Below are positions 1 through 64,000 of a DNA stretch of 64,000 nt, in pieces. A program made the translations under genes and the position numbers. The stretch's first letter is position 1, and each line of letters begins with the position of its first letter. The notes under the pieces are model-generated. The model was not told the DNA's origin, did no database searches, and saw nothing but the letters and a program-made list of their open reading frames with translations. This DNA comes from Bradyrhizobium genosp. L (GTDB lineage Bacteria > Pseudomonadota > Alphaproteobacteria > Rhizobiales > Xanthobacteraceae): NCBI RefSeq assembly GCF_015624485.1, contig NZ_CP061378.1, positions 6,448,001 to 6,512,000 of the forward strand. The letters are read 5' to 3'.

Positions 1-1245
1 GCTTTCACTTAGCGCGATGCTGGCCTTTCCGTCGGAACGCAGGATGGGGAATGAAAGTGCGGGATGCGTTTCGTTAAAGTTTCGAATTCGTACGGCGGTG
101 TCGCGAAAGGCTTTGGCTCCATCAAACGTACATTCCAGTACGCCCTGCTCGGAAAGGATCGCGGAGTTTAGCCGAACTTCGTAAGCAAGGTGCTCGTTGT
201 CATGGTCCTGCTCGGTTCCGGCTTCGAAGTTTGTGGGCGCCACCTCTTCGAACATGATTTGATCGTCATCGAACAACGCATCAACATTCTCTTTGGACCG
301 AAACCAGATCGCCGCCTCGCTATTCAATCCATCGAACGCGGCTAAGGTGGCATTTGGGCTGCCCGTGAGCCAGAACGTGGCTTGCCGTGTCTCGAAGGCA
401 AAGGCTTTTGCATGCAGGCGCCTGCCTGGCTTGGGCGTTGCCGCCAGCAAGCGGCTTTTCTTGCCAGATGCAAAAAGCTTGGCCAGCTTCTTTCCCGCTA
501 GCGTCGCATAGTTTTGCTGCGCAACGACCGTCAACGCGGCGTCCGGCCAGTTTCGGCGCAATCGCTTGAGCAGATCGATGTCTTGATCATAGAAAGGAGA
601 AACGACCGCGATCTTCTTCACCGCCTGCGCCCCAAGCCGGATCGCCATTTGATTCCAGAGCGGACCATCATGCGAGTGCAAGAGCTCGACATCACCTTTC
701 GGGAGCTGGGCATCGCCGCGGAGCCAAGGGAAATGATCCTCCGCCGGCTGGAAGAATTGCTCATCAAGCACTGCACGAAGATGTGGAGCAGCGTGCGCGT
801 ACGATTTCATCGCATCGTAGATTTGCCGAAGGACGCTTTGGGCGTCGCGATCATCTTGCTCGGCGTGATCAGCCCGCGCCGTGAATGTAGAGCAAAGCTC
901 CATGTTGTAGGCAATTCCACCCGTCGTGCAGTTATTGCTTCCAACGAGTCCATCGGCACGTTTGTCGCCGAGCGCGAGATAAAGCTTGGGATGGAAGACA
1001 CCGCCTTTACGGTCTACGGGAATGACGAGATAGCGCCGATTGAATCCTGCGACCAGAAGGCCGCCCTGAAGCAATTCCTGATACCGCCCACGATCCATGA
1101 AGATGATGAGGCGCTCGGCGGATGCGAACGCCTTTCTCCCCAGCATCCGCCTTTCAAAAAACTGCGGATCAAATTCGTACGTGGCGATGAACGCAAAGGT
1201 GCTCGTGCACTTATCGAAGAATTCAAGCAGGTCGAGCGGTTTCAT
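1..1245 (-). CDS. PLD-superfamily protein with two HKD motifs, 3' end beyond window
   Basis: The frame is open from an ATG at 1245 to the window edge, so at least 415 residues are encoded and the end is missing. Two phospholipase-D-type half-sites are readable. The first has HPKLYL at residues 85-90 followed by GSNN at 102-105; the second has HAK at 278-280 followed by GSPN at 295-298. Paired HKD motifs make one PLD active site in nucleases and lipases of this superfamily. The start overlaps the stop of the 600-residue gene as ATGA, so the two are translationally coupled. In this operon a nuclease role is inferred. The unseen C-terminal part could carry a helicase or other domain. It is distinct from the single-HKD DrmC encoded upstream. 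Confidence 0.8.
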   Translation of the reverse strand, partial: MKPLDLLEFFDKCTSTFAFIATYEFDPQFFERRMLGRKAFASAERLIIFMDRGRYQELLQGGLLVAGFNRRYLVIPVDRKGGVFHPKLYLALGDKRADGLVGSNNCTTGGIAYNMELCSTFTARADHAEQDDRDAQSVLRQIYDAMKSYAHAAPHLRAVLDEQFFQPAEDHFPWLRGDAQLPKGDVELLHSHDGPLWNQMAIRLGAQAVKKIAVVSPFYDQDIDLLKRLRRNWPDAALTVVAQQNYATLAGKKLAKLFASGKKSRLLAATPKPGRRLHAKAFAFETRQATFWLTGSPNATLAAFDGLNSEAAIWFRSKENVDALFDDDQIMFEEVAPTNFEAGTEQDHDNEHLAYEVRLNSAILSEQGVLECTFDGAKAFRDTAVRIRNFNETHPALSFPILRSDGKASIALSES

Positions 1246-3044
1246 GGACCCTGCTCGCTCAAGAGTTCCGCAGCAAGCCACGCGTCGCCGTCATCCGTAC
1301 GGGAGTAACCGCTTTCGTCGTCCCAAGAGACGAGGCCAAGATCGGTGAGGATTTGCAGGGCGCTTCGAAGGCGTACATTGAGCGCCCGGGGGTCGGTATA
1401 ATCGGTATTGGTTCCAATGACGGTAACACCGTCGACATGGAAAAGCGGGGCGTTGCCGCCGAAGCCACGTTCGTAGCTCATGGTTTGATGCTGGCGGACG
1501 ACGAAGCGCCAGATCACCCGATCCAGGACTTCGCGGTTGGAGCGGTCGATCCACGAACCACCAAATTCGCCATGCAGCATATCAAGGACGCCGGGCAAAG
1601 CGATGTCGGCATAGGGGTCCTTGACGTGCCGGGTATACCAGTTGTGAAAAGGCCCTGCGACCGCGGCCGGATAGCGAAGCAGGGTCTGATAGAAGAGCAT
1701 CGCCGCAATGGCTATGCCCGCACTGTCGTTGGCCTCACCGCCGATCAGATGCTCTTCGAGGTTACGTTCGGAAAACGGGGATATGATCGGCAATGCCAAC
1801 TTGATGTCCCCGGCCCCTTGCCCGGATTTCAGCAAGGCAACGCCTGCAAACGCTAGCATGTCGCGCGGGGTCAGGTCGAAAAACTCACCCGGCAGATTAT
1901 GCCCGAACAGTTCTGTGAAGCGAGCCGAGATGGCAGGCGATGAAAACTGATTAAGCAGGTCGATGCGTGCGATCCCACCTGGTCGGTCTCGCAGGATTCG
2001 TCCGAGCGCCACTAGAAACGATTGGAGTGCCACGGCAAGATAGCTGTGGGAATGATAGGCCCGCCACCGCTCGGCAATATCGTTCAGTTCTTTAGGAAAA
2101 GTGACCGCGATGGGTTCTGGCGTCTCCTCCCCAACGAGGATTTCGCCGAAATAACAAATGTCGCTGAAGATCGCATTGTCGAAGGATACATCCAAAGCCT
2201 GCGCGCGGCCAATGCATTCGAGCACCAGAAGCAACGACATTCGGCGTCGCCGGTGACTGCCCGTCGCCCGGAATCCATCGAGGGCAAAAAACATACACCG
2301 CAAAACGTCACGGTCGAATACCGCCTTCCCTTCGATTTCGCAGAGGCCGGCCCGCGAGCCGAATTGCTTCAAGACGTCGGAATCAACGAACTTTTTCTGC
2401 GCCCAGCCCTCGGTCACGTATTTGGTGCGGCGAACCGATTGCGAGAATGCGTGAGCTAGGCGCTTCCCCAAGGACGAGAGCTCGGCGACTTCAATAGCCT
2501 GCACCGATTCATCCAGTTCGTCTGTATCGACCGTTGCGTCCTCTTCGACCTCGTCGCTCTCTGTCTTGAAGATACCGAGATTGATCAAGGAGCCCTTGTA
2601 CGCCGCGCCGAACTGGCCTTCGGCGGCTTTCAGGTGCCGCCACGCGAGTAGGTCATAGGATTTCCTTTTGCTTTTTGCCAAGGTCGATGCCGGGTCCGAG
2701 CCGCCAAGCGCCCCGCCCTCGCATGCTCTTCCGTCGTGGTGCAACACGGCTCCCAGCACCATGGCGCGTTCTCTGGCAAGGACGCCCGGGACACGCCCGC
2801 GGTCCTTCGATGTTCCCTGCTCGCTTTCCCGGTAATCTTCGAAAGCCCACGGGAAGAACGAATAATACCGGGCGCGCGGCGTGATCGACGTGATGCAGTG
2901 CAACAGTTCATTCGCGAGCCTGGCCGATACGCGCAGATTCAGGCCCAGCGGGTCGGCAGCGCTGGCGGAAGGCAACTCCTTATTCCAGCGGATGAGCTGG
3001 ATAACATCAGACGGCTTGGTGATCTGGTACACGTACCACCCCAT
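1242..3044 (-). CDS. Uncharacterised 600-residue protein of the DISARM-like operon
   Basis: I do not recognise the family. The protein is soluble, with no signal peptide or membrane segment. The N-terminus has a conserved-looking stretch around residues 33-68 (PLGLNLRVSARLANELL, then ITPRARYYSFFPW). An acidic insert rich in D and E lies near residues 160-185. The last 70 residues read like a small winged-helix (LRSALQILTDLGLVSWDDES). It starts at an ATG 23 bases after the HEPN-like gene, without a clear Shine-Dalgarno sequence, and ends in an ATGA overlap with the two-HKD PLD gene. The tight coupling suggests that the two products act together. Function is unknown; a defence role is inferred from context only. 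Confidence 0.7.
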   Translation of the reverse strand: MGWYVYQITKPSDVIQLIRWNKELPSASAADPLGLNLRVSARLANELLHCITSITPRARYYSFFPWAFEDYRESEQGTSKDRGRVPGVLARERAMVLGAVLHHDGRACEGGALGGSDPASTLAKSKRKSYDLLAWRHLKAAEGQFGAAYKGSLINLGIFKTESDEVEEDATVDTDELDESVQAIEVAELSSLGKRLAHAFSQSVRRTKYVTEGWAQKKFVDSDVLKQFGSRAGLCEIEGKAVFDRDVLRCMFFALDGFRATGSHRRRRMSLLLVLECIGRAQALDVSFDNAIFSDICYFGEILVGEETPEPIAVTFPKELNDIAERWRAYHSHSYLAVALQSFLVALGRILRDRPGGIARIDLLNQFSSPAISARFTELFGHNLPGEFFDLTPRDMLAFAGVALLKSGQGAGDIKLALPIISPFSERNLEEHLIGGEANDSAGIAIAAMLFYQTLLRYPAAVAGPFHNWYTRHVKDPYADIALPGVLDMLHGEFGGSWIDRSNREVLDRVIWRFVVRQHQTMSYERGFGGNAPLFHVDGVTVIGTNTDYTDPRALNVRLRSALQILTDLGLVSWDDESGYSRTDDGDAWLAAELLSEQGP

Positions 3045-3067
3045 ATCGGCAAAATAGATTTATCAAA

Positions 3068-3664
3068 TCAGCCCCCAAGTGTAGCTGGGCTATCGTCTAA
3101 CCTAAACTGCGGCTTTCCCATCATCCGGGATGCAAGCGTGATAGCAAACCACGCATCCTTGCTGAGTATGTCGCTTGTGAATCGGCCCGTGGCAATTGAG
3201 CGTCGGTCCAAATTGCGATCGTCATCGACATTTCGGAAATGGGTCAACGGATTGCGTAAGGCGGCGAGCTCCTTGAGTTCGTCGATATCATCATTGCTGA
3301 GCATCCCGGCGGCCTGGCAGCGACGAAGCGTCTCGGAAAACTCGATCTTGCTGGGAAGGTTCTTCAAGAGCCCCCCATGCAAAAATGCAGCGAAGAGATT
3401 CTCAATGAGGCTTTGGCACAAAAGGACCGTCGCCACATAATTTCCGTGCACAAACGAGGACCGCGCCTCGACCCACGCATTGTATGTGACTTGCCCTCCG
3501 AAAAGCATCGTTCGGTGCCCGTGCACGTCTCCCAAATCGTTGAGAAAGCGAAAGCGTTGCACTTTGCCGAGAAGATCGTTGTGCAGATCTTCGAGCAAGA
3601 ACCGCATCAGCGAGATATCGCTCACACTGGAGAGAAGGTCACCCTGAGCGTGATCTTCATCCAT
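3068..3664 (-). CDS. HEPN-like protein with RX4H motif
   Basis: This 198-residue, mostly helical protein carries ALRNPLTHFRN, giving R137 and H142 in the RX4H spacing typical of HEPN ribonucleases. In HEPN families this motif sits on the last helix and forms the RNase site of a dimer. Residues 60-95 form a long helix like the first helices of DUF4145-type HEPN proteins. The start at 3664 has a good AGGAGA site four bases upstream and lies 30 bases after drmC. In antiphage operons HEPN proteins commonly act as RNA-cleaving abortive-infection effectors, so that role is inferred here. No MNT-type nucleotidyltransferase antitoxin lies beside it. Assignment rests on the motif and the helical pattern alone. 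Confidence 0.6.
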   Translation of the reverse strand: MDEDHAQGDLLSSVSDISLMRFLLEDLHNDLLGKVQRFRFLNDLGDVHGHRTMLFGGQVTYNAWVEARSSFVHGNYVATVLLCQSLIENLFAAFLHGGLLKNLPSKIEFSETLRRCQAAGMLSNDDIDELKELAALRNPLTHFRNVDDDRNLDRRSIATGRFTSDILSKDAWFAITLASRMMGKPQFRLDDSPATLGG

Positions 3665-3694
3665 GGTATCTCCTATCCCGATTGGAGGTCGCCG

Positions 3695-4258
3695 CTAAGA
3701 GGCTGTAAAAATGTCTAGGAGCGCCTCAACAAGCACGGTAACTGGCGCGACCGCGTCTCCTTCGATCAGAAACCCACATTCAAGATTTTTCTCGCGCGAG
3801 CGATAAAGGAAGTTTGCTGATCCGACATAGGCCGCCGCACCGTCGGCAAGCACGACTTTGGCGTGAAATGTTTCAACATAGGCTTGGCCGTTTGGAAGGA
3901 CGCCGGTAAGTGCATAGTCATAAACGTGGGTCGCCAAACGCTGGAGCCGCTCTCCCCCGAGCCCGCATGAGGTAAGCTGATCGATTCCACGAAGGACCAA
4001 GACTTTGCTGGGCGCGTCCGTGGCATCGAACAGATCGGCAGCCCAAGCTGCGCCCGACGCATCAATATAGGGCGTGATAATGACAAGCCGTTCCCGCGCG
4101 CGGCGCGCGAGATGGAGAAACGCGTCTTTGGTGTCTGTGAGCGTCGTGAACGATGCACCGGCCATTCGCTGGAGCTGATCGCCTATCCGGCTCGGCTCTG
4201 GCGGCAACGTCACCACAAAGCGCGCACGGGCCGACGGTGCAATAAGAGAGTCAGTCAT
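3695..4258 (-). CDS. drmC: DISARM protein DrmC, PLD-domain nuclease
   Basis: The product has 187 residues from the ATG at 4258; an upstream TTG at 4276 is less likely. One HKD motif is clear: H132, K134 and D139 in FHAKVVLADG, then GSAN at 146-149 and E160 in the KNLECGF segment. This is the signature of the PLD-like domain that defines DrmC. One HKD per chain means that the active form should be a dimer. The N-terminal half (residues 50-115) has a Rossmann-like pattern (LVIITPYIDASG, SKVLVLRGID). The gene overlaps the end of drmB by 8 bases. DrmA, DrmB and DrmC are the invariant core of DISARM; DrmC was reported as less essential than the other two. Confidence 0.85.
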   Translation of the reverse strand: MTDSLIAPSARARFVVTLPPEPSRIGDQLQRMAGASFTTLTDTKDAFLHLARRARERLVIITPYIDASGAAWAADLFDATDAPSKVLVLRGIDQLTSCGLGGERLQRLATHVYDYALTGVLPNGQAYVETFHAKVVLADGAAAYVGSANFLYRSREKNLECGFLIEGDAVAPVTVLVEALLDIFTAS

Positions 4259-6506
4259 GTAAGAGCACCGGGTCAAAAAAGCCGATGAGTGGTGGACTCC
4301 CTTGAGGTTCCCAGTTTGGGGCGGGCCCGCCTTTTAAGGCCGACCGCGACAGAAGTTGGTTGCCACCGAGGCACGTGACCTCGGATACCATGATGCAGGC
4401 CGGGCATGCCCCGCCCCGCGTGTCACAGAGCGAGCCCGACCCACATCGCAAGAGCCGTTGATCGAGTAGCCGGTAGAGAAAGTCGTGGGCATGGTTGCGC
4501 CACATCGCCGAGATATTCCCGAGGTCTGGCGTCATGCCTTTGCGATACACCACAAAGGCGAGATCGGCTGGGAAGAGATGTTCGCCGAGCCCGTCGCGGT
4601 CTAATCCGGAAATGTCAGCAAGCGCGTGCATGACCTGGTGCGCCAAGCTGTGAAGGAGAAGATAGACAAAAGCCGTGAGAGAGCGAGGCGCTTGCCCCCG
4701 CCCCTCCCGTTCCTTGAATTCGTCGAGGAACGGACCAAAGTCGGAATAATGTTCGAGATAGATCGCACCAAGTGTCTTGTCCGCCTCGGCATCTGCCTCC
4801 TGCATTCCATTGGCCGCAAGCCAGCGCTTTACCCGACGTTCATCGACTTTGAAGTACAGGGCTTCGTTGCGCTGCTGCGTCACATAGATTGGCCGGCGAC
4901 CGTTTGGCAGCTCGGGAAAGGCATTTAGCCTCACCGGCATCGGGACGCTTCGTCCGTTGAACTCGCGATAGTAGATGGGAGTCGAAGAAACGCGCGTAAA
5001 GCCAAAACTGAACTCGCAAATCGGCAAGCCCCGGATCAGCACGATTTGGTCGAGGCCAGTCCGCCGCAGGAGGTTTCCCGTTGTGTTTTGATACTGAGCC
5101 AGACGGACCGGATCACCGACGGCATCGCAAATCAGGCGATCAGGCTCCATAACATCGATGGATTCATGCTGCGTCCGGCGTTCATGGATGTGCTCCGCGA
5201 CGAAACGGTCGTGCTCAATGGTCAGCCGGATGGGGTCAAACCGACGAGCCCAATTGCCCCGCTGAACCACAGCCGCCGCAAGAGCCGCGCTTTGCACGTG
5301 CCCGCGTTCGACAACGTGCGAAGCGAACCACGCCTCGCGAATTACGTCGGCTTCACGCCGTAGGCCATCAGCACGATCCGTTTGTCCGCGCGCTACCGCC
5401 CGCTCGGCCATTTCACAATGATCGTTGTAGTCATCCCACTCGGCGGCACGGCCAGCGTCAGCCAGCGCCGCCCGAATGTCATCGTCTGAGGGCGAGGCGA
5501 AGGGGATACGATGGATTTCTGCCAAGCGCTGCAACAGATCGGGTTGGCGTTGGGGAAGCAAAAGTTCGACGACGCGGCGATCCCGGAACTCGATGAAGGT
5601 GCCCTTTTGGGGATAGAACGCCGAGTTCGCCCGGTAGGAAACCGGCAGCATATTGACTTCAATGCGTTCGAAATTCCTCCCGGTATTCGCCCGCTCACGT
5701 TCCAGGATTTCAAGCGTCAACGGGTCCGGCTGCTTCAAATCGCGCGGCGATTTGCAGCTGTCGCAGATGAAGCGCCAGTCCGAAAAGACGGGAGCCTGGT
5801 TGCTTAGCGTGAATTCTTGCCCGCCGCACGTACATGTCGTGAGCCGCGTCACGTAGCGGCGATTAGCATCATAATTGTTGCGGTATGGGCTTAAGGGTTC
5901 AAGGTGCCCGGACCAATGCACATAGACGACATCGACTTGAGTCCATCGCGCTTCATGATCACCGCAGCGGGCAGGCAACGGATGGCGCGCTTGGTCGGCG
6001 ATCGTGTCGTACTGGCGGATACGCCCGCAGACCCCGCACCGGTAGACGAGCGGATACGGGATGTAGCCCATCGTGCCCGGGTCACAGAGCTGGAAGATGC
6101 GTCCCCAATCCCGGTCGACGATCTGAGAATTACGGTCGTAGAAAACATCGTCGAGGATGAGTTCAATCGGAACGGTCGCCGGCGCTCTCAAGCCATCACC
6201 ACGCGCAAACCATGTCGAGGCGATCTCCTTCATCCCGTCGAAGATCAGGAGACGTGTGGCGTCGGAAACCTGCGCGTCGCCGCGGTCGATGGGCACCGAT
6301 CGGCAAATTCCCTTTGCTCCTTCCCACGTGAACAGCACGCCCGGGGCGTAGGTCGTCGCAAGTTGCGTACGTGAACGGAACATCACCGGTGGGCGTTGCC
6401 GGCGTTCGGCCTCGGTATCGTCCTGATGCGGGCGGGCTCCCGCCGCCCGGCGCCGGTTGCGCCAGTTTCCCCGACGATTTCCCTGATTTGTGTCGTCGTT
6501 TGTCAT
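4251..6506 (-). CDS. drmB: DISARM protein DrmB, DUF1998 family
   Basis: The product has 751 residues. The N-terminus is basic and low-complexity (NRRGNWRNRRRAAG). Zinc-ribbon-like cysteine pairs occur near residues 155-185 (CGVCG, then ARCGDH) and 225-265 (TCTCGG, then CDSC). The C-terminal DUF1998 region (about residues 610-740) has LLHSLAHQVMHAL and a cysteine cluster, CGSGSLCDTRGGACPACI, typical of the family. DrmB pairs with DrmA; the published complex binds DNA and is thought to act at the phage DNA end or a 5' overhang. The start ATG shares one base with the drmA stop (TGATG), so the two are coupled. No key residue appears missing. Confidence 0.88.
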   Translation of the reverse strand: MTNDDTNQGNRRGNWRNRRRAAGARPHQDDTEAERRQRPPVMFRSRTQLATTYAPGVLFTWEGAKGICRSVPIDRGDAQVSDATRLLIFDGMKEIASTWFARGDGLRAPATVPIELILDDVFYDRNSQIVDRDWGRIFQLCDPGTMGYIPYPLVYRCGVCGRIRQYDTIADQARHPLPARCGDHEARWTQVDVVYVHWSGHLEPLSPYRNNYDANRRYVTRLTTCTCGGQEFTLSNQAPVFSDWRFICDSCKSPRDLKQPDPLTLEILERERANTGRNFERIEVNMLPVSYRANSAFYPQKGTFIEFRDRRVVELLLPQRQPDLLQRLAEIHRIPFASPSDDDIRAALADAGRAAEWDDYNDHCEMAERAVARGQTDRADGLRREADVIREAWFASHVVERGHVQSAALAAAVVQRGNWARRFDPIRLTIEHDRFVAEHIHERRTQHESIDVMEPDRLICDAVGDPVRLAQYQNTTGNLLRRTGLDQIVLIRGLPICEFSFGFTRVSSTPIYYREFNGRSVPMPVRLNAFPELPNGRRPIYVTQQRNEALYFKVDERRVKRWLAANGMQEADAEADKTLGAIYLEHYSDFGPFLDEFKEREGRGQAPRSLTAFVYLLLHSLAHQVMHALADISGLDRDGLGEHLFPADLAFVVYRKGMTPDLGNISAMWRNHAHDFLYRLLDQRLLRCGSGSLCDTRGGACPACIMVSEVTCLGGNQLLSRSALKGGPAPNWEPQGSPPLIGFFDPVLLHD

Positions 6507-9500
6507 CAGGGTGCCCTCGCCTGCGCGTCAACGTCGGTCTCGGCAACGCTTCCCCGCTGTTGACGGATGGCACGCATAACCCGGACTAAGTCATCTTGAT
6601 CGATCGTACGGCGCCCTTGCGTTACGCGGGCATCGAACCCCGCAGCGGCAATCATGCCGGCCTCATCGACATCGCGCAACGAAGTCATTGGCGGTTTGAA
6701 CGGAGCGGCAGAGTCTTCCCAATATTCGTAAAGACGGAGTGTGGTGTCGAAATTCCGGACACTGGCAGTGAAGCGGGAGACTTCTTGCTCCACGAGTGAG
6801 CGGTACAGCTCGGCGTAGATCGGCCTACCAAGTCCCTCTGACCCACGGCCTTGGAAACCGATAGCGCGCAAAACGAAGTCGCCAAGCTCTGCCGCGAACC
6901 CAGCCGGGTCTCGGCGAATGAGGGCTCGGATGGGGCTGATTGTCTCGAAGCAATCGGTCCCTGCTTTGGCCGAATCCGCTGCCCGGACGAAGGATTCGTT
7001 CTCCCGCATAACGGCCCATGTCTGGACCAGCGACGCCAACACGCGCCGAATTGCGTTTTCAGCCCATCGCTCGACGGCGGGAGGCGCAATCATACGCTCA
7101 AGGAAGCGATGGAAGATGTCGTGGGTTTCGACGACATAGCGGTCGCGCCTGCTTTGCGGAGTGGGAACAAGCATGACGAAGCCGACATGCGTTCGGCCAA
7201 CGCGGCTCGATGCCTGGATGTATTCAGCGATGTCGGACGGAAGGCCCGCAAAGAACATGCTGTTGAAGCGATCGACGTCAACGCCATGGCTTATCGCAGA
7301 GGTCGCCACGATGCTCCGAAGCTGACCTGCAAGGGGCGGATAGGGCGCGCCGGAATGGCCAGCTTCAGCCTCCACCATGATTTCCTGAATTTCCTTCATA
7401 TCGATGCCGCCCGAGATCAGGCGGCTCACGAACCCATCGAGCGTTTGATGACGTGTGCGATGACGCAGGCGTACAGCAGAGTCGAGGGCGTCCATGACCT
7501 GGTCGCCACCCTTCTTGTTGGTGACGTAAGCCAACGCTATGCGGTGAAGATCGATCAGCGCGAAAATTTCGTTCGCGCGCCCGTCCTGCATCGCGCGTTG
7601 GATTGCATCGCGCCGCCAACCGCTTCCTTCGTCGGCCCCTTGCTGGTCAGCCAGCGCGTTCGCTGTGGCGGCCCGGGTTGCAGGCTCAAGCAAGCCTTGC
7701 CAAACGTCCGTGATGATCGAATGAAACGCGCTCAGGACCGCGACCGCGGTTATGGTGTGCGTGGCATCGTTGGTCATGAGCGAAACGAATAGTCGCATCC
7801 ATGGCGACGTGCGTTCCGGGGCCTCGTAGAGAGGCAAGCGGCGCTCCAGATCGACGCGCGCCGGATTTTCGCGAGGCGCCGGAGCGGGTTCAGCAAAAAA
7901 CGATCGATAGATATCTGGACCCGGACAGGGAAATCGCAGCGGAGCCCGTTGATAAAGCACCTCAAGTTGCCGCTCCGGATTAGAAATCGTGGCCGTGGCG
8001 GCAATGATTTTGGGAGTGCGCGGACCTCCTGCCCTGCCCCCGGCCCAGATGCGGGAAACATGCAACCTGTCCCCAGCGAGTTGCGCGATCTCAGCAAAGA
8101 CCCCGTCGAGCAAGCTGTCAAAAAGACCGCTAAACGTTCCAAGGCTCTCCTCAAGAAGGTGTGCTTCGTCCTGAATAATCAGCGAGGGAAATGGATCGAA
8201 AAACACTGCTCGCCCGTGATCGAATGCGGGAACCACCGGTTCATATCCGTCACCCGAGAGCCATGCAGCAATATCGCCTTCGTTCGGAGGCGACGCGAGG
8301 TGACCTGTTGTGCCAATACCGCGTGCCAAGCCGAACATGCCGATGAGCTGACGGATGGTCGTTGTGCGCTGCCCAAGCATCGCGAGCTTATCGATCGTTC
8401 CCAGTACGATCGAAGGCGCCCGTGCATAGATTGTGTCGTCCGTTAGCAGGAAGGGCAGCGGCGTTCGACTCGCATGGGCACGGTTGAAGGAGCACCGATC
8501 ATTGAAACAGACAATACCGAGCCGACGTGCCGTTGGTCCCTCGGCTTCGAAGCGCCGCAGGCCGGTCGCAGCACCGCAGCATGGACATTGAGGCACCTTG
8601 TTATAGGCGGCGCGGAATTCGCGGTAGCGTTCGGCCGCACGACGCGCATCGGCGTCGGTCCCGTCAGCGCCCTCCTCTAGGTTTCGGTCGTCTGGATGGT
8701 CGGCATCGTCCGCCCGGGGCACGATAGCCGGAACGTAGGAATAGCGATTTGGCGTATTGTTACCGCCGACCCAAAATCCGATTTCAAACGGCCAGCCACC
8801 GACGCGTCGATCGATACGAACGAGTTCGGCAGCCGTTACAAGGCGCAACAGCCGTTGTCCTTGTTGAAGGGTTAGCAAGCGCAGCGGATAGCGGATCATC
8901 GCGGTGACGCCGCGCGTCTTACCCCGCAGGCGATCGAGGAACATGGAGAAGATCAAGGTTCCGTAGAATGCCTCTGATTTTCCACCGCCGGTCGGGAAGT
9001 AAAGCAGACTTGCTGCCGCTTCGTCCAAGAGAGGATCAAACCAGTCGCGATATTCTTCCATGCGTGACGCGAAGGTCGGCACATGGGCAAGGATGAAGGC
9101 GAGTTGGAAAAGTCTCCACCCCCGTTGGGGATCGCCGCGATCACGATTGAGGAAGCTTTGATTGGTCAGAAGCCAAGCACGGTAGGGCGCAGCGCGGAGC
9201 TCCAAAGACGCCCGTTGCTGCTCACTCGCTTGCGCCAACGCTCGGTAAGCCTCTTGCGATTGGCTCAGCAATCGAATGCCGCGCTCGATGTAGCCTGCTT
9301 CGCGCCGTTGATCACCCAAATCGCGCTGTAAGCGTTGGCTTTCCATGTCGGCTTCTGCTGGATTTAAACCCTCGCGGACGGCTCCCCTTAGCCTTGCCTC
9401 TTCGTTACCGATCCAGTCGAGGTAAGCCTGCGGAATAGAGAGGAGATCAAGGACGGCACGCGCTTCCGAGGCTAACTCGGCGAAAGCCACGGGAGCATCG

Positions 9501-10894
9501 GGCGCCCGCGGCACAATCCGTGGCTGGACGAACCGGGGCGACCATGTCGTCCGCAGCGTGAGAAGGTCTTCGGCCTGCCGACTTGACACGCCGCAATTCA
9601 AACCGATTGCGGCATAGTGCATAAAATGCCTGAACCGATAGGATGGCTCGACGCGATCAAGGCGCAAGGCCCGATGCACATCCGCGGGAAGCGTTACGGC
9701 CAGCTCCGTCCTGAAAATGACCTCGCAGTGCGTAAACGCGTCTCGCCGTGAAAGCTCTGGCGACCCATTGTCGAGCATGATGCGCACGGCTACCCGCGTG
9801 GCATCAACAAAGTCCGGCGTCCGGTCGAGCTGAAGAGCCACGCCGGCAATCGCCGGTAGTAAATCAGGCAGCGACGGAGGCGTTTGCGCAACGCGCTGCC
9901 TGTATCCAGTCCAGGCAGCTTCCGAAATCACGTCTTGGGGCTGAACGCGTACGTCGCGCCAAACCTGCTGTAATCCTTCTGCCGAATTGAGCCACACGGC
10001 GACTTGCTGGAGCGCACTGTCGCGCATCGCTGCGGAGTATTCGGCAATACGGGTGGCAAGCTCTGATCCCTCGGCATCGATCTGCCAGATGAACGGCGCA
10101 AAGGTGAGGTCTATTCTTCGCCATTTGGCAGGAGCGTGGACAGGTTCTAAAAGGCCGAACGGCACCGAACGCCCGCGCTGCAGCAACCGCCCGATACGAA
10201 GCTGTGCAGCATGGTCGTCTTGACCATCCGCAGCGGCTTGCTCGTCGGCCTGCGGCTGAGGCTGAGGCTGAGGATTCGCTCCTTCGTCTCCGTCCTGTGC
10301 ATTTGGATTCAGGAGCTGGTCATCGCCTCGTTGAAACTCGATGCCCTGCTCATGATACGCCTGACGGCGGACCTCTTCGAGGATGGCTTGCCGCTGCTGG
10401 CGAACGCGCTGGCGCTGCTCCGGATTGAGGTTGGGCCAGTCGGGCGTTGCCACGCGGGCGGCGGCAAACCGCTCGCCGCGAAGCTGACGGAACCTCGCAT
10501 CGACGGCCGCCTGAACAGCGGCTCGCAGCTTAAAATCAACGTCAAGGCTCAAGGCTTCGTCGGCGAGCTCAGCCCAGTCGGGTAGGACGCGGACGTACAC
10601 CGAGAACGAGGGAGTGATCGTCGATTGGCCCGCTGCATTCGCCGCAACATGGAAATCCATACCAGAAGCGGCGATCCGAATGTCGGTGGTCTCGTCGTCC
10701 TGGCCAGTCGGGTCGAAACGCGGCAGCAATTGCCCGGACACAATCGAACGGCGCGGTGTCCTGCCAAAAAGAACACGCCCTTCGGCATCGCTGCCTGAGA
10801 CCCGCGCGATTGTCATGTTGACGAGCGCGTTGCAAACGCCTTCCTTGAGCTCTTGCGAAACCGCCGATAGTTGCGCTGCACTAAGCCCGTTCAC
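6506..10894 (-). CDS. drmA: DISARM protein DrmA, superfamily 2 helicase
   Basis: This large protein has about 1462 residues. Helicase motifs are intact: Walker A FPTGGGKSEAF near residue 635, a zinc ribbon CPCC...CFNDRC between motifs near 785-815, DEAH in IIQDEAHLLEE near 905, motif III AATATIS, and motif VI QASSRVGRTHVG near 1225. The long N-terminal half without motifs is usual for DrmA. The longest frame begins at a TTG at 10936. A GTG at 10894 is preferred because GAGCGAGG lies five bases upstream and it leaves only a 14-base overlap with the preceding gene. DrmA supplies the ATP-driven motor of DISARM. Gene order and the DrmB overlap support the assignment. Confidence 0.88.
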   Translation of the reverse strand: MNGLSAAQLSAVSQELKEGVCNALVNMTIARVSGSDAEGRVLFGRTPRRSIVSGQLLPRFDPTGQDDETTDIRIAASGMDFHVAANAAGQSTITPSFSVYVRVLPDWAELADEALSLDVDFKLRAAVQAAVDARFRQLRGERFAAARVATPDWPNLNPEQRQRVRQQRQAILEEVRRQAYHEQGIEFQRGDDQLLNPNAQDGDEGANPQPQPQPQADEQAAADGQDDHAAQLRIGRLLQRGRSVPFGLLEPVHAPAKWRRIDLTFAPFIWQIDAEGSELATRIAEYSAAMRDSALQQVAVWLNSAEGLQQVWRDVRVQPQDVISEAAWTGYRQRVAQTPPSLPDLLPAIAGVALQLDRTPDFVDATRVAVRIMLDNGSPELSRRDAFTHCEVIFRTELAVTLPADVHRALRLDRVEPSYRFRHFMHYAAIGLNCGVSSRQAEDLLTLRTTWSPRFVQPRIVPRAPDAPVAFAELASEARAVLDLLSIPQAYLDWIGNEEARLRGAVREGLNPAEADMESQRLQRDLGDQRREAGYIERGIRLLSQSQEAYRALAQASEQQRASLELRAAPYRAWLLTNQSFLNRDRGDPQRGWRLFQLAFILAHVPTFASRMEEYRDWFDPLLDEAAASLLYFPTGGGKSEAFYGTLIFSMFLDRLRGKTRGVTAMIRYPLRLLTLQQGQRLLRLVTAAELVRIDRRVGGWPFEIGFWVGGNNTPNRYSYVPAIVPRADDADHPDDRNLEEGADGTDADARRAAERYREFRAAYNKVPQCPCCGAATGLRRFEAEGPTARRLGIVCFNDRCSFNRAHASRTPLPFLLTDDTIYARAPSIVLGTIDKLAMLGQRTTTIRQLIGMFGLARGIGTTGHLASPPNEGDIAAWLSGDGYEPVVPAFDHGRAVFFDPFPSLIIQDEAHLLEESLGTFSGLFDSLLDGVFAEIAQLAGDRLHVSRIWAGGRAGGPRTPKIIAATATISNPERQLEVLYQRAPLRFPCPGPDIYRSFFAEPAPAPRENPARVDLERRLPLYEAPERTSPWMRLFVSLMTNDATHTITAVAVLSAFHSIITDVWQGLLEPATRAATANALADQQGADEGSGWRRDAIQRAMQDGRANEIFALIDLHRIALAYVTNKKGGDQVMDALDSAVRLRHRTRHQTLDGFVSRLISGGIDMKEIQEIMVEAEAGHSGAPYPPLAGQLRSIVATSAISHGVDVDRFNSMFFAGLPSDIAEYIQASSRVGRTHVGFVMLVPTPQSRRDRYVVETHDIFHRFLERMIAPPAVERWAENAIRRVLASLVQTWAVMRENESFVRAADSAKAGTDCFETISPIRALIRRDPAGFAAELGDFVLRAIGFQGRGSEGLGRPIYAELYRSLVEQEVSRFTASVRNFDTTLRLYEYWEDSAAPFKPPMTSLRDVDEAGMIAAAGFDARVTQGRRTIDQDDLVRVMRAIRQQRGSVAETDVDAQARAP

Positions 10895-13646
10895 CTTGAC
10901 CTCGCTCTTCGGTTTTCTCCTGAACCACGCCCACAAAATCTTCAGCCGCCGCTTTTAGCCTGCGGATATCCCGCACGCGTTCCGGATTGCTGGACTGGGC
11001 CGCATAGTTGTCGATCAAGATTGTTCTGTACGCGTCGTGGAAACTGATCGCTGCACGCAAGCGGCTTGTGCGCTGGGCGATGACGGCCCACGTCCAAAAC
11101 CGCGCCGCGATGGACTCGGTTACGCCCAATGCCTGCATGAAAGCCATAAAGGTCGGTCGTTCTCGCGGCGCATGCGGCACCACGTCGTGCAACGGAACTT
11201 CAAGTTGACCGCGCAAATTGATCCAATAGCTCGCGCGCTGCACGGTCACGGCAGGGATATTCATAGCCGCGACGAGCACCGCAAGCTTGGCGGCATCAGA
11301 CACTCCGCTCAGCCGCGAAAAGCGCTCCAAAACGAGCTGATGATAGTCTCGTATCTCTTCGGCTGCCCGCACCGTGATGTTGAGTAACGGCCGGGCCATT
11401 TCAAGGAACGCGTCGCCGATGACGCAGATGCGGTCTCCTGCCTCAACGTCTTTAGCCTCGCTCTCCGTGAAAATGGGTACCGCTCGGGATCGATCAAGGA
11501 GAATCAGCTTTGTGCCAGGGCGCGCAATGACGATTTGGTCGCCCGAAAGCCTGAACCGGATAGTCGGCTGATTAGGACGTACAGCGCCAGCAAGGTTGAC
11601 GACACTGCTCGCGGGAAATTCGACATCCTCTCCTTCGTAAACGGCAGAGGTTTCCATGGCACCGGAGGCCCGATGCACAGCGGCACCAGCCTTCTCTGCA
11701 AATCCCGAGACCCGCTTGTGGATTGCGGACAGTTGCGGGTATGCCAATAGCCGACCGGCATCGCGTGCAGCGCTGGCGAGCGTGTCGCTGTCAGCGAGGA
11801 TAATTAGGCTTTCCGGCAGCCATGGGCGCGCTAAGAGGGATAGTATTTGGCCCCGCGTGGGTGCGACGCAGATGAGTGTCTTGATTTGATTGCGCTCGGG
11901 GGACGATAACTTCGCTAGGTCATTCAAGGTTTCCTTGTCGAGAAGGAGAAGCATGTTCTTCTCGATGCGGGCTCCGATCTGTTCACCGATTTCTGCATCC
12001 TTGCGAAGAACGTAGGAGGCAAAATCGCTCAGCATGTCATTGCGAAAGAGAAGTGCCGTTCGTGAACTTGCGCGCACGAACTTCTTGACAACGTCTTGCA
12101 GCAGCGGCGCCATCGGCGTTAAGAGCGCGGTATTGCCCCAGACGCGTTCAACATTCCTGCAAAGTTCCGAGCGCGTCGCATTGTTATGCTGTGCCCATGT
12201 CGCGACGCTGGCTTTAAGTTCTGCAATAGCGCTACCAACCCGGTATGAAGCCAAGAGGTCAGCCGCGGCCAGGCTTCCTGCCTCTCGTTCAATATACGCG
12301 GAGAAATCACTCCGCGAGCCCGGCAAGGACGCGCAACGTCGGAGGATGCCGCCAAGACGGTACAACAGCTCGCTGGCAAGTCCATCACCAAGATCCTTCG
12401 CTGCGCGGGCCTCGGCGCGAATGCTCTTCAACAGGCTCTCAACATCTCCAGAAAAACCAATCGCATCCTGTCGTAAAACCCCGGAATACGTGGCCGGAGG
12501 CGGGGACGCTGCGACAATCAGGTCCGAGGCTTGCCCGAAAATTATGTCGGACGACACAGGCTTTGATCGGCCCTTGCCTGCGGCCTCGCCGCGCAAGGTT
12601 TGAAACCGCAGTCTATCAAAAGTCCAAAGGTCATCCGTGAGCGCCAGCACGGCAACGCCGCCAACGTGGCGTTCAAGTTCGGCAAGGAAGGATTGGACCC
12701 GGCTCTCCCAGTCGCGCCCTAACCGATTACGCCCTGTCTGAGAGAGATCGAGCAATACAATATCAAGCTTTCTCCGTAGCGCCTTTAGCGAGGCAGGAAC
12801 GTTGTCGGCGCCTCTCATGCCAAAGAGATAAAATCGTGCGGTTGCCGGATCGTCGGCCTGGCCTGATCGGCTGATATCGCGCAAGTCAGTCTTAGATTTC
12901 ACTCGCCAGAGAAGAGGTTTTCTACCATCGCTTCCCGAGCAAGGACCGGAAGGAAGCAATTCGTCCAGGCAGGGGTGTTGAAATTCGTCGTAGGTGTTTC
13001 CGTCCAGTGCTTTGCCGGTCAGTGTTTTTGTGCGCGCAACCGCCTTGTGGTAATCGGCCAGCGCTGGGTCTTCCCCTTGGCGTGTTGTCCTAACTTGATG
13101 CTGGGTGTGCAAGCGGCCTACCGCTTCCTTGTCCACGTATATCCTTCGAAGGGAACGGTGGACGCTAGTGGCATAGGGGTAGATGAGGGCCCGCATTCCT
13201 AACGGTGGACCTCGCGCATCGAGCGCATCGTGCTTGATCAATGGCGTCGCCGCGTTGTCCGCAAGCGTCATGAAAGCGACGATGGCCGCCGGGCTGGCTT
13301 CGAACTCGGGCCAACACAAGATTGGCTCGCGCGCCTTCTCCTCTATGCAGCGCAGCGCGATTTCGACTAGGCGTTGGTATGGCTCGCTAATTGAAAGCCG
13401 TACTGTCTCACCGGCGCGGGAGAACGGGATACCTACAAGAGCCGTGCGATATGCGGCTGACGACCGTACGGGCCGCGCGGCAATAGCTGCGCGCTCAGCC
13501 TCGGATTTGGCCGCTTGTTCTGCCAACTGGCGCGAGCGAGCCTCAAGCTGTTGTTTGCGTGCCGAAGCAGCCTGCTCCGCGCGCTCACGATGTGACGGAT
13601 GCGGCACATGCGGATCGCGTTTCGGATCAAAGCGGCCGTTCTTCAT
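10881..13646 (-). CDS. Large DrmE-like protein of the DISARM-like operon
   Basis: The product has 921 residues and no Walker motif that I can find. The first 60 residues are charged coiled coil rich in A, E, Q and R. The middle contains Rossmann-like strands (LDIVLLDLSQTG near 290, LICVAPTRGQ near 595, LIILADSDTLA near 615) reminiscent of a degenerate helicase fold. The C-terminus has a small beta segment around AGDRICVIGD and then an all-helical region. Its position beside drmA and its size match DrmE, the class 2 DISARM component of unknown function, but I cannot prove homology from sequence alone. The start overlaps the methyltransferase stop (ATGA). There is no SNF2 helicase here, which argues against it being DrmD. 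Confidence 0.6.
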   Translation of the reverse strand: MKNGRFDPKRDPHVPHPSHRERAEQAASARKQQLEARSRQLAEQAAKSEAERAAIAARPVRSSAAYRTALVGIPFSRAGETVRLSISEPYQRLVEIALRCIEEKAREPILCWPEFEASPAAIVAFMTLADNAATPLIKHDALDARGPPLGMRALIYPYATSVHRSLRRIYVDKEAVGRLHTQHQVRTTRQGEDPALADYHKAVARTKTLTGKALDGNTYDEFQHPCLDELLPSGPCSGSDGRKPLLWRVKSKTDLRDISRSGQADDPATARFYLFGMRGADNVPASLKALRRKLDIVLLDLSQTGRNRLGRDWESRVQSFLAELERHVGGVAVLALTDDLWTFDRLRFQTLRGEAAGKGRSKPVSSDIIFGQASDLIVAASPPPATYSGVLRQDAIGFSGDVESLLKSIRAEARAAKDLGDGLASELLYRLGGILRRCASLPGSRSDFSAYIEREAGSLAAADLLASYRVGSAIAELKASVATWAQHNNATRSELCRNVERVWGNTALLTPMAPLLQDVVKKFVRASSRTALLFRNDMLSDFASYVLRKDAEIGEQIGARIEKNMLLLLDKETLNDLAKLSSPERNQIKTLICVAPTRGQILSLLARPWLPESLIILADSDTLASAARDAGRLLAYPQLSAIHKRVSGFAEKAGAAVHRASGAMETSAVYEGEDVEFPASSVVNLAGAVRPNQPTIRFRLSGDQIVIARPGTKLILLDRSRAVPIFTESEAKDVEAGDRICVIGDAFLEMARPLLNITVRAAEEIRDYHQLVLERFSRLSGVSDAAKLAVLVAAMNIPAVTVQRASYWINLRGQLEVPLHDVVPHAPRERPTFMAFMQALGVTESIAARFWTWAVIAQRTSRLRAAISFHDAYRTILIDNYAAQSSNPERVRDIRRLKAAAEDFVGVVQEKTEERGQGERA

Positions 13647-15271
13647 GCGGTGAGCTTCTTTTTTGCAAGAAATCCTCGTGCATAGGCTCGCTCGACGGCC
13701 GCCTCGCTCAAGCCAAGTGCCTCAACCGCCTCTGCAAGAGCTTCCGGCGCGGGCAAATCCAAACTGCGAAGCAAATTCGCGGAAACGCTCGCGGTACCAG
13801 AAAGCTGACGATAGCGTGTGTCGACCGCAGCCGAATTCAGAAGAAAGCATAGTGCGTTGAGCGCCGCGACGTTCGGGCCCGTTATAACAAGCGTGTGGTT
13901 CTCGGTGACGAAGCCACCCCACTTCTGGATAACGCTCGGCGAAACGCGGGCTGCGACGAGGCGACGCGATTGGGCGCTATTAGTTGTTCTTTGAAGGACG
14001 ATGGCATTCGTCCTCACGATTCCCGAGGACTCCTCGTCGAAACGTACGAAGTCGATGCCGTTGCCCCGTTTCGCCTTGGGAAAACAGAATGCGCCCGACC
14101 GAATGTTGCGCGCCCACACCAATGGCATGTCGAGCTTGGCACTTCGCCTCTTCGACATGCGTTCAAGTTCGCGATTCCAAACGAAGTAGCCGACGCGCAA
14201 AAATGCGCCATAGTCGGCGAGCGTTGCGCCGCCAATTGCCAATCCGGGCTGCTTGCCTGTCGACATCCAGGCCTCTTCGGAATTGGCAGGCAACGTTGTC
14301 GCAAATGTCGATTTGAACGGTCCGAAGCCGGTTACGTTGCCAAAGGAGACGGCGCGGGCTGAGCGGTGTTTGGTGCCAGCACGAGCGACCACGATTGACA
14401 CGTCCTGTGTAACGTCAACGAACACATCGTTGCGCGTCGTAACAGAACCGAGGGTCAGTATTTCTCCCTTGTCACGCATGTAGCCGCGCAATTTTCCATA
14501 GAGCGGTCCGGCCATGAAACTGGATGGAAGAACGAGAGCGACCAAACCACCGGGCTTAGCCAGACGAAAGCAGCGCTCAGCGAACAGAGCATACTTATTG
14601 ATATGCCCAGGATGACACACGTCCCTCCACGCGTCGCCGCGCAACGCGTCCGCCGAGATCCGTCCGTAAGGCGGATTTGCAATGACCAGATTGTAGGTTG
14701 TCGCGTGCCGAGCTCTTAGCGCGTCGCGAACCTCCACCACCGACCCAGTAGCAATGACGCCGTCGGCGCGGTCGGCAATGAGTGCCTCCGAGAGCCGCGC
14801 GAGCCCCCGGTCAATCTCAATCCCATGTAACCGGCGTAAAATATCTTTTGGTGACGCTCCAAGCTCACGCATTTCGCCGGCCAGCGTAGACAGAAACGCG
14901 GCGCCCCCGGCCGCTGGATCAATCGCCGTGTGCCGGAGCGGATCGAACCCTTGCTCGCGGACGAGCCGGATGAGCGCTTTCGAAAGATTGGGCGGCGTAA
15001 AATATGCTGCCTGCGCACGCCGCACGGCAGGCGAGAGCAGCAATGTATAAAAAGTACCGACCCAATAGTGTTTCTGGTCGATGCCGAGTCTTGCCAGACG
15101 CGAAGCAAACTCGGACAGCAATTCCTCATCTGGCTCACCTTCCAGCAAGCCGAGGCAAATCCGAACGCGCCTGAGCGGTGTTAGATCGTTCGTACGAATA
15201 ATTTCCAGCGCGCCCTTTCGAGCCAATACGAGCAGCTCTCGGGCGTGAATGATTCTTCTTTCGACCCCCAC
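13643..15271 (-). CDS. DNA amino-methyltransferase (N6-adenine type) of the DISARM-like operon
   Basis: The product has 542 residues and starts at a GTG behind an AGGGGGAGG tract. SAM-dependent methyltransferase motifs are clear: AAYFTPP at residues 88-94, motif I AIDPAAGGAAFL at 116-127, and the catalytic motif IV NPPYG at 199-203, which marks amino methylation (N6-adenine or N4-cytosine) rather than C5-cytosine. The C-terminal half resembles the target-recognition part of Eco57I-like enzymes. It is the first gene of the operon. In DISARM the methylase marks host DNA as self. Class 2 DISARM normally has a C5 enzyme (DrmMII) and class 1 an adenine enzyme (DrmMI), so this enzyme is class 1-like beside a class 2-like partner. 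Confidence 0.85.
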   Translation of the reverse strand: MGVERRIIHARELLVLARKGALEIIRTNDLTPLRRVRICLGLLEGEPDEELLSEFASRLARLGIDQKHYWVGTFYTLLLSPAVRRAQAAYFTPPNLSKALIRLVREQGFDPLRHTAIDPAAGGAAFLSTLAGEMRELGASPKDILRRLHGIEIDRGLARLSEALIADRADGVIATGSVVEVRDALRARHATTYNLVIANPPYGRISADALRGDAWRDVCHPGHINKYALFAERCFRLAKPGGLVALVLPSSFMAGPLYGKLRGYMRDKGEILTLGSVTTRNDVFVDVTQDVSIVVARAGTKHRSARAVSFGNVTGFGPFKSTFATTLPANSEEAWMSTGKQPGLAIGGATLADYGAFLRVGYFVWNRELERMSKRRSAKLDMPLVWARNIRSGAFCFPKAKRGNGIDFVRFDEESSGIVRTNAIVLQRTTNSAQSRRLVAARVSPSVIQKWGGFVTENHTLVITGPNVAALNALCFLLNSAAVDTRYRQLSGTASVSANLLRSLDLPAPEALAEAVEALGLSEAAVERAYARGFLAKKKLTA

Positions 15272-15317
15272 GCCTCCCCCTGACGTGCCTAACAGCAGCG
15301 CTTAGACCAACGGCCCC

Positions 15318-15349
15318 ATATTAGAGGTGGTAGGCATGCTACCGTGCAA
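15318..15349 (-). promoter_or_regulatory. Candidate promoter with palindromic operator for the DISARM-like operon
   Basis: Reading the minus strand, TTGCAC (15349-15344) and TCTAAT (15325-15320) are 18 bases apart and would start transcription about 40 bases before the methyltransferase GTG. The spacer contains an inverted repeat with GGTAG/CTACC arms around a GCATGC-like centre (15329-15343), well placed for a repressor. The -10 matches five of six consensus positions, the -35 only three. Confidence 0.35.
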
Positions 15350-15775
15350 TTTGGCCCAACGGAAGAAGAGTCAACTGCCGCGGGCCAAAAACTTTAGGAT
15401 TACCCGGTATTTAGGTCCCCGTGTCTGCGTTTTGTCGCAGGACAACAGCCAGAACGCCGCGCCGAGCGGGCAATATCCCGAGACGAACGGCGAGACCCGT
15501 AGAAACTAGAAAACGAGTCCTAGAGAGCAGGCTCGGGACTGCGGCAACCAGTATCTTGGCAACCCAGCCCAAAACACTTCGTTTCGAAACCGACGGCATC
15601 GCTAGTGCCGGATGGCAGCAACCTTGCTTCGAACAAATTTGGTTCATCCCGCAAAGTGTCGACAATGGCAAAGTGAGAACCCGCCGTGAATTTTCGGCAA
15701 TGAAACGTAACCGCGCCTCGCGTTGTTCGCGAAAGAGGCAACTATAGCTACTGACACCGCCAGTGGACGATCAAT
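15350..15775. other. Intergenic region upstream of the DISARM-like operon, no convincing gene
   Basis: About 430 bases separate the operon promoter from the small plus-strand gene at 15776. Open frames on both strands are short and cysteine/arginine-rich, with no recognisable domain or ribosome-binding site. I see no tRNA and no strong terminator. The stretch may hold the rest of the control region or decayed mobile DNA. Confidence 0.4.
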
Positions 15776-16030
15776 ATGCAGAAACAGGCAAATCTCACAC
15801 TGCTTGAGCGCACCGAGCGCGCGTTAGTCATACTAGCCTATTTCATCGAACTCGACGGTGATGTGCATCTCCCCATGTTCGAAAAGTTCGAGGCTGAATT
15901 TGCTGAATTGAAACAAGCTGAGACGGCGCGCAGTCGTGCGCGGCGCCTGCTGAACCACTACAGCCGTGACGGTGGAGTGAACGCGATCGACTGCAGAAAC
16001 TTGAGTTTCAACTCTAGTGGCGGACCATAA
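15776..16030 (+). CDS. Small island-associated protein of unknown function
   Basis: The product has 84 residues, is predicted helical and is rich in E, A, R and L (LERTERALVILAYFIELDGD, then FEKFEAEFAELKQ). Composition and helix periodicity look genuine, unlike the surrounding chance frames. I recall similar short proteins beside integrases in rhizobial islands, but that is memory, not a search. It converges on the integrase remnant, with 12 bases between them. Ribosome-binding evidence is weak (GGA eight bases before the ATG). Function is unknown. Confidence 0.5.
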   Translation: MQKQANLTLLERTERALVILAYFIELDGDVHLPMFEKFEAEFAELKQAETARSRARRLLNHYSRDGGVNAIDCRNLSFNSSGGP

Positions 16031-16042
16031 CCGTATCTCGGC

Positions 16043-16186
16043 TTACCGGATTCCTGTCCGATCAGAGTTAACGCGGACCCTAGTCGAGTGCCGGACAATG
16101 TCCCGCTTGTCCAATGTGGCGAACTCCAGTGGGACGCGGCGAACAAAATGCCAAACGCCGTTCCGCCGAGTGAGGGAGTCAGGCAT
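16043..16186 (-). pseudogene. N-terminal remnant of a tyrosine-recombinase integrase
   Basis: An ATG at 16186 opens a 47-codon frame whose product reads SLTRRNGVWHFVRRVP, then LDKRDIVRHSTRVRV. This is the pattern of the N-terminal DUF6538-type domain of phage and island integrases (a short beta segment beginning R-x-G-x-W-x-x-x-R-R-V-P). A full enzyme has roughly 350-450 residues with a C-terminal R-H-R-Y catalytic domain; here a stop follows at once and no catalytic domain is present downstream. It is a decayed integrase at the island edge next to tRNA fragments, so the element can no longer excise by its own enzyme. Confidence 0.65.
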
Positions 16187-16398
16187 GACCCACCTCACTG
16201 TGGACGAAATGTTGGACGTTTTGTTGGACGCTTTTTGAGTCAGTTGGCGGCTCCAGTCTGGAAATCTCCAGACGAGCCTACCGTCCACTTTGCCCGGATA
16301 GCCGGAAATATTTGGTAACTTCAAGTTTTTGCCTCCGTATGGAGGCTCGCAGGGATCGCCGGATGCTCTTAAAGATTGGCGGAGGGGATGAGCATGTG

Positions 16399-16442
16399 TG
16401 GCGCTCCCTAGGGGAATCGAACCCCTGTTTCAGCCATGAGAG
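16399..16442 (-). other. 3' half of a tRNA-Glu(CTC)-like gene, probable att scar
   Basis: The minus strand reads an anticodon loop CTCTCAT (anticodon CTC), a half-stem GGCTG, a full T arm AGGGG-TTCGATT-CCCCT, the acceptor strand AGGGAGC and the terminal CCA. The matching 5' half (GCTCCCT, D arm) is absent: homology stops at the loop. A 44-base 3' tRNA fragment is what site-specific integration into a tRNA gene leaves behind. It lies about 210 bases from the integrase remnant. Confidence 0.7.
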
Positions 16443-16614
16443 GACGACGGCAAACCCACGCTGTAGGTTTTGGAACGTTGCATCCAAGTGGAAAGCGGCT
16501 CTCAGTGTTTGAAGTTTGATGCGGGAAGCTCATCCGGCGTGGTGTTAGCCCTCGTGCAGGAGCCGGTGGTGAAAGGCTAAGCTCCGCTGCGATGTGTTCT
16601 CAAGGGCTTAAAAC

Positions 16615-16666
16615 TGGCTTGCTGGGATAGGATTTGAACCTATGACCTTCAGGTTATGACCCTGAC
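16615..16666 (-). other. 3' half of an initiator tRNA-Met-like gene, probable att scar
   Basis: The minus strand reads a stem TCAGG, a loop containing CAT, the stem CCTGA, AGGTC, and then a T arm ATAGG-TTCAAAT-CCTAT followed by CCCAGCAAGCCA. The T loop TTCAAAT and the AACCTGAAGGTC stretch match initiator tRNA. No 5' acceptor strand or D arm precedes it. The acceptor end is slightly degenerate. It has the same orientation as the Glu fragment 170 bases away, suggesting a second, independent integration scar. Confidence 0.65.
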
Positions 16667-16680
16667 GATTGCCGAAAGGG

Positions 16681-17355
16681 TTATTCAACATGCTGGCCCG
16701 CGCGCCAGGCCATCTCCCAGAAGTCTGCCTCGAGCCGGGTGGCTTCCTTGAAGATCGCAATCAGCTCTGCCTCGCGGGCCGGCGTGGTGTAGAGATCGGC
16801 GAGATGCTCTAGGTGCAACCGCGCTTTAGCCGCGACCTCCTGGTACGGCACACCGGCGTACTCGGCGATCCAAACGCGATAGGAGTTCGTCGCGGCGTGC
16901 GCATTGGGGCGCGAGGCGAGCCGCGTTGCGATCTCCGCGTACCCGATCACGCAGGGGGCAAGCGCCACCTTGAGTGCCAGCAAATCGCCGCGCATTCCGG
17001 CGTCGAGCACGTAGCGTGTATAGGCCAGCATCTCGGCCGCCGGAGGGGCTTGTTCAAGGTCGCTCGGAGACAGCCCCCATCCGGCACAGAGCTTCACATG
17101 CAGGTTCATCTCGACATCAAGGATGGCCGAGAGGCCGGCCGCTGCTTCACGCATGTCGGCAAGTTTGGGCGACTTGTAGACCGAGAGCGCGTAGGCGCGA
17201 GCAAACTCGATGAGGAACAGGTAATCCTGAGCGAGGTAGTGACGAAACGCCGCTTCGGGGAGCGAATTGTCTGCCAATCCGTTCGTGAAGGGATGCTCGG
17301 TGTAGGCCCGCCACTCAGCGGATGCTTCTGTCTTTAGACGCTCGAAGAAACTCAC
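16681..17355 (-). CDS. tenA: TenA-family aminopyrimidine aminohydrolase (thiaminase II)
   Basis: The product has 224 residues, the usual TenA length, all helical. TenA releases hydroxymethylpyrimidine from degraded thiamin for salvage. Family residues are visible: the N-terminal FxxxLxxEA...EHPF, DYLFLIEFARAYAL, the catalytic cysteine in LAPCVIGYAEI near residue 134, and the C-terminal glutamate in EADFWEMAW near 213. The start is a GTG with a weak AGGCGA upstream. It lies alone between the tRNA fragments and tRNA-His; I see no TPP riboswitch in front of it and no other thiamin genes. It could be a core gene or the last piece of an old insertion. Confidence 0.85.
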   Translation of the reverse strand: MSFFERLKTEASAEWRAYTEHPFTNGLADNSLPEAAFRHYLAQDYLFLIEFARAYALSVYKSPKLADMREAAAGLSAILDVEMNLHVKLCAGWGLSPSDLEQAPPAAEMLAYTRYVLDAGMRGDLLALKVALAPCVIGYAEIATRLASRPNAHAATNSYRVWIAEYAGVPYQEVAAKARLHLEHLADLYTTPAREAELIAIFKEATRLEADFWEMAWRAGQHVE

Positions 17356-17696
17356 GATCTTTTTCGCCTGGCTTGCTTTTTTTGACCGTCGGCTCGCTAC
17401 CGGTATCGCGTTGCAAACCGGGTGAGCACTGACCTGCTGCGATCAGCTGGTAATTCGCTTGCCGTCGGTCGACGGGACTGACGTGCGCTCTCACCCTATC
17501 ACCGGCGCGAATAGCGCAAGGACTCGAGCGCAATTCATCAAGTTAAGTGAAGTCGCAGACCGTACTCGAACCTGTGGTTCCGTCATTACGAATGATTGGT
17601 TGTCGACGCAGACCGCGTTTCCGTCGCCGTGGTAGCTACGCGGTAGCTAATGGCTTTTGGCATCGAGCGAAGGTTAAGATAAGTTATTGATTTTGC
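17356..17696. other. Intergenic region between tenA and tRNA-His
   Basis: These 340 bases hold no gene I can support. A 72-residue minus-strand frame (17315-17533) overlaps the tenA start and has no recognisable features. Short direct repeats of the type GGTAGCTA near 17630-17648 may be old integration debris. Confidence 0.35.
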
Positions 17697-17773
17697 TGGT
17701 ACAGTTGGGTGGGCTCGAACCACCGACCTCCTGTTCCACAGACAGGCGCTCTAACCAACTGAGCTACAACTGC
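17697..17773 (-). tRNA. tRNA-His (GTG)
   Basis: The complete cloverleaf reads acceptor GCAGTTG, D arm GCTCAGTTGGTTAGAGC, anticodon arm CCTGT-CTGTGGA-ACAGG with anticodon GTG, and T arm TTCGAGC, followed by an encoded CCA. Position 72 is T and the discriminator is A73, and no G-1 is templated opposite a C73. That exception to the tRNA-His rule is known from a group of alphaproteobacteria. Confidence 0.95.
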
Positions 17774-17902
17774 ATCGCGACGCGCGGCCCCGCGCGATGC
17801 GGGGGCGGCGATTTCGGGCGGAAACTAGGTGCAACGCCGGTTTTTGGCAAGGCCGTAACGCACCCTATTTGCACCTCGGATGGACGCGTTTCGTCGCCAA
17901 TC

Positions 17903-17938
17903 TAAAAGAAAAGCCCGGGCCGCGCGGCCCGGGCCTCG
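17903..17938 (-). terminator. Rho-independent terminator of the phasin gene
   Basis: On the minus strand a perfect 8-bp GC-only stem (GCCCGGGC/GCCCGGGC, arms 17927-17934 and 17913-17920) is followed at once by TTTTCTTTTA. It lies 25 bases after the phasin stop. Confidence 0.85.
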
Positions 17939-17962
17939 ATGGGTGTTCTCGCAGGCGGCCGA

Positions 17963-18397
17963 TCAGGCGGCCGGCTTGTAATACTTCGAGGCGTTGGCCT
18001 TGATCGGCTCGGCGGCCTCGGAGGCGACCTTCTGGCCGAGCTCGGCGAGCTCCTTGGCCTGGGCGGTGTAGGTCTCGAACTGCTTGCGGGTGTGCTGGGT
18101 CCACAGCTCCATCACCTCGGCCGGCGACTTCACGCCGAACAGCTCCTGGGCGAAGTCGAGCGAGGAGGTGGTGTTGGCCTTGAAGAACTCGATCAGCTTG
18201 GCAGAGTACTCGCTGGCGCCGCGGTTGAACGAGGAGAACACGGCCTCGACGGTCGAGTTGTGGGTCTCGGCGGCGTCCTTGAACTTGGCGTAGCTGTCGC
18301 GAGCCTGCGACACGCCCTTCTCGGCGAACGCGCGCATCTGCTCGGGAACCTCGAACGGGACGATCGAGGCGGAAAATGGATCGGACGGGTTGGTCAT
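17963..18397 (-). CDS. Phasin family protein, polyhydroxybutyrate granule coat
   Basis: The product has 144 residues and is helical. Phasins coat PHB storage granules. Typical segments are FEVPEQMRAFAEKGVSQARD near residue 20, SLDFAQELFGVKSPAEVMEL near 85, and the alanine/lysine-rich end. The ATG at 18397 was chosen over 18415 because AAGGAT lies eight bases upstream. It has its own terminator and the intergenic region in front has a perfect TTGACA box. A second phasin gene lies 300 bases further on the same strand, so this is a tandem pair. Confidence 0.9.
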   Translation of the reverse strand: MTNPSDPFSASIVPFEVPEQMRAFAEKGVSQARDSYAKFKDAAETHNSTVEAVFSSFNRGASEYSAKLIEFFKANTTSSLDFAQELFGVKSPAEVMELWTQHTRKQFETYTAQAKELAELGQKVASEAAEPIKANASKYYKPAA

Positions 18398-18713
18398 GAC
18401 GTGCATCCTTCGCAACGGGTAAATCGATGTGACCGCTCGCGACGCCCGGGACCTGGAAAGACCGGGACGTTAGAGGTTGGTCACGCTGCCTTGGTTCACG
18501 GGGGTGCCCTTCGTCGGGCCTGCCTAATAGATACCCATATCATGTCAATTTTGTGCAACGCAACGTGAAATCGCTGCAATGCCGCAACCTTTGACCGTAC
18601 TCATGGGCCGCCGGCGCCGCGCCGCCGGTTGTGTCGGACTTCCTTGAGGTTGTGCCCGAGGCCGCCCGCGGACGGCCTCGGTTCTCGGTCGGTTCCCGAT
18701 CGGTTCTTCGGAA
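18398..18713. promoter_or_regulatory. Phasin promoter region with TGC-rich motif
   Basis: About 315 bases separate the two phasin genes. Reading the minus strand there is a perfect -35-like TTGACA at 18548-18543. Just upstream (18551-18590) lies a TGC/GCA-rich tract (GTTGCGTTGCAC and GGCATTGCAGC). The PHB repressor PhaR binds TGC-rich inverted sites at phasin promoters in related bacteria, so this could be its operator. I could not fix a -10. Confidence 0.35.
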
Positions 18714-19109
18714 TCAGTTTTTGGGCTTCACCGCGTCCATCGCCGCGCGGCTGATGATCTGGCCCATCTCGCTCGCCTGCTCGGTCAGCGCCCGCATCTG
18801 GCCCTGCACATAGTCGCCGTGCAGCTTCATGATCTCGGTTAGATCCCTGGCCTTGAGCAGCGATTGTGCATAGTCGAGCGAGACCTGCACGTTCTTCTCG
18901 GCATAAGTGAGCGCCCTGGCGGAGATGTCCTTGGCGCTGGCGCGCACATCGGCGTTGCGCTCCTCGATCCGCCCCGCGGCGGCCTGGGTCGAGGCGACGA
19001 ATTGTTCAAACGCCTTGCGCGCCTGGTCGAAGCTCGATTGCGCCATCGACCGCATGTGCTCTGGGATCTCCTTGGGAATCTCGAAATGATCACGCCCGTT
19101 GTCGCTCAT
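18714..19109 (-). CDS. Second phasin family protein
   Basis: The product has 131 residues from the ATG at 19109, which has AAGGAG seven bases upstream; the longer frame to 19238 lacks this and has unlikely composition. The layout matches the first phasin: FEIPKEIPEHMRSMAQSSFD at the start, NVQVSLDYAQSLLKARDLTE in the middle, QMRALTEQASEMGQ near the end. The two share the same helical plan but differ in sequence, so they are old paralogues. Phasins set granule number and size, and a second one may serve different growth conditions. Confidence 0.88.
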   Translation of the reverse strand: MSDNGRDHFEIPKEIPEHMRSMAQSSFDQARKAFEQFVASTQAAAGRIEERNADVRASAKDISARALTYAEKNVQVSLDYAQSLLKARDLTEIMKLHGDYVQGQMRALTEQASEMGQIISRAAMDAVKPKN

Positions 19110-19418
19110 GGTCGCGCTCCTTGATGGGTTTCCTTTGGCTGGTGCCCGCGGCTGGGTTGTCGGCAGCCGCGATGTGCCGCAGCGCAGTAAAAGCGGCGCC
19201 TTCGGTTCCGCACGCCTGTTGCAGCGGCTCATCGACACAACGCAAAGACGCTGTGGATCGTTCAGCCAAGTTAACGTTATCCCACCATAGACGTGGGCAG
19301 ATCGCCCTCGGCCGTGGACCTGCCGTGGCGCGCTTGCGATACTAACGATCTGTTAAGGCTGCCATCCCCGGCCGTCAGCAGGGATGAAAGCCCAACCCAT
19401 GCGGTCAAGTCTTGCGTA
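19110..19418. other. Divergent intergenic region between phasin and histidine kinase genes
   Basis: About 310 bases must hold the promoters of both flanking genes. I see no clear -35/-10 pair, terminator or small gene. A plus-strand frame continues in from the kinase gene (from 19293), but it lacks a ribosome-binding site and reads like noncoding sequence. Confidence 0.35.
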
Positions 19419-23138
<3,720 letters not shown>

Positions 23139-23206
23139 GGGAGCCTGACGAGCGTGCTCACCTTACGTGAGCGCGGAGCGACATCGCGTACAGCTCACCT
23201 CGTCGC

Positions 23207-24001
23207 TCACACCGCCGCGGTCTGCCTGATCGCCAAAAACTCCCCGATCGTATCGAGGAACAGTTTTGGCGCTTGCAGTTGCGGGACGTGGGCGCAGCCC
23301 GGGATGATCCGCAGGCCGGCACGCGGCAGCCCGGCGGCGAGCTCGTAGGACATCGGCAGCGGCGTCGCCTCGTCGTATTCGCCGACCACCACCAGAACCG
23401 GCACGCTCACCCCAGCCAGCTCGGCGCGCAGATCGAGGCTTGCCAGCGCGTCGCAGGCCGCACGAAACACGGCGAGGTCGGTGCGCAGGAACGCTTCGCG
23501 GCGATCCTGCATCAGCGCGGGATGCTGCGCCTGGAAATCCGGCGCAAACAGCCGGCGCATCGCGATGTCGGTGATCCCAGCGAGCCCCTTCTCGCGCGAG
23601 ACCCTCGCCATGGCGCGAAACGCCTCGCGGCCCGGCTCGTCGAACGCGGCGCCGCAATCGGCAAGAACGAGCTTGCCGGCGATCGCCGGCTGGCGGATCG
23701 CCATCTGCAGCGCGACGAACCCGCCATACCCATTGCCGAGCACGATGGCCGGCATGCCGCCGGCCGCATCGTGCACGGCATCCGCCATCCGGTCGGCGAC
23801 GGCGGCCAGCCCGCCTTCGACCGCGCGCGATCCGCCGAACCCCGGCAGATCCGGCACGATCAACCGGAACGATCTGACAAGCTCAGGCACGATCGCATCG
23901 AAGCTCGCGCGATCCGACAGCAGCGAGTGGAACAGCACCAGCGGCGGCCCCTCACCCGAAACTGCTGCGCTGACGGTACCGCTGGCGAAAAGCCTGTCCA
24001 T
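23207..24001 (-). CDS. Alpha/beta-hydrolase-fold protein lacking the nucleophile serine
   Basis: The product has 264 residues, similar in plan to 3-oxoadipate enol-lactonase and other small alpha/beta hydrolases. The oxyanion region is LVLFHSLLSD and the strand-4 motif VPDLPGFGGS. The nucleophile elbow reads LGNGYGGF, with glycine 91 where GxSxG requires serine. The acid (VVGEYDEATP) and histidine (PGCAHVPQLQAP) of the triad remain. It is divergent from the GntR regulator and aldehyde dehydrogenase genes, so a place in the same catabolic pathway is inferred. With no serine it is either inactive as an esterase or uses another chemistry. Confidence 0.8.
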   Translation of the reverse strand: MDRLFASGTVSAAVSGEGPPLVLFHSLLSDRASFDAIVPELVRSFRLIVPDLPGFGGSRAVEGGLAAVADRMADAVHDAAGGMPAIVLGNGYGGFVALQMAIRQPAIAGKLVLADCGAAFDEPGREAFRAMARVSREKGLAGITDIAMRRLFAPDFQAQHPALMQDRREAFLRTDLAVFRAACDALASLDLRAELAGVSVPVLVVVGEYDEATPLPMSYELAAGLPRAGLRIIPGCAHVPQLQAPKLFLDTIGEFLAIRQTAAV

Positions 24002-24102
24002 TCCGAGCCTCTTTCAAAGAATTCACGGCGTCACAAATACGCGAGCCGCCGCTTCGACCGCGATTGATACCCGAAATGCCCAACATTTCAAGGATTGAGG
24101 GC

Positions 24103-24120
24103 TTGACGTGATATTTCACG
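24103..24120 (+). promoter_or_regulatory. Promoter -35 with inverted-repeat operator for the GntR-ALDH genes
   Basis: TTGACG (24103-24108) overlaps an inverted repeat CGTGA-TATT-TCACG (24107-24120). The repeat is of the size bound by FCD-class GntR proteins and lies just before gntR, so autoregulation is likely. The -10 is unclear, though AT-rich sequence (ATTATA) follows at 24129-24134. Confidence 0.35.
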
Positions 24121-24155
24121 GCTGCAAGATTATAGACAGGAGGCCCAGCCAGCCG

Positions 24156-24806
24156 ATGCTTTTGCGCGAGAATGTCTACGAAAGCCTGCGGTCTGATATT
24201 TTATCATGCCGGTTTGCGCCTGGCGATGAAATGCGCGAGCAGGAGTTGGCCGAGCGCTATGCCGTGAGCCGGCAGCCGGTCCGCGACGCGTTGCTGCGGC
24301 TCGAGCGCGAGCATCTCGTCACGGTGCAGCCGCGGCAGGGCTACCGGGTCAATCCGATCTCGCTGTCCGACGCGCGCGACCTGCTGCGCTTCCGCCTTGC
24401 GCTGGAGCCGGCCTGCGTCGCTGAAGCGATCGAGAGCGCGCCCGACAGCGTGCTCAAATCGCTCGATGAGTTCCGCCGCTTCGCCGGCGACCATGAGGAC
24501 TTCATCGCCTATAACCGCGGCTTCCACACTGCGCTGGCGCACGCCTCCGGCAACCGCCGCATGGCCAGTGCGCTCTGCGACCTGATCGGCCAGGCCGACC
24601 GGTTGGTGCGGGTCAGCATCTCCAACCTCAGGGGCCACGATCCGGCGAAGCTCGTGGCCGAACACGCCGCCTTGATCGACGCCATGCAGCAGCGCGAGGC
24701 GCGCACCGCGGGGCGCATCATCAAGGCCCACATCGCCGACACCGAGAAGCGCGTGCTGCCGGCGCTGAAGCGCAACGCCGTCATCGTCGAAGAGAAGTCA
24801 TCATGA
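24156..24806 (+). CDS. GntR-family transcriptional regulator, FCD subfamily
   Basis: The product has 216 residues. An N-terminal winged helix (VYESLRSDILSCRFAPGDEM, then LAERYAVSRQPVRDALLRLE) precedes an FCD ligand-binding domain (about residues 75-205) with FRLALEPACVAEA, RGFHTALAHASGN and a late HAALIDAM segment, whose histidines usually bind a metal. The family senses organic acids or sugar acids and typically represses adjacent catabolic genes. The ATG at 24156 was chosen because the alternative GTG at 24108 lies within the -35 region; AGGAGG is 12 bases upstream, which is rather far. The stop overlaps the aldehyde dehydrogenase start as ATGA. Confidence 0.85.
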   Translation: MLLRENVYESLRSDILSCRFAPGDEMREQELAERYAVSRQPVRDALLRLEREHLVTVQPRQGYRVNPISLSDARDLLRFRLALEPACVAEAIESAPDSVLKSLDEFRRFAGDHEDFIAYNRGFHTALAHASGNRRMASALCDLIGQADRLVRVSISNLRGHDPAKLVAEHAALIDAMQQREARTAGRIIKAHIADTEKRVLPALKRNAVIVEEKSS

Positions 24807-26332
24807 ATGTTTCGTCCAGGCCGGCGTCGATCGACGTCGAGATCCACGGCAATTTCATCGACGGCCGCGAGGTCGAGGCGGGCGACGGCGCGATGCTCGA
24901 CGTCCGCAATCCCGCGACCGGCGAAATCATCGCGCGGATCCCGAATTCGACCGCTGAAGACATCGATCGCGCCATGAAGAGCGCGCGTGCCGCCTTCGAG
25001 GGCAAGGCCTGGGGTGGCATGGATATCCGTGCGCGCGCAAGACTCGTCAACAAGCTCGCGGATGCGTTCGAGGTCAATCTCGACAGCCTGTACCGGCTGG
25101 AGACGCTGAATAACGGCCGCCCGATCAACGAGACCCGTGCGCAGCTGTCGCGCCTGCCGGATTTCTTCCGCTACTTCGCCGGTGTCGCGCTGTCGCGCCG
25201 CGACTCCGTGATCCCCGTCGAAGGCGCCTATCTGAACTACACGCTGCGCACGCCGATCGGCGTGGTCGCCAACTGCACGCCGTTCAATCACCCGCTGATG
25301 ATCCTGTGCAAGTCGCTGGCCGTGGTGCTGGCGACCGGCTGCGTCACCGTGGTCAAGCCGTCGGAATACACCCCGCTGACGACGCTGAAGCTCGCCCAGA
25401 TCTTCTCCGAGGCGGGCCTGCCGCCCGGCGTCTTCAACATCGTGCTCGGACTCGGCCAGAGCGCCGGCAGGATGCTGGCCGAGCACGGCGACATCAACAA
25501 GCTGGTGCTGACCGGCGGCACCGAGGCCGGCCGCATCGCCGGTAGCGCGGCGGCAAAAGTGTTCGCGCACCAGACCATGGAGCTCGGCGGCAAGACGCCG
25601 GTGATGGTGTTCGACGATTTCGACGTCGACCGCGCCGTCAACTACGCCGCGTTCGGCGCCTTCATCGGCGCCGGCCAGACCTGCGTCTGCGCCTCGCGCC
25701 ACATCGTGCAGGCCTCGATCTACGACGAGTTCGTCGAAAAGCTGCAGGCCAAGACCCGCACCATCCGGATCGGCGATCCCTTCGATCCGAACACCCAGCT
25801 CGGGCCGGTGATCTCGGCGCGCCAGCGCGACCGCGTGCTGACCTATTCGGCGTACGGCCGTGAAGACGGCGCCCGGCTCGTCACCGGCGGCGTTGCGGCG
25901 AAGGTCGCAGGTCATGACAACGGCTATTTCGTCGAGCCGACCGTGTTCGCCGACGTCCGCTCCGACATGCGCATCTTCCAGGAAGAGGTGTTCGGCCCGT
26001 TCACATCGGTCACGCCGTTCAAGGACGAGGCCGACGCGCTGCGGCTCGCCAACGACTCGCCGTTCGGCCTGGCGGCCGCGATCCGCACCCGCGACGTCGC
26101 CCGCGCCCATCGCGTCGCCGCGGCGGTGAAGGCCGGCATCGTCTGGATCAACGACCATCACCGGCTCGACCCGGCCTCGCCATGGGGCGGCGTCGACGAT
26201 TCCGGGATCGGCCGCGAATGCGGCACCGAAAGTTTTGACGACCATTTCAACACCAAGAGCGTGATGGTCGCGACCCACGAGCAGCCATTCGACTGGTACC
26301 GCGACACGGCCAGTCAGAAACGATTGAACTAA
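24803..26332 (+). CDS. NAD(P)-dependent aldehyde dehydrogenase
   Basis: The product has 509 residues, the full length for the superfamily. It oxidises an aldehyde to the acid. The cofactor site PFNHPLMILCKSLAVVLATG, the general-base glutamate in TMELGGKTPV near residue 259, and the catalytic cysteine in GAGQTCVCASRH near 294 are intact, as is the C-terminal EVFGPFTSV. It looks closest to the semialdehyde/betaine-aldehyde branch, but the substrate cannot be told. It is coupled to the GntR gene by an ATGA overlap and followed by an MFS carrier, so a catabolic operon controlled by that regulator is likely. Confidence 0.9.
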   Translation: MNVSSRPASIDVEIHGNFIDGREVEAGDGAMLDVRNPATGEIIARIPNSTAEDIDRAMKSARAAFEGKAWGGMDIRARARLVNKLADAFEVNLDSLYRLETLNNGRPINETRAQLSRLPDFFRYFAGVALSRRDSVIPVEGAYLNYTLRTPIGVVANCTPFNHPLMILCKSLAVVLATGCVTVVKPSEYTPLTTLKLAQIFSEAGLPPGVFNIVLGLGQSAGRMLAEHGDINKLVLTGGTEAGRIAGSAAAKVFAHQTMELGGKTPVMVFDDFDVDRAVNYAAFGAFIGAGQTCVCASRHIVQASIYDEFVEKLQAKTRTIRIGDPFDPNTQLGPVISARQRDRVLTYSAYGREDGARLVTGGVAAKVAGHDNGYFVEPTVFADVRSDMRIFQEEVFGPFTSVTPFKDEADALRLANDSPFGLAAAIRTRDVARAHRVAAAVKAGIVWINDHHRLDPASPWGGVDDSGIGRECGTESFDDHFNTKSVMVATHEQPFDWYRDTASQKRLN

Positions 26333-26406
26333 AGCGCATTGCAGGCGGCACAGCGCTCACAGAAGGCGGCCGCATCATGAGGAAACAGTCAGGGGAGTAA
26401 GCGGAC

Positions 26407-27774
26407 ATGTCGACATCGGTCAACGCGGGCGGCCGTCTCGATCGGCTGCCGGTCGGGCCATTCCACCGCCGGATCATGCTCCTGATCGGCATCGGAATGT
26501 TCTTCGACGGTTTTGACATCTACATCGCCGGCACCGTGCTCGGCGTCACCTTGAAGACCGGCTTCTCCACGCTCGCCCAGAACGCCGCCTTCATCTCCGC
26601 GACCTTCGTCGGCATGATGCTCGGATCGTTCGGCACCGGCTTCCTCGGCGACCGCTACGGGCGCCGCTTCACCTATCAGTTCAATCTGCTGATGTTCGGC
26701 ATCGCCTCGCTCGCGGCCGCCTTCGCGCCGAACATGGCCTTCCTGATCGCGTGCCGCTTCGTGATGGGCGTCGGCCTCGGCGCCGAGAACGTGGTCGGCT
26801 ACTCGACGATGACCGAATTCGTGCCGGCCCGCAGCCGCGGCAAATGGCTCGGCTTCACCGCGGTCTGCGTCGTGACCGGCCTGCCGGTGGCGCTGCTGGT
26901 CGCCTCCGTCGTGGTTCCCACGTTCGGCTGGCGCGCGATGTTCGTGCTTGGCGGCATCGGCGCCCTGATCGTCTGGTACCTGCGCAAGTCGCTGCCGGAA
27001 TCGCCGCGCTGGCTCGAGGCCGTCGGACGCAACGCCGAGGCCGAAGCCTTGCTGCAGGCGATCGAAAAGGAAGCAGCCCAGGGCCAGCCCCTGCCGCCGC
27101 CTGCGGCGGCGTCTCCGGTGCCGGTGTCGCCCGATCTCGCCACGCTGTTCACCGCGCCGCTGCTGTCGCGGATGATCGTCGGCTCGGTCTGCCTGATCAC
27201 CATCAACACGCTCTTGTACGGCTTCGTCACCTGGCTGCCGGTGTTCTTCATCAAGCAGGGGCTCTCGATCGCAACGTCTTTCGGCTATTCGCTGCTGATG
27301 GCGCTCGGCGCCCCGATCGGCTCCGCCATCGGCGCGCTGACCGCCGACCGCTGGGGCCGCAAGCCGACCATCATCGGCGCCTCCTTGATCACGGTCGCGA
27401 TCGGGATCGTCTATCCGATGATCTCCGATCCGATCCTGCTGCCGGCGGTCGGCTTTGCACTGACGGTGCCGATCTACGTGCTGGTCGCGCTGCTGTTCGG
27501 CGTCTACATCCCCGAACTGTTCCCGACCGAGGTGCGGCTGCGCGCCTCCGGCATCGTCAACACGCTCGGCCGCGGCGCCACCATCGTCACCCCGTTCCTG
27601 GTGGTGATGCTGTTCGAGGCCCGCGGCGTCGCCGGCGTGATGGCGCTGATGATCGGCCTGCTCGTGCTGCAGGTGGTCACGGTGTGGGCCTTCGGCATCG
27701 AACCACGGCATCGCAGCCTGGAAGAGTTGAAGGGCGACGATGCGGCGCCGGAGCTGGTCAAGCAGGTGACGTGA
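26407..27774 (+). CDS. MFS transporter, aromatic-acid/proton symporter type
   Basis: The product has 455 residues with about 12 membrane helices and a cytoplasmic central loop near residues 205-245. Motifs typical of the aromatic acid:H+ symporter family are visible: DGFDIYIAGTVLG in helix 1, where the aspartate is usually essential, and GDRYGRRFTYQ in the loop between helices 2 and 3. The second-half loop motif TADRWGRKPT is also present. It lies 74 bases after the aldehyde dehydrogenase, with GGGGAG upstream of the ATG. It probably imports the substrate of the flanking enzymes, likely an aromatic or other carboxylic acid. Confidence 0.87.
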   Translation: MSTSVNAGGRLDRLPVGPFHRRIMLLIGIGMFFDGFDIYIAGTVLGVTLKTGFSTLAQNAAFISATFVGMMLGSFGTGFLGDRYGRRFTYQFNLLMFGIASLAAAFAPNMAFLIACRFVMGVGLGAENVVGYSTMTEFVPARSRGKWLGFTAVCVVTGLPVALLVASVVVPTFGWRAMFVLGGIGALIVWYLRKSLPESPRWLEAVGRNAEAEALLQAIEKEAAQGQPLPPPAAASPVPVSPDLATLFTAPLLSRMIVGSVCLITINTLLYGFVTWLPVFFIKQGLSIATSFGYSLLMALGAPIGSAIGALTADRWGRKPTIIGASLITVAIGIVYPMISDPILLPAVGFALTVPIYVLVALLFGVYIPELFPTEVRLRASGIVNTLGRGATIVTPFLVVMLFEARGVAGVMALMIGLLVLQVVTVWAFGIEPRHRSLEELKGDDAAPELVKQVT

Positions 27775-27802
27775 CCGCCCGCTTCGCGTGACTCCCTTCG
27801 TC

Positions 27803-27834
27803 ATTCCGGGGCTCGCGAAGCGAGAGCCCGGAAT
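27803..27834. repeat. Palindromic intergenic repeat, family A
   Basis: The imperfect palindrome has arms ATTCCGGGGCTCGC and GCGAGAGCCCGGAAT around a GAA loop. It lies just after the MFS stop. I recall the sequence type as common in Bradyrhizobium genomes. As a hairpin it could also end or stabilise the transcript. Confidence 0.7.
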
Positions 27835-27880
27835 CCACGTCACCAGACTACGTGCGCTTCAACAGAAATCCATCAACAAC

Positions 27881-28001
27881 GTCGTCCTGGCGAAAGCCAG
27901 GACCCATTGCTCCAACGATCAATTGTCGCGCGACGCCGGGGCCACGATTCCGTTCACAACCAGGTTCGGTGGTTATGGGTCCTGGCTTTCGCCAGGACGA
28001 C
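27881..28001. repeat. Palindromic intergenic repeat pair, family B
   Basis: A perfect 27-bp inverted repeat has arms at 27881-27907 and 27975-28001, each with an inner palindrome GTCCTGGCGAAAGCCAGGAC, separated by 67 bases. The same family occurs at 33284-33404 with base-paired substitutions (CCCGGCGAAGGCCGGG), so structure is conserved while sequence varies. Confidence 0.85.
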
Positions 28002-28055
28002 CACGGTGTTGAGGATCGCGCGGGACGGATCGTCGATCGTTCCGCCGCGACAATC

Positions 28056-28706
28056 TCACGTGTTCTTCAGCGCGACGCGGAATTCGGCTTCGGTCTTGGC
28101 CTTGACCTCGTCGAGCGTGACGCCGTCGGCGAGCTCGATCAGCGCCATGCCGTCCTTGCCGTGCTTGTCGATGGTGAACACCGCCAGATCGGTGACGACC
28201 ATGTCGACCACGCGCTCGCCGGTCAGCGGCAGGTTGCACTGCTTCAAGAGCTTCGCGCCGTCCTTGGCGGAATGCTCCATCACCACGACGACGCGCTTGA
28301 CGCCGGCGACGAGGTCCATGGCGCCGCCCATGCCCTTCACCATCTTGCCGGGGATCATCCAGTTGGCGAGGTCACCGTTCTGCGCCACCTGCATGGCGCC
28401 GAGGATCGACAGATCGATATGGCCGCCGCGCACCATGCCGAAGGAATCGGCCGAGGAGAAATAGCTGGTCGAGGGCAGCTCGCTGACGGTCTGCTTGCCG
28501 GCATTGATGAGATCGGCGTCGACCTCGTCCTCATAGGGGAACGGGCCCATGCCGAGCATGCCGTTCTCGCTCTGCAAATTGACGTCGACGCCGTCGGGGA
28601 TGAAGTTCGAGACCAGCGTCGGGATGCCGATGCCGAGATTGACGTAGTAGCCGTCGCGCAATTCCTTGGCGGCGCGGGCGGCCATCTGTTCACGGGTCCA
28701 GGCCAT
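28056..28706 (-). CDS. scoB: 3-oxoacid CoA-transferase subunit B
   Basis: The product has 216 residues from an ATG with AGGAGA six bases upstream. Together with subunit A it moves CoA from succinyl-CoA to acetoacetate or another 3-oxoacid. The active-site glutamate lies in [14 protein letters not shown] near residue 50. The family segments [13 protein letters not shown] and [18 protein letters not shown] are present. It follows scoA on the same strand with a palindromic repeat between them. A 3-oxoadipate transferase (PcaJ) cannot be excluded, and the nearby putative aromatic-acid carrier would fit it. Confidence 0.88.
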
Positions 28707-28737
28707 GAGGCTCTCCTGAAGAATTGGGTTTTTAGTT

Positions 28738-28786
28738 GCGCATGATCTTATCGGAAAACCGGTCCCCACTTTTCCGGATCATGCGC
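28738..28786. repeat. Palindromic intergenic repeat, family C
   Basis: The outer arms GCGCATGATC and GATCATGCGC enclose an inner imperfect hairpin (CGGAAAACCGG and TTTTCCGG). It sits between scoA and scoB within one transcription unit and touches the scoA stop codon. This is a common rhizobial repeat type as far as I recall. Confidence 0.75.
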
Positions 28787-29493
28787 TATGCGGCGGGCCG
28801 CGGGCGGGTGTTGCGGAACTCGATCCGCTTGTTGCCCGTACCGACCTCGATGATGCGCTTGACGAAAATGCCGGGGGTGTGGATGTGGTCCGGATCAATC
28901 TCGCCGGCCGGCACCAGATGCTCGACCTCGGCGACGGTGACCTTCGCCGCGGTCGCCATCATCGGGTTAAAGTTGCGCGCGGTCTTGCGGTAGACCAGGT
29001 TGCCGGCGGTGTCGCCCTTCCAGGCATGGACGATGGCGACGTCGGCGAACAGGCCGCGCTCCATGATGTATTTCTGGCCGTCGAATTCCTTCACTTCCTT
29101 GCCCTCGGCGATCAGCGTGCCGACCCCCGTTTTCGTGTAGAAGGCGGGAATGCCCGCACCGCCGGCGCGGATGCGCTCGGCCAGCGTGCCCTGCGGATTG
29201 AATTCGAGCTCGAGCTCGCCGGCGAGATATTGCTGGGCGAACAGCTTGTTCTCGCCGACATAGGACGAGATCATCTTCTTGATCTGGCGCGTCTCCAGCA
29301 GCCGGCTCAAGCCGATGCCGTCGACGCCGGCATTGTTGGAGACGACCGTCAGGCCCTTGACGCCGGACTCGCGGATCGCGTCGGACAGCGTCTCGGCGAT
29401 GCCGCAGAGGCCGAAGCCGCCCGACATGATCATGATGTTGTCCTTGAGGAGACCATCGAGTGCCGATTTGGCGTCGGGATAAACCTTGTTCAT
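28786..29493 (-). CDS. scoA: 3-oxoacid CoA-transferase subunit A
   Basis: The product has 235 residues from the ATG at 29493; the longer frame to 29706 adds a noncoding-looking leader. The CoA-transferase signature SGGFGLCGIAETL near residue 25 and the segment LAERIRAGGAGIPAFYTKTGVGT near 105 identify the alpha subunit. It pairs with the B subunit downstream to form the usual alpha2beta2 enzyme of ketone-body or 3-oxoadipate breakdown. The C-terminus is extended and basic (FRNTRPRPAA). In a PHB-storing organism with phasins nearby, a role in acetoacetate use is plausible. Confidence 0.88.
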   Translation of the reverse strand: MNKVYPDAKSALDGLLKDNIMIMSGGFGLCGIAETLSDAIRESGVKGLTVVSNNAGVDGIGLSRLLETRQIKKMISSYVGENKLFAQQYLAGELELEFNPQGTLAERIRAGGAGIPAFYTKTGVGTLIAEGKEVKEFDGQKYIMERGLFADVAIVHAWKGDTAGNLVYRKTARNFNPMMATAAKVTVAEVEHLVPAGEIDPDHIHTPGIFVKRIIEVGTGNKRIEFRNTRPRPAA

Positions 29494-29727
29494 GCAGCAA
29501 ATACCTGATGGAGGGCGCGGAACGGCCGTGATCAAGAGGATTATTAGGCGAAATCTTCGCAATGCGTCAATCACGGCCCCGGTGCGGCGACGGGAGGCAG
29601 GGGCCGGCATCAACATGGCCTTGAAAGCGTCAAGAAAAGCCTTCAAGTTGCGGGGGTTGGCACGGGCGCCGGGACAAGAGTCCACCGTGTTCGACAACGA
29701 CCCCACAACCTCTAAACCGACCCGGAC

Positions 29728-31701
29728 ATGTCATTGACGATGGCCCAAGGAATTAAGCGCCTCGGGATGCCGATCGCGGCGCTTTTCGGCCTCGTGGTCA
29801 TCAGCCTGGTCGGAACATCCTGGTTCCTCAACCGGGACGCCTTGCAGCGCGCGGTGGAAGCGCAGATCCGCGCGGTGACCGGCCTCGAGCTCGTCGTCAA
29901 CGGCACGATCGATGTCTCGGTGTTTCCGGGCAGCTATGTCTCCTTCCACGATGTCGGCCTCAAAGGCGCCGACACCAGCGATCCCGCCCTGCAGGTCGAT
30001 GTGCTGACCGCCAATCTGCGGCTGCTGCCGCTGTTGCTGCGGCGCTTCGAGATCGCCGACGTCATGATGCTGCGTCCGCATATCCATGTGGTCCGCGACA
30101 CCGCCGGCGACAGCAACTGGACACCGTTCGTCGAGACCATCGCGAAGACGATGACGCCGGGCGCCGAGAACCAAGTGTCGTTCTCCGAGATCCGGATCCA
30201 GGACGGCGAGCTGAACTACGAGGATACGGCCAACCACATTTCCGAGCAGCTCGGCGACATCGATCTGTCGCTCGCCTGGCCGTCGATCTCGCGCTCTTTT
30301 GCCGCAACCGGCCAGTTCGACTGGCGCGGCGAGCGCGTCGACGGCTCGATCAGCGCCAGCGACTTCCTCGCGCTGCTGTCGGGCGAGCGTTCCGGCCTCA
30401 AGGCACGGCTCGCCAGCGCGCCGCTCAAGGTCGCGTTCGACGGCACCGTTGCCAACCGCACCAGCGTGATGATGGAAGGCACCGCGACCATGGATAGCCC
30501 ATCGCTGCGCAACGCGCTGCGCTGGATGGGCCAGGCGCCGCCCGGCGGCGGTGGCGGCTTCGGCCGCTTCGCGTTGAAGGCGCGCGCCAATGTGGTCGGC
30601 GCCTCGGTCGCGCTCACCAATGTCAATGTCGAGCTCGACGGCAATGTCGCCGAGGGCGTCATGACCTACGCCAATAACGGCCGGCAGACGCTGCAGGCGA
30701 CGCTGGCCGCCGGCAATCTCGACTTCACGCCCTATATCTCGACCTTCCGCCTGCTGGCGAGCGGCCAGCGCGACTGGAACAGGCAGCTGTTCGATCTGTC
30801 CTCGCTGTCCTCCACCGACCTCGACATGCGGCTGTCGGCGGCCCGCGTGACGGTCGGCCCCTCCAAGCTCGGCCGCACCGCGTTCGGTGCCAATTTGCGC
30901 GGCGGTGCGCTCGCGCTCAGCGTCGGCGAGGCCCAGATGTTCGGCGGCATCGCCAAGGGCTCGTTCGCCATCGCGCGCTCGGACGCGGTCGCCGACGTCA
31001 GGGCGCAGATGCAGTTCACCGACGTCGATCTGCAGGCCTGCGCCAGCGAATTGTTCGGCATCAACAAGCTGTCCGGCCGCGGCAATCTCAACGTCTCGCT
31101 GATGGCGTCCGGCTCCAGCCCGTTCGGGCTGGCCTCCTCGCTCGACGGCAACGCAACGCTGAGCGGGCATGACGGCGCGATCGCGGGCTTCAATGTCGAG
31201 CAGCTGTTGAAGCGGCTGCAGAAGCGGCCGCTGTCCGGCGGCGGCAATTTCCGCTCCGGCTCGACACCCTATGACAATCTCAACATCTCGGTGAAATTCG
31301 CCGACGGCATTGCCACCGCCGAGGACATCCGCGTCGAGGGACCGGCGGCGAAGATCACGCTGACCGGCACGGCCTCGGTGCCGGCGCGCGAATACGACCT
31401 CAAGGGCACCGCCAGCCTGAGCGCGGCGGCGGCCGGCGGCAAGGCCTTCGACCTGCCCTTCGTGGTGCAAGGCCCGTGGGACGATCCGCTGATCTTCCCC
31501 GATCCGGACAGCCTGATCCGGCGCTCGCCGGGCGCCAGCGAACTGATGGACTCGATCAAGGACAGCAAGGCGCGCGACGCCGTGCGCTCGGTGCTCGAGC
31601 GCTTCACCGGCGGCGGCGCGCGGCAGGCGGCACCGGATGCCGCAGCGAAGGCGCCCGCCAACGGCCCGGCCGCGGCCGCCGAGAATGCGAAATCGAACTG
31701 A
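29728..31701 (+). CDS. AsmA family protein
   Basis: The product has 657 residues with one N-terminal membrane helix (about residues 11-29) and a large periplasmic part. AsmA proteins are inner-membrane-anchored, beta-rich lipid-transfer-like proteins that affect the outer membrane. The N-terminal AsmA region (GLELVVNGTIDVSVFPG, SFHDVGLKG) and the C-terminal domain (SGRGNLNVSLMASGSS, AEDIRVEGPAAKITLTGTASV) are present. The last 60 residues are Ala/Pro-rich. It stands alone between the CoA-transferase genes, which are divergent, and the ABC importer. Confidence 0.87.
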   Translation: MSLTMAQGIKRLGMPIAALFGLVVISLVGTSWFLNRDALQRAVEAQIRAVTGLELVVNGTIDVSVFPGSYVSFHDVGLKGADTSDPALQVDVLTANLRLLPLLLRRFEIADVMMLRPHIHVVRDTAGDSNWTPFVETIAKTMTPGAENQVSFSEIRIQDGELNYEDTANHISEQLGDIDLSLAWPSISRSFAATGQFDWRGERVDGSISASDFLALLSGERSGLKARLASAPLKVAFDGTVANRTSVMMEGTATMDSPSLRNALRWMGQAPPGGGGGFGRFALKARANVVGASVALTNVNVELDGNVAEGVMTYANNGRQTLQATLAAGNLDFTPYISTFRLLASGQRDWNRQLFDLSSLSSTDLDMRLSAARVTVGPSKLGRTAFGANLRGGALALSVGEAQMFGGIAKGSFAIARSDAVADVRAQMQFTDVDLQACASELFGINKLSGRGNLNVSLMASGSSPFGLASSLDGNATLSGHDGAIAGFNVEQLLKRLQKRPLSGGGNFRSGSTPYDNLNISVKFADGIATAEDIRVEGPAAKITLTGTASVPAREYDLKGTASLSAAAAGGKAFDLPFVVQGPWDDPLIFPDPDSLIRRSPGASELMDSIKDSKARDAVRSVLERFTGGGARQAAPDAAAKAPANGPAAAAENAKSN

Positions 31702-31817
31702 TCAATTCAATTTTCGCATGGATGTGCGGAGACTGATCCACACTGTCGCCGCGAGCCCCTACCGAAGTCGCTAGCCGCGACACCTTTATCCGCTCGCGGG
31801 CATGCGCTAGTGTTTTA

Positions 31818-31831
31818 CCCAACCGGTTAAA
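31818..31831 (+). promoter_or_regulatory. LacI-type operator candidate before the ABC importer
   Basis: The 8-bp palindrome AACCGGTT (31821-31828) in an AT-rich setting lies 34 bases before the binding-protein GTG. A central CG with such flanks is typical of LacI/GalR operators. No LacI gene is in the window. Confidence 0.3.
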
Positions 31832-31861
31832 AAAGCCGGCGTGAAAAGAGGGGAGTCCAAC

Positions 31862-33247
31862 GTGAAATCCAAGGTTATTGGCGCACTTTCGCTCGCGGTC
31901 GCGGCAGTCGGTCTGCTGGCGTCCACGGCGCCCGTTTTCGCCCAGGGCAAGACCATCACGGTCTGGTGGGGCAAAGGTTTTTACAAGTCCGAAGACGACG
32001 CGCTGCTCGACACCATCAAGAAGTTCGAGGCCAAGACCGGCATCAAGGTCGAACTGTCGCAGTATGCGATCCAGGACATGATTCCGAAGACGGTCGCAGC
32101 GCTGGATTCCGGCACCGTGCCGGACGTCGCCTATTCCGACACCTATGACGTGCAGGCGCAGGGCAAATGGGCCTATGAGGGCAAGCTCGAGGACCTTTCG
32201 GACGTCATGAAGCCGATCGAGGATCGGTTCGTGCCGAACACCCTGGAAGCGTCCAAGCTCTATGACAACGTCGCCAAGAAGAAGTCCTATTACGGCTTCC
32301 CGCTGAAGCAGCAGAGCATGCACGTCCAGATCTGGAACGACATGCTGGAGAAGGCCGGCTTCAAGCAGAGCGACATCCCCAACGACTGGACCGGCTATTG
32401 GTCGTTCTGGTGCGACAAGGTGCAGCCGGCGATCCGCAAGGCCACCGGCCAGCGCATCTACGCCGTCGGCCAGCCGATGGGCGTGGAATCCACCGACGCC
32501 TTCCAGTCGTTCTACACCTTCATGGATGCCTATCACGTCAAGCTGGTCGACGACGAAGGCAAGCTCCTGGTCGACGACCCCAAGGTACGCGACGGCCTGA
32601 TCCATGCGCTGAAGGACTATACCGACACCTACATCAAGGGCTGCACGCCGCCCTCCTCCACCACCTGGAAGGATCCCGACAACAACGTCGCCTTCCACAA
32701 CAAGACGATCGTGATGACGCACAATTTCACGATCTCGATCGCCGCGAAGTGGTTCGAGGATTCGACCAACCCGGCGCTGACCGACGCGCAGCGCGCCGCC
32801 GGCAAGCAGGCCTATGAGCACGACATCATCACCGCCTCATTCCCGAAGGCCCCTGATGGTTCGACCATCAAGTACCGCTCCGACGTCAAGACCGGCCTGA
32901 TCTTTGCCAACGCCAAGAACAAGGCAGAGGCCAAGCAGTTCATCAGCTTCCTGCTCGAGGAAGACAACGTCCGGCCCTATGTCGAAGGCGCGCTCGGCCG
33001 CTGGTTCCCGGTGACCAAGGCCAGCCAGGCCAGCCCGTTCTGGCAGGCCGACCGGCATCGCAAGGCGGTGTGGAATCAGTTCACCGGCGGCACCGCGCCG
33101 TTCGACTTCACCAAGAACTGGAAGTTCACCATCCTCAACAACGAGAACGTCTGGGCCAAGGCCATGAACCGCGTGGTCAGCGAGAAGGTGCCGGTCGACA
33201 AGGCCGTCGACGAACTGATCGCGCGGATCAAGGAGGTCGCGGGGTAA
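31862..33247 (+). CDS. ABC transporter substrate-binding protein, sugar (CUT1) type
   Basis: The product has 461 residues. A Sec signal peptide (residues 1-24, ending APVFAQ) directs it to the periplasm. The mature start KTITVWWGKGFYKSEDDALL and the body (IQDMIPKTVAALDSGTVPDV) match family 1 extracellular solute-binding proteins, which bind sugars or glycerol phosphates. The GTG at 31862 has GGGGAG six bases upstream and is better than the GTG at 31841. Two permease genes follow after a 197-base gap containing a repeat pair; no ATPase gene follows. The substrate cannot be told. Confidence 0.87.
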   Translation: MKSKVIGALSLAVAAVGLLASTAPVFAQGKTITVWWGKGFYKSEDDALLDTIKKFEAKTGIKVELSQYAIQDMIPKTVAALDSGTVPDVAYSDTYDVQAQGKWAYEGKLEDLSDVMKPIEDRFVPNTLEASKLYDNVAKKKSYYGFPLKQQSMHVQIWNDMLEKAGFKQSDIPNDWTGYWSFWCDKVQPAIRKATGQRIYAVGQPMGVESTDAFQSFYTFMDAYHVKLVDDEGKLLVDDPKVRDGLIHALKDYTDTYIKGCTPPSSTTWKDPDNNVAFHNKTIVMTHNFTISIAAKWFEDSTNPALTDAQRAAGKQAYEHDIITASFPKAPDGSTIKYRSDVKTGLIFANAKNKAEAKQFISFLLEEDNVRPYVEGALGRWFPVTKASQASPFWQADRHRKAVWNQFTGGTAPFDFTKNWKFTILNNENVWAKAMNRVVSEKVPVDKAVDELIARIKEVAG

Positions 33248-33283
33248 GGTGATAACGTCCAGCGCTCTCAGAACCCGCTCCGT

Positions 33284-33404
33284 GTCGTCCCGGCGAAGGC
33301 CGGGACCCATACGCTGCGGCAGCCGTTTTGGGCTAAGCTGGTCGACGACTTTCGCTCAACAACCGGGGCCTGTGGTTATGGGTCCCGGCCTTCGCCGGGA
33401 CGAC
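33284..33404. repeat. Palindromic repeat pair inside the ABC importer operon, family B
   Basis: A perfect 28-bp inverted repeat has arms at 33284-33311 and 33377-33404 around a 65-base centre. Each arm has its own hairpin CCCGGCGAAGGCCGGG. It lies between the binding-protein and first permease genes, where such structures can protect the upstream mRNA so that the binding protein is made in excess. Confidence 0.85.
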
Positions 33405-33444
33405 GGCTTGGTTGTGGCCCGCACCTCGTTCCAAGAGTAACCGA

Positions 33445-34317
33445 ATGGCGATCACGCTCACTGGCACCGACGCAATCCCCGCCCCGCCGCTGTCGGCGCG
33501 GCTGTCGCCGCCGCAGGTCTGGGGCATCGTGCTGCTCACGCCCTATCTGCTCGTGTTCCTCGCCTTCGTGCTCTATCCGGTCTGCTACGGCCTGTGGCTG
33601 GCGCGGCACCCTGCGAGCTATGTCGCGCTCTACAACGACCCGATCTTCGCCCGCGCCGCGATCAACACGCTGATCTTCCTGGTCATCGGCATCAACATCA
33701 AGATGTTGATCGCGCTGTTCCTGTCCGGCTTCTTCGTGCAGCAGCGCGGCTGGATCAAATGGCTGTCGGTGCTGTTCATCCTGCCCTGGGCGGTGCCGTC
33801 GATCCCGACCATCCTGTCGGTGCGCTTCATGCTCAATCCGGAATGGGGCGTGATCAACCAGCTGATCTTCAAGTTCACCGGCGATGACGGCCCGAACTGG
33901 CTGAACGATCCGACCGTGGCGCTGACCATGGCGATCGGCGTGCACATCTGGAAGTCGCTGCCGTTCTGGACCCTGATCCTGATGACCGGGCGGCTTGCGA
34001 TCTCCAACGACCTGTTCGAGGCCGCCGACGTCGACGGCGCGAGCTGGTGGCAGAAATTCCGCTTCATCACCTGGCCGTCGATGCAGACGCTCTACATCAC
34101 CTGCACGCTGCTCTCGATGATCTGGACGCTCGGCGACTTCAACAGCGTCTATCTGCTCACCGGCGGCGGCCCCGCCGACCTCACCCATGTGCTGTCGACG
34201 CTCGGCATCCGCTATCTCAGGCTCGACCAGCTCTCGCTGGCGATGGCCTCGATCGTCTGCGCGATGCCGTTCGTGCTGCCGCTGGTCTATTTCATGATGA
34301 AACGGTTGTCGCGATGA
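33445..34317 (+). CDS. ABC transporter permease, MalF-like
   Basis: The product has 290 residues and about six membrane helices. The ATPase-coupling EAA loop is readable as FEAADVDGASWWQKFRFITWP near residue 190. N-terminal sequence (PPQVWGIVLLTPYLLVFLAFVLYPV) is typical of the first CUT1 permease. The ATG at 33445 was chosen because the upstream extension reads as noncoding repeat sequence. Its stop overlaps the second permease start as ATGA. It forms the channel with that partner for the substrate delivered by the binding protein upstream. Confidence 0.88.
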   Translation: MAITLTGTDAIPAPPLSARLSPPQVWGIVLLTPYLLVFLAFVLYPVCYGLWLARHPASYVALYNDPIFARAAINTLIFLVIGINIKMLIALFLSGFFVQQRGWIKWLSVLFILPWAVPSIPTILSVRFMLNPEWGVINQLIFKFTGDDGPNWLNDPTVALTMAIGVHIWKSLPFWTLILMTGRLAISNDLFEAADVDGASWWQKFRFITWPSMQTLYITCTLLSMIWTLGDFNSVYLLTGGGPADLTHVLSTLGIRYLRLDQLSLAMASIVCAMPFVLPLVYFMMKRLSR

Positions 34318-35165
34318 AGCTGCCCACCCTGCGCGAAGTCGGCACCGAAGCGAAACTGCTGCTGATCGGCATCCCGGTCTTCATCTGGACCATGGTGCCG
34401 ATCTACCACATGTTCGTGTTCGCGATCTCGCCGAAGGAGGACGCGTTCTCGGGCAAGCTGTGGCCGGACCATCCGACGCTGCATAATTTCACGATCGTGT
34501 TCTACCAGCAGCACTACTTCCTGCGCGACTTCTGGATCCAGTTCTGGAATTCGACCGCGATCGCGCTCGCCGTCGGCGCGCTGACCTTGTTCGTCGCCAC
34601 CGCCGCGGCATTCTCGATCTCGCGGCTGCGGGTGCCGGGCGGACGCGCCGTGATGAATCTCGCGCTGTTCACCTATTTCATTCCGGCCGCGTTCCTTGCC
34701 GTGCCGATGTACCGCACCATGGGCAATTACGGCCTGCTCAACACGCACTGGTCGCTGATCCTGGCGATGGTGACGATCGCTTCGCCCTACGCGATCTGGG
34801 TGCTCAAGCAGGCTTCCGACAAGCTGCCGGTCGAGCTCGACGAGGCCGCGACGATGGACGGCGCCACCACGATGCAGCTGTTCCGCCTGGTCTATCTGCC
34901 GCTGATGATGCCCTCGCTGGTCGCGGTCGGCACCTACGCGATCCTGCTCGCCTGGAACGAATATCTCTACGCCTTCCTGCTGCTGTCGAAGGACACCGAC
35001 ATCACGCTGCCGGTCGCGCTCGGCAATTTCCTCGCCGCCGACGATTCGCCGTGGGAGCTCTTGATGACGACCGGCTTCATCTACGCGCTGCCGCCGGCCG
35101 CGATCTACTACGTCTTCAAGCGCTACATGGTCGGCGGGTTGACGGCAGGCGCGGTCAAATCGTGA
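34314..35165 (+). CDS. ABC transporter permease, MalG-like
   Basis: The product has 283 residues and six predicted helices. The EAA loop ELDEAATMDGATTMQLFRLVYLP (near residues 180-202) is complete. The start at 34314 is set by the ATGA overlap with the first permease; a longer frame from 34047 runs antisense-like through the upstream gene. In a normal CUT1 operon an ATPase gene would follow; instead the next gene is a convergent polyamine-type permease four bases away. The ATPase must come from elsewhere. Confidence 0.88.
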   Translation: MKLPTLREVGTEAKLLLIGIPVFIWTMVPIYHMFVFAISPKEDAFSGKLWPDHPTLHNFTIVFYQQHYFLRDFWIQFWNSTAIALAVGALTLFVATAAAFSISRLRVPGGRAVMNLALFTYFIPAAFLAVPMYRTMGNYGLLNTHWSLILAMVTIASPYAIWVLKQASDKLPVELDEAATMDGATTMQLFRLVYLPLMMPSLVAVGTYAILLAWNEYLYAFLLLSKDTDITLPVALGNFLAADDSPWELLMTTGFIYALPPAAIYYVFKRYMVGGLTAGAVKS

Positions 35166-35168
35166 CGC

Positions 35169-35984
35169 TCACAGCGGCGCGGCGCTCTCGCCCCGCGCGC
35201 TCGACAGTTTCGAGGCGAACGAGGCGACCACGATGATGACCGCGATCAGCGCGATCACCAGCGTGCAGATCGCGTTGATCTCGGGCTTCACGCCGAGCCG
35301 CACCTCGGAGTAGATCCGGATCGGCAGCGTCGCCGAGCCGGGACCGGTGGTGAAGCTCGCGATCACGACGTCGTCGAGCGACAGCGTGAAGGCCAGCATC
35401 CAGCCCGCGATGATCGCAGGCAGGATCAGCGGCAGCGTCACCAGCAGGAACGCCCGCACCGGATCGCAGCCGAGGTCCATCGCCGCCTCCTCCAAGCTGC
35501 GGTCGAGTGCCATCAGCCGCGACTGCACCACGACCGCGACGAAGCACATCGTCAGCGTGGTATGGGCGATCGTCACCGTCCAGAAGCCGCGCTCGGCGTT
35601 CAGCGCCACGAACAGCAGCAGCAGCGACAGGCCGGAGATCACCTCCGGCATCACCAGCGGCGAATACAGCATGCCCGAGAACAGCGCCCGCCCCCGGAAC
35701 CGGTCGCCGCGCGCAAGCCCGACCGCGGCCAGCGTGCCGAGCAGCGTCGCCAGCGTTGCCGAGACCGCGCCGACCGACAGGCTCATCCAGGCCGCGTCCA
35801 GCATGGCGCGATCGCCGAAGAACGCGTGGTACCAGCGCAGCGACCAGCCGCCCCACACGTTGACCAGCCGCGAGGCATTGAACGAATAGATCATGAGGAT
35901 GACGATCGGCAGATAGAGGAAGCCGAGGCCAAGCGCCAGCGACGCCATGTTGAAGCGCGTGATCCTGCCGACGGGGCGCGCCAT
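35169..35984 (-). CDS. ABC transporter permease, PotC/PotI-like
   Basis: The product has 271 residues and six predicted helices. N-terminal YLPIVILMIYSFNASRLVNVWGGWSLRWYH and the EAA loop LEEAAMDLGCDPVRAFLLVTLP identify the second permease of spermidine/putrescine-type importers. SLDDVVIASFTTGPGSATLPIRIYSEVR is the usual PotC helix 5-6 segment. The start ATG shares one base with the stop of the upstream permease. It converges on the sugar-type permease gene, with stops four bases apart and no terminator between. Confidence 0.88.
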   Translation of the reverse strand: MARPVGRITRFNMASLALGLGFLYLPIVILMIYSFNASRLVNVWGGWSLRWYHAFFGDRAMLDAAWMSLSVGAVSATLATLLGTLAAVGLARGDRFRGRALFSGMLYSPLVMPEVISGLSLLLLFVALNAERGFWTVTIAHTTLTMCFVAVVVQSRLMALDRSLEEAAMDLGCDPVRAFLLVTLPLILPAIIAGWMLAFTLSLDDVVIASFTTGPGSATLPIRIYSEVRLGVKPEINAICTLVIALIAVIIVVASFASKLSSARGESAAPL

Positions 35985-36898
35985 CACCTGTTGCCTTCGA
36001 GCTGGCGCCGCTGCAGGCGGTCGTAGAGCACGAGCGGCGGCACCAGCAGGAGCAGCAGCGCGACCGCGGCGGCGGAGGCCACCGGCCAGTCCTTGTTGGT
36101 GAAGAACTCGAGCCACAGCGTCTGCCCGATCATCAGCGAGTTGGAGCCGGCGAGCAGATCGGGAATCACGAACTCGCCGACAACAGGGATAAAACAAAGC
36201 AGTGCGCCGGCAGCGACGCCCGGCAGCGACAGCGGGAACGTCACCAGCCAGAATGCCTTGAGCGGCGAGGCGCCGAGATCGTTCGCTGCCTCCAGCAGCG
36301 AGGCATCCATCCTGGAGAGCGTCGCATAGAGCGGCAGGATCATGAACGGCAGATAGGAATAGACGATGCCGAGATACATCGCGCTGTCGGTCGACAGCCA
36401 GACCACCGGCGTGGATACGATATGCAGCGCCAGCAGCACCCGGTTGAGCAGGCCGTCATGCTGCAGGATGTTGATCCAGGCATAGATGCGGATCAGGAAC
36501 GAGGTCCAGAACGGCACGATCACCAGCATCATCGCGACGCCCTGCCAGCGCTGCGGCAGCCGCGCCATGCCGTAGGCGATCGGGTAGCCGATCAATAGCA
36601 GGATCAGCGTCGAGCTCGCCGCGACGGTCAGGCTGCGCAAATAGGACAGGATGTACAGATCGTCCGAGATCAGCAGCCTGAAATTGTCCAACGACAATTG
36701 CGAGAATGCCGCGGCGAGCGCGGCGCTGCCCTCGGCGAAATCGAACACCGGCGTGTAGGGCGGCTGCGCGATCGCGGTCTGCGACAGGCTGATCTTCAGG
36801 ACGAAGCCGAACGGCACCAGGAAGAACAGCACCATCCAGAGATAGGGCGCGATCGCGGCGAACCGCGCCGGCCGGGCAAAGACGCGGCGCGCGCTCAT
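35984..36898 (-). CDS. ABC transporter permease, PotB/PotH-like
   Basis: The product has 304 residues and six helices. The first helix (YLWMVLFFLVPFGFVLKISLS), SFLIRIYAWINILQHDGLLN, the EAA loop LLEAANDLGASPLKAFWLVTFP and GEFVIPDLLAG are hallmarks of the first polyamine-type permease. The ATG at 36898 overlaps the ATPase stop (ATGA). Order ATPase, permease, permease matches potGHI, but the binding protein gene (potF) that usually precedes is absent from this neighbourhood. Confidence 0.88.
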   Translation of the reverse strand: MSARRVFARPARFAAIAPYLWMVLFFLVPFGFVLKISLSQTAIAQPPYTPVFDFAEGSAALAAAFSQLSLDNFRLLISDDLYILSYLRSLTVAASSTLILLLIGYPIAYGMARLPQRWQGVAMMLVIVPFWTSFLIRIYAWINILQHDGLLNRVLLALHIVSTPVVWLSTDSAMYLGIVYSYLPFMILPLYATLSRMDASLLEAANDLGASPLKAFWLVTFPLSLPGVAAGALLCFIPVVGEFVIPDLLAGSNSLMIGQTLWLEFFTNKDWPVASAAAVALLLLLVPPLVLYDRLQRRQLEGNR

Positions 36899-38088
36899 TG
36901 TTCCAGCACCAGGCAGTCGTCGGCGGTGAACCACGCCACGATGCGCTGGCCGGCGAGATAGGCGTCGACGTCGAGCCGGGCGGTGTTGGCCATCGCGGCG
37001 CGTACCACCGCGCCGGACTCCAGCTTCACCTTGTAGGTCGTGATGCCGCCGAGATAGTTGACGTCGACGACGACGCCATCCAGGCGGTTGATCACGCGCG
37101 AGGTGCCCTCCTCCGAAGCCGGCGCGCGGCGCGACAGCTTGACCTTCTCGGGACGGATCGCGACGCTGACCGCCTCCCTGGTCACCGGCGGCCAGAGCTC
37201 GCTGACCGCGAGCGGGCCGGCCTCTGCGGTCGTGACGGTCAGGCGGCTGTGCGCGCGGGCCGTGACCTGGCCGCTGAACACATTGATGTCGCCGACGAAC
37301 TCGGCGATCCAGCGCGTCGCCGGCGCCTCGTAGAGGTTGCGCGGGGTGGCGACCTGGACCAGACGGCCGGCATCCATCACGCCGATCCGGCCGGCCATCG
37401 TCATCGCCTCCTCCTGGTCGTGGGTGACGATGATGAAGGTCATGCCGAGCCTGCGCTGCAGCTCCATCAGCTCGGCTTGCGTGCTCTCGCGCAGCTTCTT
37501 GTCGAGTGCGGCGAGCGGCTCGTCGAGCAGCAAGACCTGCGGGCGACGCGCCAGTGAGCGCGCCAGCGCGACGCGTTGCCGTTGGCCGCCGGAGAGCTGG
37601 TCCGGCTTGCGCTTCTCGAGCCCCTCGAGCTTGACGAGCGCCACCATCTCGGCGACGCGGGCCGCGATGTCGGCGCGGGCCATGCCGGCGCGACGCAGGC
37701 CGAACGCGATGTTGTCGCGCACCGACAAATGCGGAAACAGCGCATAGTTCTGGAACATCATGTTGACGGGACGCTGGTGCGGCAGCACCTGGGCGATGTC
37801 GTTGCCGCCGAGCAGGATGCGGCCCTCATCCGGCGTCTCGAAGCCGGCGAGCATGCGCAGCAGCGTGGTCTTGCCGCAGCCGCTCGGACCGAGCAGCGCG
37901 AAGAATTCGCCGGCGCGGACGTCGAGCGAAAGCTTGTCGACGGCGCGGAAATTGCCGAACGATTTCGCGACGCCCTCGATCCGCAGCAACGGCATGTCGA
38001 GCGCAGCCACGTCTGGCAACGGCCTTGCCGTCTCCGCGCCCGCTTCGCTCGATGTCACGTCCGTCAGCCCCGCCGGTCCAATCACCAC
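36895..38088 (-). CDS. ABC transporter ATPase, PotA/PotG-like
   Basis: The frame has 397 codons. Walker A GPSGCGKTT, Q loop NMMFQNYALFPH, signature LSGGQRQRVALAR, Walker B VLLLDEPLAALD and the H-loop VTHDQEEAMT are all intact. The C-terminal TOBE region (SVAIRPEKVKL) is usual for polyamine and sugar importers. The longest frame starts at a GTG at 38088; GTG codons further in are possible, and an ATG only 8 codons before the ABC domain also exists, so the start is uncertain. It might also energise the ATPase-less sugar-type permeases next door; that is inference. Confidence 0.85.
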   Translation of the reverse strand: MVIGPAGLTDVTSSEAGAETARPLPDVAALDMPLLRIEGVAKSFGNFRAVDKLSLDVRAGEFFALLGPSGCGKTTLLRMLAGFETPDEGRILLGGNDIAQVLPHQRPVNMMFQNYALFPHLSVRDNIAFGLRRAGMARADIAARVAEMVALVKLEGLEKRKPDQLSGGQRQRVALARSLARRPQVLLLDEPLAALDKKLRESTQAELMELQRRLGMTFIIVTHDQEEAMTMAGRIGVMDAGRLVQVATPRNLYEAPATRWIAEFVGDINVFSGQVTARAHSRLTVTTAEAGPLAVSELWPPVTREAVSVAIRPEKVKLSRRAPASEEGTSRVINRLDGVVVDVNYLGGITTYKVKLESGAVVRAAMANTARLDVDAYLAGQRIVAWFTADDCLVLEQ

Positions 38089-38200
38089 CGCAAGCTAGCG
38101 GCGGATCGCAACGCGCTCAACCGCTTCGCATGGAACTCCCGCAATATTGTCGGCCTCCGTGCCTCTGCTACACTCCATGTCCAATTCGGGAGGACAACCG

Positions 38201-39511
38201 ATGAAGCTCGACCGCTACGGCCTGACGCTGACCACCGCCTCGGACCGCGCCGCCGCACATTATGCCGATGGCGTCGACCGCATGCTGGCGGCATTGCACG
38301 GTGCGGATACCGCGTTCGATGCGGCGATCGCCGAAGATGGTGACTTCGCGATGGCCCATATCGGGCGGGCCCGCGTGCATCAGCTCAGCATGCAGGGCGC
38401 GGAGGCCCGCGCCAGGGCGGCCACGGCACGCCAGCTCGCCGCGGTCGCGAGCCCGCGCGAGCGTCAGCACGTCGGGATCATGGCCTCCGTGATCGAAAGC
38501 CAGCCGAAGCAGGCGATGGCCGCCGCCGAGCAACATCTCACCGAATATCCGCGCGACGCGCAGGTGCTGTCGCTTCTGCTCGGCGCTTTCGGCCTCTATG
38601 CCTTCTCGGGCCGCGCCGATCACGACGCGGCGCGGCTAGCGGTCTGCGAACGCTACGCCGCCGATTATGGCGACGACTGGTGGTTCCTGACCTACCTCGG
38701 CTGGTCGAAGACCGAGGCCGGCGATGTCGTCTCCGGACGCGCCGTCACCGAACGCGGCTATGCCCTGAAGCCGGAGAATGCCGGTGCCGCCCACTCGGTG
38801 GCGCATGCACTGTTCGAGCAAGGCAGTGGCGCGGAGGGCCGCGCCTTCCTGTCGAACTGGCTGCCGGCGAATGAGGGCACGAGCTTCCTGCAGGGCCATC
38901 TCGCCTGGCATCTCGCCCTGATTGCGATCGAGGATGGCGACGCCGATGGCGCGCTCGAGATCTATGAACATCACATCAAGCCGACAGGCCGGCCCTATCC
39001 GCCGCTCAACATCTACACCGACACGGCCTCGCTGCTCTGGCGGCTGTCGCTCGCCGGCAAGACCGGTCTCGACACACACTGGAAAGACGTCGCCGCCTAT
39101 GGCGACGGATACTTCCCGAAGGCCGGCGCGCATTTCGCCGACGTCCATCAAGCACTGGTCGCGGCCACCGCGAAGGGCGATGCGTTGCAGACACGGCTCG
39201 CGGAGATGGAAGCGCGTCACGCCGACGGCAGGCTGGCGCCCGGCCCCGCCGCGATCGGCCTCAACCGGGGCATCGCCGCCTTCGCCGCCGGCGATCACGC
39301 CGAAGCGGTCCGCGTCCTCGCGCCGCTGATGCCCGAGTTGGTGCGGATCGGCGGCAGTCACGCCCAGCGCGAATTGTGGGAGGACACGTTCATCGTGGCG
39401 TGCCTGCGCGCCGGACAGGGCCGGCAGGCCACCGGCCTGATCTCGGAGCGCCTGCATCGCCGCCCGTCTCGACGCGACCTTGCGTGGTCGCAGGAGGCGG
39501 CGCGGCAGTAG
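38201..39511 (+). CDS. Tetratricopeptide repeat protein, TTC38 family
   Basis: The product has 436 residues. It begins DRYGLTLTTASDRAAAHYADGVDRML, the typical opening of TTC38-like proteins. Helical repeats cover the rest (ERGYALKPENAGAAHSVAHALFEQG, HLAWHLALIAIEDGDADGALEIYEHHI). No signal peptide or membrane helix is seen. GGAGG lies eight bases before the ATG at 38201. Molecular function of the family is poorly known. It is divergent from the ABC ATPase gene. Confidence 0.85.
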   Translation: MKLDRYGLTLTTASDRAAAHYADGVDRMLAALHGADTAFDAAIAEDGDFAMAHIGRARVHQLSMQGAEARARAATARQLAAVASPRERQHVGIMASVIESQPKQAMAAAEQHLTEYPRDAQVLSLLLGAFGLYAFSGRADHDAARLAVCERYAADYGDDWWFLTYLGWSKTEAGDVVSGRAVTERGYALKPENAGAAHSVAHALFEQGSGAEGRAFLSNWLPANEGTSFLQGHLAWHLALIAIEDGDADGALEIYEHHIKPTGRPYPPLNIYTDTASLLWRLSLAGKTGLDTHWKDVAAYGDGYFPKAGAHFADVHQALVAATAKGDALQTRLAEMEARHADGRLAPGPAAIGLNRGIAAFAAGDHAEAVRVLAPLMPELVRIGGSHAQRELWEDTFIVACLRAGQGRQATGLISERLHRRPSRRDLAWSQEAARQ

Positions 39512-39763
39512 CTGCGCTCAGTCGGCCTTCGCCATGAACGCCGTGAGCGCCTCGCGATCTGCTTGCGGCATCGTCAGCCCGAGCTTCGAGCGCCGCCACA
39601 GGATGTCGTCGGGAAATCGCGCCCACTCCCGCTGCATGAGATAGCGCACTTCCGCCGCGGTCAGCTCGGGGCCGAAGGCCGGGCCGAGATCCGCCCTCTC
39701 CCTGGCGTCTCCCAGGACATCGGCGACATTCAGCCCATAGGCGGCGACTAGAGCCTTTCCGAT

Positions 39764-40360
39764 TTAGACAGAAGCATATCCTGCGTTGCGCAGGTAGTTT
39801 GCGCATTCTTGCGGTGTGAAGTGTTGGAGAAGACTGCCAATGCGACGCCAGACGCCGTCGACGGTGCGTTCTTCAGCCTTGCGGAGCAGGATTTTGAGCT
39901 TTGCGAAGACCTGCTCGATCGGATTGAGGTCGGGGCTATAGGGCGGCAGGAAGACGAGCCGGGCGCCCGCGGCGCGGATGGCCGTGCGGATAGCTTGGCC
40001 CTTGTGGGAGCCGAGATTGTCCATGACGACAATGTCGCCGGGTTGGAGCGTTGGCACCAGCAACTGCTCGACATAGGCACGGAAGCTCTCGCCGTTGATC
40101 GGCCCGTCGATGACGCAGGGGGCCGCGATACGGTCGTGCCGGAGTGCTGCGAGGAAGGTCATCGTCCGCCAATGGCCGTGCGGGACCTGAGCCCTGAGAG
40201 GGGCGCCCCGTCGCCACCAGCCATGGGTCCGGGCCATGTTGGTCTTTGCCCAGGTCTCATCGATGAAGACGAGACGAGCAGGATCGATTTTCGACTGGTG
40301 TCGTCTCCACCAGGCCCGGCGGCGCGCGATGTCAGGACGATCCTGCTCTGTCGCGAACAC
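39764..40360 (-). CDS. IS630 transposase, DDE part (OrfB)
   Basis: The product has 198 residues counted from a GTG; it is probably made as a fusion with OrfA. Catalytic residues are visible: D in [12 protein letters not shown] in [12 protein letters not shown], and E in [14 protein letters not shown]. The stop lies within the terminal inverted repeat. The frame is +1 relative to OrfA, and the A8 tract at 40370-40363 is the likely site of frameshifting or polymerase slippage. Confidence 0.9.
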
Positions 40361-40706
40361 GGTTTTTTTTGAAGCTGATGCCTTGGCGCTTGAGGAATCG
40401 CCAGAGCGTGTCGCAGGACACTACGACGCCGCGCTCCCCAAGCTCCGCCAACAGCGCGTGCAGGGTCAGATCAGGCTTCGCGGTCAGCCGAGCCAGCAGC
40501 CAGTCGCGCTCACCTTCCAGCAGGTAAGGCCGCCTGCCGCCCATCGGCCTGGCCGCCGCGCTGCCTGTCGCTCGCGCCCGCTGCGACCATTTCACGACGC
40601 TCGCAACGCTGACGTCATACAGTTCCGCCACCGCCCGGCACGTTTCGCCACTTGCAACCAACCCAACAACACGCTCACGCAGATCCAGTGAGTATGCTCG
40701 CGCCAT
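40332..40706 (-). CDS. IS630 transposase, DNA-binding part (OrfA)
   Basis: The product has 124 residues with a helix-turn-helix near residues 8-45 ([34 protein letters not shown]) and a second one near 80-115 ([20 protein letters not shown]). It overlaps OrfB by 29 bases. The reading frame is also open upstream into the truncated dehydrogenase. The A8 run just before its end allows the shift into OrfB. Confidence 0.9.
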
Positions 40707-42092
40707 CCTTGCTGGCCTCCGTCCCAGCAGGAAGCTTGAATCAGAGCTCACCTGATTTGGGAATCCCCGATTCAGACAAAGTCGGAAAGACTCTAGCCGC
40801 CGTGCCTGCTCCTCGCTCAAGAAACGCCAGCGGTCGCGGGCGATATCGACCTCGGTCTCGAAACGCTGCCACGCAAAACCGCCGCCGGGCAGCGGGGCGG
40901 TTGCGGTCCAGCGCGGTGTCATCGGATAGAACCGCGTGAATTCGGCGACGGCGCGCTCGGCGCGACGCCGCGAGGTGGTGACGTCGCCACCGAACATCGT
41001 GAGCAACGGCGCCTTGCCGCGCTTGAAGTCCCGGATCGTTGCGCCGCCGCGCCGGCGGGCGGATGCGAGCACCGAGTTGGCACCCGTGACCGTTCGCACC
41101 ACGTCCGCCGGGGCGATCTGCTCGCGAAAATAGCGATTGGCCGCGTCGCAGAGGTAGCCCACCTCGCGCACGCCAGTCGCGACCACGGCCGGATCGCCCT
41201 TGAAGGCATGATCGACGCTGCCAATCAGAGTGAAGTCGCGCGCATAGGGGCTCGCGAAGATCAGCCGGCCGTCGCGGTTCTGGAACACATAGACGCCGTC
41301 GCCCTCGAACAAGCGGCGCACCACGATCTGGCTGATCTGCGTGGTCGCGAGCTGCGGCGCCGGCACGCGCAGGATCGTATCGGCGACGGAGGCGGCCCAC
41401 GCGCCGGTCGCGTTGATCAGCGACCGCGCCGTGATCACCCGGCGATAGCCGCGATCGATCACGACCAGACGCCAGGTCTCGCCGCGGTCCGCCCTCGTCA
41501 CCCGCGCGCCGGTGCGGATATCGGCACCGCGCGCCGCGGCATCGACGGCGTTGAGCACGACGAGCCGGGCGTCATCCACGACGCAATCGGAATGTTCGAA
41601 CGCGGTCCCGAACGGCCGCTGCAGCGCATTTCCGACCGGATGATGGGTGACGTCGAGCACCTCCGAGCGTGGCAGGCCGCTGCGCGGGGCCAGCCGATCG
41701 TAAAGCAGCAGCCACGCGCGTAGCTGCCAGGGCGGCCGCGCGTCGGCGTGCGCGGGGATCGCGAAGCGCGCCGGCCGCACCAGATGCGGCGCGATGCGCA
41801 GCCAGACGTCGCGCTCCCTGAGCGTGGCACGGACACGAAAGAACGCCCGCCGCTCCAGCCCGGCCAGATCGCCATGGATCAGCCGCGGCGAGGCGCTCGA
41901 CGCGCCGGATCCGAGATCGCCCTGTTCCAGCAGGATCACGCGCAGGCCGCGGCCAGCCGCATCACGGGCCACGCTGGTGCCGTTCAGGCCGCCGCCGATG
42001 ATCGCGAGGTCGTAATCCGCCATGCGCAACGCCTATCGCATTTTCGTGCGAACGAAATACGTGTTCGCACGGAAAAGCGTCAACGCGTGGCG

Positions 42093-43613
42093 CTAACCGG
42101 TGCCCGCCGAGGCGAAGAAATCCTCGGGGCTGTCGACTTCGACCAGCTTCCTTCCCTCGATCATCCAGAACCGGTTGGCCACCGTCCGCACGAACTGGCG
42201 ATCGTGCGACACCACGAGGCAGCTCGCCTGATGCTCCATCAGTTCATCCTCCAGCGCCTCCTGCCCCTCGATGTCGAGGTGGTTGGTCGGCTCGTCGAGC
42301 AGATAGAAGTTCGGCTGGGTGAGCCGCAGCACCAGCATGCCGAGACGGGCCTTCTGCCCGCCCGACAGCCGCCCGATCGGGCGGCCTTGCATCTCGAGCG
42401 ACAGACCGGCGCCGGCGAGCAGGCCGCGCGCGCGCTGATCGCCGACCGCGAAGCGCCGCGTGATGACGCGCATCGGCGTGTCCGCCTCGGCAAGATCGGC
42501 CAGCGCCTGGTCGCAATAGCCAAGCACCAGCGATTCAGTGGCCCTGATGTCGGCTGCCGCCTCGCTATGTTCGATCGCCTGGCGCAGCGTCGCGACCAGC
42601 CGGGTCTTGCCCGCGCCGTTGGCGCCCAACAGCGCGATCCGGTCGCCCCTGCAGACGAAGTGCCGACCGGTCCGGAACAGCGGCCTGCCATCGGGTGTGG
42701 CGATGGCGGCATCGTTCAGCCTGATCAGCACCTTGGCATGGGTATCGCGATTGGCGAGCCTGATCGTTCCCGCGGAGCGTTCGACATGCGCGGGCTTGGC
42801 GGTCTCCTCCAGTCTCTCGGCGCGTTGCTTCAGTTGCCTGGTCTTCGACAGCAGGAGGTCGCTGCCGGAATTGATGCCAAGGTTGTTGAGCTTTGCGGCC
42901 TGCTGGCGAAGCTGCTTCGCGGTCTTCATGTCCCTGGCATGGCGCCGCTCCTCCGACGCATCGATCTCGTCGACCGCCGCGCGCGCCGGCGTGTAGGGCA
43001 ACGCGAACAGCTGCGAGCGCTCCGGCCGCAGGAACAGCGTCCGGGTCGTCGTCGCATCGAGAAAGGCGCGGTCGTGGCTTGCGATCACGACCGGCATCTC
43101 GCGCGGCAGCGCGTTCAGCCAGGCTTCGAGCCGAGCGATCTTGGCGAGATCGAGATGGTTGGTCGGCTCGTCGAGCAGCAACATGTCGGGCTCGGTCACC
43201 AGCACGCGGCCGAGCAGCGCAAGCCGCAGCCAGCCGCCGCTCAATTGCTGCAGCGGTCGCGTCCACAGCTCCTCGGGGACCTCGAGCGATTGCAGGGCGA
43301 CATCGACCCGCCAGCCTTCGCTGCCGCGTTGCCCACGCGGCAGCGCCTCGAGCACGGCGGCATGGAACGGCATATCCAGCAGCCCCAGTGGCGCGTCCTG
43401 CTCGACATGGCCGATGGTCAGCCCGCGCGACCTGACGATGTCGCCCTCATTGGGCTCGATTTGGCCCGCGATACAGCGCAGCAGCGTGGACTTGCCGCGG
43501 CCGTTGGCGGCCACGAGGCCGATCCGGTCACCGGCATTGACGACGAGGTTCAGTTGCGAAAACAGCGGCGCGTTCAGCGTCACGCCGAGATTGCGGACAT
43601 TGATCAGGGTCAC
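42093..43613 (-). CDS. ABC-F family ATPase
   Basis: The product has 506 residues with two ABC domains and no membrane segment. Walker A motifs are AANGRGKST (first) and GANGAGKTR (second); signatures are LSGGW and LSGGQ; both Walker B motifs read LLDEPTNHLD. The linker between the domains (about residues 205-290, charged, DMKTAKQLRQQAAKLN) is the arm that reaches the ribosomal P site in this family. ABC-F proteins act on ribosomes; some protect against antibiotics, others are translation factors. The GTG at 43613 has AGAGAA five bases upstream. A leader peptide and paired segments upstream suggest control at translation. Confidence 0.85.
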   Translation of the reverse strand: MTLINVRNLGVTLNAPLFSQLNLVVNAGDRIGLVAANGRGKSTLLRCIAGQIEPNEGDIVRSRGLTIGHVEQDAPLGLLDMPFHAAVLEALPRGQRGSEGWRVDVALQSLEVPEELWTRPLQQLSGGWLRLALLGRVLVTEPDMLLLDEPTNHLDLAKIARLEAWLNALPREMPVVIASHDRAFLDATTTRTLFLRPERSQLFALPYTPARAAVDEIDASEERRHARDMKTAKQLRQQAAKLNNLGINSGSDLLLSKTRQLKQRAERLEETAKPAHVERSAGTIRLANRDTHAKVLIRLNDAAIATPDGRPLFRTGRHFVCRGDRIALLGANGAGKTRLVATLRQAIEHSEAAADIRATESLVLGYCDQALADLAEADTPMRVITRRFAVGDQRARGLLAGAGLSLEMQGRPIGRLSGGQKARLGMLVLRLTQPNFYLLDEPTNHLDIEGQEALEDELMEHQASCLVVSHDRQFVRTVANRFWMIEGRKLVEVDSPEDFFASAGTG

Positions 43614-43618
43614 GATCG

Positions 43619-43766
43619 TTCTCTGGTCTTGCCGGCGATCGCGCCATCCGGGGCCTACAGCCAACAACGGACAGACGCGTCGAAGCGCGGCGGGGACGGG
43701 AGTGCAGCGACCAACGCTTCACGCGTTCGATGCCGCACGGCCACGAAGGGCAGACCAGGAAGAGAA
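43619..43766 (-). promoter_or_regulatory. Possible RBS-sequestering long-range helix before the ABC-F gene
   Basis: On the minus strand, TTCTCTTCCTGGTCTGCC (43766-43749) can pair with GGCAAGACCAGAGAA (43633-43619), giving runs of 6, 6 and 3 base pairs with a three-base bulge and a one-base bulge. The second arm contains the ABC-F ribosome-binding site. The first arm begins about 18 bases after the leader-peptide stop, so a ribosome stalled on the leader could shift the folding. Confidence 0.45.
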
Positions 43767-43783
43767 TCTAGGCGAGTTTCCGG

Positions 43784-43855
43784 TCAGCCCTGCAAACGCA
43801 TTTGCAGGGCGTCGACGGGGCCGCGCTTGAGGTGGGGATCGAAAAATCTCGCCAC
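43784..43855 (-). CDS. Leader peptide (uORF) upstream of the ABC-F gene
   Basis: This is a 23-codon frame starting at GTG with the near-perfect AAAGGAGGG seven bases upstream, the strongest ribosome-binding site in this neighbourhood. The peptide begins MARFFDPHLKRG and ends LQMRLQG. Its last third is encoded within a 10-bp-stem hairpin, and the stop follows directly. The position 170 bases before an ABC-F gene matches leader peptides that sense ribosome-targeting drugs in other ABC-F and erm genes. Function here is inferred. Confidence 0.6.
   Translation of the reverse strand: MARFFDPHLKRGPVDALQMRLQG
43787..43810 (-). promoter_or_regulatory. 10-bp hairpin overlapping the end of the ABC-F leader peptide
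   Basis: A perfect stem GCCCTGCAAA/TTTGCAGGGC with a four-base loop TGCG covers the last codons of the leader peptide. Translation of the leader must melt it. No U-tract follows, so it is not a simple terminator. Confidence 0.6.
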
Positions 43856-43953
43856 GACGCAGCCCTCCTTTCTCGGCTAGGTGATGTGGTGGTGCAACGT
43901 TAGCCAGACCGGCCGTGGATGGCAAGCGCGGCCGCCCGTCGCATCCCGAACCG

Positions 43954-46641
43954 TCAGCCGACCTTGCGCACGGATTCCACGGCCTGGTCGCCGCCGACCA
44001 GCGCGGCATATTGGCCGATCGGCGCCGGCCTGCCGAGCAGATAGCCCTGCACCGCATCGCAGCCTTCTTCCGCGAGGAAAGCGAGCTGCGCCTCGGTCTC
44101 GACGCCCTCGGCGACGATCGACATTTCGAGGCCGTGGCCGAGATCGATGACGGCGCGCACGATCGCGGCCGATTGCGGGTTGCGGCCGAGATTGATGACG
44201 AAGGCGCGATCGATCTTGATCTTGTCGAACGGAAACGCCTGCAGGTAGCTCAGCGAGGAATAACCGCTGCCGAAATCGTCCATCGAGATGCGCACGCCGA
44301 GCGCCTTGAGCCGCCGCAGCAGCGACAGGCCGCGGTCGAAATCCTCGATCAGCACGCCTTCGGTGATCTCGAGCTCGAGCCGGTCGGGCGCAAGCCCGGT
44401 CTCGAGCAGGATCGAATGCACGAGGCCGACGAGATCGCCATGGATGAATTGCGCCGGCGACAGGTTGACGGCGACCTGCAGCGGCACGGTCCAGGAGGCG
44501 GCCTCCCGGCAGGCCTCGCGCAGGATCCATTCGCCCATCTCGACGATTAGGCCGCTTTCTTCCGCGAGCGGAATGAAATCGCTCGGCGGCACGAAACCGC
44601 GCACCGGATGATGCCAGCGCGCCAGCGCCTCGAAGCCGATCACGCCGCTCGCCGCGGGCGTGGCGCCGGCAGCCGCCTGCGGCTGATAGTAGAGCGACAA
44701 TTCGCCGTTGCGGATCGCGACCGAGAGCTCCTGGTGCAGTGCGCGGCGATCGCGGATGTGCTGGTCCATCTCCGGCTCGTAGATCGAGATGGTGCCGCGC
44801 GACTTCGCCTTGGCGCGAAACAGCGCCGCGCCGGCATTGGCGAGCAGCGCGGCCGCGTCCGATCCGTTGTGCGGGAACACCGCGATGCCAGTGGTGAGCC
44901 CGGTGCGGACCGACTTGCCGTCGATGGCAAAATCCTGGCCCAGCGCCTCGCCGGCCTGTTCGGCGAGCGCGATGCCGGCGGCCGGCTGCCTGCCGTCGAT
45001 GATCAGGCCGAACTCGTCGCCGGACAGCCGGGCGACCACGCCGCCACGTGCCACCGCCTGCAGGCGATGCGCGACCTCGATCAGGACCTTGTCGCCCAGC
45101 GCGTGGCCGAACACGTCGTTGATCTCCTTCAGCCCGTCGAGATCGACGCAGAGCACGGCGAACTCCTCGTCGGTGCCGGCACAGGCCTCGATCATCTGGG
45201 TCAGCGCCTGCAGGAAGGCGGCGCGGTTCGGCAGGTCGGTCAGGCCGTCGTGATAGGCCATGTGCGCCATCCGCGACTCGGTCTGGCGGCGGTCGGTGAC
45301 GTCCTCATGGGTCTTGATCAGATATTGCGCCTCGCCGGCATCATCGAGCACGGTCATGCGGCGGGTCAGGAACAGCCGCAGGCCGTCCTTGGTCGAGATC
45401 GGGTGCTCCTCGGCGATCATGACGCGCTTCTTGATCGCGGCCTCGTCGCGGGCGACGATCAGCTTGGCTTCGCGCGGATTGAAGATGTCGGTGGCGGTGA
45501 GCCCGGTGGCGTCCTCGCGGCGGCGGTTGAGGATGGTCTCGGCGCTGCGGTTGGCGAGCAGATAGCGGCCGTCGCTGACGCGCTGCACGATCAGCGAGAC
45601 CGGGATGTTGTCGACCACGAGCTCGAGGAACTTCTTGTTGTTCTCGAGCTCGCGCGACAGCGAACGGCGGTCGGTGACGTCCTCGAAGAGCGCAATCAGG
45701 AATTCCGGTTCGCCGGCCTCGTTGCGGGCGATGACGCGGTTGGAGGCGAGAATACGCTTCTCCGCGCCGCGCTCGACCAGGAATTCGCTGCGGTGATAGC
45801 CTTCCGGCGCCTGCAGTGCCGCGCGGTCCGCCGCCTCGATGCTGGCGGCGGTCTCGGGACGGAAGATCTCGTCGGCGTGTCGGCCGACGATGTGATCGCG
45901 CGAGAAGCGGGAGAAGCGCTCGAAGGCGCGGTTGGCGAATATGTAGCGGCCGTCCTCGATGTTCTTGGCGGCGACGCAGACCGGGACGTTGTCGAGCACC
46001 GATTCCAGGAATTGCGTGGTCGAGGCGAGCTTGCGCGACAGCTTGCGCTGGTCGGTGCAATCGAGATGGGTGGCGATCGAGCCGCCGTTCGGCAACGGAA
46101 AGTATTTCACCAGCACCGACTTGCCGTCCGGCAGCTCGGTGACGAGCCCTTCCGGGGTCGCGGCCTTGGTATAGAAATCGTCGGTGCTCAGATCGAGCAC
46201 GCCGTAGTTGCGGCGCAGCTCCAGCAGGTCGGGCCCGGTCATGTTGCGCCTGATATCGGCGCGCGACAGGCTGTAGATCTCGAGATAGCGGTCGTTGCAA
46301 AGCACGATGCGTCCGCGCGCATCCGTCATCACGACGCCCTGGTTCAGATGGTTGAGGGCCGACGCGACGAAGGCGCTGCGGCGCAGCTGCGATCGCTTGG
46401 CCTTGCGCAGGGCCGCGAGAATCCACAGTCCGACCGCGCCGAGAAAGGACGCGACGACCACGCTGCCGATCAACAGCTCCCAGACCAGATTGGGATCGAA
46501 ATCACCGAGATAGCTCGACGGCGCGAACGCGCTGGAAGCCGCACGGGCCGCGCCGCATGGCATGGCGACGGCGCTCAGGCAAAGCGCAAGCCTTGCCGGA
46601 ATCGAAGCCTTCCCGCCTGCCTGCCACGTCTTGCCAGCCAT
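43954..46641 (-). CDS. PAS-GGDEF-EAL cyclic-di-GMP signalling protein
   Basis: The product has 895 residues. A signal-like N-terminus (ending AARAAS near 35) and a membrane helix (about 55-78) precede three PAS-like domains (about 92-200, 210-325, 335-450). The GGDEF domain has the site ARLSGDEFGLI, a functional variant with serine first. The EAL domain has GFEALARWHHP, ITEGVLIED and MDDFGSGYSSLSYL, with the metal and substrate residues present. Both synthesis and breakdown of c-di-GMP are thus possible, but which dominates cannot be told. It is transcribed towards the ABC-F leader. Confidence 0.9.
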   Translation of the reverse strand: MAGKTWQAGGKASIPARLALCLSAVAMPCGAARAASSAFAPSSYLGDFDPNLVWELLIGSVVVASFLGAVGLWILAALRKAKRSQLRRSAFVASALNHLNQGVVMTDARGRIVLCNDRYLEIYSLSRADIRRNMTGPDLLELRRNYGVLDLSTDDFYTKAATPEGLVTELPDGKSVLVKYFPLPNGGSIATHLDCTDQRKLSRKLASTTQFLESVLDNVPVCVAAKNIEDGRYIFANRAFERFSRFSRDHIVGRHADEIFRPETAASIEAADRAALQAPEGYHRSEFLVERGAEKRILASNRVIARNEAGEPEFLIALFEDVTDRRSLSRELENNKKFLELVVDNIPVSLIVQRVSDGRYLLANRSAETILNRRREDATGLTATDIFNPREAKLIVARDEAAIKKRVMIAEEHPISTKDGLRLFLTRRMTVLDDAGEAQYLIKTHEDVTDRRQTESRMAHMAYHDGLTDLPNRAAFLQALTQMIEACAGTDEEFAVLCVDLDGLKEINDVFGHALGDKVLIEVAHRLQAVARGGVVARLSGDEFGLIIDGRQPAAGIALAEQAGEALGQDFAIDGKSVRTGLTTGIAVFPHNGSDAAALLANAGAALFRAKAKSRGTISIYEPEMDQHIRDRRALHQELSVAIRNGELSLYYQPQAAAGATPAASGVIGFEALARWHHPVRGFVPPSDFIPLAEESGLIVEMGEWILREACREAASWTVPLQVAVNLSPAQFIHGDLVGLVHSILLETGLAPDRLELEITEGVLIEDFDRGLSLLRRLKALGVRISMDDFGSGYSSLSYLQAFPFDKIKIDRAFVINLGRNPQSAAIVRAVIDLGHGLEMSIVAEGVETEAQLAFLAEEGCDAVQGYLLGRPAPIGQYAALVGGDQAVESVRKVG

Positions 46642-46918
46642 CAGTCACCCGCGGATTTCCGGGACGCGAGTGTCCGGCTGCGGCGGTTTGGATCGGGTAA
46701 ACGCGGTCAGATGCAACTGGAAAATGTGACTTAAAACACGGCAATTGCCCTGTCATGATTAATGGTCCACTAACAGGGTATCGCTCTGCAACTATTCCAG
46801 ACCGTCCAAGCACTTAGAGCACAAGCAATTGGGCTGCGGAATCTGCTAGGCAGGCAATCCCGATCGGGCGGGCGGCGAGCCGTTCGTCGCTGCGGAATTT
46901 TCGGATCTGAAGGACGAG

Positions 46919-48022
46919 ATGGACAGGGTTGATTGCGTGATCGTTGGCGCCGGGGTGATCGGCCTTGCCGTGGCGCGCCGGCTGGCGCAGGCCGGCCGCG
47001 AAGTGATTGTGATCGAGGAGGCGGACGCGATCGGCACCGTGACCTCGTCGCGCAACAGCGAGGTGATCCACGCCGGCATCTACTACCGAGCCGGCAGCCT
47101 GATGGCGCGGATGTGCGTCGCCGGCAAACGCGCGCTGTACCGCTATTGCGCCGAGCACGGCATCCCGCACAGGAATTGCGGCAAGCTGATCGTCGCCACC
47201 AAATCTGCGGAAACCGAAAAGCTGGACGCGATCCGCGCGCATGCCGCGGCCAATGGCGTCGACGACATGCAGCTGCTGTCGGGCGAGGCGGCGCGTGCGC
47301 TGGAGCCGGCGCTGAATTGCGACGCGGCGCTGCTGTCGCCGTCGACCGGGATCATCGACAGCCATGCCTATATGCTGGCGCTGCGCGGCGACGCCGAGGC
47401 GGCCGGTGCGGCGCTTGCCTTCATGACGCCGCTGCTGCACGCCCACGCCACGGACAGCGGGATCGAGATCGAGACCGGCGGAGCTTCGCCGATGACGCTC
47501 GCCTGCGATCTCCTGGTCAATGCCGCGGGCCTCGGCGCAACGGCGGTCGCGCGCTCGATCGAGGGCATGCCGATCGAGATGATTCCGACCGCCTATCTCG
47601 CCAAGGGCAATTACTTCAGCTGCAACGCCAGGGCGCCGTTCTCGCGGTTGATCTATCCGGTGCCGGAGCCCGGCGGGCTCGGCGTGCACCTCACCCTCGA
47701 CCTGGCGGGACAGGCGCGGTTTGGGCCCGACGTCGAGTGGATCGATCACGTCGACTATGCCGTCGACCCTGCTCGGGCCGAACGCTTCTATCCGGCGATC
47801 CGGAAATACTGGCCGACCCTGCCGGATGGCGCGCTGATGCCGAGCTATTCGGGAATCCGGCCCAAGATCGTGCCGCCGGCGGTCGCGACCCAGGATTTCC
47901 TGATCCAGGGGCCGTGCGACCATGGCGTCTCCGGGCTGATCAACCTGTTCGGGATCGAATCACCCGGCCTGACATCGTCGCTCGCGATCGCCGACCATGT
48001 CGGCGATCTGGCCGGGTCCTGA
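46919..48022 (+). CDS. FAD-dependent oxidoreductase, L-2-hydroxyglutarate oxidase (LhgO)-like
   Basis: The product has 367 residues. The dinucleotide-binding motif [20 protein letters not shown] opens the protein. [24 protein letters not shown] is typical of the LhgO/L2HGDH group, as is the C-terminal GIRPKIVPP and [28 protein letters not shown]. The enzyme of this group oxidises L-2-hydroxyglutarate to 2-oxoglutarate with electrons to quinone or oxygen. It stands alone, divergent from the c-di-GMP gene. Other DAO-fold substrates are possible. Confidence 0.85.
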
Positions 48023-48108
48023 ACGATTTCAGCATACGCTGCCGAGGGATGGTCGCGCTCAAGCGTCCATCCGGCGGCAGATCAGCTTTGGTTAATGTCG
48101 GTGGGGGG

Positions 48109-48294
48109 CTAGTGGACCGTGTCGTCCGCGGAACACTTCAACCGCTCGATCTGGTCCTTGACCATCAGCTTGCGGCGCTTCAGCTCGCAAATGTGCAGGT
48201 CGTCTACGGAGGGATGCACGAGCGCTTCGTGCAGTTCGTTCTCGAGTATTTTGTGCTTACGCTCCAGCTCAACGAGATGGGCCTGTATTGCCAT
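48109..48294 (-). CDS. YdcH/DUF465 family small coiled-coil protein
   Basis: The product has 61 residues from the ATG at 48294 with GAGGAG about eight bases upstream. It is one long coiled coil with the family pattern LVELERKHKILENELHEAL, then LKRRKLMVKDQIERL. Function of the family is unknown. A related protein is encoded 240 bases away on the other strand. Confidence 0.8.
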   Translation of the reverse strand: MAIQAHLVELERKHKILENELHEALVHPSVDDLHICELKRRKLMVKDQIERLKCSADDTVH

Positions 48295-48536
48295 TGCGAA
48301 CACTCCTCGGTGGGTAAAACCTCAGGTTCGATCCGGACCAACAAGTGTACACAAGTGGACGGTGCTGTCGATGGGGAACGCAAAATGCCGCACGCAGCTT
48401 TTCGCATCCTTCTGTAACCAATCGTGAGTATGGAACTGGTCCAGCTTGCGCGGCGCGCGCCCAGGGACGATATTTCGCCAAGCGGCGGCTGCTTCGGCTG
48501 CCGCAACCTCACCGTGCCTGTCAGTCAACGTACACC

Positions 48537-48743
48537 ATGAACGATCAGGATGAGCGCGAACTCCACGCCGAGCTTGCGCGTCTGCAACAAGAGCACCGCG
48601 ACCTCGATGCCGCGATCGATGCGCTGCATCAGTCGCCTGCGCCGGATCTCCTGATGCTGCAACGCTTGAAAAAGCGGAAGCTGCAATTGCGCGATCGCAT
48701 CGCCTTCATCGAAGATCAGATCACGCCCGACATCATCGCGTGA
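48537..48743 (+). CDS. YdcH/DUF465 family small protein, second copy
   Basis: The product has 68 residues. It shows the same plan as the neighbour: LHAELARLQQEHRDLDAAID, a short turn, and then LKKRKLQLRDRIAFIEDQI, the conserved LKKxKLxLRDxI signature. The frame is open to 48345, but coding character begins at the ATG at 48537. There is no obvious ribosome-binding site. The end is acidic (TPDIIA). Confidence 0.8.
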   Translation: MNDQDERELHAELARLQQEHRDLDAAIDALHQSPAPDLLMLQRLKKRKLQLRDRIAFIEDQITPDIIA

Positions 48744-48941
48744 CGCGCGCGCGGCGGCGCCGTTAACGATTGGACCGACCGGATTGATCGCGCGCCCTGC
48801 GTTTTCCCCGTCATCCACAGCGGCGGCCGGCTTCACGTTCGCGGCAACGCCGGCGCGAACGCGAGTTTCGGCCCTTGACTCTTCTGGAACAAATAGAGAA
48901 CATGCCCGTGCAGCCGCCAGCCTAGAGAAGGGAGTTTCGCC

Positions 48942-49151
48942 ATGTCCGCCCCGTCTTCCCTGCCCGACAACAGCCGCTACGAGAAGGCGTGCGATCAGGC
49001 GATCGCGATGTGCGACGGCAACATGCGCAGCACCATCAAGGCGCTGATCATGGCCAACGAATATCTCGAAGCCGAACTCGAAGAATTGCAGGCGGCGATC
49101 ACCGCGGGCTGCGTGCCTGCACCGACGCAGGCGGCGAGCGATGCAGCCTGA
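48942..49151 (+). CDS. Small conserved protein of unknown function
   Basis: The product has 69 residues with GAAGGGAG eight bases before the ATG. The core DQAIAMCDGNMRSTIKALIM followed by ANEYLEAELEEL looks helical and conserved, followed by an Ala/Pro tail with one cysteine. I know no function. It lies in a row of small genes between the flavoprotein and the diguanylate cyclase. Confidence 0.7.
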   Translation: MSAPSSLPDNSRYEKACDQAIAMCDGNMRSTIKALIMANEYLEAELEELQAAITAGCVPAPTQAASDAA

Positions 49152-49172
49152 CTTTCAGATTGTTGTTTTGAC

Positions 49173-49240
49173 GCGTTTTCTTCACGCGAACCGGTATCCG
49201 TCCCGCATCAAGTGCGGCACGGGCTTTCGCTCGAAAACGC
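49173..49240. repeat. Palindromic intergenic repeat, family D, with internal hairpin
   Basis: The outer arms GCGTTTTC and GAAAACGC enclose a centre containing a second palindrome-like stretch (CCCGCATCAAGTGCGGCACGGG). It lies between two small genes. The internal part looks like an added module in a common rhizobial repeat. Confidence 0.6.
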
Positions 49241-49258
49241 TCTGAGAGGAGCAAATCG

Positions 49259-49510
49259 ATGGCCGATGTCACCTATTACGTGGCGCTGCCGTTCATGCAG
49301 GACGATGACGGCACGCCGGTCGCGGGCAATGCCGAGGAATGCCAGAGCTCGGCGACCGCGCTGCGGCGCGCCGAGATGATGTCACGGATGCCCGGCAGTA
49401 TCGGCGCGCTTGCCTTCAGCCGCACCGGCGATCCCGCGATCGGCGAGTTCGGCGACGCCAAGCTGCTGCGGGCCTTCGGCAACGTGCCGCAGGATTTGAG
49501 CGCGCTCTAG
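49259..49510 (+). CDS. Small conserved protein of unknown function
   Basis: The product has 83 residues with GAGGAG about seven bases before the ATG. It starts ADVTYYVALPFM and contains ALRRAEMMSRMPGSIGALAFSR, which suggests an alpha/beta fold of about 80 residues. Its TAG stop overlaps the TAG of the convergent diguanylate cyclase gene through the shared palindrome CTAG. Confidence 0.72.
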   Translation: MADVTYYVALPFMQDDDGTPVAGNAEECQSSATALRRAEMMSRMPGSIGALAFSRTGDPAIGEFGDAKLLRAFGNVPQDLSAL

Positions 49511-50199
49511 TTCCGCGCCTCGTGCCGCCGCTGCGCCTTGCGCACATACATCGCGCGATCGGCCTCATCGAGCACGTGCTCGAGATCCGAATGCGCCGTC
49601 AGGATCGCAATCCCTGCGGAGGCGCCCGCCGCGACGCGGCTGCCGTCGAATACGAAGCTCAGCGCGTCGATCGCCTCCTCCAATGCGGCGGCCTTGGCGC
49701 TGGCATCGGTGGCGCTGAGATTCCACAGCAGCACGGCGAACTCGTCGCCGCCGAGACGGCCGATCACGTCGGAGGCGCGCACCTGGTCGGACACCGCAGC
49801 GACGATCGCCTTCAGCACCTCGTCACCGGCAGCATGCCCGAACGCGTCGTTGATCGGCTTCAGACGGTCGACGTCGAGCACGATCAGCGCGCCCGACGCC
49901 TCGTAGCGCTTGATGAAGGCGATGGCACGGGCGAGCTCACGCTCGAAGCCGCGCCGGTTCAGGATGTCGAGCAGGAAGTCGGTTTCGGCGGAGGCCTGCA
50001 GCTCCTCGATCCGGGCCTCGGCCCGCGCCAGCTGCGCCTTCAGCCGGCGAATCGCGGATTTGTCCGACGCGGCCGCCGTCCGCAGGGGAATCGCGGTTCC
50101 GGCCCGGCCTGCCGCCGATTTCCCCGCCGCCGGTGTTTTCTCGCGGTTCGCAGCCTTATTTGAGGCCTTGGTGCCGGCCGCCCTCGTCGTCTTCTTCAT
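49507..50199 (-). CDS. GGDEF-domain diguanylate cyclase
   Basis: The product has 230 residues from the ATG at 50199 with AAGGA six bases upstream. The basic, alanine-rich first 50 residues are followed by a short coiled coil (RRLKAQLARAEARIEELQA) and the GGDEF domain. The active site GRLGGDEFAVLL is intact; no RxxD inhibitory site is visible five residues upstream. It has no membrane or sensor domain, so it is probably a cytoplasmic enzyme. An upstream ATG at 50265 would add 22 residues. Confidence 0.87.
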   Translation of the reverse strand: MKKTTRAAGTKASNKAANREKTPAAGKSAAGRAGTAIPLRTAAASDKSAIRRLKAQLARAEARIEELQASAETDFLLDILNRRGFERELARAIAFIKRYEASGALIVLDVDRLKPINDAFGHAAGDEVLKAIVAAVSDQVRASDVIGRLGGDEFAVLLWNLSATDASAKAAALEEAIDALSFVFDGSRVAAGASAGIAILTAHSDLEHVLDEADRAMYVRKAQRRHEARN

Positions 50200-50352
50200 G
50201 CGCGTCCTTACTCGAGGCCTGCTGAATGAAGGCTTGCCGGGATTCACCAAGACAGGATAGTGCATTCTAACTCCCTTGCCACGCCTTGGATGCCGCCCGG
50301 GTCGCCCCTATAATCGGCCTATGCTTTTGGATTCCTGCACAGAATTGAAGAT

Positions 50353-50841
50353 ATGACCGCCCCGATCGCCATCATCATGGGAAGCCAGTCCGATTGGGAG
50401 ACCATGCGCCATGCCGCCGAAACGCTGGCTGCGCTCAATGTCGCCTGCGAAACTCGGATCGTGTCCGCCCACCGCACCCCCGACCGGCTCTATGCCTTTG
50501 CCAAGGGCGCCCAGGCCGCAGGCCACAAGGTGATCATCGCCGGCGCCGGCGGCGCGGCGCATCTGCCCGGCATGACGGCCGCGCTGACCGAGCTGCCGGT
50601 GTTCGGCGTCCCCGTCGAATCCAAGGCGCTGTCCGGCGTCGATTCGCTCTATTCGATCGTGCAGATGCCGGCCGGCGTCCCGGTCGGCACGCTCGCGATC
50701 GGCAAGGCCGGCGCGATCAATGCCGCGCTGCTCGCCGCGAGCGTGCTCGCGCTCAACGATCCCGCTTTGGCGGTCCGGCTGGCCGCCTGGCGCAAGCAGC
50801 AGACCGACGCGATCAAGGATCGTCCGGAGGGCTCGGCGTGA
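50353..50841 (+). CDS. purE: N5-carboxyaminoimidazole ribonucleotide mutase
   Basis: The product has 162 residues. It converts N5-CAIR to CAIR in purine synthesis. Conserved sites are [12 protein letters not shown] near the start, SAHRTPDRL with the catalytic histidine near 41, and [11 protein letters not shown]. Its last codons overlap the purK start (GTGA), so the two enzymes, which act in sequence, are coupled. Confidence 0.96.
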
Positions 50842-51947
50842 CGGCTTCGAGCGCAGTGAAGCTGAAGCCGGGCGACACCATCGGAATCCTCGGCGGCGGC
50901 CAATTGGGTCGGATGCTGGCGCTGGCCGCGGCACGCCTCGGGCTCCGCTGCCAGGTGTTCTCGCCCGATCCGGATTCGCCGGCCTTCGACGTGGTGCAGC
51001 ACGCGACCTGCGCGGAATATGCCGACGTCGAGGCGCTCGAACTGTTCGCCAACGACGTCGATGTCGTTACCTACGAGTTCGAGAACGTGCCGGCGGCCAC
51101 CGCCATGGTGCTCGCCGCGCGCCGCCCCGTGCTGCCGGCGCAGAAGATCCTCGAGACCACGCAGGACCGGCTGGTCGAAAAGGATTTCGTCAGCAAGCTC
51201 GGCATCGGCACGGCCGGCTATGCCGACGTGTCCTCGGCGGCAAGCCTGCGCGCCGCGATCGCGCGCATCGGCCTGCCCGCCGTCATCAAGACCCGCCGCT
51301 TCGGCTATGACGGCAAGGGCCAGGCGATCATCCGCGACGGCGATGATCTCGACGAGGTCTGGGACGGCCTCGGCACCAAGTCGGCGATCCTCGAGGCCTT
51401 CGTGCCGTTCGAGCGCGAGATCTCGGTGATTGCGGCGCGCTCGGCAGCGGGCGCCGTCGAATGCTTCGACGTCACCGAGAACGAGCATCGCGATCACATC
51501 CTGAAGATCTCCCGCGCGCCGGCAGCGATCCCCGACGAGCTCGCAGCCCAGGCGCGGGCGATCGCCGGGAAGATCGCAGCGGCGCTCGACTATGTCGGCG
51601 TGCTCGCGGTCGAGATGTTCGTGGTATCCGGCCAAGGCGGCCATGCGCCGGCGGTGCTGGTCAACGAGATCGCGCCGCGCGTGCACAATTCCGGCCACTG
51701 GACGCTGGACGGCGCCTCGATCTCGCAGTTCGAACAGCACATCCGCGCCATCGCCGGCTGGCCGCTCGGCAAGCCGGTGCGCCATGGCGATGTCACCATG
51801 ACCAATCTGATCGGCGACGACATCCTGAGCTACGAGCAGTGGCTCACCGTCCCCGGCGCCACCGTGCATCTCTACGGCAAGGGCGCGCCGCGCCCCGGCC
51901 GCAAGATGGGCCACGTCACCGAAGTGACGCCGGCCCGCAAGCCGTAG
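50838..51947 (+). CDS. purK: 5-(carboxyamino)imidazole ribonucleotide synthase
   Basis: The product has 369 residues from a GTG inside the purE stop. It makes N5-CAIR from AIR, bicarbonate and ATP. The ATP-grasp fold is clear: [57 protein letters not shown]. It ends before a strong hairpin shared with the convergent aqpZ gene. Confidence 0.96.
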
Positions 51948-51967
51948 TCTCCACCCTCAGCGGACAA

Positions 51968-51994
51968 GTGGGATCGTGAAGCTCACGATCCCAC
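51968..51994. terminator. 12-bp hairpin between convergent purK and aqpZ
   Basis: A perfect stem GTGGGATCGTGA/TCACGATCCCAC has a three-base loop. It sits between the two stops and is symmetrical, so it could end transcription from both sides. There is no T-tract on either strand. Confidence 0.6.
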
Positions 51995-52001
51995 GCGCCG
52001 A

Positions 52002-52724
52002 TCACGCCGTCTTGACGCCGGCGACCACGCCTGTCGGCTCGTCGCTGAGCCAGCGATAGATCACCCCGCCGAGCGCGCCGCCGATCAGGGGCGCGACCCA
52101 GAACAGCCAGAGCTGCGCGGTCGCCCAGCCGCCGACGAACAGCGCCGGTCCGGTGCTGCGCGCCGGGTTGACCGAGGTGTTGGTCACGGGGATGCTGACG
52201 AGGTGGATCATCACCAGCGCGAGCCCGATGGCGAGCGGCGCGAAACCCGCCGGCGCTTTGCCGTGGGTCGATCCCATGATGATGAACAGGAACATCATGG
52301 TCATCACCAACTCGGTGATGAAGCACACCATCATGCTGTACCCGCCCGGCGAGTGGGCATCGTAGCCGTTCGAGGCAAAGCCCTTGCCGACGTCGAAGCC
52401 CGGCGCGCCGCTGGCGATGACATAGAGCAGCCACGCCGCGATGATCGCACCCGCGACCTGGGCGATGATGTAAGGCAGGATCTGGCCGCCCGGAAAGCGG
52501 CCGCCCGCTGCGAGCCCGACCGTCACGGCCGGGTTCAGATGGCAACCCGAGATGTGGCCGATGGCGTAGGCCATCGTGACCACGCTCAGCCCGAACGCCA
52601 GTGACACGCCGACCAGGCCGATCCCGACCTGCGGAAACCCGGCCGCAATCACCGCGCTGCCGCAGCCGGCGAAGGTCAACCAGAAGGTGCCGATGAGTTC
52701 GGCAGCATATTTCTTCATCTCCAT
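52002..52724 (-). CDS. aqpZ: Aquaporin Z
   Basis: The product has 240 residues with six membrane helices and two NPA half-helices: HLNPAVTVG near residue 63 and SVNPARSTG near 188. The arginine after the second NPA and the histidine in [14 protein letters not shown] match the narrow water-selective filter rather than a glycerol channel. GGGGAGAAG precedes the ATG. It is a single gene. Confidence 0.95.
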
Positions 52725-52989
52725 GTGGCTTCTCCCCTATTTCCAATGTCCGGAGTTATCAAAAACTCCGGGAACGGCCCGGATGCTGACGCCAAACGTC
52801 CCAAATCAGGGCCAGACAAGGGCAGTTTCGCCGTATTTCGTGGCTTTACTAGGCCCGAAAGTCACTGCGGCGGTGGACATCTGCGCATTTGTCTGATACA
52901 TGCGCGCGCCTAGGGTTAAGAGGCTGGCCTTTGTCGCCCCTTATACCTCGCCAGAATTCCGAACCGATCAATGCAAAAGAGGATGCCGC

Positions 52990-53289
52990 GTGCAGGTTCT
53001 CGTCCGCGATAACAATGTCGACCAAGCCCTCAAGGCGCTGAAGAAGAAGATGCAGCGCGAGGGTATTTTCCGCGAGATGAAGCTCCGCGGCCATTACGAA
53101 AAGCCCTCCGAGAAGAAGGCCCGCGAAAAGGCCGAAGCCGTGCGCCGCGCACGCAAGCTGGCGCGCAAGAAGCTGCAGCGCGAAGGCCTGCTGCCGATGA
53201 AGCCGAAGCCGGTGTTCGGCGCCGGTCCGGGCGGCGATCGTGGCGCCGGTGGCCGTGGCGGTCCGGGCGCTGGTCGCCCGCCGCGCTGA
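52990..53289 (+). CDS. rpsU: 30S ribosomal protein S21
   Basis: The product has 99 residues from a GTG with GAGGA seven bases upstream. The S21 core [40 protein letters not shown] and the lysine/arginine-rich helix are conserved. The tail is extended with Gly/Pro/Arg repeats, as in other Rhizobiales. The longer frame from 52900 lacks support. A good terminator follows. Confidence 0.95.
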
Positions 53290-53317
53290 ACCATTTGCCA
53301 ATCTGGAAGTCTAACAG

Positions 53318-53347
53318 CGCGGGCCTCGGGCCCGCGTTGTCGTTTTG
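53318..53347 (+). terminator. Rho-independent terminator of rpsU
   Basis: The stem CGCGGGCC/GGCCCGCG (8 bp, loop TCG) is followed by TTGTCGTTTTG on the plus strand, 28 bases after the rpsU stop. Confidence 0.8.
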
Positions 53348-53404
53348 AAGCAGACGGTGGTCCGGGTTACCAATGCAAAATTACCTCCAAGAGCATTTTG
53401 CATA

Positions 53405-54058
53405 ATGGCTGTTCCGGTGCTCCGCTCCCGCCTCGGTCCTGCATATCGCCAGCGTGCGTCGCACATCGTCGTCATTGCCGTGCTCGTCGGGCTGCCGCTG
53501 GGCGGGTGCTCCTTCGACCTGGGCTCGTGGGGCTCCAACGACAAATCGAAGACGCCGGCCCCTGCCGCCGAGAAACCGGCCGACACCATCACCGCGCAGG
53601 ACATCGGCAGCGCCAAGGACCATGCGACACGCGGCCAGGTGCTGGCGCGCTCGGGCAATACCGACGAGGCGCTGGCGGAATTCGATTCTGCACTGGCAGC
53701 TGATCCCTACAACATCCAGGCGCTATACGGCCGCGGCCTGATCTACCAGGGCCGGGGCCAGCATCAGCAGGCGGTCGAGGACTTCACCGCGGCCAGCGGA
53801 CTGTCGCCGCAAAAGGCCGAGCCGCTGATCGGCCGCGCCACCAGCTATCTCGCGCTCGACAAGGCCAAGGAGGCGGCAGCCGACCTGGACGAGGCCGTGC
53901 AGGCCGATCCCGGCAGCGTGGCGGCGTGGAGCGCCCGCGGGCAGGCCTACGAGAAACTCGGCGACCGGGCCAAGGCCGCGGCGTCCTACAACCGCGCGCT
54001 CGCACTGCGGCCGAAGGACGAGAGCGCGCGCAGCGGACTGGCGCGCACCGGCGGCTGA
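53405..54058 (+). CDS. TPR-repeat lipoprotein
   Basis: The product has 217 residues from the ATG at 53405. A signal peptide ends in the lipobox LPLGGC, so the cysteine near residue 37 is probably lipidated. Three to four tetratricopeptide repeats follow (NTDEALAEFDSALAADPYN, LDKAKEAAADLDEAVQADPG, DRAKAAASYNRALALRPKDE). These scaffolds bind partner proteins at the envelope. The partner is unknown. It converges on the next gene. Confidence 0.85.
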   Translation: MAVPVLRSRLGPAYRQRASHIVVIAVLVGLPLGGCSFDLGSWGSNDKSKTPAPAAEKPADTITAQDIGSAKDHATRGQVLARSGNTDEALAEFDSALAADPYNIQALYGRGLIYQGRGQHQQAVEDFTAASGLSPQKAEPLIGRATSYLALDKAKEAAADLDEAVQADPGSVAAWSARGQAYEKLGDRAKAAASYNRALALRPKDESARSGLARTGG

Positions 54059-54077
54059 CGCGGCTTAGTTGGACAGC

Positions 54078-55013
54078 TTATTTCGGCAGGACGGCGTGGA
54101 ACACCGACTTGACGCTGGACAGCATGTCGTCGGCGACACTCGTGTGATCCTTCGGCTGCGGGACCGTTGCCTCGGCGCGCAGATCGAGCGGCGGCTGCAG
54201 GATCGGGACCGGGATATCGGCCGGCGGCGTCAGCCGGTTTGAATTCTGGCTACCTGAACCCTGGCCATCCGCGTAGGGCGGACGCTGCTGCGAAGACTGG
54301 TCGGCGACGCTCTGGTCGGTCGGGCTCGACACCATGATCGGCGGCGGCAGCGGCCGTACCGACGGCGCAGTGACGCCGCGCGGCCCCTCGGGCAGGCGGG
54401 CAGCATCGGTCGGATGCTGCTCCTGCGCACGCGCCGGGTTCTCCTTGCGCAGCCGCTCGATCGCGGCACGGGCGAGATCGTTGGCGTCACGCCCGTCCTC
54501 GGGGGTCACCGCGGCTTCGACCGAGGCCGGCGGGGTCAGTTTCGCGATCGCCTTCGGCGTGACGGGGTGATGGCGCGAATCGGCGGGGATGCTTGCGGTG
54601 TCGGCCGGAGCATCGGGGGCCTTCACGTCAGCGGATTTCTCGGCCGGCTTCTCGGTGCCAGACTTTTCGGTGGCCGACTTTTCGGCGACGGACTTTTCAG
54701 TGGCGGACTTTTCAGTGGCGGACTTTTCAGTGACTTGCGCCTTCTCCGACGCCGCGCGTTCGATCAGCGTGCGCTCGGACATGCCCTTGGCCTTCACACC
54801 GGCTTCAGGGAGGCTGCCGACGACGGTCGACTTCTCCGCCGGCTTGGCGGCGGTCTTGGCGTCTGCTTTGGGGTCGGCGGCGGCGGAGATTGCGGCGGTG
54901 GCGGACGGATCCGGCTTGGACACGATGTAATGGTTAACGATGTAGGCCCCGATGATGGTCGCCGCCACCGAGGGTAAGATGTCCATCACGAATTTCTTCA
55001 AGTAACTCAGCAT
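54078..55013 (-). CDS. Membrane-anchored protein with EKSAT tandem repeats
   Basis: The product has 311 residues. One N-terminal membrane helix (ILPSVAATIIGAYIVNHYIV, about 12-31) is followed by a long, unstructured, Pro/Ala/Lys-rich part outside the membrane. Near residues 95-125 a five-residue unit EKSAT is repeated about seven times, encoded by 15-base repeats at about 54640-54740. Motifs for an enzyme are absent. The start at 55013 fits the helix position, though the ribosome-binding site is weak and 55043 is possible. Function is unknown. Confidence 0.65.
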   Translation of the reverse strand: MLSYLKKFVMDILPSVAATIIGAYIVNHYIVSKPDPSATAAISAAADPKADAKTAAKPAEKSTVVGSLPEAGVKAKGMSERTLIERAASEKAQVTEKSATEKSATEKSVAEKSATEKSGTEKPAEKSADVKAPDAPADTASIPADSRHHPVTPKAIAKLTPPASVEAAVTPEDGRDANDLARAAIERLRKENPARAQEQHPTDAARLPEGPRGVTAPSVRPLPPPIMVSSPTDQSVADQSSQQRPPYADGQGSGSQNSNRLTPPADIPVPILQPPLDLRAEATVPQPKDHTSVADDMLSSVKSVFHAVLPK

Positions 55014-55287
55014 GGCCCTGCCACTCCCCGCCCCGGATTTCATGCTGGAACTTTGAGGCACATTGAGGGATCAACTGCGACGGATCGGTGGCAAACGCCC
55101 GCTCCGCCGTCACCTTTGGTGTCACTTCGGTTTCAGCCGGACGCGGCGCCGCGCACGAAAACGCGTGCACCTCATCCGTTGTCGAAATCATACCTCAGCT
55201 CTTAACAGAAGATGAATTTCCACACTCACCCACAATGATTCGTCATTCCGATCTTGCAGTTCCGCCCTGCTCGGTCGCCGCGAGGCC

Positions 55288-55572
55288 TCACGGCTTGAGC
55301 TCGACCTCGAGGAACACGATCTCGCTCGTGGTCTCGTTGAGCACGTCGTGCTGGACGCCGGCCTTCCGGAAATAGGACTTGCCGGCACCAAGCTGCGCCT
55401 TCGAGCGCTCGCCGTTCGGCGCCACGATCGTCATTTCGCCCGCCGTGATCGGCACGATGACGTAGTCCATCTCATGGGTGTGGTGGCCGGTGGCGCTGCC
55501 CGGCGCCAGCCGCCATTCGGTCACGCGGACCTCCGCCGTATCCACCTGGACGTCCGATTTGGCGCTGAGCAT
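55288..55572 (-). CDS. Cupin-domain protein
   Basis: The product has 94 residues from the ATG at 55572, with GAGGAAG just upstream. A single small cupin barrel is visible: motif 1 PGSATGHHTHEMDYVIVPITAGE with two histidines and a glutamate for metal binding, and motif 2 AGKSYFRKAGVQHDVLN with a third histidine. The substrate is unknown. It ends the run that begins with the transhydrogenase genes, 19 bases after the cation exchanger. Confidence 0.85.
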   Translation of the reverse strand: MLSAKSDVQVDTAEVRVTEWRLAPGSATGHHTHEMDYVIVPITAGEMTIVAPNGERSKAQLGAGKSYFRKAGVQHDVLNETTSEIVFLEVELKP

Positions 55573-55591
55573 CGACTTCCTCTCCAAAATT

Positions 55592-56689
55592 CTACGGCAC
55601 GAACACCATGAACACGAACACCGCGAACACCACCATGTGCACGAGCCCGAACAGGATGTTGGTGCGGCCGGTGCCGAAGGTGAGCATGCTGACCATGAAG
55701 GTCAACAGCAGGATCAGCATATGCTGGTTGCTGAGGCCGAGCACGAGCTGCTTGTCGAGCGCATAGGCTGCGATCGCCACCGCGGGAACCGTCAGCCCGA
55801 TGGTGGCGATCGACGAGCCGAGCGCCAGGTTGATGCTCTTCTGCAGATCGTTCTTGCGTGCCGCCGCGGCGGCCGCGACGCTCTCCGGCAGCAGGATCAG
55901 CAGCGCGACCACGACGCCCGCGAAGGCCGGCGGCGCCCCGATCTTGGCGGTGACGACGTCGACCACGATGGAGAACTTCTTGGCCAGCAGCACCACCGCC
56001 AGCAGCGCCAGCAGCAGAAGCGCGATGCTGACCGCCAGCTCGCGATTGGACAACACCTCGCCATGCTCGGCCGCTCCGTCGGCGCCGCTCACGAAGTAAT
56101 CCCGGTGGCGGATCGCCTGGGTGTAGAGGAACACCGCATAGAGCAGCACGGTGACGATGCTCACCACGATGAGCTGGGCCGTCGAGTAGACCGGCCCGGG
56201 CGCGCTCAACGTGAAGTTCGGCATCGCCAGCGTGATGGTCGCGAGCACGAACAGGACGCTGAGATAGAGGTTCGCGCCGGTGATCTGGAAGTCCTGCTCG
56301 CGGTATCTGAGGCCGCCGATGAAGATGCACAGACCGACCAGGCCGTTGCAGACGATCATCACCACCGCAAACACCGTATCGCGCGCCAGCGTCGGCGCCG
56401 GCGTGTCGCCGAGCATGATGGTCGCGATCAGCGCCACCTCGATGATGGTGACCGCGAGCGTCAGCAGCAGCGTGCCGAACGGCTCGCCGATCCGCTCGGC
56501 GATCATTTCGGCGTGATGGACCGCCGCGAACACGGTGCCGAACAGGATCACCAGCAGGACGAGCGCGAACAGCCAGCCGCCGGGCGACGGCGCGAAGGCG
56601 TAGCCCGAGGCGGTGACCGCCGCAAACAGCGCCATTGCGAGGATCGGATACAGCCAGGCCGACCGCGGCATCGGTCCGTGTGCACTCAT
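55592..56689 (-). CDS. Calcium/sodium:proton antiporter, ChaA-like (CaCA family)
   Basis: The product has 365 residues and about 11 membrane helices. The two inverted alpha repeats that bind the cation are readable: GEPFGTLLLTLAVTIIEVAL near residue 67 and LILLPESVAAAAAARKNDLQ near 250, with the key glutamates present. The loop between the halves carries a short acidic/histidine stretch (GADGAAEHGE). It lies 53 bases after the alpha/beta hydrolase gene in the same direction. Confidence 0.9.
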   Translation of the reverse strand: MSAHGPMPRSAWLYPILAMALFAAVTASGYAFAPSPGGWLFALVLLVILFGTVFAAVHHAEMIAERIGEPFGTLLLTLAVTIIEVALIATIMLGDTPAPTLARDTVFAVVMIVCNGLVGLCIFIGGLRYREQDFQITGANLYLSVLFVLATITLAMPNFTLSAPGPVYSTAQLIVVSIVTVLLYAVFLYTQAIRHRDYFVSGADGAAEHGEVLSNRELAVSIALLLLALLAVVLLAKKFSIVVDVVTAKIGAPPAFAGVVVALLILLPESVAAAAAARKNDLQKSINLALGSSIATIGLTVPAVAIAAYALDKQLVLGLSNQHMLILLLTFMVSMLTFGTGRTNILFGLVHMVVFAVFVFMVFVP

Positions 56690-56742
56690 GAATCAGTCCC
56701 TCGCTTCGATGGATCCGATTATGCGCCAGACCAGCACCGCCG

Positions 56743-57561
56743 TCAGCCTCTTGGCGCGTCGATGAATTGCCGCGCCGTCTCCATGGCACCGAAATCGTCG
56801 AGATTGTCGTGCCCGCCGCCCGGGAAGCGAACCAGCTGCTTGGGCTCGTGCGCGAGGCTGAACAGCCGCTTGCCGAAAACAAGCGGGATCACCGGATCGC
56901 TGGTGCCGTGCATGATCAGGAGCGGCGCGGTGACGGCCGCGATGCGGCGGTCGGAGTGGAATGGATCGCGCATCAGGAGGCGGACCGGCGCATAGGGAAA
57001 CAGCGCGGCGGCGACATCCACCGTCGAGGTATAAGGTGCCTCCAGGATCAGTTTGCCGACCGGATGCGTGGCGGCGATGGCGACCGCAACGCCGGTGCCG
57101 AGCGAGAAACCCCAGACCACGATCCGGTCGGCGCTATAGCGCGCGCTGGCGAAGGCATAGGCCGCCGCGGCATCCTGCAGCAGGCCCTGCTCGCTCGGAG
57201 ATCCGCTCGAGCCGGCATAGCCGCGGTAGGACAGCGCGACCAGCCCGGTGCCGTCGGCCGTGATGCCCTTGAAGCGCGCGACGCGGCCGGCGAGGAAATC
57301 GCCGTTGCCGGGAAAGAACAGTACCACGGGCCGGCCCGGTTTCGCCGGGACGTGCCAGACGATGACCTTCTCGCCGTCGGCGGTGGCAAGGACCTGCTCT
57401 TCGGCATCTGGCAGCCCTGCGGCGGCAGGCGCGGTCCGCCCGACCGGCGGGACCGGAAACAGCATCTCGCGCTGCTTGACGTACAGCCAGGCCAGGCCGC
57501 CGAGATAGGCGACGGCCACGACGATCAGAAGCCATTTCAGGATCGTCAGGGCCAGATGCAT
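56743..57561 (-). CDS. Membrane-anchored alpha/beta hydrolase, ABHD13/BEM46-like
   Basis: The product has 272 residues from the ATG at 57561. An N-terminal helix (ILKWLLIVVAVAYLGGLAWLY) anchors it. The oxyanion strand is VVLFFPGNGDFLAGR, the nucleophile elbow WGFSLGTGVAV with serine intact, the acid lies in MHGTSDPVIPL and the histidine in PGGGHDNLDDFG. Unlike the hydrolase at 23207-24001, the triad is complete. The substrate is unknown. It follows a 56-residue gene by 13 bases. Confidence 0.87.
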   Translation of the reverse strand: MHLALTILKWLLIVVAVAYLGGLAWLYVKQREMLFPVPPVGRTAPAAAGLPDAEEQVLATADGEKVIVWHVPAKPGRPVVLFFPGNGDFLAGRVARFKGITADGTGLVALSYRGYAGSSGSPSEQGLLQDAAAAYAFASARYSADRIVVWGFSLGTGVAVAIAATHPVGKLILEAPYTSTVDVAAALFPYAPVRLLMRDPFHSDRRIAAVTAPLLIMHGTSDPVIPLVFGKRLFSLAHEPKQLVRFPGGGHDNLDDFGAMETARQFIDAPRG

Positions 57562-57574
57562 GCGTCCTGCCGCG

Positions 57575-57745
57575 CTATTTTGTGCTGCGCCCCTTGAGCA
57601 GCTTCTCGACGTCAGGCCTGATGCCGTCGGGGACCGACCGGCATGCGCACGCTTTCGCATGCGCCACGTGCCATTTGATCCGCTGCTCGCGCGTGGCCCG
57701 GGGCGGCATGCGGTTGTCGCGATGCCACTCCCGGTTCAGGGCCAT
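57575..57745 (-). CDS. Small protein with CxC and EQRIKWH motifs, unknown function
   Basis: The product has 56 residues, starts MALNREWHRDNRMP and continues with TREQRIKWHVAHAKACACR. I recall similar short proteins with an EQRIxWHxxHxxxCxCR core in several proteobacteria. The spaced histidines and two cysteines could bind a metal. GGCGAGG before the ATG overlaps the end of pntB, and the alpha/beta hydrolase gene starts 13 bases after the stop, so it is embedded in that operon. Confidence 0.7.
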   Translation of the reverse strand: MALNREWHRDNRMPPRATREQRIKWHVAHAKACACRSVPDGIRPDVEKLLKGRSTK

Positions 57746-57757
57746 CCGCGCCTCGCC

Positions 57758-59155
57758 TTACATCGCCTTGACGATGTTCTCAGTGACCTTCTTGGCGTCG
57801 CCGAGCAGCATCATGGTGTTGTCGCGGTAGAACAGCGGATTGTCGATGCCGGCATAGCCGGACGCCAGCGAGCGCTTGATGAACATCACGGTGCCGGCCT
57901 TCCAGACCTGCAGCACCGGCATGCCGTAGATCGGCGAGGTCTTGTCTTCTTCCGCAGCCGGGTTGGTGACGTCGTTGGCGCCGATCACGAAGGCGATGTC
58001 GGCCTGGGCGAACTCCGAGTTGATGTCCTCGAGCTCGAACACCTCGTCATAGGGCACGTTGGCTTCGGCCAGCAACACGTTCATGTGGCCGGGCATGCGG
58101 CCCGCCACCGGGTGGATGGCGTATTTCACCTCGACGCCTTCCTTCTTCAGGATGTCGCCCATTTCGCGCAGCGCATGCTGGGCCTGCGCCACCGCCATGC
58201 CGTAGCCGGGCACGATGATGACCTTCTGCGCGTTCTTCATGATGAACGCGGCATCGTCGGCCGAGCCGAGCTTGGCCGGCTTCTGCTCGCCCGAGCCGCC
58301 GCCGGCGGCCGCGGTCTCGCCGCCGAAGCCGCCGAGGATCACCGAGATGAACGAACGGTTCATCGCGTGGCACATGATGTAGGACAGGATCGCGCCGGAG
58401 GAGCCGACCAGCGCGCCGGTGATGATCAGCGCCGAGTTGCCCAGCGTGAAACCGATGCCGGCCGCGGCCCAGCCGGAATAGGAGTTCAGCATCGAGATCA
58501 CGACCGGCATGTCGGCGCCGCCGATCGGGATGATCATCAGCACGCCGAGCGCCAGCGCGATGATCGTGATCAGCCAGAAGTCGAGCGCGCTGCCCGACAT
58601 CACCAGGCCGACGATGAACACGACCAGCAGCACGGCGAGCACGATGTTGATGGCGTGGCGGAACGGCAGGATGATCGGCGCGCCGCTCATCCGTGCCGAC
58701 AGCTTCAGGAACGCGATCACCGAGCCGGTAAACGTCAGCGCGCCGATCGCGACGCCGAGCGACATTTCCACCAGGCTCTGCGGATGGATGTTGCCGGGCG
58801 TGCCGATGTCGAAGGCTTCCGGCGCATAGAACGCGCCGGCAGCGACCAGCACCGCGGCCATGCCGACCAGCGAGTGGAACGCGGCGACCAGCTCGGGCAT
58901 CGAGGTCATCGGCACCCGGCGGGCGATCACCGCGCCGATGCCGCCGCCGATCGCGACCGCCAGGATCACCAGCAGCCAGGCCACGCCGTCGGCCGGCGGA
59001 TGGGTCGCCAGCGTGGTGCCGACCGCGATCGCCATGCCGATCATGCCGAACATGTTGCCCTGGCGCGATGACGCCGGGCTCGACAGGCCGCGCAGCGCCA
59101 GGATGAACAGCACGCCGGCGACCAGATAGAATACTGCAGACAGATTGGCGCTCAT
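57758..59155 (-). CDS. pntB: NAD(P) transhydrogenase subunit beta
   Basis: The product has 465 residues. It has about nine membrane helices (domain II) and then the soluble NADP-binding domain III (IIVPGYGMAVAQAQHALREM near 295, GANDVTNPAAEEDKTSPIYGMPVLQVW near 395). The enzyme couples proton entry to NADPH formation from NADH. It is the third gene of a three-gene set; the 40-base gap to pntAb includes no terminator. Confidence 0.95.
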   Translation of the reverse strand: MSANLSAVFYLVAGVLFILALRGLSSPASSRQGNMFGMIGMAIAVGTTLATHPPADGVAWLLVILAVAIGGGIGAVIARRVPMTSMPELVAAFHSLVGMAAVLVAAGAFYAPEAFDIGTPGNIHPQSLVEMSLGVAIGALTFTGSVIAFLKLSARMSGAPIILPFRHAINIVLAVLLVVFIVGLVMSGSALDFWLITIIALALGVLMIIPIGGADMPVVISMLNSYSGWAAAGIGFTLGNSALIITGALVGSSGAILSYIMCHAMNRSFISVILGGFGGETAAAGGGSGEQKPAKLGSADDAAFIMKNAQKVIIVPGYGMAVAQAQHALREMGDILKKEGVEVKYAIHPVAGRMPGHMNVLLAEANVPYDEVFELEDINSEFAQADIAFVIGANDVTNPAAEEDKTSPIYGMPVLQVWKAGTVMFIKRSLASGYAGIDNPLFYRDNTMMLLGDAKKVTENIVKAM

Positions 59156-59195
59156 CTCAGGTCCCCCAAATTCTCACATCACCCCGAGGTGGCGT

Positions 59196-59513
59196 TTACT
59201 TGGCTTTCTTCTTGTACATCGCCAGCATGCGCTGGGTGACGAGGAAGCCGCCGAAGATGTTCACGCAGGCGAAGATCAGCGCGACGAAGCCGAAGCCGCG
59301 CGCCCAGCCCGAGCCGCTCGACACCATGCCGACGCCGACCGCGAGCAGCGCGCCGACCACGATCACCGAAGAGATCGCGTTGGTGACGCTCATCAGCGGC
59401 GTATGCAGGGCCGGCGTCACCGACCACACCACGAAATAGCCGACGAACACGGCAAGGACGAAAATCGATAGCCGGAACACGAAGGGATCCACGGCCTGCG
59501 CGATATGCTCCAT
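59196..59513 (-). CDS. pntAB: NAD(P) transhydrogenase subunit alpha part 2 (membrane part)
   Basis: The product has 105 residues with three membrane helices ([55 protein letters not shown]). In three-subunit enzymes the alpha chain is split and this is its membrane portion. The ATG at 59513 lies 11 bases after the first part. Confidence 0.92.
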
Positions 59514-59524
59514 GGCTTGTTTCC

Positions 59525-60649
59525 TTATTTCGACTGGAAGTTGGGATGGATGACGGCGCCGTCCTTGGTCAGCGCGGTGGCCTTCACCAGTTCGTCGTCC
59601 CAATTGACCGCGAGCGCCTTGCTGGCCTTGTCGACCATGGTCTCGATGAACGAGAACAGGTTGCGTGCGTAAAGACTGGACGCCGAGGCGGCGACGCGGC
59701 CGGCGACGTTGGTGTAGCCGACGATCTTGATGCCGTCGGTCTCGACGACCTCGCCGGGTTTCGCACCCTCGACATTGCCGCCGCGCTCGACCGCGAGATC
59801 GACCAGCACGGAGCCGGGCTTCATCGATTTCACCATCTCGCCCGACACCAGCTTGGGCGCCGGACGGCCGGGAATCAGCGCCGTGGTGATCACGATGTCC
59901 TGCTTCTTGATGTGCTCGGCGGTGAGCGCGGCCTGCTTGGCCTGGTACTCCCTGGACATCTCCTTGGCGTAGCCGCCGGCGGTCTGCGCGTTCTTGAACT
60001 CCTCGTCCTCGACGGCGAGGAATTTGGCGCCGAGCGATTCGACCTGTTCCTTGGTGGCGGGCCGCACGTCGGTCGCGGTGACGATCGCGCCCAGCCGCCG
60101 CGCGGTCGCGATCGCCTGCAGGCCGGCGACGCCGACGCCCATCACGAACACCTTGGCGGCTGGAACGGTGCCGGCCGCGGTCATCATCATCGGGAAGGCG
60201 CGGCCGAACGCCTCCGCGCCTTCGATCACGGCACGGTAGCCGGCGAGGTTGGCCTGCGAGGACAGCACGTCCATCACCTGGGCGCGGGTGATGCGCGGCA
60301 TCAATTCCATCGCGAAGGCGGAAACGCCGGCGTCGGCGATCGTCTTCAGCGCGGCCTCGTTGCCATACGGGTCCATGATCGCGATGACGAGCGCGCCGCG
60401 CTTGTAGTGGCCAAGTTCCGAGGCCTCGGGCCGCTTCACCTTGATGATGATGTCGGCGTCCTTGAGCGCGTCGGCGGAGACCGTGGCACCCGCCGCGGTG
60501 AATTCCGAATCAGGCAGGCCGGACTTGACGCCGGCGCCCGGCTCGACGGCGACCTCGGCGCCCAGCGCCTTGAACTTCTTGATCGTGTCGGGCGAGGCCG
60601 CAACGCGCGGCTCGGACGGATCGATTTCCTTGGCAACGGCAATCTTCAT
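59525..60649 (-). CDS. pntAA: NAD(P) transhydrogenase subunit alpha part 1 (NAD-binding)
   Basis: The product has 374 residues and is soluble. It is the NAD(H)-binding domain I, related to alanine dehydrogenase: [21 protein letters not shown] at the start, [20 protein letters not shown] for the nucleotide, and [24 protein letters not shown] precedes the ATG. As first gene of the set it probably has its own promoter in the 140 bases behind it. Confidence 0.95.
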
Positions 60650-60791
60650 GGGCCCTCCGGCGGCGCTGGCAGCGCACGCGTCTTCAAACTAGCGTTATTT
60701 TCGCCAGGTTGGATACCCGGTTTGTGCAGCCGGGCTCGACAGGAATTCGCCACCCCGCCGCGAGACGGCGAGGCCTTGGCCGATCGGGGGA

Positions 60792-60944
60792 TCAGACCAG
60801 GAAATAGGCCATCAGGATGAGGATGATGGCGACGGTGGCGGAGCCGAATTTGACGAGCTTGATGAACCCTTCATAGGTCTGCTCGTGCGCAATGTAATCG
60901 TTGCCGTCGGCGGTCGTGTAAACCACTTCGCTATGGTCTGCCAT
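60792..60944 (-). CDS. aa3-type cytochrome c oxidase subunit IV, short form
   Basis: The product has 50 residues. A polar N-terminus (MADHSEVVYTTADGNDYIAH, EQTYEGFIKLVKFG) precedes one membrane helix (ATVAIILILMAYFLV). This is the plan of the tiny subunit IV of alphaproteobacterial aa3 oxidases, which packs against the main subunits. GGGGA precedes the ATG. It lies 140 bases before the transhydrogenase genes, away from the other oxidase genes, as is common. Confidence 0.8.
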   Translation of the reverse strand: MADHSEVVYTTADGNDYIAHEQTYEGFIKLVKFGSATVAIILILMAYFLV

Positions 60945-61193
60945 CGCTGTCCCCAGTCAGAAAGTCACGTTCGCGAGCCATTACCGCAAACACGGTGGCA
61001 GAGCAACGGAGGCTGCCGCAATTCGGCCGTGGAGAGGCCGATTGCCCGGGATCAAGGCAGTTTCCCGGCGATCCGGCCTCGCCGCCGGGGGTGCAAGGCA
61101 GGATTCATCTCCGGATCGAGGGTGCCGCAGAAGAATCGTTCCGCCGACCGCGGGATTCGCGAGCGGCGCCCCTTATTGCAAAACCTTCCGGTC

Positions 61194-63074
61194 TCAGCCC
61201 ATCGCCTCCAGCTCGTCGATCATCCCTGATATGACCGACAGGCCGCCGTCCCAGAATTTGGGATCCTTGGCGTCGAGCCCGAACGGCCTCAAGAGCTCCG
61301 AATAGTGCTTGGTGCCGCCGGCGGCGAGCATGTCGAGATAGCGCTCGGCGAAACCATCCGAGGCGTGCTCGTAGACCGCATAGAGCGAGTTCACCAGGCA
61401 GTCGCCGAATGCGTAGGCATAGACGTAGAACGGCGAATGGATGAAGTGCGGGATGTACATCCAGAACGTCTCGTAGCCCGGCTTGATCTCGATCGCGGGC
61501 CCGAGGCTTTCGCCCTGCACGCTGAGCCAGATCTGGCCGAGCCGTTCGGCGGTGAGCTCGCCGTTCCTGCGCTCGGTATGCACCGCGCGCTCGAAGGTAT
61601 AGAACGCGATCTGCCGCACCACGGTGTTGATCATGTCCTCGACCTTGCCGGCGAGCAGCGCCTGGCGCTGCTTGGCGCTCTTGGTCTGCGACAACAGCCG
61701 CCTGAAGGTCAGCATCTCGCCGAACACGCTCGCGGTCTCCGCCAAGGTCAGCGGCGTCGGCGCCATCAGCGCGCCGTTCCTGGCCGCCAGCACCTGGTGC
61801 ACGCCGTGGCCGAGTTCATGGGCGAGCGTCATGACGTCGCGCGGCTTGCCCTGGTAGTTCATCAGCACGTAGGGGTGCGCCGACGGCGTGGTCGGATGCG
61901 AGAACGCGCCCGGCGCCTTGCCGGGCCGCACCGGCGCATCGATCCAGCGGTCGACGAAGAAGCGCTCGGCGATATCGGCCATCCGCGGCGAGAAGCCGCG
62001 ATAGGCCGACAGCACCATGTTGCGCGCCTCGGGCCAGGCGATGGTGCCGGTCGCCGCGAACGGCAGCGGCGCGTTGCGGTCCCAGTGCGGCAGCTTCTTC
62101 TTTTTGAACCAGCCCGCCTTCAGCGCGTAGTAACGATGCGACAGCTTCGGATAGGCCGCGCGCACCGAGGCGACCAGCGCATCCACCACCTCGCGCTCGA
62201 CGCGGTTGTTGAGATGGCGGGCGTCGGCGACGTCCTGGAATCCGCGCCAGCGGTCGGAGATCTCCTTGTCCTTGGCGAGCGTGTTGGTGACCAGCGCAAA
62301 GGTGCGCTCATTGTCCTTGAAGGTCTTGGCCAGCGCCTGCGCCGCCGCCTTGCGCTTGTCGCCCGCCTTGTCCTGCAACAGGTTCAGCGTCGGCTCGATC
62401 GCGAGCTCCTTGCCGGCGAGCTTGAAGCGCAGGCCGGAGATGGTCTGGTCGAACAGCCGATTCCAGGCCGCATAGCCGCTCTGCGCCTTCTCGTGAAACA
62501 GCTGCTCGACGCGATCCTCGAGCTGGTACGGCTTGTCCTTGCGCAGGTCCTCGATCCACGGCCGGTAATGACCGAGCGCGGGCTCGGCCATCGCGCGCTC
62601 GATCACATCATCGTCAACGCGATTGAGCTCGAGCGAGAAGAACAGCAGGTGGACCGAGGCCGCGGTCAGCCGCTCGGACACGTCGCCGTAGAATTTCGAG
62701 ATCGCGGGATCGACGCTGTCGCCGGCATGAACGAGGCCGGCATAGGAGCCGAGCCGGCCGGCGAGGTCGTCGATCGCCTCGTAGCGCCTGATCGCCTCGG
62801 CCAGCCATTTGCCGCCGGCTTCGCCGGCGGTATTTTCGGCCAGCTTGCCCTTGTAGTCGGTCTCAAACGCGACGCAATCTGCATCCATCTTCGCCAAGTC
62901 GCGCGCGACATCCGGCGCGTCGATGCCGGCGTAGAGATCCGCCAGATTCCATTCGGGCAGCTTGCCCGTCTTGCCGGCCGCGTTGCTCGCCGGCTTTCCG
63001 GTGGCCGGTCTGCGTTGCACGGATTGCTTGCGGAGGGCGGGCTTGTTGACAGCGGATTTGGAGCGCGAGGTCAT
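61194..63074 (-). CDS. pepF: Oligoendopeptidase F, M3 family
   Basis: The product has 626 residues. The zinc site MTLAHELGHGVHQVLA near residue 418, with the third ligand in LTLAETASVFGEM 25 residues on, is intact. SHPTTPSAHPYVLMNYQGKPRDV precedes it as in PepF proteins. The enzyme cuts short peptides in the cytoplasm. The first 40 residues are basic and low in complexity, an unusual extension, so the start may be further in. Confidence 0.92.
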   Translation of the reverse strand: MTSRSKSAVNKPALRKQSVQRRPATGKPASNAAGKTGKLPEWNLADLYAGIDAPDVARDLAKMDADCVAFETDYKGKLAENTAGEAGGKWLAEAIRRYEAIDDLAGRLGSYAGLVHAGDSVDPAISKFYGDVSERLTAASVHLLFFSLELNRVDDDVIERAMAEPALGHYRPWIEDLRKDKPYQLEDRVEQLFHEKAQSGYAAWNRLFDQTISGLRFKLAGKELAIEPTLNLLQDKAGDKRKAAAQALAKTFKDNERTFALVTNTLAKDKEISDRWRGFQDVADARHLNNRVEREVVDALVASVRAAYPKLSHRYYALKAGWFKKKKLPHWDRNAPLPFAATGTIAWPEARNMVLSAYRGFSPRMADIAERFFVDRWIDAPVRPGKAPGAFSHPTTPSAHPYVLMNYQGKPRDVMTLAHELGHGVHQVLAARNGALMAPTPLTLAETASVFGEMLTFRRLLSQTKSAKQRQALLAGKVEDMINTVVRQIAFYTFERAVHTERRNGELTAERLGQIWLSVQGESLGPAIEIKPGYETFWMYIPHFIHSPFYVYAYAFGDCLVNSLYAVYEHASDGFAERYLDMLAAGGTKHYSELLRPFGLDAKDPKFWDGGLSVISGMIDELEAMG

Positions 63075-63216
63075 CTTGTTCAGAACCTTACTTCGGTCGG
63101 AAAGACTGCGGCGGCGGGGAAATCAAAGCGGAATTGCAACATTTAAGAGTGCGTTAATCGGCTTCGGCGACAGTGCCCCGATTCGAGACAAATAATCGTA
63201 GCGTGCGGGGAAAACC

Positions 63217-64000
<784 letters not shown>

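What the first reader, a model, noticed from the sequence alone, without database searches (positions are those of the whole stretch)
1..15271. DISARM-like operon with a mixed class 1 / class 2 composition and three extra genes
Core genes drmA, drmB and drmC are clear from motifs. Published class 1 DISARM adds DrmD (SNF2 helicase) and an adenine methylase; class 2 adds DrmE and a C5-cytosine methylase. Here an NPPY amino-methylase stands with a 921-residue DrmE-like protein and no SNF2 protein, and the operon goes on with a HEPN-like protein, a 600-residue unknown and a two-HKD PLD protein. Near-continuous start/stop overlaps show that it works as one unit. This may be an undescribed DISARM subtype.
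Basis: partly seen in the sequence, partly recalled or inferred. Interest (0 to 1): 0.85.

Follow-up and report, generated by a model that had tools for sequence, protein, structure and literature searches.

The report
Five-gene DISARM variant beside separate genes
A soil bacterium carries a likely anti-virus gene set that belongs to the DISARM kind but mixes parts of its two published classes, and the three genes that follow it look like separate neighbours rather than part of the set.

Summary
All eight genes exist, but not as one recurrent set. The first five (N6-type methylase, 921-aa protein, DrmA, DrmB, DrmC) form a recurrent unit: methylase-921-DrmA-DrmB in this order in 22 of 22 loci found through the 921-aa protein. 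In a separate search through DrmA, 9 of 10 strong relatives have a 921-type gene (three of a far, Afipia type) and 10 of 10 a methylase. These DrmA form one clade apart from 13 comparison rows. No curated profile calls the 921-aa protein DrmE, but its C-terminal third aligns with the DrmE C-terminal region (score 50.4; 200 shuffles at most 26.2). So 'mixed class 1/class 2' holds for five genes: DrmE-like plus an N6 methylase, no DrmD, no C5 methylase. The last three genes look separate: found behind drmC in 0 of 22 and 0 of 10 loci; the 600-aa/PLD genes form their own pair in 12 of 12 contexts (ZacA/ZacB-like, no ZacC); the HEPN-like gene is scattered, once beside the methylase (L055). A Hydrolase-TM-type defence gene follows: stacked modules. 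New DISARM variant; eight-gene subtype not supported.

The parts
13643..15271 (-). 542-aa N6-type DNA methylase (NPPY at residue 199)
   Evidence: Pfam N6_Mtase 5.3e-12 and Eco57I 8.6e-11; PADLOC MTase_II 6.7e-99, no DrmMI among the best 25 of 49; motif; first of the five-gene unit in 22 of 22 loci
10881..13646 (-). 921-aa DrmE-like protein, C-terminal third homologous to the DrmE C-terminal region
   Evidence: no Pfam or PADLOC match, NCBIfam only one at 0.056; 88 relatives; profile-profile 90.5%, 164 columns, score 50.4 against the DrmE region
6506..10936 (-). DrmA, SF2/YprA-type helicase, 1476 aa, Walker A at 650, DEAH at 923
   Evidence: PADLOC DrmA 1.2e-90; NCBIfam DISARM_DrmAS 9.2e-114, below cut-off; solved DrmA 7s9v_A 6.8e-49; motifs
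4251..6506 (-). DrmB, 751 aa, three CxxC pairs
   Evidence: PADLOC DrmB 3.3e-17; NCBIfam DrmB_fam 5.6e-11, below cut-off; no Pfam match; 7s9v_B only 0.38
3695..4276 (-). DrmC, 193-aa PLD nuclease with one HxK motif
   Evidence: PADLOC DrmC 1.7e-11; Pfam PLDc_2 2.6e-10; HxK at 138
3068..3664 (-). 198-aa HEPN-like accessory (R137-N-P-L-T-H142), separate module
   Evidence: no profile hit; R137 119/119, H142 118/119 in the aligned family rows; 509 homologues; linked to the five genes in one other locus, L055
1242..3044 (-). 600-aa ZacA-like protein, separate two-gene module
   Evidence: PADLOC ZacA 0.0016 over residues 27-78 only; PLD relative next to it in 12 of 12 other contexts read
1..1281 (-). 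PLD-like protein with two HxK motifs, ZacB-like; continues 914 bases beyond the window, 731 aa in all
   Evidence: PADLOC ZacB 1.7e-21 on the window's part; full gene in L002 14086-16281; motifs

Best explanation
Window 3695-15271 is a five-gene DISARM variant: N6 adenine-type methylase, a very divergent DrmE, DrmA, DrmB and DrmC. Most likely mechanism: the methylase marks host DNA. DrmA-DrmB is an ATP-driven helicase complex held shut until it loads on unmodified single-stranded phage DNA; the acidic, poorly conserved linker at DrmA 201-245 is a candidate for the gate. Opened DrmAB strips or blocks the DNA, and DrmC, a PLD nuclease, may cut it. The DrmE-like protein, made between methylase and helicase and without a family-wide catalytic motif that I could find, is probably a scaffold or sensor of the complex. 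Shown here: gene content, order, recurrence, a separate DrmA clade, remote DrmE homology of one third. Inferred: every biochemical step, by analogy with the solved Serratia DrmAB. The 198-aa HEPN-like gene and the 600-aa/PLD pair (ZacA/ZacB-like) are independent defence-type modules placed directly behind it, perhaps co-transcribed, followed by a fourth, a Hydrolase-TM-type gene: a stacked defence island, not one machine.
For: Methylase-921-DrmA-DrmB in order in 22 of 22 loci, DrmC in 19 of 22, last three genes in 0 of 22 (L008 and L009 have identical DrmA). Ascertainment by DrmA instead: 11 of 382 same-family genomes, own included, have a strong relative (E<1e-100); of the 10 others (9 fetched, one earlier as L044) 10 have a methylase, 9 a 921-type protein, 10 DrmB, 8 DrmC, 0 any of the last three. 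Five of the 28 genomes with weaker DrmA matches: DrmD-like gene 5 of 5, 921/DrmE 0 of 5. Same layout in Polaromonas, a betaproteobacterium, and Afipia. DrmA: 31 rows one clade, SH-aLRT 100. DrmE C-region: score 50.4 against a maximum of 26.2 in 200 shuffles. 600-aa/PLD pair without DISARM core genes nearby in 12 of 12 contexts. Hydrolase-TM-type gene directly behind. DrmAB mechanism read in passages of PMC9142583.
Against: No curated DrmE profile matches the 921-aa protein, though PADLOC DrmE also misses a Haliscomenobacter protein that carries Pfam DrmE_C. Alone, the Haliscomenobacter and Rubrobacter DrmE regions do not align (0.2%, 5.4%), and the Afipia-type subfamily alone scores 26.9, no better than the best shuffle (26.2) or the DrmA control (26.0); three of the nine 921-type proteins are of that type. 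Residues 100-640 show no DrmE similarity. The tree was the quick method and joins long branches. One DrmA relative (G568, short DrmA) shows no 921-type gene, and in three the methylase matches weakly (3e-12 to 1.5e-15). The 198-aa gene stands beside the methylase in L055. A 198-aa homologue (P0227) and a 91% 600-aa homologue (P0095) are listed with the same longest contig length, 16562. Polaromonas pPNAP03 carries the five genes and a 600-aa/PLD pair on one plasmid, about 64 kb apart, and G661 a pair and a DrmD-type DISARM about 36 kb apart. GC3 does not separate the modules (0.60-0.67 against 0.64-0.69). No function was tested.
Confidence: 0.78

Rival explanations
1. The eight genes are one composite system: DrmAB serves as the helicase for the ZacA/ZacB-like pair in place of the missing ZacC, and the HEPN-like protein is a back-up RNase that stops growth.
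For: All eight genes lie head to tail on one strand with gaps of at most 30 bases. The ZacA/ZacB-like pair here lacks ZacC, which is a helicase in Azaca (passage in PMC12278908). A distant ZacA/ZacB-like pair in L054 stands behind a DrmD-like SNF2 gene. The 198-aa gene stands beside the methylase in L055. Polaromonas carries both modules on one plasmid.
Against: The trio follows drmC in 0 of 22 and 0 of 10 other loci. The closest pair loci (L047, L048, L052) have no DISARM core genes, and no helicase appears among the seven of their neighbours that were scanned.
Confidence: 0.12
2. The five genes are ordinary class 2 DISARM that has swapped its C5 methylase for an N6 methylase; DrmE has merely diverged.
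For: DrmE-like protein directly upstream of drmA as in Halobacterium. The nearest rows in the DrmA tree are four: L063 and L073, which have DrmE or DrmE_C proteins, and L083 and L064, in which no DrmE was seen.
Against: No DrmE profile match and no C5 methylase in the operon; own clade with a long stem, with an N6-type methylase in the loci read.
Confidence: 0.3
3. The 921-aa protein is a new family unrelated to DrmE that merely occupies the same operon slot.
For: No curated profile match; residues 100-640 show nothing; the Afipia type alone is at control level.
Against: Profile alignment at 90.5%, far outside 200 shuffles; four subfamilies align to about the same stretch; seven unrelated families give at most 1.3%.
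Confidence: 0.12

Closest known systems
DISARM class 2 (type II)
   Same: DrmE-type protein directly before drmA, then drmB and a PLD gene (Halobacterium L063)
   Different: Here an N6 methylase instead of a C5 methylase; DrmE-like protein only recognisable by remote profile; DrmA in another clade
DISARM class 1 (type I)
   Same: drmABC core and an adenine-type methylase
   Different: No DrmD; the methylase is 542 aa with no DrmMI among its best 25 PADLOC matches (two class 1 controls of 1342 and 1378 aa hit DrmMI at E 0)
Azaca (ZacA, ZacB, ZacC)
   Same: The 600-aa/PLD pair matches ZacA weakly and ZacB clearly
   Different: No ZacC helicase beside the pair here
ARMADA (PMC12458937)
   Same: YprA-type helicase and an N6 methylase
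   Different: No BrxHII/SNF2 helicase; DrmB is a separate gene; PADLOC PglX is not the methylase's best match

Membership tests
DISARM, broad sense | helicase DrmA and DUF1998-type DrmB in separate adjacent genes | tested here: met
   the split is given as the DISARM trait in PMC12458937 section 8; Pfam gives no DUF1998 match for DrmB
DISARM, broad sense | PLD nuclease DrmC after drmB | tested here: met
DISARM, broad sense | protects against phage | not testable with these tools
   needs plating tests
DISARM type I | DrmD (SNF2 helicase) | tested here: not met
   none among the eight proteins nor among six ORFs of the 14 kb behind the operon
DISARM type I | DrmMI methylase | tested here: not met
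   not among the best 25 of 49 matches, the other 24 were not shown; controls hit DrmMI; BLAST to three class 1 methylases at 0.094, 7.1 and none
DISARM type II | DrmE by curated profile | tested here: not met
DISARM type II | DrmE homology by profile-profile comparison | tested here: met
   C-terminal third only, 90.5%, score 50.4 against shuffles at most 26.2
DISARM type II | DrmMII (C5 cytosine methylase) | tested here: not met
   the only methylase in the operon is N6-type
ARMADA | BrxHII/RapA-like helicase next to the YprA helicase and PglX-like methylase | tested here: not met
   no such second helicase in the operon
Azaca | ZacB | tested here: met
   1.7e-21
Azaca | ZacA | tested here: inconclusive
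   0.0016 over 52 residues; distant relatives 1.5e-5 and 0.0017, another relative none
Azaca | ZacC helicase | tested here: not met
   no ZacC among six ORFs behind PLD; the only helicase there is a strawberry-notch type about 10 kb on
HEPN | Rx4-6H motif (recalled) | tested here: met
   R137/H142 conserved in 119 and 118 of 119
HEPN | HEPN family profile | tested here: inconclusive
   no hit; a relative, P0210, gives HepT-like 0.11, another, P0238, none

The most novel reading that the evidence does not exclude
The five genes are a third DISARM class, defined by a compact N6 methylase and a DrmE that has drifted beyond curated profiles, spread over Alpha- and Betaproteobacteria, in which DrmE rather than DrmD works with an adenine mark; and in this genome it has captured a helicase-less ZacA/ZacB pair that uses DrmAB as its motor.
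Probability: 0.12. Interest if true: 0.75.

Novelty: new variant of a known kind. Interest (0 to 1): 0.55.

Why it matters
The published scheme ties DrmD to DrmMI and DrmE to DrmMII (PADLOC definitions, PMC9252829, passage), adenine and cytosine methylases respectively (PMC9142583, passage). A clade that pairs a DrmE-type protein with an N6 methylase suggests that helper and mark are exchangeable. It lets one ask directly what DrmE does; PMC9142583 names the interplay of DrmAB with DrmD and DrmE as a task for future studies. By those definitions the locus is neither type I nor type II, so such systems, also on rhizobial plasmids, may be under-counted.

Tried and rejected
Rejected: the eight-gene subtype (last three genes behind drmC in 0 of 22 and 0 of 10 loci). 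Rejected: 921-aa protein = DrmD (no helicase profile and no Walker A pattern). Rejected: an active site in the 921-aa protein: the invariant H183, R186, D198, H200, K252, D254 of the close clade are not kept across 23 rows of four subfamilies. Rejected: a tRNA-flanked island with both ends: the tRNA-like fragment at 16400 has its only other copy, within 3 mismatches, at 1.54 Mb of the genome. Led nowhere: structure prediction (switched off); PDB profile searches with the 921-aa family (three matches, best 0.15) and the 600-aa family (none); the 921 family in viral contigs; DrmE_fam in genomes of the phylum (0 of 200). The Lactiplantibacillus protein in the DrmE slot (801 aa) aligns with neither DrmE nor the 921 family. 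Composition does not tell the modules apart. The greedy ORF table drops genes with long overlaps and was not used for counts.

Rows left out or weak: L019 gave no DrmA row in the tree; L007 and L020 entered as fragments of 926 and 803 aa. The tree labels 'class 1' and 'class 2' are mine, from annotation and neighbours: of the seven 'class 2' rows only L063, L073 and L076 have a DrmE or DrmE_C protein by profile, and class 2 is not one clade in the tree; for L081 no DrmD lay in the stretch read. Of the 15 places with a 600-aa relative beyond the window's own (9 genomes plasmids, 2 viral contigs), contexts of 12 were read; G626, G645 and H4 were not. In L077 only residues 17-103 of the 600-aa protein and 287-725 of PLD match, so that copy looks truncated. 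Of the 28 genomes with weaker DrmA matches only 5 were opened. Two of the ten strong DrmA relatives are, by equal contig length, records seen before (G560 = L011, G662 = L062), so the two searches overlap there; the Afipia-type profile was built from L062 itself.

Papers: PMC12458937 abstract, sections 3, 5 and 8 and passages; PMC9142583, PMC10952713, PMC11090510, PMC9252829, PMC10270631, PMC7205518, PMC12278908, PMC12629846, PMC11680222 passages only; others search listings. Ofir 2018 is not held, so class definitions come from PMC9252829. Supplementary tables were not readable, so I cannot say that no table of PMC12458937 lists these DrmA proteins. That this variant was not seen in print rests only.
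Full report
What was checked. The window is 6448001-6512000 of a single-contig 7.40 Mb genome. Eight minus-strand ORFs fill 1-15271. The last runs off the window and is 731 aa in the genome. GC3 of the eight is 0.60-0.69; of 31 reference ORFs from 23-64 kb, some perhaps not genes, 18 are at 0.81 or more.

The five-gene unit. PADLOC and NCBIfam recognise DrmA, DrmB and DrmC as distant members, all below NCBIfam cut-offs. DrmA also matches the solved Serratia DrmA (7s9v, 6.8e-49). The methylase is N6-type with NPPY. A profile of the 921-aa family (42 rows) was used for the one scan of the genome collection: 22 loci, all Pseudomonadota by their titles, alphaproteobacteria in all but one that says only Proteobacteria (classes partly recalled). 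In 22 of 22 the order is methylase, 921, DrmA, DrmB; DrmC follows in 19 (not found in L008, L009, L019). In the nearest relative, L003, the next ORF after drmC is on the other strand. The loci reach 2.0-2.9 kb past the core in most cases, enough to show the 198-aa gene and much of the 600-aa gene had they followed; L012 reaches only 0.85 kb.

A second ascertainment. Because those loci were found by the 921-aa protein, I searched 382 genomes of the family with DrmA instead. 39 match, of which 11, own included, have E<1e-100. The ten others were read: methylase 10 of 10 (in G568 behind drmC; weakly similar, 3e-12 to 1.5e-15, in three), 921-type protein 9 of 10 (six by the 921 profiles or tblastn, three of the Afipia type), DrmB 10 of 10, DrmC 8 of 10, any of the last three genes 0 of 10. 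In five loci with weaker DrmA matches a DrmD-like gene was present in 5, a 921/DrmE protein in 0. The layout also occurs in Polaromonas, Afipia, Rhizobium johnstonii with the methylase last, and Sphingomonas and Sinorhizobium plasmids.

Is the 921-aa protein DrmE? No curated DrmE profile matches it, while PADLOC recognises Halobacterium DrmE at 1.8e-122. Profile comparison joins the 921 family to its distant relatives (99.9%) and to the Polaromonas protein (98.9%), and weakly to the Afipia one (18.1%); a profile of the Polaromonas protein also finds the G789 member of the Afipia type at 4e-13. Whole 921 against haloarchaeal DrmE gives 29% in one place, inside the region that Pfam calls DrmE_C. 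Restricted to the C-terminal regions, the match is 90.5%, 164 columns, score 50.4; 30 and 200 column shuffles reach at most 18.0 and 26.2, a reversed copy 13.8, seven unrelated families at most 26.0 (1.3%). The four 921 subfamilies align to about the same stretch, with 37.9, 31.9, 37.0 and, at control level, 26.9 for the Afipia type. Haloarchaeal DrmE alone gives 84.5%, Rubrobacter alone 5.4%, Haliscomenobacter alone 0.2%. I take remote homology of this third as shown for the 921 family proper, the rest as open. Weak intein-type hits in one 921 relative and in two DrmE-slot proteins (0.01-0.075) hint at a Hint-like fold, unproven. No catalytic motif is kept across the family.

The DrmA tree. 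44 rows, quick method: the 31 rows of this set form one clade (SH-aLRT 100), the four rows I labelled class 1 another (99). The nearest rows are L063 and L073, with DrmE or DrmE_C proteins, and L083 and L064, without. Long branches meet in this tree, so 'third class' against 'offshoot of class 2' stays undecided.

The last three genes. The 600-aa family is rare: 3 of 385 genomes of the class, 8 of 391 of the family, own included. In the 12 contexts read (of 15 places found) a relative of the PLD gene stands next to it in 12 and a DISARM core gene by tblastn in none, apart from a weak helicase hit to DrmA in L042; L054 holds a DrmD-like SNF2 gene. On a larger scale both kinds can share a replicon: about 64 kb apart on Polaromonas pPNAP03, about 36 kb from a DrmD-type DISARM in G661. 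PADLOC names the PLD gene ZacB (1.7e-21) and the 600-aa protein weakly ZacA. ZacC, a helicase in Azaca (PMC12278908, passage), was not found behind it. The 198-aa protein has a conserved R-N-P-L-x-H, 509 relatives, and occurs in 3 of 382 family genomes, own included. It stands in L055 before the methylase, elsewhere with other genes such as a DUF262 gene and HipA. Directly behind the PLD gene comes a HAD hydrolase with a TM part that PADLOC lists as Hydrolase/Hydrolase-TM, so the place is a stack of defence-type modules.

How it probably works. By analogy with Serratia DrmAB (PMC9142583, passages): the methylase marks self; DrmAB, gated by a loop, loads on unmodified single-stranded ends; a PLD nuclease may follow. 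In this clade DrmA has, at window residues 201-245, an acidic stretch of low conservation (0.28 and 0.36 against mostly 0.5-0.7 around it; 28 rows, extracted segments of 35-90 residues), near the position of the Serratia trigger loop (176-232); the two N-terminal parts do not align by sequence, so that equivalence is inference. The DrmE-like protein as scaffold or sensor is inference.

Verdict. A real, recurrent DISARM variant of mixed class composition; the eight-gene subtype is not supported; the trailing genes look like separate modules.

Noticed in passing
L002 12250-13716 (window about -2750 to -1284): Directly behind the operon a 488-aa HAD hydrolase with a TM part, PADLOC Hydrolase 2e-81 and Hydrolase-TM 1e-29, another defence-type gene.
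   Followed up: partly
window 16400-16441: A tRNA-like 3' fragment (by eye); its only other copy in the genome, with one mismatch, lies at 1.54 Mb. A second tRNA-like stretch is at about 16630-16670 (by eye).
   Followed up: partly
L002 1-9156 (left of the window): Element-like genes further on: Ku, ArdC-type anti-restriction, ParB-like (below cut-off) and a strawberry-notch helicase.
   Followed up: partly
L061 and L057 (Polaromonas pPNAP03): The five-gene unit and a 600-aa/PLD pair lie on the same 172 kb plasmid, about 64 kb apart.
   Followed up: no
L047 11228-13422 and L048 7583-10047: In two genomes the PLD relative is split over two frames at different places; damage, phase variation or sequencing error.
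   Followed up: no
L054 6973-15961: Sphingobium plasmid: DrmD-like SNF2 gene, 587-aa gene, ZacA-like and ZacB-like genes in one row; DISARM and Azaca parts may share helicases.
   Followed up: partly
L055 17597-23308: drmB of the Sinorhizobium americanum plasmid copy is interrupted by IS66-family genes.
   Followed up: no
L053 5259-8720 and L062 18328-21733: An ATP-binding protein plus S8 peptidase pair stands near two of the five-gene loci.
   Followed up: no
L128 9357-11105: In genome G629 the 198-aa-type domain is part of a 583-aa open frame.
   Followed up: no
L077, L078: Relatives of the 600-aa/PLD pair lie on two IMG/VR viral contigs, the L077 copy looking truncated.
   Followed up: no
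window 10881-13646, residues 588-600: The 921-aa protein has a stretch (KTLICVAPTRGQ) that resembles a helicase motif Ia; a lead by eye only.
   Followed up: no
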